A DNA stretch of 23,445 bases from a virus. The translations under genes and the position numbers were made by a program. The notes under the pieces are model-generated. The model did not search any database and was not told the DNA's origin. It was given only the letters and a program-made list of their open reading frames with translations. The stretch lies in IMG/VR virus record IMGVR_UViG_3300042507_003938, positions 1-23,445 of that record; one strand, 5' to 3'. Positions 1 to 23,445 of the stretch are shown in pieces. The stretch's first letter is position 1, and each line of letters starts with the position of its first letter.

Positions 1-2
1 CT

Positions 3-329
3 AGAATGTTTGATACGATAAAAAGAAATTTTTCAAAGTTTAAAAGATGGCATATAAAAATCCACAATCCAGGAAAAACAAAAAAATCTAGAGATTTAGC
101 TAGAAAAAGAATGACAGAAAATAATCCTTTATCTATAGATCCAAGTAAAAATAGAACATGCCAGCCGATAAGAATACATTTTACAGATAAAACAACAAAA
201 GACTTTAAATATGCAAAACAGTATTGTATTGAGAGTGGTATGCCCTATGCGACAATGAAACATTTGTTGAGAAATAATGTTGGATCAAAAAAACATAATA
301 TTGAAAAAATAGAAAGACTTGAGAAGTGA
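3..329 (+). CDS. C-terminal part of a homing-endonuclease-like protein (5' partial)
   Basis: The frame is open to the left edge, so the true start is probably outside the window; the first ATG is at position 6 and has no ribosome binding site before it. The visible part is very basic. It contains RKRMTENNP, which resembles the NUMOD3-type DNA-binding motif found after GIY-YIG catalytic domains, and then PIRIHFTDKTTKDFKYAKQY, which resembles the NUMOD segments that follow it. I infer the DNA-binding tail of a Seg-like GIY-YIG homing endonuclease. No catalytic residues are visible, so it could also be a decayed remnant. Its stop overlaps the next gene's GTG start (GTGA). Confidence 0.5.
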   Translation, partial: RMFDTIKRNFSKFKRWHIKIHNPGKTKKSRDLARKRMTENNPLSIDPSKNRTCQPIRIHFTDKTTKDFKYAKQYCIESGMPYATMKHLLRNNVGSKKHNIEKIERLEK

Positions 330-970
330 AAACTATTGCTATATTCATGCATCAGCCATATTGCTCGGTGCAATCGGGCAATGGTATAATGAAAGCTTTA
401 ACTCCTTATTATAGATTTAAAATATTTACTAAACATGAACTTGAAACCGACTTCTTTGATGATGTTGATATGCTGTGTATACCTGGTGGATTTGGTGATG
501 CTAGTAAGTTTGATATGTGCTTTGCCAATAACACTGATTGTATCACCAGATTTGTACAATCAGGTGGTAAGTATCTCGGAATATGCATGGGCGGTTATTG
601 GGCCAGCTCATATTATTTTAATTTTTTATCTGATGATTGTAACGCCGTACAATACATCAAAAGACCAAACACAGACACAAAACGACCACATGCTAAACAT
701 TTGCAAGTATTGTGGGAAGACCAATTAGAAAGAATGTATTTCTACGATGGTTGTACAATCACTGGTGATGAAAGTAAATTTGAAACATTAGCAAGGTATA
801 TGAATGGTGATCCTATGGCTGTCATACAAAACAACATAGGTATAATAGGATGTCATCCTGAAAGTGAAGTTCATTGGTATAATTCTTATAGTTGGATGAA
901 AGGAAAATATCATGACGGCAAGCATCATAAGCTTTTGCTTAATTTTGTTAACAAGCTAATGGAAAAATAA
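326..970 (+). CDS. class I glutamine amidotransferase-like protein (BPL_N-like)
   Basis: A 214-residue single-domain protein of the class I glutamine amidotransferase / DJ-1-PfpI superfold. It has an oxyanion-type loop (PGGFGDAS, about residues 53-60), a nucleophile elbow G85-I-C87-M-G, and H177 and E179 in GCHPES, so a Cys-His-Glu triad is complete. The layout best fits the domain found at the N-terminus of biotin protein ligase-like proteins. The natural substrate is unknown; an amide-transfer or peptidase-like role is inference. The start is GTG and overlaps the previous stop by four bases, which suggests coupled translation. No synthase partner is adjacent. Confidence 0.7.
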   Translation: MKTIAIFMHQPYCSVQSGNGIMKALTPYYRFKIFTKHELETDFFDDVDMLCIPGGFGDASKFDMCFANNTDCITRFVQSGGKYLGICMGGYWASSYYFNFLSDDCNAVQYIKRPNTDTKRPHAKHLQVLWEDQLERMYFYDGCTITGDESKFETLARYMNGDPMAVIQNNIGIIGCHPESEVHWYNSYSWMKGKYHDGKHHKLLLNFVNKLMEK

Positions 971-971
971 A

Positions 972-1607
972 ATGGCACATTTAGTAGCAAACATACCACC
1001 GATTCATTGTTATATTCGTAAAGAGTTTCTTTATGACTTTGAGAAAGGTCATGGGGAATATGAACCTTGTATATGGGTATCAATTAAAAGTATTCGTGGT
1101 CAAGCATTTAGAATAGAAAGTTACTTACCGAACTATGGCGCACTTTATGACAAACTACCTCTCCATGCGTTTGTATCACGCAAGGAAAATCTTGAAACAC
1201 AGACTTTTTTACCTTTAGATACACTGCAAATCTGGGATTGTTTTAGTTATGACTTTACTGTTATACAAAAAGCTTTTCTGAGAAATCTTACAGCAAAGTT
1301 CTATGCAAAAGATAAACAATTTTATTCTGGTAATTATCTTTTCACTGTTGATCATTCTGCACCCGATTTGAACATTATAGATACGAGTTATGCTGAGTGG
1401 CCTGAAGATCATAAAAGTTATAATTTTATTGAACTAGACAATGGGCAGTATGCTGCACAACCAAACAACCGTTGTTTATTCTTGGATGCAGCAAGTAATC
1501 CAAAGCAACTAAAGTTTCCAGACTTTAAAGTTTGCACAAAGAAATATGTCGTTGAACAAAATCCAAAATGGAGCTTGGGCGACACAGAAACAGTAATGTA
1601 TGAATAG
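972..1607 (+). CDS. conserved T4-type phage protein of unknown function
   Basis: A 211-residue soluble protein starting MAHLVANIPPIHCYIRKEFL. It begins one base after the upstream stop, and 13 bases separate it from nrdB. There are no signal peptide, transmembrane segment or catalytic motifs. It is rich in aromatic residues and reads like a compact beta-rich fold. Its first 40 residues resemble a protein I recall from marine and alphaproteobacterial T4-like phages; that recollection was not checked. Its position suggests co-transcription with the nucleotide metabolism genes. Confidence 0.75.
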   Translation: MAHLVANIPPIHCYIRKEFLYDFEKGHGEYEPCIWVSIKSIRGQAFRIESYLPNYGALYDKLPLHAFVSRKENLETQTFLPLDTLQIWDCFSYDFTVIQKAFLRNLTAKFYAKDKQFYSGNYLFTVDHSAPDLNIIDTSYAEWPEDHKSYNFIELDNGQYAAQPNNRCLFLDAASNPKQLKFPDFKVCTKKYVVEQNPKWSLGDTETVMYE

Positions 1608-1620
1608 AGGACAAAAATAA

Positions 1621-2610
1621 ATGATCAAAAAAGCACCACAACAAAAACTAACAGAAAATAGAAATTACTTTAAACCTTTTAATTACCCTTGGGCATACGA
1701 AGCTTGGTTAAAGCATGAACAATCACACTGGTTACACACTGAAGTCCCGATGCTTGAGGATGTCAAGGATTGGAAAAAGAAACTTACTGATTCTGAGAAA
1801 AACTTTCTCACTCATATATTCAGATTTTTTACTCAGGGTGACATTGATGTTGCAGGTGGCTATGTTAATAATTACCTACCTTATTTCCCTCAGCCTGAAG
1901 TAAGAATGATGTTAGCTGGCTTTGCTGCAAGAGAAGCATTACATATTGCTGCATATTCACATCTAATTGAAACACTAGGCTTGCCTGAAACTACATACAA
2001 TGAATTTTTAGAATATGAGGCTATGCGTGAAAAACATAATTACATCCTTGATATTAGCTCACAGAATAGCAATGCTGTTACTACTGCTACTAATATTGCA
2101 GTATTCTCTGCTTTCACCGAAGGGATGCAATTATTCAGTTCCTTTATCATGCTACTTAACTTCCCACGCCAAGGTAAGATGAAAGGTATGGGTCAGATTG
2201 TTACATGGTCAATTGTAGATGAAACACAACATGCCGAGTCTATGATTAAATTGTTCCGTACCTATATTGAAGAAAATAAAGAAATATGGAATGATCACTT
2301 GAAGTCTCAAATTTATAAAATTGCAGAAACGATGGTTGAACTTGAAGATAAGTTTATTGACCTTGCATTTAACACTGGAGGTATTGAAGGCTTATCTGCA
2401 AATGATGTGAAAATGTACATTCGTTATATTGCTGACCGAAGATTAATTTCTCTTGGTCTAAAAGGTATCAATAAAGTCAAAAGAAATCCTCTACCTTGGG
2501 TAGAAGAAATGATTAACGCACCAACACACACCAACTTCTTTGAAAATAGAGCAACAGACTATGCAAAAGGTGCTCTAGCTGGCGATTGGGGTGATGTTTG
2601 GGCACACTAA
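1621..2610 (+). CDS. nrdB: ribonucleoside-diphosphate reductase, class Ia small (beta) subunit
   Basis: This 329-residue R2 protein supplies the tyrosyl radical for reducing ribonucleotides to deoxyribonucleotides together with the large subunit NrdA, which is not in the window. The di-iron ligands line up with the family: D74, E105 and H108 (REALHIAAY), E167 (FTEGMQ), E201 and H204 (VDETQHAES). The radical tyrosine is Y112, four residues after H108 as in E. coli. The length is normal, and no intein or intron interrupts it. The product would expand the dNTP pool for phage replication. A GAGG-like sequence (1606-1610) precedes the ATG. Confidence 0.97.
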   Translation: MIKKAPQQKLTENRNYFKPFNYPWAYEAWLKHEQSHWLHTEVPMLEDVKDWKKKLTDSEKNFLTHIFRFFTQGDIDVAGGYVNNYLPYFPQPEVRMMLAGFAAREALHIAAYSHLIETLGLPETTYNEFLEYEAMREKHNYILDISSQNSNAVTTATNIAVFSAFTEGMQLFSSFIMLLNFPRQGKMKGMGQIVTWSIVDETQHAESMIKLFRTYIEENKEIWNDHLKSQIYKIAETMVELEDKFIDLAFNTGGIEGLSANDVKMYIRYIADRRLISLGLKGINKVKRNPLPWVEEMINAPTHTNFFENRATDYAKGALAGDWGDVWAH

Positions 2611-2619
2611 GGAAATCAA

Positions 2620-2805
2620 ATGAACGATAAAACAATAACAGCAGAATGTCATAGCTGCGAATCATCCTATCAAATCAACTATACAGAGGAATTTGTGTCT
2701 CAAGAATATCCAGAGCATTGCCCATTCTGCGGAGAACTCATCGAAGAAATTGAAGAAGAATATATAGAAGATGAGGACTCTGAAGATGATGAAGAATGGA
2801 ATTAA
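2620..2805 (+). CDS. small zinc-ribbon protein with acidic tail
   Basis: A 61-residue protein with two CxxC knuckles, C10-HS-C13 and C34-PF-C37, spaced as in a zinc ribbon. The C-terminal 20 residues are almost all Glu and Asp. An AAGGAAATCAA leader follows the nrdB stop. Zinc binding is well supported; the function is unknown. Proteins of this shape often contact RNA polymerase or nucleic-acid enzymes, but that is inference. The acidic tail could mimic DNA. Confidence 0.8.
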   Translation: MNDKTITAECHSCESSYQINYTEEFVSQEYPEHCPFCGELIEEIEEEYIEDEDSEDDEEWN

Positions 2806-3233
2806 ATTGGAAATATAATAACGAAGATTTTACGGAAGACTTGATTGGTGATAATTACGGATTCGTCTACGAGATTATAAATCTTACGAATAAAAGAAAA
2901 TATATAGGCAAGAAATTTTTCTATTCTGCCAAAACCAAACAAGTCAAAGGTAAAAAGAAAAAAGTGAAAGTAGCTAGTGATTGGCAAACTTACTATGGCT
3001 CTAACGCAGAACTACAAAATGATGTTATACTACACGGGAAAGAAAACTTCTCCCGTCAGATATTACATTTGTGTAAATCAAAAGGCGAATGTGGATATTT
3101 AGAAGCAAAAGAGCAGTTTGTTCGTGGTGTAATGGAAAGTAATGACTATTACAATGTATGGATAATGGTAAGAGTTAGAAAATCACATATTAAGGCATAC
3201 AATGCTAGAATTTCTGAGAGAACTGAAGGATGA
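2796..3233 (+). CDS. GIY-YIG nuclease-like protein
   Basis: A 145-residue protein with the GIY-YIG core: G22-F-V-Y, then Y36-I-G-K-K, followed by SDWQTYYGSN and the helix YLEAKEQF, which carries a candidate metal-binding Glu. The KGKKKKVKV insert between the YIG motif and DWQTYYGS is very basic. This arrangement recalls stand-alone Seg-like endonucleases common in T4-type phages, lacking a separate DNA-binding tail. It overlaps the zinc-ribbon gene by 10 bases. It may be a resident nuclease rather than an active homing element, because it is integrated in the operon without displacing a gene. Confidence 0.75.
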   Translation: MELNWKYNNEDFTEDLIGDNYGFVYEIINLTNKRKYIGKKFFYSAKTKQVKGKKKKVKVASDWQTYYGSNAELQNDVILHGKENFSRQILHLCKSKGECGYLEAKEQFVRGVMESNDYYNVWIMVRVRKSHIKAYNARISERTEG

Positions 3234-3546
3234 TCATTTTGATGCAGTCTTTTTCATGCCTGGACCAGAAGAAGATATGGTGAAAGTAGAAGCAGCAAAA
3301 TACAAAACACCAGGTGAAGATGTTGACGCATGTAATATGGGAAACATGTATCACATTGTTTTATTCAAACAAGACAATGAAGGATATCCTATAGATCCCG
3401 ATCTGTTTGAGGCTATTTTGATTGAACCTTTGGAATATATTTCTAGAGTTATAAAATGTGACTTCTATGGATTAGTTGCTAAAAAAACAACTACCTCCAG
3501 CGATTTCATCCAAAATATGTTTGACAAATTGAAGGAAATAGAGTAG
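3202..3546 (+). CDS. hypothetical acidic protein
   Basis: 114 residues, acidic, with no recognisable motif. The first ATG overlaps the preceding gene by 32 bases. A second in-frame ATG (MPGPEEDM, near 3256) lies just after the upstream stop and is an alternative start; neither has a strong ribosome binding site. Thirty bases separate it from the RNase H gene. The function is unknown. Confidence 0.65.
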   Translation: MLEFLRELKDDHFDAVFFMPGPEEDMVKVEAAKYKTPGEDVDACNMGNMYHIVLFKQDNEGYPIDPDLFEAILIEPLEYISRVIKCDFYGLVAKKTTTSSDFIQNMFDKLKEIE

Positions 3547-3576
3547 ACTGTAGTTTCCTGACTATAGAGTGTTATC

Positions 3577-4434
3577 ATGATACTAATTGATCTAAATCAA
3601 GTTCTGCTATCTGGCATTATGGCACAACTCGCATCACAAAAAAATGTCAAGCTTGAAGAAGGACTTATTCGCCATCTAGTATTAAATGTTCTAAGAACTC
3701 ATACCAACAAGTTTAAAGAATATGGCGAGATAGTGCTTTGTTGCGATAATCGTAACTACTGGCGTAAATCTATTTTTCCTTTCTACAAGGCTGGGCGCAA
3801 AAAAGCCAGAGAAAAGTCTGATCTCGATTGGCACCTCATATTTGATATTCTATCTAAACTAAAAGCAGAACTCAAAGAAAACTTTCCATATAAAGTAATT
3901 GATGTTGATGGTGCCGAAGCCGACGATATCATTGGCACACTTGTACCTCGTCATATTATGCATGAAGATATTCTTATTATCTCCAGTGATGGTGATTTTC
4001 TTCAACTTCAAGCATATAATGCAAACGGTAAATACAAAGTGAAGCAGTATAATCCTGCAATGAAGAAATTTGTTATTTCTGAAAATCCGGCAATTGATCT
4101 CAAAGAAAAAATCATCAAAGGCGACAAAGGCGATGGTATTCCTAACATACTGTCATCTTCAGACTGTTTCGTTTTAGATAAACGCCAGACACCTATCACA
4201 AAAGGTAAACTGGAAAAGTTTTTGGCTGAACATTATAGTGAATATGAATCCACTGCAAATACTGGCTTCACTAGAAATCAACTATTGATTGATCTGAGAC
4301 TTATACCAGGCGATATAAAAGAAAAAATCATAAATACTTATGAAGAAACAAAACCAGCCTCAAGAAGTAAGTTATTAAATTACTTTATTGAATATAGACT
4401 AAAAAACTTGATGGATGTAATTGAGGAATTTTAA
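3577..4434 (+). CDS. rnh: T4-type RNase H (5'-3' FEN-1 family exonuclease)
   Basis: A 285-residue flap-endonuclease-family protein matching T4 Rnh in length and layout. In T4 the enzyme removes RNA primers and adjacent DNA from lagging-strand fragments. Acidic metal-ligand clusters appear in order: D5 (MILIDLN), D57 (LCCDNRNYWRK), the D111-E114-D116-D117 group (DVDGAEADDIIG), D138 and D140 (ISSDGDF), and D183 and D186 in the helix-turn-helix region (KGDKGDGIPN). A helical C-terminus follows, as in T4 Rnh. The last base overlaps the next ATG (TAATG). Confidence 0.93.
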   Translation: MILIDLNQVLLSGIMAQLASQKNVKLEEGLIRHLVLNVLRTHTNKFKEYGEIVLCCDNRNYWRKSIFPFYKAGRKKAREKSDLDWHLIFDILSKLKAELKENFPYKVIDVDGAEADDIIGTLVPRHIMHEDILIISSDGDFLQLQAYNANGKYKVKQYNPAMKKFVISENPAIDLKEKIIKGDKGDGIPNILSSSDCFVLDKRQTPITKGKLEKFLAEHYSEYESTANTGFTRNQLLIDLRLIPGDIKEKIINTYEETKPASRSKLLNYFIEYRLKNLMDVIEEF

Positions 4435-4856
4435 TGAAAAATATATATGAAATATTTGATGAATTTGAAGAAGCCAAAACAAAAGCAGATAGAAAAAAAG
4501 TAATAGAGCAAAATCTTTCTCCTACTTTTGTAAAAGTATTAGAATATGCATTTCATCCAGATTATAAATGGACAGTAAAAGAAGTACCGGATAATTATAA
4601 AGTTCCTGATACTTTACCTGGAGTTTCTTTTGCTCATCTCGGGACGGAATTGCGAAGAATCTATCTGTTTCAGGAAGGACATCCAACATCATTGAGTTTG
4701 AATGAGCAAAGAAAAAATGAATTATTGATTCAACTTTTAGAATCTTTAGAACCAAGAGAATCAGAAGTTATTATAGGAATAATGAGAAAAGACTTAGGTG
4801 TAAAAGGACTAACTTATAATTTTGTCAAGGAGTGTTTTCCTAACATGTTACCATGA
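4434..4856 (+). CDS. DUF6433-like T4-type phage protein
   Basis: A 140-residue protein with an N-terminal coiled helix (FDEFEEAKTKADRKKVIEQN), the block LEYAFHPDYKW, and a C-terminal block ending in KGLTYNFVKECFPNML. This arrangement is one I recall from many T4-like phages under DUF6433; that assignment is from memory. The role is unknown. It overlaps rnh by one base and the next gene by four, so it is probably translated with the replication genes. Confidence 0.7.
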   Translation: MKNIYEIFDEFEEAKTKADRKKVIEQNLSPTFVKVLEYAFHPDYKWTVKEVPDNYKVPDTLPGVSFAHLGTELRRIYLFQEGHPTSLSLNEQRKNELLIQLLESLEPRESEVIIGIMRKDLGVKGLTYNFVKECFPNMLP

Positions 4857-5230
4857 AGTTAAGAAAAGAAAAAATAATAGTAACAATTGGTGCGTTTGAT
4901 CCTATAGAATTATCAGATATCAATTTTTTAAAAAAAGCTAAATCAAAAGGCGATTGGTTAATTGTCGGCGTACACTCCGATATTTACCTAACAAAGTATG
5001 ACAAAGGCTTTATTCAAAACTACAACTCTCGATCAGAGATCGTCAAACACTTAAAATTTGTGGATGAAGTTTTTATGTATAATGATGCTGACGGTACTGC
5101 ATGTCAATTACTCAAGATAGTGCAAATGTGCTATCCTTATTCCGAAATAATCTTTATATCTAAAAACGGAGATAAAGAAACCTCGCCTGAAGGTAAAATG
5201 AAAGGCATCAAGTTCCTACTAATGAAATAA
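4853..5230 (+). CDS. nucleotidyltransferase-fold protein with degenerate active site
   Basis: A 125-residue protein of the cytidylyltransferase-like fold: a first strand IIVTIGAFDP, the KKAKSKGDWLIVGVHSD block typical of glycerol-3-phosphate cytidylyltransferase and HldE C-terminal domains, and a SRSEIVKHLKFVDEVFMY segment. The signature HxGH after the first strand is replaced by E-L-S-D (FDPIELSDINFL), so the normal nucleotide-binding histidines are absent. It may bind a nucleotide without catalysis or act as a scaffold. Compare the intact relative at 10808-11200. It overlaps the DUF6433-like gene by four bases (ATGA). Confidence 0.75.
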   Translation: MKLRKEKIIVTIGAFDPIELSDINFLKKAKSKGDWLIVGVHSDIYLTKYDKGFIQNYNSRSEIVKHLKFVDEVFMYNDADGTACQLLKIVQMCYPYSEIIFISKNGDKETSPEGKMKGIKFLLMK

Positions 5231-5248
5231 TGGAGTTCATAAAATCAA

Positions 5249-5425
5249 ATGACTAAGTTTGCTGGTAAATTCCGTAAAAATAATGATTACGGTGACGATT
5301 TTGAATTTGCTAAAAGTTCAAGAAAGAAACGCAAATCCAAAGAGCATGGTGAAGTTAAGAAAAAGCTAAGGCAATGGGAATATGAAAACCGCCATGAAGA
5401 TGATGATCGTCATTACAAATATTGA
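5249..5425 (+). CDS. small highly charged protein
   Basis: 58 residues, beginning MTKFAGKFRKNNDYGDDFEF and then strongly basic, ending with a His/Asp/Tyr-rich tail. A similar short protein occurs in T4-like phages as I remember them. It starts 18 bases after the nucleotidyltransferase-like gene. No motif reveals a function. The promoter P1 follows 13 bases after its stop. Confidence 0.7.
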   Translation: MTKFAGKFRKNNDYGDDFEFAKSSRKKRKSKEHGEVKKKLRQWEYENRHEDDDRHYKY

Positions 5426-5438
5426 AACAAAATAATCC

Positions 5439-5467
5439 TTGACAATTCGTTCCTAGCTTGATATAAT
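5439..5467 (+). promoter_or_regulatory. promoter P1 (sigma-70 type)
   Basis: The -35 is TTGACA at 5439-5444 and the -10 is TATAAT at 5462-5467, both full consensus, with 17 nt between them. TTGACAATT is shared with thirteen other promoters here. It lies in a 69-base gap and fires toward the gene at 5495. Confidence 0.9.
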
Positions 5468-5494
5468 ATAGTCTCATTAATTGAGGACATCATT

Positions 5495-5857
5495 ATGATA
5501 GTTTATGGCTACATTCGCAAATCAAAATCAAAGAAGTTGACAAAAGTGCAACAAGCTGAGTATGATGCGTGGTGCCGTAAAGTTGGTATTGGTACTTCAC
5601 CAAAAGTTACTAAGATAACAAAATCAACTTTCAAAACTAGCAACAAAATGCCTAAGCTTGTTATCCCTGCGGAACGAAATCCTAAGCAATATCCTTCAGT
5701 AGACACAGGCGTACAGGTTGCAAACTGGAACAGAAAAGATAAAGTTACACAATACACTGGCGACAAAATGCTAGGTGTTGGTACTTTGCACAAGTCTAAC
5801 GCTGTTCCTGTTTTTAATGATACCGAAGCAAAAGATATTGCCAGAATGAGGCGATAA
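5495..5857 (+). CDS. hypothetical basic protein
   Basis: 120 residues, Lys-rich at the N-terminus and rich in Thr and Lys throughout, with no recognised domain. A TGAGGA ribosome binding site stands before the ATG, and it is the first gene after promoter P1, so it is likely made early and in quantity. The function is unknown. The C-terminal part looks weakly structured. Confidence 0.75.
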   Translation: MIVYGYIRKSKSKKLTKVQQAEYDAWCRKVGIGTSPKVTKITKSTFKTSNKMPKLVIPAERNPKQYPSVDTGVQVANWNRKDKVTQYTGDKMLGVGTLHKSNAVPVFNDTEAKDIARMRR

Positions 5858-5858
5858 A

Positions 5859-5993
5859 ATGAAGATACATGTGAAAATACCAAAGCCGATCTGTCGTACA
5901 CCTATTCCTGCCCCACAAAAACATACAATCGATGTACGATATACCCGAAAAGTGAAACATAAGGAGAAAATTGATGTTCGCACCTATGGATGA
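5859..5993 (+). CDS. very small basic protein
   Basis: A 44-codon frame (MKIHVKIPKPICRTPIPAPQ...) starting one base after the previous stop and overlapping the methyltransferase start by 20 bases. It is Pro- and Lys-rich. The overlap pattern matches real neighbours, but there is no clear ribosome binding site, and it may simply fill the gap before the methyltransferase gene. Confidence 0.4.
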   Translation: MKIHVKIPKPICRTPIPAPQKHTIDVRYTRKVKHKEKIDVRTYG

Positions 5994-6672
5994 ATGTGTT
6001 TTATATAATGAGGACTGCTTAAAGACCCTGGATCGGGGTCTCCAGTATCACTATGTCATTACATCACCCCCGGATTTTGATGAAATTGGTGAAAATCCAG
6101 ATGAAACCATGAGAAAATGGGAAAATTTGATGTATGACACCTTCTCCAAACTCAAACCAATCAATAATGTCGTTACAATTGTTCTCAGAGATCGAAAATC
6201 TGGTGGAAAAATCATCAAAAAGCACACCTTTGTGACCCAAACAATGGAAGAATTGGGATGGGTACATAAAAGTCAAAAAATATGGGTCAGATCAAAGGCA
6301 GCTAATCTATATCGTTTTAACTACTCCTTTGTTTTAACCTTCAAGCGCCCCGGAAAACAGTTTTCTCGGGAGGAATTTAGTGACCTTGCTATTCCTGATG
6401 TGTTAGAACATCCTGTCAAACCATATAAAACCTATGTTGACAACTATCCTACCGAATTATTGAATCATTTTATTGATGCATACACAAATCCTGGTGAATT
6501 AATCTTTGATCCATTCATGGGATCGGGTAGTACCGCAGAAGCATGTGTTTATGCTAGTAGAAAATGGACTGGAGCAGAAATTGTTCCTGAAGTTTTTGAA
6601 CTTGCAAAAAATCGTTTGTCTACAATTTATGATGAAAGGAACAACGGCTATGTTGGACTTAAATTTGAATGA
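5974..6672 (+). CDS. DNA methyltransferase, N6-adenine/N4-cytosine amino type, beta-like order
   Basis: A 232-residue amino-methyltransferase. The catalytic motif IV comes first (T30-S-P-P-D-F) and the S-adenosylmethionine-binding motif I comes late (F-D179-P-F-M-G-S-G-S-T), the order of beta-class enzymes. SPPY/W would be usual; here the fourth position is Asp followed by Phe. The protein is short and has no evident target recognition domain insert. The ATG at 5974 has AAGGAG seven bases upstream; a TTG at 5971 is less likely. No restriction enzyme is adjacent, so it is an orphan, perhaps protecting phage DNA from host restriction. Confidence 0.88.
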   Translation: MFAPMDECVLYNEDCLKTLDRGLQYHYVITSPPDFDEIGENPDETMRKWENLMYDTFSKLKPINNVVTIVLRDRKSGGKIIKKHTFVTQTMEELGWVHKSQKIWVRSKAANLYRFNYSFVLTFKRPGKQFSREEFSDLAIPDVLEHPVKPYKTYVDNYPTELLNHFIDAYTNPGELIFDPFMGSGSTAEACVYASRKWTGAEIVPEVFELAKNRLSTIYDERNNGYVGLKFE

Positions 6673-6844
6673 GCTTGAGAACTTCACCGATGAAGAACTT
6701 ATTCTACTTGAAGAAATGGGAGAAATGATTGAAGAAATGTCACAGGAGGAATATGATACCTTTGTAGAAATGGTTGAAATTATGGCTCAAAAGAAAAAAG
6801 AGAAAATGATTTTTATGACTGATCGAAGTGACTTTTATCATTAA
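6650..6844 (+). CDS. small acidic helical protein
   Basis: 64 residues, nearly all helix-forming, with Glu/Met heptad-like spacing (EELILLEEMGEMIEEM) and a basic end. The frame stays open far upstream, but the start is placed at 6650 because AAAGGA lies nine bases before it and the upstream part only shadows the methyltransferase. It overlaps the methyltransferase by 23 bases. Possibly a coiled-coil partner protein; the function is unknown. Confidence 0.65.
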   Translation: MLDLNLNELENFTDEELILLEEMGEMIEEMSQEEYDTFVEMVEIMAQKKKEKMIFMTDRSDFYH

Positions 6845-6854
6845 GGAGAATTAC

Positions 6855-6998
6855 ATGGAAACCAAAACAATCGCAGACCAACAAATCGAAGCCTTGGCAG
6901 AAATCGAAGAAATTGTAAAGAAGTGGGCTGTTATGTCAAAGTGGCAAAAAGATTTAGATTATTATGAAGAACTAAAACAAAAGGTCGCAAATGGATAA
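6855..6998 (+). CDS. small helical protein
   Basis: 47 residues (METKTIADQQIEALAEIEEI...), predicted all-helical. AAGGAG at 6843-6848 gives a good ribosome binding site. It overlaps the next gene by eight bases. The function is unknown. Confidence 0.6.
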   Translation: METKTIADQQIEALAEIEEIVKKWAVMSKWQKDLDYYEELKQKVANG

Positions 6999-7173
6999 TC
7001 CAAAAGTATATACCACGACAGTAAAAGATTGTAACGATGGTAGTGGAGATGTATACATAGAATTTCCAGATCAAATGCTACAGGAACTTGGATGGGGCGA
7101 AGGTACAGAAATAAACTTTGACCTAAAAGTAGACGAAGCTGGTAATGTCGTTGTGATAAGTGCTGTTGCATAA
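6991..7173 (+). CDS. AbrB/MazE-like swapped-hairpin protein
   Basis: A 60-residue protein with the AbrB-type beta pattern: a strand (DVYIEFPDQML), the ELGWGEGTEI turn, then FDLKVDEAGNVVVIS. Small proteins of this kind occur in T4-like phages and either bind DNA as dimers or act as antitoxin-like factors. No toxin gene is adjacent, so a transcription role is somewhat more likely. It is the last gene before promoter P2. Confidence 0.65.
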   Translation: MDNPKVYTTTVKDCNDGSGDVYIEFPDQMLQELGWGEGTEINFDLKVDEAGNVVVISAVA

Positions 7174-7195
7174 AAAACAACAATCAGGTTTGCTA

Positions 7196-7224
7196 TTGAC
7201 AAATGGTTTGTTTTGTGAGATAAT
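7196..7224 (+). promoter_or_regulatory. promoter P2 (sigma-70 type)
   Basis: TTGACA at 7196-7201 and GATAAT at 7219-7224, 17 nt apart. This is the only one of the fifteen with TTGACAAAT instead of TTGACAATT. It faces the large gene at 7253 and probably the sugar genes beyond. Confidence 0.8.
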
Positions 7225-7252
7225 GTCTTATCTTCAATAGAGAGATATCAAA

Positions 7253-9391
7253 ATGTTAACAACTCAAGAATCCAAAACTCAACTCGCTAAACTTCTGGCG
7301 ACAGAAAACCTGATTGTTGAACATAAAAATGTTCCTACCGCATATTTCAATACAAAGGAACGCAAGCTTGTTGTTCCTATCCTCAAGGATGAATTAACTC
7401 CTGAACTGTATGACCTTTTCATTGGTCATGAAGTTGGTCATGCATTGAATACACCAGCAGAAGGTTGGCACGATTCGATTATCGATCTTAAAATTCCTAG
7501 GTCTATTCTTAATGTTGTAGAAGATGCACGAATTGAAAAACTAATCAAACGCAAGTATCCTGGCCTTCGTGCTTCTTTCTCAAAAGCCTATCGTGAACTT
7601 GTTTCCCGCAATTTCTTTCAAACCAAAGGTGTTGATCTGAATGCCATGAACATTCTAGATCGCCTGAATATGCATTTCAAAGTTGGTGCATCTCAAGGCA
7701 TTAAGTTCAATGCTGAAGAAATGGTTATTGTCCGTGAAATGGAAGAACTAGAAACATTTGAAGAGGTTGTTGTTCTTTCACAAAAGATCATGGAGATGTA
7801 TCGTCAAGAAAAGAAAAAACAACAGGAAAAACGAGCCTCTGATGGTGAAGGAGAAGAAAGCGAAGAATGGTCTGATGAAACCGATTCAGATGATTCTTTT
7901 GATTATGATGATTGGGATGATTCTGAAGAATCTGAAAGTGAAGAAGAATCAAACAGTGTCGATGCTTCACCAGAAAATGAAAAAGCTGAAGATGAAGAAT
8001 CTGAAGATGAGAGTGGTAAAAATTCTGAAGATAATAATATTGATAATGAATTTAAATCTCATACCGATGATGCATTCCGTAAAAACGAGAAAGAACTAAT
8101 CAATGCCAATGGTGCTGATTATGTTTATGGAAACATTCCTGAGAATATTGATCTGAAAAAAATTATTGTGCCATTCAAGCATATCATTGAAAGACACAAA
8201 AAGAGCATTTGGTGTCATGATGCTAATCCTGCAACATTCAATCAGTTCCGTGCAAAATCAGGAAAAGTAGTTTCTTATCTTGTTAAAGAATTTGAACTCC
8301 GTAAAAACGCAGATCAAATGAAACGAGCATCTGTTGCAAAAACTGGTGAACTCAATATGAGCAAGGTTTATTCATACAAATTCAATGACGATATCTTCAA
8401 AAGATTGACTGTTGTTCCTGGCGGTAAATCACATGGTCTTGTCATGTTCATGGACTGGTCTGGTTCTATGTCAGACAATCTTCACCAAACAATTAAGCAA
8501 CTTTTGAATCTGGTTCTTTTCTGCAAGAAAGTAAATATTCCTTTTGAGGTGTATGCATTCTCAACTCGCTTCTATGATGAAACTGGTACTGCTGGAAAAT
8601 TTGATTCATATACTGCCGTAAATTATAATGATGGCGATATTATGTTGAAGAAAGTTAACCTATTGAATTTGTTCTCAAGTAAGATGAGTTCTAGTGAGAT
8701 GACTTATATGGCATCTGCATTACTTAAAGGTTCTCATAATCCTAGTGGTCGTAGACATTTCACCGCAGACCTCCCCGACTGGATGAGTATGCACTACACA
8801 CCACTAAATGAAACCATTTTCTGTGCAATGAAAATCATTCCAGAGTTTCAAAAAGAAAACAAACTACAGATTGTGAATACTGTATTTTTGACAGATGGTG
8901 AAGGACATCACCTTCAAAGAAAATTCATGACTAAATCTGATGAATATAATTATTTTGGATCTAGTGGAAAAGTAAAAGGTATTCTTCGACATGTAAAAAG
9001 CGGTGTGTCTGAAAAAATTGAAGATAGCGCAACCGAAAACTATACAAAGGCTGCACTTAAGATTTTAAAACAAGTTACAAACACTAACATTATTGGATTC
9101 TATTTGTTAGACAAAAAAGATTCCAGATATGTAATTGGCAGACTATATCCTCCAACAGCAAACAAAGAGGCTCTGCGTGATACTTTCATGAAAGAAAAGA
9201 GCATTGTTTGCACTACTGGTGGCTATGATGAATATTATTTGATTCGTGCCGAAACTGATGTTGACGATGATAGTGAACTTGAAGTAAAATCGACAACTAC
9301 CCGTAGTCTTGTTTCTGCCTTTACTAAGTACAATACAGGTAAGATTGTTAATCGTACCGTTCTGACTAAATTTATTGGATTGATTGCATGA
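7253..9391 (+). CDS. HExxH metallopeptidase-like plus von Willebrand A protein (CobT-like)
   Basis: A 712-residue protein with three parts. The N-terminal part has a zinc-protease-type motif H59-E60-V-G-H63 and a candidate third ligand E90 in NVVEDARIE. The middle (about residues 180-275) is a low-complexity Glu/Asp/Ser linker. The C-terminal part is a von Willebrand A domain with the metal-binding MIDAS motif D401-W-S403-G-S405. The layout resembles CobT-like proteins, and similar genes are carried by T4-like phages. CobT itself belongs to cobaltochelatase, but no CobS or CobN gene is here. Proteolysis or assembly of a host or phage complex is inferred. It is the first gene after P2. Confidence 0.82.
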   Translation: MLTTQESKTQLAKLLATENLIVEHKNVPTAYFNTKERKLVVPILKDELTPELYDLFIGHEVGHALNTPAEGWHDSIIDLKIPRSILNVVEDARIEKLIKRKYPGLRASFSKAYRELVSRNFFQTKGVDLNAMNILDRLNMHFKVGASQGIKFNAEEMVIVREMEELETFEEVVVLSQKIMEMYRQEKKKQQEKRASDGEGEESEEWSDETDSDDSFDYDDWDDSEESESEEESNSVDASPENEKAEDEESEDESGKNSEDNNIDNEFKSHTDDAFRKNEKELINANGADYVYGNIPENIDLKKIIVPFKHIIERHKKSIWCHDANPATFNQFRAKSGKVVSYLVKEFELRKNADQMKRASVAKTGELNMSKVYSYKFNDDIFKRLTVVPGGKSHGLVMFMDWSGSMSDNLHQTIKQLLNLVLFCKKVNIPFEVYAFSTRFYDETGTAGKFDSYTAVNYNDGDIMLKKVNLLNLFSSKMSSSEMTYMASALLKGSHNPSGRRHFTADLPDWMSMHYTPLNETIFCAMKIIPEFQKENKLQIVNTVFLTDGEGHHLQRKFMTKSDEYNYFGSSGKVKGILRHVKSGVSEKIEDSATENYTKAALKILKQVTNTNIIGFYLLDKKDSRYVIGRLYPPTANKEALRDTFMKEKSIVCTTGGYDEYYLIRAETDVDDDSELEVKSTTTRSLVSAFTKYNTGKIVNRTVLTKFIGLIA

Positions 9392-10362
9392 AGAAAGCTT
9401 TGATTACTGGAGGTACTGGCTATATTGGTCATCATCTCCAGAAAGAGTTAAAGAAAAATGGTTACTATGTGATTGTGATGGATAGAAAACATCCATCGCA
9501 ACTCATGGCAACAAAATATTGTGATGAGTACATTCATACCGATATAAGAAACTATGACCATATTCTCTATGAGATAGAGTATGGTAAAATGTTTGATGAT
9601 GACAAATTTAGTTTTGATATTGTCTTTCATCTTGCTGGTTCTATAGAAGTAGGTGAGAGTGAAGAAATGCCTACTTATTATTATGAGAACAATGTTTCTA
9701 GTACAATCAATATCCTAAAGCTGATGAGAGAATATGATTGTAATAAGATTGTATTCTCATCTTCTTGTGCTGCTGAGAATCCAGAATCAGTATATGGTCA
9801 AACAAAACGAATGTGTGAGACTATTCTGAAAGATGCTAATAAAGAGGGAGTTAACAGTGCTATTCTTAGGTACTTCAATGTTGCTGGTGCTGATCCTGAT
9901 GGGGAGTTTGGTGAGAATCATGATCCTGAATCACATCTCATTCCTCGTATTCTTACCCTGTATGATTTCACTGTTTATGGTAATGATTTTCCTACTTCTG
10001 ACGGCACCTGTATAAGAGACTATATACATGTATCTGACTTAGCAGAGGCTCATGTAAAGGCAGCAGAGTTTCTAAATGAAAGTAAAACTTCTAGCATTTT
10101 TAATCTCGGTTCTGGTACAGGTTATTCTGTTCTGGATGTTATTACAGTGGTAGAAGAAGTTACAGGAATTAATTTTAAGATTAAATACAGTGACCGCAGA
10201 CCAGGTGATCCTGCCAAGTTAGTATGTGAAGATGTTGAACGATCAGAAAAAATATTAAAATTCAAACCGAAATATGGGTTAGAAGAAATAATCTCTACTG
10301 CCTATCGGTGGGAGTCGATTCAAAGGAGAGTGCCAAATGCTACTATCGGAGTTTCAGATTGA
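9388..10362 (+). CDS. galE: UDP-glucose 4-epimerase-like short-chain dehydrogenase (GalE-like)
   Basis: A 324-residue extended SDR protein. The NAD-binding glycine motif is G8-G-T-G-Y-I-G14, the S-S-S-C segment supplies the catalytic Ser, and Y136-GQT-K140 is the YxxxK pair. LRYFNVAGADPDG, HLIPRIL and the DGTCIRDYIHVSDLA block are GalE hallmarks. The loop between SSS and YxxxK is about ten residues, clearly shorter than in typical GalE, so substrate choice may differ. It probably makes or modifies a nucleotide sugar for altering host lipopolysaccharide or phage DNA. It overlaps the VWA gene by four bases. Confidence 0.88.
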   Translation: MKKALITGGTGYIGHHLQKELKKNGYYVIVMDRKHPSQLMATKYCDEYIHTDIRNYDHILYEIEYGKMFDDDKFSFDIVFHLAGSIEVGESEEMPTYYYENNVSSTINILKLMREYDCNKIVFSSSCAAENPESVYGQTKRMCETILKDANKEGVNSAILRYFNVAGADPDGEFGENHDPESHLIPRILTLYDFTVYGNDFPTSDGTCIRDYIHVSDLAEAHVKAAEFLNESKTSSIFNLGSGTGYSVLDVITVVEEVTGINFKIKYSDRRPGDPAKLVCEDVERSEKILKFKPKYGLEEIISTAYRWESIQRRVPNATIGVSD

Positions 10363-10528
10363 CAATAGAAAAGCGACTGTATCTAAATTCTCAAATACTT
10401 ACATGATTGATTTCTTTGTTGATGGAAAACATATACAAAGAGTAAGTGAAATGAGAATTAATGAAGCAGAAAAGTTAGCAGAAGATTTTGTACATGAAGG
10501 TTCTTCCCCAATATTTTTGGCAGAATAA
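10337..10528 (+). CDS. small hypothetical protein
   Basis: 63 residues, alternating strand-like N-terminus (KATVSKFSNTYMIDFFVDGK) and a helix with KLAEDFV. AAAGGAGAG lies upstream of the ATG, and the frame overlaps galE by 26 bases. It resembles a group of short proteins of T4-like phages, but the function is unknown. Confidence 0.65.
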   Translation: MLLSEFQIDNRKATVSKFSNTYMIDFFVDGKHIQRVSEMRINEAEKLAEDFVHEGSSPIFLAE

Positions 10529-10529
10529 T

Positions 10530-10811
10530 ATGATGGATCAAGAAGCTAAAGAAAAACACTCTAAGCGAATTCAGCAAAAAGAAAATCATGTAAAGAAGCA
10601 ACTTCAATTAGCTAAAGATTATGGATATCATAAATTAAATAACTCTATGCACAAGTGGCGATATTTGCTTCAGCCACATCGTGCCCACAAAGTACATATT
10701 TTTAATTGTGGTGATCCCAAGTGTTCTATGTGTGGTAATCCTAGAAAGTTCTTTGAGGAAGAAACCATGCAAGAGAAAAGCCATAAGCAGAAAAAACTAT
10801 ATCAAGAATGA
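10530..10811 (+). CDS. small basic protein with CxxC knuckle
   Basis: 93 residues, starting at the tandem ATGATG immediately after the upstream stop; an earlier in-frame ATG at 10488 would overlap the preceding gene and is less likely. The first half is a Lys/Gln-rich helix; the second has NCGDPKCSMCGNPRKFF, where three cysteines may bind zinc. The CGNPRK ending is recognisable from T4-like phage proteins. The function is unknown. Confidence 0.7.
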   Translation: MMDQEAKEKHSKRIQQKENHVKKQLQLAKDYGYHKLNNSMHKWRYLLQPHRAHKVHIFNCGDPKCSMCGNPRKFFEEETMQEKSHKQKKLYQE

Positions 10812-11200
10812 GAAAAATATTTGTTAATGGTACCTTTGATATTCTACATCGAGGTCACCTTGAAATGTTATTGTTCGCAAAAGAACAAGGTGACTTTCTT
10901 ACTGTAGCTGTAGACACTGATGATAGAGTTAAAAGACTAAAAGGTGCTACACGACCAATCAATACTTGTGTTGACAGAATGTTAATGTTGATGCACTTGA
11001 AAGTGGTTGATGCTGTTGCGAATTTTGAAACTGATGATGACCTTCGTGAACTAATATCAAAGCATGATGCAATGGTAAAAGGTTCAGACTATATTGGCAA
11101 AGATATTGTTGGTCAAGATGTATGTAAAGAAATCATCTTCTTTGATTTGGTGAAAGGATACTCTACAAGTGAAACGATTAAGCGTATTACTTTACGGTGA
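10808..11200 (+). CDS. heptose 1-phosphate adenylyltransferase-like (HldE C-terminal domain type)
   Basis: A 130-residue cytidylyltransferase-like enzyme. N7-G-T-F-D-I-L-H14-R-G-H17 supplies the HxGH signature, and VKGSDYIGKDIVGQD and KGYSTSETIKRI match the C-terminal domain of HldE, which adds AMP to heptose 1-phosphate to make ADP-heptose. Glycerol-3-phosphate cytidylyltransferase is the main alternative, but the VKGSDY and GYSTS blocks favour HldE. It stands directly before the kinase gene, overlapping it by 32 bases, the reverse of the order in the fused bacterial HldE. Confidence 0.85.
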   Translation: MRKIFVNGTFDILHRGHLEMLLFAKEQGDFLTVAVDTDDRVKRLKGATRPINTCVDRMLMLMHLKVVDAVANFETDDDLRELISKHDAMVKGSDYIGKDIVGQDVCKEIIFFDLVKGYSTSETIKRITLR

Positions 11201-11942
11201 TGACTGTGTTGATGTTTATCAATATGGCACTGTAACAAGAATTAATCCCGAAGCACCAGTTCCCGTGTTTGACTTTGTTCGTGAAGAAACAAAAAGAGGC
11301 ATGTCATCAAATGTTGCAGAGAATCTAAACAAACTCGGCTGCAATATAAAATATATAACTGGTAATGTTGCTTCAGTAAAAACAAGAATTATTGATGAAA
11401 GAAGTGGTCAACAGCTTTTACGCATCGACGAGAATAATATTTCCGAATCAATAAGAGTATCTAAAGAAACTATAAAAGAATACAATCCAGATTGTGTCAT
11501 CATTTCAGATTATGATAAAGGTTCTTTGAGTTATGAAGCAATAGAAGAAATTATAGATTACTACCAAGGTCCTATTTTTATTGATACAAAGAAAACGGAT
11601 ATCGAACGGTTTGATCATATTTGGCCAAAAAGAGAAATATATGTGAAAATCAATGAACAAGAAAGTAAAGCACTCAGGTCTTACCACAGAAACTTGATTG
11701 TAACAAAAGGAAAAGAAGGAGCTTTGTATAAGGATGTTTTGTATCCTGCTCCTTTAGTAGAAGTTTCAGATGTATGTGGTGCGGGTGATACCTTTCTTGC
11801 TGCTCTTGCATACTATCACACAATGAATAACAATATAGAAGCTGCTATCCAGTTTGCAAATTGTGCAGCATCAATTACAGTAAAACACTTAGGAGTCTAT
11901 GCACCATCTCTAGAGGAAATTAATGATGCGATTATCCGGTAA
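11169..11942 (+). CDS. heptose 7-phosphate kinase-like protein (HldE N-terminal domain type, PfkB family)
   Basis: A 257-residue PfkB-family kinase. RINPEAPVPVF is the HldE/RfaE substrate-binding signature, and C-G204-A-G-D207-T-F is the PfkB catalytic motif with base D207. It starts at a GTG within the adenylyltransferase gene. The family is normally about 310 residues; this one is shorter, with the lid region reduced. In bacteria the enzyme phosphorylates heptose 7-phosphate on the way to ADP-heptose. Together with the preceding gene it reconstitutes both halves of HldE as separate proteins. No GmhA or GmhB gene is visible, so those steps would come from the host. Confidence 0.85.
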   Translation: MKRLSVLLYGDDCVDVYQYGTVTRINPEAPVPVFDFVREETKRGMSSNVAENLNKLGCNIKYITGNVASVKTRIIDERSGQQLLRIDENNISESIRVSKETIKEYNPDCVIISDYDKGSLSYEAIEEIIDYYQGPIFIDTKKTDIERFDHIWPKREIYVKINEQESKALRSYHRNLIVTKGKEGALYKDVLYPAPLVEVSDVCGAGDTFLAALAYYHTMNNNIEAAIQFANCAASITVKHLGVYAPSLEEINDAIIR

Positions 11943-12294
11943 AGTAGAAAAAGGTTGGGGTCACGAAGAAATCTGGGCAACCAACGATAAGTATTGTGGT
12001 AAGATGATGCACTTTAAAAAAGATGCAAAGTTCAGTATGCACTTTCATGCTGAGAAAGATGAAACTTGGTATGTCTTATCTGGTGACTTTCAAGTAAATT
12101 GGATAGACACAAAAGATGCAACAATAAAACATTCTAGATTATCTGCGGGTGCTGTTTGGCATAATCCTCCACTGATGCCGCATCAGTTAGTTTGCCATCA
12201 AGAAGGAACAATTATCGAAGTATCAACACCAGATTCTGTCGAAGATAATTATCGAGTATTGCCAGGTGATTCACAAAGCAAGCTTGACAATTAA
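11923..12294 (+). CDS. cupin-fold sugar isomerase-like protein
   Basis: A 123-residue single cupin. GWGHEEIWA opens it, followed by the metal-binding motif 1 (FSMHFHAEKDETWYVLSG, with the two His and the Glu) and motif 2 (PPLMPHQLVCH). It resembles the metal site of type II mannose-6-phosphate isomerases and related phage cupins. The substrate is uncertain; the context suggests a sugar phosphate. It overlaps the kinase by 20 bases, and its final codons and stop are part of promoter P3. Confidence 0.75.
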   Translation: MMRLSGKVEKGWGHEEIWATNDKYCGKMMHFKKDAKFSMHFHAEKDETWYVLSGDFQVNWIDTKDATIKHSRLSAGAVWHNPPLMPHQLVCHQEGTIIEVSTPDSVEDNYRVLPGDSQSKLDN

Positions 12295-12312
12295 TCTCCT
12301 ATCTGTTATACT
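12284..12312 (+). promoter_or_regulatory. promoter P3 (sigma-70 type) inside the cupin gene end
   Basis: TTGACA at 12284-12289 and TATACT at 12307-12312, 17 nt apart. The cupin stop codon TAA (12292-12294) lies in the spacer and its last codons supply TTGACAATTAA. The start site is expected near 12319, at the next gene's ATG. Confidence 0.9.
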
Positions 12313-12318
12313 ATGACC

Positions 12319-12555
12319 ATGACTGATAAAACACCTAGCCAGCTTACCAGCGAAATCATTGACCGAATGAAACAGACTCAGAAGTTTCGTATCCTACGAC
12401 CTGTACCTGAAGATTTTGAGTTTCGTGGTGGTCCTGTACCTTTTACTATTTCTATCAATGCAAAAGGTATAATGGCATTTACTGTTTATGCATTAACACT
12501 TGAAGAAGCAAATCAGAAAGTAGATGAGTATCTAAATCCATATGATGGAGCTTAA
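12319..12555 (+). CDS. small hypothetical protein, probably leaderless
   Basis: 78 residues (MTDKTPSQLTSEIIDRMKQT...), with a helical start and a beta-rich middle. Another ATG at 12313 follows the -10 element directly and would be upstream of the expected transcript end, so 12319 is preferred. There is no ribosome binding site. It is the first of a long run of small genes that reaches 15572. The function is unknown. Confidence 0.7.
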   Translation: MTDKTPSQLTSEIIDRMKQTQKFRILRPVPEDFEFRGGPVPFTISINAKGIMAFTVYALTLEEANQKVDEYLNPYDGA

Positions 12556-12557
12556 TC

Positions 12558-12770
12558 ATGAGATGGTTAACAAAAAGACCAGAACCTAAAGTTGGTGATA
12601 TCAGACGCCGAAACAAGTTTGCGTTTCTACCAACAAAGGTAGATGAGTACACTGTCTGGCTTGAATCATATCAAGTCACTGAAGAATATAAAGCCATGTA
12701 TGACTTTCAAGAAGTTAGTATGATGTGGATAGAAGTGTCACGGAGAACACTAGAGTATTATGGACATTGA
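12558..12770 (+). CDS. small conserved phage protein
   Basis: 70 residues starting MRWLTKRPEPKVGDIRRRNK, with Trp-rich beta strands (KVDEYTVWLESYQV, MMWIEVSRR). It starts two bases after the previous stop and overlaps the next gene by 11. I recall similar short proteins in T4-like phages. It looks like a small barrel, possibly nucleic-acid binding; the function is unknown. Confidence 0.65.
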   Translation: MRWLTKRPEPKVGDIRRRNKFAFLPTKVDEYTVWLESYQVTEEYKAMYDFQEVSMMWIEVSRRTLEYYGH

Positions 12771-13152
12771 TGCTATTGACAATCTTGACAAATTTGTAGA
12801 ATATCTCAAAGAGGTTTATCCTGAGATGTATGGAGATCCTTATTGTGGTATTTACATAGACAAAGGATGGTTTTCTCTGGTTGATGAACTTTCTAGAATC
12901 ATCTATCATCGTGCAGGAGATGAGTTTCCTAGAGTTGTTCAGATTAAAGAAAAGTTTGGTGGTCTGAGGTTCTATGCTGATAATACAAACAGTTATGCTG
13001 ATGGTGCTATTGACCTAGCAGAAAGAATGTCTTATCACATTTGTGAAGTATGCGGTAATAGAGGAGAACTAAGACCGACTAGTTGGGTAAGAACTCTATG
13101 TGATAAACATTATGAGCCTAAAGAATCTACAATCCAACATCATCCCGTTTAA
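12760..13152 (+). CDS. small zinc-knuckle protein
   Basis: 130 residues with the block VQIKEKFGGLRFY, common in phage proteins of unknown role, and a C-terminal region holding CEVCGN and a later C in TLCDKHY that could bind zinc together with a His. It overlaps the preceding gene by 11 bases. No enzyme motif is seen. Confidence 0.75.
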   Translation: MDIDAIDNLDKFVEYLKEVYPEMYGDPYCGIYIDKGWFSLVDELSRIIYHRAGDEFPRVVQIKEKFGGLRFYADNTNSYADGAIDLAERMSYHICEVCGNRGELRPTSWVRTLCDKHYEPKESTIQHHPV

Positions 13153-13279
13153 ACAATCAGATCCACAAGCAAACACAGAACCTATTATAGATTCTGATTA
13201 TTGGGGTACTTCATCATACTCACTATTAGACCTATTACAAGCAGTAAAGGAAAACAAAAATGAACATAGCAAAGATTAA
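13112..13279 (+). CDS. small hypothetical protein in the overlap region
   Basis: A 55-codon frame (MSLKNLQSNIIPFKQSDPQ...WGTSSYSLLDLLQAVKENK). It fills the 107-base gap between its neighbours and overlaps them by 41 and 20 bases. WGTSSYSLLDLLQAV looks like a conserved phage segment, which is why I keep it. It has no strong ribosome binding site. Confidence 0.5.
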   Translation: MSLKNLQSNIIPFKQSDPQANTEPIIDSDYWGTSSYSLLDLLQAVKENKNEHSKD

Positions 13280-13445
13280 TGCGTATGTCAATCTTTTAGA
13301 GTTACGCCGTAATCTCCGTATAGAAGATTACAGAGATCAGATGGATCGTTTAGAAGCGGCAATGAAAAAAGAAAAGATGCAAGCCTATCAAGAGAGGCAA
13401 CATGAAATAGTAGTTTCAGCAACGAAAGTGGATGTGTATGTATAA
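13260..13445 (+). CDS. small coiled-coil protein
   Basis: 61 residues, highly charged and helical (ELRRNLRIEDYRDQMDRLEA...). An AAAGGAAAAC leader precedes the ATG. Overlaps the next gene by 14 bases. The function is unknown. Confidence 0.6.
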   Translation: MNIAKINAYVNLLELRRNLRIEDYRDQMDRLEAAMKKEKMQAYQERQHEIVVSATKVDVYV

Positions 13446-13695
13446 TTGGCAACTTAGAAGTTACGGAGCAGAAACCTATTACTATTATGAAGAAGCGACT
13501 GGCAAGATTTGTGGCAAAGCTTCAAAACTCGCTTTACAAGAGAACTGGTTTGCTGTAGTATATGTCAATGAATATACCTATCTTGCGGCTGATGATGAAA
13601 GACATTTAGGACAATACCTAGATGCAACTTTTGCAAAGAAAGCTATTGAACATTTTTGGGATGTAAAAAGTAGAACACTAATAGCGGAGAACTAA
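13432..13695 (+). CDS. hypothetical Tyr-rich protein
   Basis: 87 residues, rich in Tyr and Trp (NWQLRSYGAETYYYYEEATG), soluble and probably beta-rich; GKICGKASKLALQENWFAVVYVNE could be a strand-turn-strand unit. Two in-frame ATGs (13432 and 13438) are possible starts. No function is recognised. Confidence 0.65.
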   Translation: MCMYNWQLRSYGAETYYYYEEATGKICGKASKLALQENWFAVVYVNEYTYLAADDERHLGQYLDATFAKKAIEHFWDVKSRTLIAEN

Positions 13696-13696
13696 T

Positions 13697-13849
13697 ATGG
13701 CATTACCGAAGTTTTTTAGTTATGTAAAGGATGAGAAAGAACATAAGCACTTTCGTACAATTTACAATGCTCTCCCCAAGAGACAGAAAGTAAAATGGAG
13801 AAAGTCTATGCATCGTGCATTTAAATCAACCCCCACTAATCAGGAGTAA
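13697..13849 (+). CDS. small very basic protein
   Basis: 50 residues, rich in Lys and Arg (LPKRQKVKWRKSMHRAFKST), starting one base after the previous stop, with a GCGGAGAACTAAT leader upstream. The basic end suggests nucleic-acid contact, but no motif is present. Confidence 0.6.
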   Translation: MALPKFFSYVKDEKEHKHFRTIYNALPKRQKVKWRKSMHRAFKSTPTNQE

Positions 13850-13852
13850 ATC

Positions 13853-14020
13853 ATGAAGGAACATTTTGATACTATCGCTTTTGTTGCAGGCTTTTTGCTT
13901 TTCTTTGCAATGCTGTTTGGTCTTGCTATGAACTCAAATTCAAATACCCATGAGTGCCATGTTAAGGCTATCGAAAAAGGAATGAGTGCAACAGACATTC
14001 TAGCTGTGTGTGGCCGATAA
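13853..14020 (+). CDS. small single-pass membrane protein
   Basis: 55 residues with a hydrophobic helix at about 8-26 (IAFVAGFLLFFAMLFGLAM) and an outside-type tail containing two cysteines (ECHVKAIEKGMSATDILAVC). A CAGGAGTAAATC leader supports the ATG. It could be anchored in the inner membrane with a disulfide-bonded periplasmic tail. Confidence 0.65.
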   Translation: MKEHFDTIAFVAGFLLFFAMLFGLAMNSNSNTHECHVKAIEKGMSATDILAVCGR

Positions 14021-14024
14021 AAAT

Positions 14025-14273
14025 ATGAATCGTAAGTTGTCTGAGTTAGCTGTCGATGCCGGAGTTCTCAATTACATTGATAATGAGACTCCTAGGCATT
14101 ACTTTGTTGCTGGCTGGGCAGAAGCAGATGAAGTTGATGATTATGGTAAATTGATTCTAGAGGAAGTGTTTAGAATCATGCGAGAACAAGATAATATTCC
14201 TGCAGGCTTCAATTATGGTAAGAGTGCAGATGTTTACATCCGAGCAATCAAAAATGAATTTGGGATAATCTAA
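14025..14273 (+). CDS. small tandem-family protein, member 1
   Basis: 82 residues. An upstream GTG at 14010 is also in frame, but 14025 is chosen because it aligns the N-terminus (MNRKLSELAVDAG) with its relatives at 14876, 15103 and 15303. The shared pattern is MN-x-R-x-x-E-L, a central Leu-rich helix, and a C-terminal FG. This is the most divergent member. The family is common in T4-like phages and has no known function. Confidence 0.6.
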   Translation: MNRKLSELAVDAGVLNYIDNETPRHYFVAGWAEADEVDDYGKLILEEVFRIMREQDNIPAGFNYGKSADVYIRAIKNEFGII

Positions 14274-14275
14274 TT

Positions 14276-14452
14276 ATGAAAGAAAAGATTGTTGAATGGT
14301 TTCTGCAAAACAGAACAAGAATTGGTTATACCATTGGTGGAATGAATATGTTCTGTGGTCTACTCAATCTAGTCGTTGGAGATTGGGTCGTCGGTCTGTT
14401 CTGGTTTTGCGCCGGTGCTTTTATTATCTTTGATGTGAACACCTACAAATGA
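14276..14452 (+). CDS. small membrane protein (two hydrophobic segments)
   Basis: 58 residues with hydrophobic segments around 17-36 (GYTIGGMNMFCGLLNLVVGD) and 38-53 (VVGLFWFCAGAFIIFD). It starts two bases after the previous stop and ends in an ATGA overlap with the MazG-like gene. Possible membrane-active early protein; no family recognised. Confidence 0.65.
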   Translation: MKEKIVEWFLQNRTRIGYTIGGMNMFCGLLNLVVGDWVVGLFWFCAGAFIIFDVNTYK

Positions 14453-14712
14453 ATGAAACCCTAGTCATTCTGCAAGAAGAAGCTGCTGAAGTCATCCAAG
14501 CCGTCTCAAAAATCCATCGATTCGGGATTGACAATCACAATCCTATCACCAATGAATCAAGTATCGAAACGCTACACAAAGAACTTGGTGACCTTCAGTG
14601 TATGATCGACCTATGTATTGAGCAAGGAATAATCAAACCACTTCGTCTCCAACATTATGTTCGAGCTAAGAGAGAGAAACTTAAACACTGGTCTACCTTA
14701 AAGAATCTATGA
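14449..14712 (+). CDS. MazG-like nucleotide pyrophosphohydrolase
   Basis: 87 residues, all helical, with the metal-binding pattern of the MazG/dUTPase-like helical NTP pyrophosphatases: E10-E11-A-A-E14 followed by H-K-E45-L-G-D48. It is a short single-domain form. Phage members may lower alarmone levels or clean up nucleotide pools, but the substrate cannot be read from sequence. It overlaps its neighbours by four bases on both sides (ATGA). Confidence 0.75.
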   Translation: MNETLVILQEEAAEVIQAVSKIHRFGIDNHNPITNESSIETLHKELGDLQCMIDLCIEQGIIKPLRLQHYVRAKREKLKHWSTLKNL

Positions 14713-14879
14713 CGATCCCTCAATGGTTGTACCCGCCTTCCAGACTTCTACTGTTGGCCGCCCTATTTCTCTCTGGTTGTCAATCACCCATCATCATACG
14801 AGCTTTACCAAGTCCGACAGGAAATTTCAAAGATTGCATACAAGGTAACCAAATCACCTGCGAGTGGTCCACAAAATGA
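14709..14879 (+). CDS. small lipoprotein
   Basis: 56 residues with a lipoprotein signal: a basic N-region with SR at 11-12, a hydrophobic core LLLLAALF, and the lipobox L-S-G-C24. Mature sequence would start C24-QSPIII, then a Pro/Gly-rich tail with two further cysteines. It overlaps MazG and the next gene by four bases. A lipoprotein in an outer-membrane host could be an o-spanin, an entry-exclusion factor or an envelope modifier; no i-spanin is adjacent, which disfavours the first. Confidence 0.7.
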   Translation: MTIPQWLYPPSRLLLLAALFLSGCQSPIIIRALPSPTGNFKDCIQGNQITCEWSTK

Positions 14880-15106
14880 ACCAAAAAATGAACCAAAGAA
14901 TATCAGAGATCATGCGTAATCATGGTCTACAGAAAAATATCTCAGAAGATTGCCAACATAGGATTGAGATGTTAGCTGAGTTAATTATCACAGAAGCCTC
15001 AAGAGTAGCCAGAGAGTACACACTAAAGACCAGTGGTATCTCTGAGAACTATGATGGTACTGTGTTTGTTGAGAAAGCTATCAAGCAGCACTTTGGAGTT
15101 GAATGA
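14876..15106 (+). CDS. small tandem-family protein, member 2
   Basis: 76 residues from ATG 14876, which overlaps the lipoprotein stop (ATGA). The short direct repeat around it provides a second start at 14888, where the family pattern MNQRISEIMRNHG begins; both remain possible. Central AELIITEAS and the C-terminal VEKAIKQHFGVE match members 3 and 4. Confidence 0.65.
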   Translation: MNQKMNQRISEIMRNHGLQKNISEDCQHRIEMLAELIITEASRVAREYTLKTSGISENYDGTVFVEKAIKQHFGVE

Positions 15107-15303
15107 TGAACGAGAGAATTGAAGAACTTGCCGAACAATGTTATGTTAAAACTGGCAGCCCTCATACTGACCATTTTGAATATTGGAAGTTCGCCGAGCT
15201 AATAGTGAAAGAATGTGCCTCATTATTTCCTCTTACCTTTACTGATGAACAGTATCAGCGTAGAATTGATAAAACGATCAGACAACACTTTGGACTAGAA
15301 TAA
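15103..15303 (+). CDS. small tandem-family protein, member 3
   Basis: 66 residues, starting MMNERIEELAEQC, with KFAELIVKECASL and the ending IRQHFGLE. It is the shortest member. The start overlaps the preceding stop within ATGATGA. The family repeats the order MN-x-R-I-x-E-L, FAELI, HFG. Confidence 0.75.
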   Translation: MMNERIEELAEQCYVKTGSPHTDHFEYWKFAELIVKECASLFPLTFTDEQYQRRIDKTIRQHFGLE

Positions 15304-15572
15304 TGAATAAACGAATCAGAGAACTTGCCGTACAGGCTGGATACATGGAAGATGGCTTTGGCATCGGACACTGGGATATGCCCGAGTGTAAAAAATTCGC
15401 CGAGTTGATTATACAAGAGTGTATAGATTGCTGTGGTTCTCAAGCTGACCGAAAGAATATTCGTAAATGCTTTGGTCTGCCTGTAGAGAGTAATGTAATG
15501 TATCCTGGACCAGAGACTATAGGACATCACTCACAGTACGAAAGAAAATACAATATACCTGACAATGCATAA
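15303..15572 (+). CDS. small tandem-family protein, member 4
   Basis: 89 residues: MNKRIRELAVQAG, then KKFAELIIQECIDCCG, then IRKCFGLPVESNVM, with a longer C-terminal tail than the others. It starts on the last base of the preceding stop (TAATG). It is the last gene of the run from promoter P3. Confidence 0.75.
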   Translation: MNKRIRELAVQAGYMEDGFGIGHWDMPECKKFAELIIQECIDCCGSQADRKNIRKCFGLPVESNVMYPGPETIGHHSQYERKYNIPDNA

Positions 15573-15577
15573 GACTA

Positions 15578-15700
15578 ATGAGAACCTCTCTGAAGTATAG
15601 ACTGTATTACCTCAAAAGAAGCCTGAATTCCCTAAGAGTTGCTATGGTGTTTCTGTGGATGGCTGTAGGTACTGTAGGGAAAAATTCGAAATTCCTCTGA
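15578..15700 (+). CDS. possible small membrane peptide (weak)
   Basis: A 40-codon frame with a basic N-terminus and a hydrophobic run (RVAMVFLWMAVGTVG). There is no good ribosome binding site or promoter of its own. It may be only an open stretch between the gene block and the terminator. Confidence 0.3.
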   Translation: MRTSLKYRLYYLKRSLNSLRVAMVFLWMAVGTVGKNSKFL

Positions 15701-15763
15701 TTCCGCTCCGGAAAAAATTTTGGTTTCCATGGGTTCCACTTCCAGATTTCTAGTTACGGGTCT

Positions 15764-15791
15764 AGGGGTTTGACCTCCAACCCTTTTTTTT
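15764..15791 (+). terminator. intrinsic terminator
   Basis: A 7-base stem AGGGGTT / AACCCTT with one G-T pair and an 8-base loop, followed by eight T. It closes the run of small genes driven from P3. The 15701-15870 stretch holds otherwise nothing recognisable apart from a CT-rich segment. Confidence 0.75.
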
Positions 15792-15870
15792 AATTTCACT
15801 AAGTCCTCCAAACCTTATCCTTCCAGCAACACCCAAGCCACCTCAGAACCCACAAAGTACCACAAAGCCC

Positions 15871-15899
15871 TTGACAATTGGCACCGTTGCCTGTATACT
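15871..15899 (+). promoter_or_regulatory. promoter P4 (sigma-70 type)
   Basis: TTGACA at 15871-15876 and TATACT at 15894-15899, spacer 17. Followed by GTGTCCATA, a variant of the GTATCCAT seen after other -10 elements here. It is the first promoter of the densely packed right half. Confidence 0.9.
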
Positions 15900-15935
15900 G
15901 TGTCCATACAGTGAAGAAAACGAAGGAGAACCAAA

Positions 15936-16067
15936 ATGCAAGCAATTATCATTTCCGTATCAATCCTGTTCGGTGCCTATTTTCACAAAGCCGTCCTCAC
16001 CGTAGCCTCCATCGTGGGTAGCGGTGCCTATGAGGTAGCCTGTGACCTGATCAGCCTGTGCCAATAA
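15936..16067 (+). CDS. small membrane peptide
   Basis: 43 residues, mostly hydrophobic (MQAIIISVSILFGAYFHKAV...), with GAAGGAGAA seven bases upstream. Placed right after P4. The hydrophobic N-terminus and small size fit a membrane-active peptide. No family recognised. Confidence 0.6.
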   Translation: MQAIIISVSILFGAYFHKAVLTVASIVGSGAYEVACDLISLCQ

Positions 16068-16081
16068 TAAAAGGATAACAT

Positions 16082-16174
16082 ATGGATGCCGCTGAGATTA
16101 TCATTGTAATATTTGCTTTATTTGCAAGTGTAGTTATTATCAAGGATGCAATGGACGATAGGAGCCCAAAATGA
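16082..16174 (+). CDS. very small single-pass membrane peptide
   Basis: 30 residues: MDAAEIIIVIFALFASVVII then a charged tail KDAMDDRSPK. AAAGGATAACAT stands before the ATG, and its stop overlaps the next ATG by four bases, so translation is probably coupled. Real by context, since it bridges two genes. Confidence 0.55.
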   Translation: MDAAEIIIVIFALFASVVIIKDAMDDRSPK

Positions 16175-16365
16175 ATGTTATCGATTATGCAACCGCTGTG
16201 GATATGTTCGAGGATGCCTTGGATTGTGAAGGTACCGTGGAGGTAGCAGGTATTGAGTTTAATAAGTCCACGATCCTACGGGAATGCGATCCTGTAGCCT
16301 ACCGGTGTTATCTGAGTGACTACATTTCCAGCCTCGAGGAAGACGGCTGGGAAATTGAAGATTAA
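16171..16365 (+). CDS. small acidic hypothetical protein
   Basis: 64 residues, strongly acidic (DYISSLEEDGWEIED ending), with VAGIEFNKSTILRECDP in the middle. The last gene of the P4 unit; promoter P5 begins three bases after its stop. The function is unknown. Confidence 0.7.
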   Translation: MNVIDYATAVDMFEDALDCEGTVEVAGIEFNKSTILRECDPVAYRCYLSDYISSLEEDGWEIED

Positions 16366-16368
16366 CCC

Positions 16369-16397
16369 TTGACAATTGGTACCAAAGCCGCTATACT
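16369..16397 (+). promoter_or_regulatory. promoter P5 (sigma-70 type)
   Basis: TTGACA at 16369-16374, TATACT at 16392-16397, spacer 17, followed by GTATCCAC. It directly follows the previous stop codon. It serves only the gene at 16430, which ends at a strong terminator. Confidence 0.92.
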
Positions 16398-16429
16398 GTA
16401 TCCACATTAATTAATTAGGAGATTACATT

Positions 16430-16726
16430 ATGACAACCGTTGATTCCATCAAAGCCAATATTGCCACCACTATGGCCAACCTGAAGGCAAACCGTGAGAC
16501 CTTAAAACGCCTCAAAGCCGAATTGTACTTTGCAAAAAATGTAGCCGCAGAATCCAAGGCTGCCATGCGGGACCTGAAAATCCAAGACCGTGAAGCCAAA
16601 AAGGCTGCCCGAATCGCCAAAATGGAAGCCAAGCTGGCCGCTCTCAAAGCACCAAAAGTGGGAACAAAAGCAAAAAAGGCAGCCCGTAAACCTTCTCCTG
16701 TCACCATCACCAAAGTATACGCATAA
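16430..16726 (+). CDS. Lys/Ala-rich coiled-coil protein with H1-like tail
   Basis: 98 residues. Residues 1-75 form a helix full of Ala, Lys and Leu (MANLKANRETLKRLKAELYF), and the tail is KVGTKAKKAARKPSP, resembling histone H1-like or HU-tail peptides. It is the sole gene of a unit with promoter P5 and a strong terminator, and TTAGGAGATTACATT precedes the ATG, so it should be highly expressed. DNA binding, nucleoid disruption or packaging is inferred from charge only. Confidence 0.75.
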   Translation: MTTVDSIKANIATTMANLKANRETLKRLKAELYFAKNVAAESKAAMRDLKIQDREAKKAARIAKMEAKLAALKAPKVGTKAKKAARKPSPVTITKVYA

Positions 16727-16745
16727 TCATAGTAATATTACTAAC

Positions 16746-16777
16746 AGTCCTTAGTGCAATGCTAAGGACTTTTTTTG
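16746..16777 (+). terminator. strong intrinsic terminator
   Basis: Perfect 9-base stem AGTCCTTAG / CTAAGGACT around a 7-base loop, then a run of seven further T. It ends the unit driven by P5 and isolates promoter P6. A 14-base palindrome (16730-16743) lies directly upstream of it. Confidence 0.93.
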
Positions 16778-16787
16778 GTATATACCA

Positions 16788-16816
16788 TTGACAATTCGGG
16801 GGTATATCTGTATTAT
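16788..16816 (+). promoter_or_regulatory. promoter P6 (sigma-70 type) without an obvious gene
   Basis: TTGACA at 16788-16793 and TATTAT at 16811-16816, spacer 17. The 340 bases downstream contain no credible plus-strand gene. Confidence 0.8.
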
Positions 16817-17157
16817 TACACCATAGCACTGGACATCCGAGGCTCTAATCCACTCCTGCACTATATGTTATCATTATTGCAATAGAGTGTCCTTCTGATA
16901 AGATTCCTGCCAGAAGGGTATCTCCGAGGCTTTTTCGGGCCACTATGCTATACCCAATGCCAGTATTTTAACCCCTCTGAGACCCTCTGAACCTGTCCTG
17001 CCAGTATAAATTCTGAAAGGATGGCTCGGTGGCTCATGCAAAGACCTGATCCCCAGAGGAACCAGCGAGGAATCATGCGACACTTTCCCCCACTTTTTAA
17101 CACCTTGATAATACCGCAGAATTCCGCAAGAATCCGCACAAAACCTGTGGATTACCA
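16817..17157 (+). ncRNA. candidate small RNA region behind promoter P6
   Basis: No frame with a plausible start and ribosome binding site is seen, and the minus-strand frames here overlap promoter P7. Structure is visible: CCTTCTG/CAGAAGG (16891-16897 with 16911-16917) is a 7-base hairpin, GGACA and TGTCC (16831-16835, 16888-16892) could pair, and TCCGAGGCT occurs twice. No terminator is obvious, so the RNA end is unknown. Three CCGCA repeats lie near the right edge. The alternative is plain intergenic DNA. Confidence 0.35.
17114..17138. repeat. three CCGCA repeats at 10-base spacing
   Basis: CCGCA occurs at 17114, 17124 and 17134, within an AAT-rich context, so each copy faces the same side of the helix. 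The array ends 19 bases upstream of the -35 of promoter P7. Confidence 0.6.
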
Positions 17158-17186
17158 TTGACAATTCCCTGGCATTCCTCTATACT
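17158..17186 (+). promoter_or_regulatory. promoter P7 (sigma-70 type)
   Basis: TTGACA at 17158-17163, TATACT at 17181-17186, spacer 17, followed by GTATCC then ATG. The expected start site coincides with the ATG at 17193. Confidence 0.92.
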
Positions 17187-17192
17187 GTATCC

Positions 17193-17411
17193 ATGATGAA
17201 TAAAACGAATGGCACTATAATGCAAAAGATTATCGGATGGACATTTATTCTAATGAGTCCTTTTATGGGTGGTCCTTTACTTGTTGGACTATTAATGAAA
17301 CACCTATATGGATATTCTTTTGAAATGGTTGCTGGATCAATAATGGTTGTATGGGTGTTACTTTTTTGCTTATGGTTTGATGGCTCGAAATACCAGAAAG
17401 GATTGCTATAA
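17193..17411 (+). CDS. small membrane protein, probably leaderless
   Basis: 72 residues with two hydrophobic segments (about 10-35 and 43-61: MVAGSIMVVWVLLFCLWF). The ATG lies six bases after the -10, so there is no room for a ribosome binding site and the mRNA should start at or next to the start codon. Its stop overlaps the next ATG (ATAATG context). The function is unknown. Confidence 0.75.
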   Translation: MMNKTNGTIMQKIIGWTFILMSPFMGGPLLVGLLMKHLYGYSFEMVAGSIMVVWVLLFCLWFDGSKYQKGLL

Positions 17412-17560
17412 TGAAAACAATTGATAAAATGATATTGGCCATGGCTAAGGAACTAGGTGATCCGAAAGGTTGTCAACCTGACACCATAGACTATATCTCC
17501 ATGGAATTGCAAATTAGCTATGGTGAAGTGGCTGCGGTGTTCCGTAAAAAGGTGCGATAA
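17411..17560 (+). CDS. small protein, possibly helix-turn-helix
   Basis: 49 residues. DTIDYISMELQISYGEVAAVF could be the recognition part of a small helix-turn-helix, similar in layout to those encoded at 19662 and 23319. AAAGGATTGCTATA lies upstream. It shares a base with the stop of the preceding gene and one with the next start. Confidence 0.55.
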   Translation: MKTIDKMILAMAKELGDPKGCQPDTIDYISMELQISYGEVAAVFRKKVR

Positions 17561-17730
17561 TGACAACAAAACCTATACCTGGCGACCTTGTCAAATTTGA
17601 ATCTAATGGTGAAATTTTCGTTGGACTCCTTGCTGAAATGACAACGGACCTTGCGGTTGTCAGAGTAACAACGGACTTTATGACCATGGTCTATTATATG
17701 GGTCCTGATGATATCTTAGGAAAAGCCTAA
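17560..17730 (+). CDS. small beta-rich protein
   Basis: 56 residues: MTTKPIPGDLVKFESNGEIF, then GLLAEMTTDLAVVRVTTDF, which reads as an SH3- or KOW-like small barrel. It overlaps the previous gene by one base. P8 follows six bases after its stop. Confidence 0.6.
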   Translation: MTTKPIPGDLVKFESNGEIFVGLLAEMTTDLAVVRVTTDFMTMVYYMGPDDILGKA

Positions 17731-17736
17731 TAACCC

Positions 17737-17765
17737 TTGACAATTGCCAGTGGATACCCCATAAT
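17737..17765 (+). promoter_or_regulatory. promoter P8 with inverted repeat over the -10
   Basis: TTGACA at 17737-17742 and CATAAT at 17760-17765, spacer 17. TGGATAC (17751-17757) and GTATCCA (17766-17772) form perfect inverted arms around the -10, 8 bases apart. Confidence 0.92.
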
Positions 17766-17804
17766 GTATCCATACTGATTAATGATTGATTGAGAGGAAA
17801 TGTT

Positions 17805-18554
17805 ATGAAATTGTTATCCACAGGCAATCCTAAGATTCTCAAAGGCACTAAGCAAGGCTATAACACCTATATCCTGCACCTTGCACCTGCTAACCTATCT
17901 GGCTTTGAGACCTGCCCGAAGCGGACCGCTGGCTGCACGGCTGCCTGTCTTAATACCGCTGGTCGTGGTGGAATGTTTAAAAAAGGCGAGACCACTAACA
18001 TTATCCAACAAGCCCGTATCCGCAAGACCTTATTTTTCTTTGAGGAACGAAAAGGTTTCATGGAATGGCTTGTAGCAGATATTAAGCTGGCGATTAAACA
18101 ATCGGCTAAGCTTGGTTTGATTCCTGTTTTCCGCTTGAATGGCACCTCTGACCTGTCCTTTGAAAAGTATTCGGTCACCGTGGATGGTGTTGATTATGCT
18201 AATATCTTTGCCGCTTTCCCTGATGTCCAATTCTATGATTACACCAAAATCCTTGGTCGCAAAGTGAAAGGCATTCCTAACTACCACTTGACCTTCTCCG
18301 CTGCCGATGGCAATGACCTGGATGTCCTCAAAGCCATTCAGCAAGGCTATAATGTGGCAACGGTGTTCGGCATCAAAAAGACCGAACCAATGCCTGAGTC
18401 CTACAATGGTCTGCCTGTATTCAATGGTGACGATTCCGACCTCCGCTTCCTTGATCCTAAAGGTGTTATCGTTGGCCTGTATGCAAAAGGCAAAGCAAAA
18501 AAAGATACCAGCGGCTTTGTTAAGTTTCCGACAATTATGCTCAAGGCTGCATAA
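17805..18554 (+). CDS. GP88-like cysteine-cluster protein
   Basis: 249 residues. The N-terminal third holds the cysteine cluster ETCPKRTAGCTAACLNTAG, which suggests metal or Fe-S binding, followed by GGMFKKGETTNIIQQAR. The layout (residues around LSTGNPKILKGTKQGYN, then the cysteine cluster, and later FRLNGTSDLSFEKY) fits phage gene product 88-type proteins as I recall them; the role is unknown. The start is 17805, with GAGAGGAAATGTT upstream; a TTG at 17790 is less likely. Single gene of the P8 unit. Confidence 0.65.
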   Translation: MKLLSTGNPKILKGTKQGYNTYILHLAPANLSGFETCPKRTAGCTAACLNTAGRGGMFKKGETTNIIQQARIRKTLFFFEERKGFMEWLVADIKLAIKQSAKLGLIPVFRLNGTSDLSFEKYSVTVDGVDYANIFAAFPDVQFYDYTKILGRKVKGIPNYHLTFSAADGNDLDVLKAIQQGYNVATVFGIKKTEPMPESYNGLPVFNGDDSDLRFLDPKGVIVGLYAKGKAKKDTSGFVKFPTIMLKAA

Positions 18555-18595
18555 TTAATAAAATAGTAACCACTAACCTATAGGAGTGTTATCAA

Positions 18596-18748
18596 ATGAA
18601 TACCAAAGAAAACCTTATTAATTCCGTAATTGACCAAATTGAAAAAGATATCCAGGACAAGGATTATACAGCCTTGGAGGAATTACTGGCATCCGTGCCA
18701 GAGGACCGATTAAAAGGTTTTTTACCTGAGGCTTACTATAACGGCTAA
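18596..18748 (+). CDS. small acidic helical protein
   Basis: 50 residues (MNTKENLINSVIDQIEKDIQ...LPEAYYNG). Its leader TAGGAGTGTTATCAAATG matches that of the gene at 19163 and resembles 19440, so it probably shares their regulation. Helical throughout; no family recognised. Its weak similarity to the 19163 product (DKDYTALEELL compared with NRDFEYLSNIL) suggests a common origin. Confidence 0.65.
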   Translation: MNTKENLINSVIDQIEKDIQDKDYTALEELLASVPEDRLKGFLPEAYYNG

Positions 18749-18753
18749 AACCC

Positions 18754-18782
18754 TTGACAATTCGGCATGGATACCCCATAAT
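18754..18782 (+). promoter_or_regulatory. promoter P9 with inverted repeat over the -10
   Basis: TTGACA at 18754-18759, CATAAT at 18777-18782, spacer 17. ATGGATAC / GTATCCAT arms (18767-18774, 18783-18790). Identical to P14 over about 40 bases. Confidence 0.93.
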
Positions 18783-18816
18783 GTATCCATACATTGATTG
18801 ATTAAAGGAGATTCCC

Positions 18817-19143
18817 ATGATGCTAGTGATCCGCACCCAAGTCCACGAAAATTACGGCGCCCACGATTGGGACGGCAAAGGCGAATGCCCGCAGTATTGG
18901 AAAGCCAAAGGCGGCTCAGAGTATAAAGTCCTGGGCCTTCCTGTAGATGTGGATTTTCAGGAAGTTTTCAATATTGCAAGAACCTCAGTGGAAATTTCCG
19001 ACAATTATTTTGAGGAATATGTTATCGATTGGTCAATCGAAAATGACCGCTACCTTTCACAATTTGAAAAGGACCAGTTGGAATATGATGGGGAAATTAT
19101 ATTCCCTGAACCCACTTTGCAATATGACAACCTAGTAGCCTAA
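18817..19143 (+). CDS. conserved phage protein, function unknown
   Basis: 108 residues. The N-terminal block MMLVIRTQVHENYGAHDWDG, then GECPQYWKAKGGSEYKVLG, reads as a conserved phage motif seen in unrelated tailed phages, from memory. It is acidic towards its end. AAAGGAG six bases upstream supports the first ATG at 18817; 18820 is an alternative. First gene after P9. Confidence 0.75.
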   Translation: MMLVIRTQVHENYGAHDWDGKGECPQYWKAKGGSEYKVLGLPVDVDFQEVFNIARTSVEISDNYFEEYVIDWSIENDRYLSQFEKDQLEYDGEIIFPEPTLQYDNLVA

Positions 19144-19162
19144 CCTAAAGGAGTGTTATCAA

Positions 19163-19348
19163 ATGTTTAACCGTGAAAAGGCCATTGATGCCTTGTTGGA
19201 TGATGATATCAATACCATAACGGAATGTATAGCCAATCGGGATTTTGAATACTTGTCAAATATACTAGAATTTGGTGTCAAGGGCTGGAGAGACCTGACG
19301 GATGCGGAACTATTGTCGGAAATGCTAGAGCGAGGATTAATGGAATAA
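19163..19348 (+). CDS. small acidic helical protein
   Basis: 61 residues (MFNREKAIDALLDDDINTIT...). AAAGGAGTGTTATCAAATG is the same leader as at 18596. Helical and acidic, with repeated Leu spacing, possibly a small oligomer. Promoter P10 begins three bases after its stop. Confidence 0.65.
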   Translation: MFNREKAIDALLDDDINTITECIANRDFEYLSNILEFGVKGWRDLTDAELLSEMLERGLME

Positions 19349-19351
19349 TCC

Positions 19352-19380
19352 TTGACAATTGCCGGTGGATACCCCATAAT
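19352..19380 (+). promoter_or_regulatory. promoter P10 with inverted repeat over the -10
   Basis: TTGACA at 19352-19357, CATAAT at 19375-19380, spacer 17. Arms TGGATAC (19366-19372) and GTATCCA (19381-19387). It differs from P8 at one base within the first 30. Confidence 0.92.
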
Positions 19381-19439
19381 GTATCCATTGGCAGTCCATG
19401 ATTGGTCAACGAAGCACCTCCTGGGGGAAATGTTATCAA

Positions 19440-19565
19440 ATGGATAACACCGGGCTGTGGGAGGCGATCCTAGCCAGCCATAGTCTAATATCAACCCCCT
19501 ACCTGGAGCCTCCTATAACCCTTCCTAGCCTCCCGTCTAACCGTCTTATTATAAGACAATCCTAA
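19440..19565 (+). CDS. possible small protein under P10
   Basis: 41 codons, MDNTGLWEAILASHSLISTP..., Pro- and Ser-rich at the end. It is preceded by GGGGGAAATGTTATCAAATG, the leader used by neighbours, so translation is plausible. Most of its second half is the 29-base repeat at 19509-19537, so it could also be a leader fragment left by rearrangement. Confidence 0.45.
   Translation: MDNTGLWEAILASHSLISTPYLEPPITLPSLPSNRLIIRQS
19509..19537. repeat. 29-base direct repeat, copy A
   Basis: Identical over 29 bases to 22354-22382. It starts CCTCCTATAACCCTTCC and ends CCTCCCGTC. Each copy lies about 60-70 bases upstream of a promoter -35 (P11 and P14). It is read in different frames in the two places, so it is not conserved as protein. 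Confidence 0.85.
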
Positions 19566-19594
19566 GACCATGCAAAAAATGACCCATGGAGCCC

Positions 19595-19623
19595 TTGACA
19601 ATTCGAGCCACTTACCCCATAAT
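19595..19623 (+). promoter_or_regulatory. promoter P11 (sigma-70 type)
   Basis: TTGACA at 19595-19600, CATAAT at 19618-19623, spacer 17, followed by GTATCCATAC. The left inverted arm is degenerate here (ACTTAC), unlike at P8-P10. Confidence 0.92.
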
Positions 19624-19661
19624 GTATCCATACTGATTGATTAAACAAAGGAGATTATCAA

Positions 19662-19895
19662 ATGGATATCATATCAAAGGTGCAAGACCAAATTTCCGCT
19701 GGCGACCTGACCTTTGCTGAAATAGCGGAAATGTTCAATATGACAATTACCGATGTGGAATTGATTTTCGAGGAATTCATGGATCAAATGGCCGAGGCTT
19801 ATGACGATTCCATGGATGGTGATTTCGATTCGGCCATGGCCTCAGCTGGCTACGGCACCGATGAGGATTACGGCTACTATGGCGAGGAGTTTTAA
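19662..19895 (+). CDS. small helix-turn-helix-like acidic protein
   Basis: 77 residues. ISAGDLTFAEIAEMFNMTITDVELIFEE has the shape of a helix-turn-helix, as in small phage regulators. The C-terminal half is Asp/Glu/Tyr/Gly-rich and probably disordered. AAGGAGATTATCAA precedes the ATG. It may be a small regulator of the early region; that is inference. First gene after P11. Confidence 0.6.
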   Translation: MDIISKVQDQISAGDLTFAEIAEMFNMTITDVELIFEEFMDQMAEAYDDSMDGDFDSAMASAGYGTDEDYGYYGEEF

Positions 19896-19897
19896 TT

Positions 19898-20044
19898 ATG
19901 ACAATTAATTGTAAAAGTGTTATCGGTGGCTGGCAGACCTGCGTGGCCAATACGGGTTACCTATTCGGTCCTGTTTTCAATAAGATAACAGACCTGTGGG
20001 CATGGCAGCGGGTTAACCTTTATGCAAATGTGAGTGGAGACTAA
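19898..20044 (+). CDS. small hypothetical protein
   Basis: 48 residues, Trp-rich (GGWQTCVANTGYLFGPV...WAWQRVNLYA). It starts two bases after the previous stop. Mildly hydrophobic in the middle, but no clear membrane segment. No family recognised. Confidence 0.55.
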   Translation: MTINCKSVIGGWQTCVANTGYLFGPVFNKITDLWAWQRVNLYANVSGD

Positions 20045-20045
20045 C

Positions 20046-20318
20046 ATGGGTAGACCCAAAGGCAGTAAAAATAAGCCCCGAGGTGTAGCACCTGAGGCAA
20101 AACCTAAAACACCTCGAAAACCTAAAACGGTAAAACCGAAGGTAACCTTTGAAGGTAAAAAATTAGGTTACCGTGTGGTGTACAATGTAGGTGATTATTC
20201 TTATCCGTATGAGGTAACGGTTAGAGGTGTCAATACTGAAGCCGAAGCCGAGGCATTTTTTCAAAAGTATTTCCCTAGCGGTGAGGTAGTGGAAATTGTA
20301 GAATTTATAGGTGAATAA
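20046..20318 (+). CDS. small protein with AT-hook-like N-terminus
   Basis: 90 residues. MGRPKGSKNKPRG is an AT-hook-like start, followed by a Lys/Pro-rich arm and a compact beta-alpha domain (GYRVVYNVGDYSYPYEVTVR...). The ATG at 20046 is chosen because GGAG lies six bases before it; the GTG at 20034 would place that site inside the gene. DNA binding through the AT-hook-like arm is inferred. Confidence 0.65.
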   Translation: MGRPKGSKNKPRGVAPEAKPKTPRKPKTVKPKVTFEGKKLGYRVVYNVGDYSYPYEVTVRGVNTEAEAEAFFQKYFPSGEVVEIVEFIGE

Positions 20319-20319
20319 T

Positions 20320-20535
20320 ATGATGATAAAAGATTTTGGACTGGTCCGTATTGTGACCCTTGCTGACCCATTTACCAATCCTTATGATTATCGGGTAGAG
20401 GTAAGCCGTGCAGGTAATTGGGAATTATATCGTGGCTTCAATAGCCTGTCCGATGACTATGCAGGCACCAATGCCCGAGAGGCAGCAGGCAGGGCTATCA
20501 TGATGATGGCTGCCGAAGCAACCACTACAATATGA
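20320..20535 (+). CDS. small hypothetical protein
   Basis: 71 residues, beta strands (DYRVEVSRAGNWELYRGF) and an Ala/Met-rich C-terminal helix (GRAIMMMAAEA). Starts one base after the previous stop (20316-20318). A GTG at 20311 is also in frame, but the ATGATG at 20320/20323 is preferred. The function is unknown. Confidence 0.6.
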   Translation: MMIKDFGLVRIVTLADPFTNPYDYRVEVSRAGNWELYRGFNSLSDDYAGTNAREAAGRAIMMMAAEATTTI

Positions 20536-20666
20536 AGTGGACACTAACATGGGTTGTCAGATTGACAATCCTGCTCCCATTGCTATTATTGCAACACTTT
20601 TGGGAGTGGGCAGAATATCAATATGACAACCTAGAGGAGTGGCTAGAGGACTGGAATAACCCTTGA
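20532..20666 (+). CDS. small single-pass membrane protein
   Basis: 44 residues: MKWTLTWVVRLTILLPLLLL, then an acidic Trp-rich tail. Starts within the previous stop (ATGA), and its own stop codon (20664-20666) lies in the -35 element of promoter P12. The hydrophobic segment suggests a signal anchor. Confidence 0.6.
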   Translation: MKWTLTWVVRLTILLPLLLLQHFWEWAEYQYDNLEEWLEDWNNP

Positions 20667-20691
20667 CAATTCAATTTAATTCCTTTACACT
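20663..20691 (+). promoter_or_regulatory. promoter P12 (sigma-70 type)
   Basis: TTGACA at 20663-20668, TACACT at 20686-20691, spacer 17. The next ATG is six bases after the -10, at the expected start site. Its -35 shares bases with the stop of the gene at 20532. Confidence 0.85.
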
Positions 20692-20697
20692 TATACC

Positions 20698-20898
20698 ATG
20701 AAAATATCAGATATCGACCGAGAACACCTCCAGCGAACCTATGCGGATCGTTGGATCACAAAGGCATCCGAATATGACCTAGTGGACCTAGCATGGGAAG
20801 CCTTGATGGAAAAACTTGACAAAATGACAAATAAAGAATTTGTTGCTTTTATTGAAAAATATGATCCTGAGGCATTGTCACTTTTGCAACAAAAATAA
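20698..20898 (+). CDS. small acidic helical protein, probably leaderless
   Basis: 66 residues (MKISDIDREHLQRTYADRWI...EALSLLQQK). The ATG is six bases after the -10 of P12, so the mRNA should begin at the start codon. Leu and Glu spacing suggests a small helical bundle. Promoter P13 starts three bases after its stop. The function is unknown. Confidence 0.7.
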   Translation: MKISDIDREHLQRTYADRWITKASEYDLVDLAWEALMEKLDKMTNKEFVAFIEKYDPEALSLLQQK

Positions 20899-20901
20899 TC
20901 C

Positions 20902-20930
20902 TTGACAATTGGCAAGATATACCCCATAAT
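20902..20930 (+). promoter_or_regulatory. promoter P13 (sigma-70 type)
   Basis: TTGACA at 20902-20907, CATAAT at 20925-20930, spacer 17. It has TACCCCATAAT but lacks the GTATCCAT right arm. It drives the AAA+ ATPase unit. Confidence 0.9.
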
Positions 20931-20963
20931 AGCACTATCAACACTTGATATGGAGAATTGATT

Positions 20964-21806
20964 ATGCCAAGAGGCGTCCCAAAAGCAGGCTACCGCCGTA
21001 CTAAAAACCAAGTAAATGGTCCCGTTACTATCACCAAGTTTAATGCAGAGCCTACTCCTGCTGTGGAGTCCCGCTTTTCAATTAATGAGCGATTCGGCTT
21101 TGTATCTGACATGGTTACCATGTTGGCTATTGGCGATCAGGCTTCCGTCATTGTCACTGGTCCTGGCGGTCTTGGCAAGTCCTTTACTGTAACCCAAGCC
21201 CTACGCCAAGCAGGCCTGCAGGATGTTTCGCTGACCGAAGATTTTGAAGTTGGCGAAGCCATCAGCAAAAGTGCCTACCGTGTAATCAAAGGCTATTCAA
21301 CACCTAAAGGCCTGTACCGTACACTATATGAGAACCGTAACGGCGTGATTGTTTTTGATGATTGTGATTCTGTCCTCAAAGACCCTGTATCCCTTAACCT
21401 GCTCAAAGGTGCATTGGATTCCTATTCTCGCCGTATTATCTCATGGCGTGCTGACCTCCGTGATGATGACCTGCCTACCACTTTTGAATTCAAAGGCCGT
21501 GTTATTTTTATCAGCAACCTGTCATCCAATCAGATTGACCAAGCCATCATCACCCGATCAATGGCCGTTGACCTGTCTATGACACCGCAACAAAAAATTG
21601 AGCGGATGAAATTCATCCTTGATTCCGATGAATTCATGCCTGAGTTCCCACGGGCAATGAAACTTGATGCCTTGAACCTGATTAATTCCCTGCGAGATAC
21701 TGTCAAGGAATTGTCACTGCGTACCTTGATCCAAGTGACCAAGATTCGCAAAGCAAACCCGAACGGCAACTGGAAGTCCCTTGCTGAGTATACAATCTGT
21801 GGTTAA
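20964..21806 (+). CDS. AAA+ ATPase
   Basis: 280 residues. Walker A is G66-P-G-G-L-G-K72-S73, Walker B is V-I-V-F-D132-D133, a sensor 1-type N185 sits in FISNLSS, and R198 in ITRSM is a candidate arginine finger. The N-terminal MPRGVPKAGYRR arm is basic and could contact nucleic acid. The length and single AAA module fit a loader or remodelling ATPase rather than a helicase. A TGGAGAATTGATT ribosome binding site supports ATG 20964. With the next two genes it lies between P13 and the terminator at 22291-22319. Confidence 0.88.
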   Translation: MPRGVPKAGYRRTKNQVNGPVTITKFNAEPTPAVESRFSINERFGFVSDMVTMLAIGDQASVIVTGPGGLGKSFTVTQALRQAGLQDVSLTEDFEVGEAISKSAYRVIKGYSTPKGLYRTLYENRNGVIVFDDCDSVLKDPVSLNLLKGALDSYSRRIISWRADLRDDDLPTTFEFKGRVIFISNLSSNQIDQAIITRSMAVDLSMTPQQKIERMKFILDSDEFMPEFPRAMKLDALNLINSLRDTVKELSLRTLIQVTKIRKANPNGNWKSLAEYTICG

Positions 21807-21822
21807 TTTTATAGGAGATTTT

Positions 21823-22068
21823 ATGAAAACCGCTGAAATTAAAAAAGGTATGCGTATCCAACTCCGTAATGGATGGTTCGGTACCATGATGGATAATAAA
21901 AAGGCTGTCACCCGCTTTGCAGAGGTTGAAGGCTATTGCACGGAAATGGGTTCTATCTATTCTTTTGATATTGTAAAAGCCCAGACACCTGACGGTGAAT
22001 GGCATGCCGTATCATACACGGAAAAGGAAATGAAAGTGTATGAAATGAATCAAGCTATTTTTGGATAA
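21823..22068 (+). CDS. small beta-barrel-like conserved phage protein
   Basis: 81 residues: MKTAEIKKGMRIQLRNGWFG opens a small SH3-like barrel, followed by MMDNKKAVTRFAEVEGY and a helical end. A conserved group of phage proteins has this opening as I recall it. A longer frame to 21781 exists, but AGGAG at 21813-21817 fixes the start at 21823. It sits 16 bases after the ATPase gene and may be its partner. Function unknown. Confidence 0.75.
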   Translation: MKTAEIKKGMRIQLRNGWFGTMMDNKKAVTRFAEVEGYCTEMGSIYSFDIVKAQTPDGEWHAVSYTEKEMKVYEMNQAIFG

Positions 22069-22088
22069 AAACCTTTTGGAATTGAATA

Positions 22089-22259
22089 ATGAGCGATGGA
22101 CCTACATTTATTTTAATGCTTTTCTTTGCATTCCTAGGAACACTTTTTGGCCATCATTTTGGTCAAGCCGAAGCAAGGCAAGCCATTGAGGAATGCCAAA
22201 AAGAATTGCCTAGGAATGTTAATTGTAAGATAATAGCCGTACCAATGGATAAAAATTAA
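22089..22259 (+). CDS. small membrane-anchored protein
   Basis: 56 residues: hydrophobic segment about 6-22 (TFILMLFFAFLGTLFGH), then QAEARQAIEECQKELPRNVN and CKIIAVP. The C-x-K-E-L-P-R-N-x-x-C pattern is one I recall from many phage membrane proteins of unknown role; the two cysteines may pair outside the cytoplasm. It is the last gene of the ATPase unit. Confidence 0.7.
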   Translation: MSDGPTFILMLFFAFLGTLFGHHFGQAEARQAIEECQKELPRNVNCKIIAVPMDKN

Positions 22260-22290
22260 TAATCCAACAATTTCTTTTTTGATAATTTCC

Positions 22291-22319
22291 AGAGCCTCCG
22301 CATAGGAGGCTCTTTTTTT
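22291..22319 (+). terminator. strong intrinsic terminator
   Basis: Perfect 9-base stem AGAGCCTCC / GGAGGCTCT with a 5-base loop, then a run of T. Ends the AAA+ ATPase unit 32 bases after its last stop. Confidence 0.95.
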
Positions 22320-22353
22320 GGCTGATATCTCCATATGGACCACTACCAGAAAA

Positions 22354-22382
22354 CCTCCTATAACCCTTCCTAGCCTCCCGTC
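22354..22382. repeat. 29-base direct repeat, copy B
   Basis: Identical to 19509-19537. It is followed by a GGACCG...CGGTCC inverted repeat. The 22320-22451 stretch holds this repeat, the inverted repeats and no gene. Confidence 0.85.
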
Positions 22383-22422
22383 GGACCGCATAGCCACTAG
22401 GTCCTGAGCGGTCCAGTAGCCA

Positions 22423-22441
22423 TGTTGTCAAAATTACAACA
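22423..22441. repeat. inverted repeat TGTTGT-N7-ACAACA
   Basis: Six-base arms at 22423-22428 and 22436-22441, ten bases before the -35 of P14. A related hairpin precedes P15. Confidence 0.6.
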
Positions 22442-22451
22442 AAAAAAGTCC

Positions 22452-22480
22452 TTGACAATTCGGCATGGATACCCCATAAT
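22452..22480 (+). promoter_or_regulatory. promoter P14 with inverted repeat over the -10
   Basis: TTGACA at 22452-22457, CATAAT at 22475-22480, spacer 17. Arms ATGGATAC (22465-22472) and GTATCCAT (22481-22488). Matches P9 over about 40 bases, including the whole spacer. Confidence 0.93.
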
Positions 22481-22505
22481 GTATCCATATTGATTGATAG
22501 GACGC

Positions 22506-22673
22506 ATGATGAAAACAAAATATCAGATTCGTTCCAAACAGGTTCGCTGGCGAGCCACTTTTAAGACCTTGGAGGAAGCCAAAGACCATGTTAAAAAAGA
22601 TTGGGCATTCAAGGCTGATCCAACGGTTTACATTGTGAAAATTACGGAGAATCAAGTATGCACAAAAGTTTAA
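22506..22673 (+). CDS. small basic protein
   Basis: 55 residues (MMKTKYQIRSKQVRWRATFK...), a strand-helix-strand unit with TLEEAKDHVKKDW as the helix. Two starts (22506, 22509) are possible; TAGGACGC lies upstream. It overlaps the next gene by 16 bases. Function unknown. Confidence 0.65.
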   Translation: MMKTKYQIRSKQVRWRATFKTLEEAKDHVKKDWAFKADPTVYIVKITENQVCTKV

Positions 22674-22894
22674 TAACAGTCCAACGCCGCCGTGATGAGG
22701 CCAAAGCAACCCTGGAAGGTTTCACGGCTGTCAATGTTCAAAAATATAACACCGTGGGCGGCTATTCTTACACCTCTGGCTACCTACATTCAATTTTAGT
22801 AAGTGTCCTTTCGCAAAATGTAAGCGAGGAAGTTTTCAAAAATGTAATGGATCAAATCCGCCAACAAACCGTTGACAATTTTGTAAAAGGTTAA
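22658..22894 (+). CDS. small hypothetical protein
   Basis: 78 residues. RRRDEAKATLEGFTAVNV and a Gly/Tyr-rich turn (VGGYSYTSGYLHS) are followed by two helices. ATTACGGAGAATCAAGT precedes the ATG. Follows the P14-driven gene and overlaps it. No family recognised. Confidence 0.7.
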   Translation: MHKSLITVQRRRDEAKATLEGFTAVNVQKYNTVGGYSYTSGYLHSILVSVLSQNVSEEVFKNVMDQIRQQTVDNFVKG

Positions 22895-22897
22895 TAT

Positions 22898-23227
22898 ATG
22901 AATAACGAAATTTATTATTATCTTAATTATATCTTTGATGACTATAAACAATGGCAAGGCCGTTCTAGGGATGATGATGTTTCCTGTGGTGTCCGTGAAC
23001 GGATGATTGAGGAATTTGCAAATAAACTAACCTTCAAGGAAGGTAGCAAATATATCAAGGTTATTCAAGGTACCTCTGTCCATTCTTTTATTGTAAAAGA
23101 GGATGGTAAGAAATTTAAGAAAGGTGATATTCTCAAAGCCGCAAGTTGGAATGCACCTGCTACCAACTTTGCCCGAGGTAACATTTTGACATTCAATTAT
23201 GGTACCGTGCGTTGGCCGGGGGCTTGA
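22898..23227 (+). CDS. hypothetical protein
   Basis: 109 residues. DYKQWQGRSRDDDVSCGVRE is helical and charged; the second half (KYIKVIQGTSVHSFIVKEDG...) is beta-rich and resembles a small barrel. It starts three bases after the previous stop. No function is recognised. Its stop overlaps the hairpin that precedes P15. Confidence 0.7.
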   Translation: MNNEIYYYLNYIFDDYKQWQGRSRDDDVSCGVRERMIEEFANKLTFKEGSKYIKVIQGTSVHSFIVKEDGKKFKKGDILKAASWNAPATNFARGNILTFNYGTVRWPGA

Positions 23228-23246
23228 TGTTGTATTTTTACAACAT
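23227..23246. repeat. 8-base hairpin before P15
   Basis: ATGTTGTA and TACAACAT flank a TTTT loop (23227-23234, 23239-23246). It shares the TGTTGT/ACAACA arms with the repeat before P14 and could be a stop-proximal hairpin or an operator. Confidence 0.65.
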
Positions 23247-23259
23247 TGAGGTAAACTTG

Positions 23260-23288
23260 TTGACAATTCACCAGGTAACCATTATAAT
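23260..23288 (+). promoter_or_regulatory. promoter P15 (sigma-70 type)
   Basis: TTGACA at 23260-23265 and consensus TATAAT at 23283-23288, spacer 17. It drives the gene cut by the right edge. Confidence 0.93.
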
Positions 23289-23318
23289 TAATGGTGTTGG
23301 TAACAATGAGGTAAAACA

Positions 23319-23445
23319 ATGGGTAAAATGAAAGACCAAATGATATCAATTATGGAATTGATTGACGATGGATATACACCTAGGCAAGTTTCAACCTTTC
23401 TAGGTATAACCATTGACGAGGTAATAAAAACGATGGAAATGATGG
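23319..23445 (+). CDS. small helix-turn-helix-like protein (3' partial)
   Basis: The first 42 residues are visible. LIDDGYTPRQVSTFLGITIDEVIKT has the same spacing as the segment in the 19662 product, a likely helix-turn-helix (G-x-T-x-x-x-[IV]-x-x-[FL]-x-[IM]-T-x-[DE]-[DE]-V). GAGGTAAAACA lies upstream of the ATG. The end is outside the window. Confidence 0.6.
   Translation, partial: MGKMKDQMISIMELIDDGYTPRQVSTFLGITIDEVIKTMEMM

Follow-up and report, generated by a model that had tools for sequence, protein, structure and literature searches.

The stretch of DNA analyzed here (the window) is the 23.4-kb virus record IMGVR_UViG_3300042507_003938. It encodes the RNR small subunit, an exonuclease and a phrog_459 peptidase, the best isolate matches of which are cyanophages of the Kyanoviridae. 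These genes and the peptidase matches mark the window as part of a T4-like phage. With a cut-off of at least 11 of the 12 consensus letters, sigma-70-type promoters occur 16 times on the plus strand and once on the minus strand, compared to 0.5 expected per strand from dinucleotide shuffles at the same cut-off. The promoter set of the window is real and one-directional. The locus considered here is that of P6, which the initial annotation had correctly taken for a full member of this set (11 of 12 letters) lying right behind a strong terminator (an 11-pair stem at 16746-16770 followed by a T run). Its features are the following:

16746-16777, plus strand: intrinsic terminator (stem and T run) at the end of the upstream 98-aa gene, separating P6 from it
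16788-16816, plus strand: promoter P6, TTGACA-17-TATTAT, 11 of 12 matches, in the co-directional set of 16
16822-16859, plus strand: putative 5' RNA module of type I, CATAGCACTGGacatCCGAGGCTCTAATCCaCtCCTGC, beginning at the predicted transcription start
16860-17075, plus strand: conserved noncoding body of the predicted P6 transcript, defined by block identity to the relatives L103, L002 and L105, with no shared ORF
16891-16917, plus strand: 7-bp hairpin, in the window and L103 only
17076-17157, plus strand: stretch up to P7, not conserved, in which a 10-bp direct repeat occurs about three times
17158-17186, plus strand: promoter P7, which drives the next gene, 370 bp downstream of P6

Coding capacity and sequence conservation

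Relatives of the window were collected via the Gp37/68 gene and the 98-aa gene and then aligned. One of them, L102, is identical to the window; the divergent ones are L002 (161 kb), L103 (163 kb) and L105 (143 kb). All four have kept the P6 transcript region, and in the three divergent phages a terminator hairpin stands at the equivalent place before P6 but differs in sequence.

No believable gene follows P6, as had been noted before. Each of the six frames is interrupted both in the window and in L002, L103 and L105, and none is common to these four phages, which led us to reject a protein reading of the stretch. A small unannotated protein could be sought in the sole plus-strand ORF behind P6 (17021-17161, 46 aa) or in one of some minus-strand ORFs. 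However, no such ORF is kept in any of the three relatives, the 46-aa frame included, and we regard this explanation as very improbable. A conserved protein in relatives had been named as the finding that would overturn the noncoding reading; it was looked for and not found, so that the reading stands. The G+C content is 48% in 16820-17075 and 45% in 17076-17157, compared to 38% for the whole window, which places the P6 transcript region at the 97th percentile of the window.

The noncoding sequence itself is conserved. From 16843 to 17075 the identity to L103, L002 and L105 is mostly 59-91% by block, whereas the adjacent 98-aa gene is 58-68% identical to the same three relatives. Block by block the values are 82-88% (16843-16859), 59-88% (16860-16893), 68-87% (16916-16952) and 62-72% (16973-17075), with two more variable blocks in between (16894-16915, 39-91%; 16953-16972, 29-65%). 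Beyond 17076 (17076-17150) the identity falls to 27-31%, giving the conserved region a sharp 3' edge. Judged against the neighboring gene, the noncoding stretch thus is under comparable or greater constraint, with a clear 3' edge. The full 255 nt are common to only four phages among the matches listed.

Two other noncoding stretches of the window are conserved as well. One, at 15671-15810, has a terminator at its end (15764-15785), is 84.8% identical to L002 over 165 nt and has homologues in L103 and L105, too; it may be a 3' RNA. The other lies at 22291-22440 (L108 9400-9690), where the sequence behind a terminator is noncoding and 92% identical to L002.

The 5' module

In the window, positions 16820-16859 are identical to L064 in 37 of 40 letters (92.5%). 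At least 30 copies of this module, of three sequence types, were found in related T4-like phage contigs (about two dozen sequences). In 27 of the 30, the -10 element of a sigma-70 promoter has its end exactly 5 or 6 nt ahead of the module; the copies are phylogenetically related, so these are not 27 independent events. From this distance the first base of the module is the predicted transcription start, 16822 in the window, and the start near 16822 predicted in the initial annotation coincides with the module boundary. The type II module (TATTGGAGATGCAGC...CTGGTATCCTAATCCACTCCTGC) is present in L002, L103 and L105, and a third type (ATTCGAAAGCAGGACTGGGATGCACACGGATCCTGC and variants) occupies the same position. 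Common to the three types, in most copies, is CTGG...CCTG[C/G]. Two copies each are present in L064, L090/L099, L093, L098/L088 and L095, and one in L167; L096 has the module core alone, and its membership is uncertain.

The first 23 nt of the predicted transcript (+1 to +23) are only about 35% identical between the window and L103, L002 and L105 (37% for L103), whereas the flanking promoter and core match. As the module of the window is L064-like instead, we conclude that the module was exchanged while promoter and body were kept. Such swapping of module types between phages could also be expected from a promoter cassette that is selfish or neutral, like the mobile regulatory cassettes of T4-type phages, and whose noncoding part plays no role of its own. 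A unit of about 100 bp consisting of a promoter plus CCACTCCTGC does stand just before a promoter in L108 (from the same genome as L103) and is missing from the window at 22440-22452. But a neutral unit would keep neither 215 nt of body in divergent phages nor, in 27 of 30 copies, so exact a start-site register, and we think it improbable that P6 and the sequence behind it are nothing else.

The distance from the module start to the next promoter is +68 to +150 in one group of copies and +312 to +570 in another, with +336 in the window; behind a few copies no next promoter was found. These distances bear on the possibility that the stretch is a cis-acting leader, in which the nascent 5' module alters its own RNA polymerase so that it reads through terminators into the downstream genes, similar to the putRNA of phage HK022. 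The module begins at +1 of an early-type promoter, like putL, and early promoters are located upstream of both putL and putR (PMC9378689); the module is present twice in several genomes; and from P6 to 22291 the plus strand is free of intrinsic terminators, save one weak match inside the Gp37/68 gene. Yet most copies have an independent promoter behind them, and the two long stem-loops of putRNA have no counterpart in a module that folds no better than shuffles in seven of eight variants. We therefore consider a leader of this kind rather unlikely.

By eye, the second copies in L093, L095, L064 and L088 have a convergent promoter on the opposite strand about 75 nt past the module start (TTGCC[AT] or TTGACA, a spacer of 18-19 nt, TATAAT or TACAAT). 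Such promoters would yield antisense RNA to the module.

RNA structure and repeats

The 7-bp hairpin to which the initial annotation had drawn attention does exist: CCTTCTG (16891-16897) and CAGAAGG (16911-16917) form a stem better than 99.7% of shuffles, and six of the pairs are kept in L103. At the same position L002 and L105 have nothing beyond chance (p = 0.32 and 0.15), which rules out positional conservation in these two phages; a stem-loop behind P6 is seen in the window and L103 only. The duplication of TCCGAGGCT is likewise present (16836 and 16923), but it looks coincidental, since L002, L103 and L105 keep the second place only.

A conserved fold was not detected by alifold (z = +0.26 on the plus strand and -0.75 on the minus strand). 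Compensatory changes were absent, so the covariation of paired bases in relatives that had been suggested as a check was looked for without success. One minus-strand sub-window reached z = -3.9. Folding of the module gave z = +0.51 and that of a 121-nt stretch z = -0.71; the one variant that folded better than its shuffles was the type III module of L179, with a GCAGGA/TCCTGC hairpin (z = -3.45). Two further candidates were discarded: an invariant long-range helix (CCGAG/CUCGG with UUUUCGG/CUGAAAGG), which shows no covariation, and an 8-nt inverted repeat (TAATCCAC/GTGGATTA), which is not kept in the relatives. There is no intrinsic terminator at the 3' end of the predicted P6 RNA; a discrete RNA would hence need Rho or processing, and this is a main weak point of the RNA reading.

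Searches against known RNAs and other genomes

Rfam contained no family matching the element at gathering or relaxed thresholds, the one match of this search being a chance-level SECIS in L089. No tRNA or tmRNA was detected. A tRNA-like loop, CTCTAAT with a CUA 'anticodon', has no stem, is not kept in all module types and was dismissed. The same applies to a lambda boxA (GCUCU), which is lost in the type II module.

Isolate phages and plasmids gave no match to the element, and the genome collection of bacteria and archaea gave none to the full core. When the core was relaxed, 32 single matches turned up there, scattered and with flanks that were not shared. A CRISPR-repeat mimic was rejected because the 16-letter core occurs in bacterial and archaeal genomes as scattered single matches and never in arrays. 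A wider pattern search in viral sequences added matches that were all coding and at chance level.

Pairing with E. coli 16S, 23S, RNase P, tmRNA and 6S RNA was unconvincing: the best pairing had a mean of -29.2 compared to shuffle minima down to -28.5 (12 shuffles), so that the top score is barely beyond the shuffles. TCTAATCC matches the 790 loop of 16S.

Neighborhood of the locus

In the five second-tier genomes having the phrog_459 peptidase gene, this gene precedes the module; in 7 of 10 genomes the module is followed on the same strand, after 0.5-1.5 kb, by the Gp37/68 gene. In many relatives the equivalent intergenic locus contains arrays of the DnaA box TTATCCACA, which are unusual for T4-like phages. 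Direct-repeat arrays of this box are located at 2150-2209 in L167, 1335-1394 in L172, 1124-1170 in L134, 2131-2143 in L140 and 3660-3714 in L143. Over 45 loci, clustered DnaA boxes were found 31 times upstream and never downstream of the ATPase gene, in sequence of similar length on both sides. L167/G008 has the module and DnaA boxes together: the sole DnaA-box cluster of the 177-kb G008 (76384-76443) is about 220 bp downstream of its module at 76665.

Perfect copies of a Fur-like palindrome, TGAGAATnATTCTCA, are present between genes in L103 (5643), L064 (5136), L140 (2097), L161 (1942) and L099 (1453), whereas by our own estimate, which assumes uniform base use, about 0.01 would be expected by chance in the sequence scanned. 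The palindrome occurs a single time in the 163-kb G002, 230 bp past the module. In the window, 16820-17157 contains neither a strict DnaA box nor a Fur palindrome. About three 10-bp direct repeats (CCGCAgaatt, CCGCAagaat and CCGCAcaaaa; CCGCAnaant) are found at 17110-17153 just upstream of P7, spaced by one helical turn, and occupy the place where some relatives have DnaA boxes or a Fur-like palindrome. Sites of the DnaA or Fur type may serve the promoter of the next gene, a replication origin or the titration of host proteins.

In the relatives the locus is thus linked to sites of the host DnaA and Fur type, and a role at the DNA level is a possibility. The stretch could be a transcription-driven replication origin or a control region binding host proteins, where transcription from P6 opens the DNA or primes replication, host DnaA or Fur binds nearby, and the conserved sequence is active as DNA or as an RNA-DNA hybrid. 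The box arrays upstream of the ATPase gene, the cluster in G008 and the palindrome in G002 are in line with this, as are the lack of a conserved RNA fold and the architecture of T4 oriF and oriG, which consist of a promoter plus an unwinding element (PMC4412123). However, the window has no such strict sites behind P6, its stretch is richer in G+C than the genome, which is the opposite of an unwinding element, and the skew has no clear switch at the locus. A conserved 5' end of the transcript is not required for an origin. We consider an origin or control region unlikely, though it is the alternative that we take most seriously.

Proposed interpretation: an RNA active via its 5' module

Our preferred interpretation, to which we give moderate confidence, is that the P6 stretch encodes a phage noncoding RNA that targets a factor of the host or the phage by way of its 5' module. 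P6 would drive this RNA, probably early in infection, from about 16822; some 255 nt of it, up to about 17075, are conserved, and its essential part would most likely be the first 40 nt or so. A host or phage protein or other factor could bind the module, or the module could pair with an RNA, making the transcript a regulator or a decoy. That it is a leader for one particular gene is improbable, since a separate promoter stands behind most copies and modules swap between similar flanks. With the start-site register being so exact, it is hard to see the RNA 5' end (or the initially transcribed DNA) as irrelevant, and the swapping of module types speaks for an element that is recognized. It is the combination of start-site register, separate promoters and module exchange that makes us favor a noncoding RNA over an origin, a cis-acting leader or a cassette.

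The initial annotation is thus confirmed in its observation of a promoter followed by a noncoding stretch. Its interpretation as a regulatory or decoy RNA is partly supported: conservation independent of any reading frame and a module locked to the predicted start speak strongly for a promoter-made noncoding RNA, whereas the hairpin and the 9-nt repeat, on which a regulatory or decoy role had been based, are not conserved. The locus probably represents a conserved family of phage noncoding RNAs, or an RNA-marked control locus, that apparently has no earlier description. A more far-reaching idea, to which we give little credence, is a family of RNAs or RNA-controlled replication loci with an exchangeable 5' module of about 40 nt and host DnaA and Fur sites in the relatives.

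Comparison with known systems

Solitary repeat units, the RNA anti-CRISPRs (Racr), are promoter-proximal noncoding elements of phages that are not linked to cas genes and act as RNA decoys (PMC10651486). The P6 element is similar in that it lies directly downstream of a promoter and is unlinked to cas, and high expression and decoy action would be expected of it. Unlike for Racr, no resemblance to a CRISPR repeat was found, as there was neither an Rfam match nor an array of the core in the genome collection. The put element of HK022 has about 70 nt and two stem-loops (PMC9378689). It shares with the P6 module the start at the transcription start of an early promoter and the presence of two copies in some genomes, but the P6 module has no stable conserved fold.

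T4 oriF and oriG are likewise a promoter and then a noncoding stretch in a T4-like phage. The P6 locus differs from them by its conserved transcript 5' end and by having no AT-rich unwinding element, and the DnaA boxes near the locus in relatives are not a feature of T4 origins. As far as they are described in a later article (PMC4177764), the mobile regulatory cassettes of T4-type phages (Arbiol et al. 2010) are host-type promoter units that vary among related T4-like genomes; the presence or absence of a unit between close relatives is seen here as well (the extra unit of L108), but what the P6 locus keeps is a specific transcript 5' end and not just a promoter with a stem-loop, the stem-loop being seen in the window and L103 only.

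Intergenic noncoding RNAs have been seen by RNA-seq, for instance, in phage K (PMC9241854). There, as predicted for P6, noncoding transcripts come from intergenic promoters of a large lytic phage; the phages are unrelated, and a sequence family or a start-site module is not among the features described in the part of that study considered here. With its antisense RNA, a second module copy facing a convergent promoter would resemble the primer RNA of ColE1 and its antisense regulator. To our knowledge, such an anatomy would have no precedent among T4-like phages. What is known of noncoding RNAs in large lytic phages mostly consists of RNA-seq peaks without an explanation. In the present case comparison alone defines a family, predicts its exact 5' end and provides a small segment as the candidate for function, types that can be exchanged and a locus in synteny, and since the candidate segment of this defined family has only about 40 nt, its function is directly testable.
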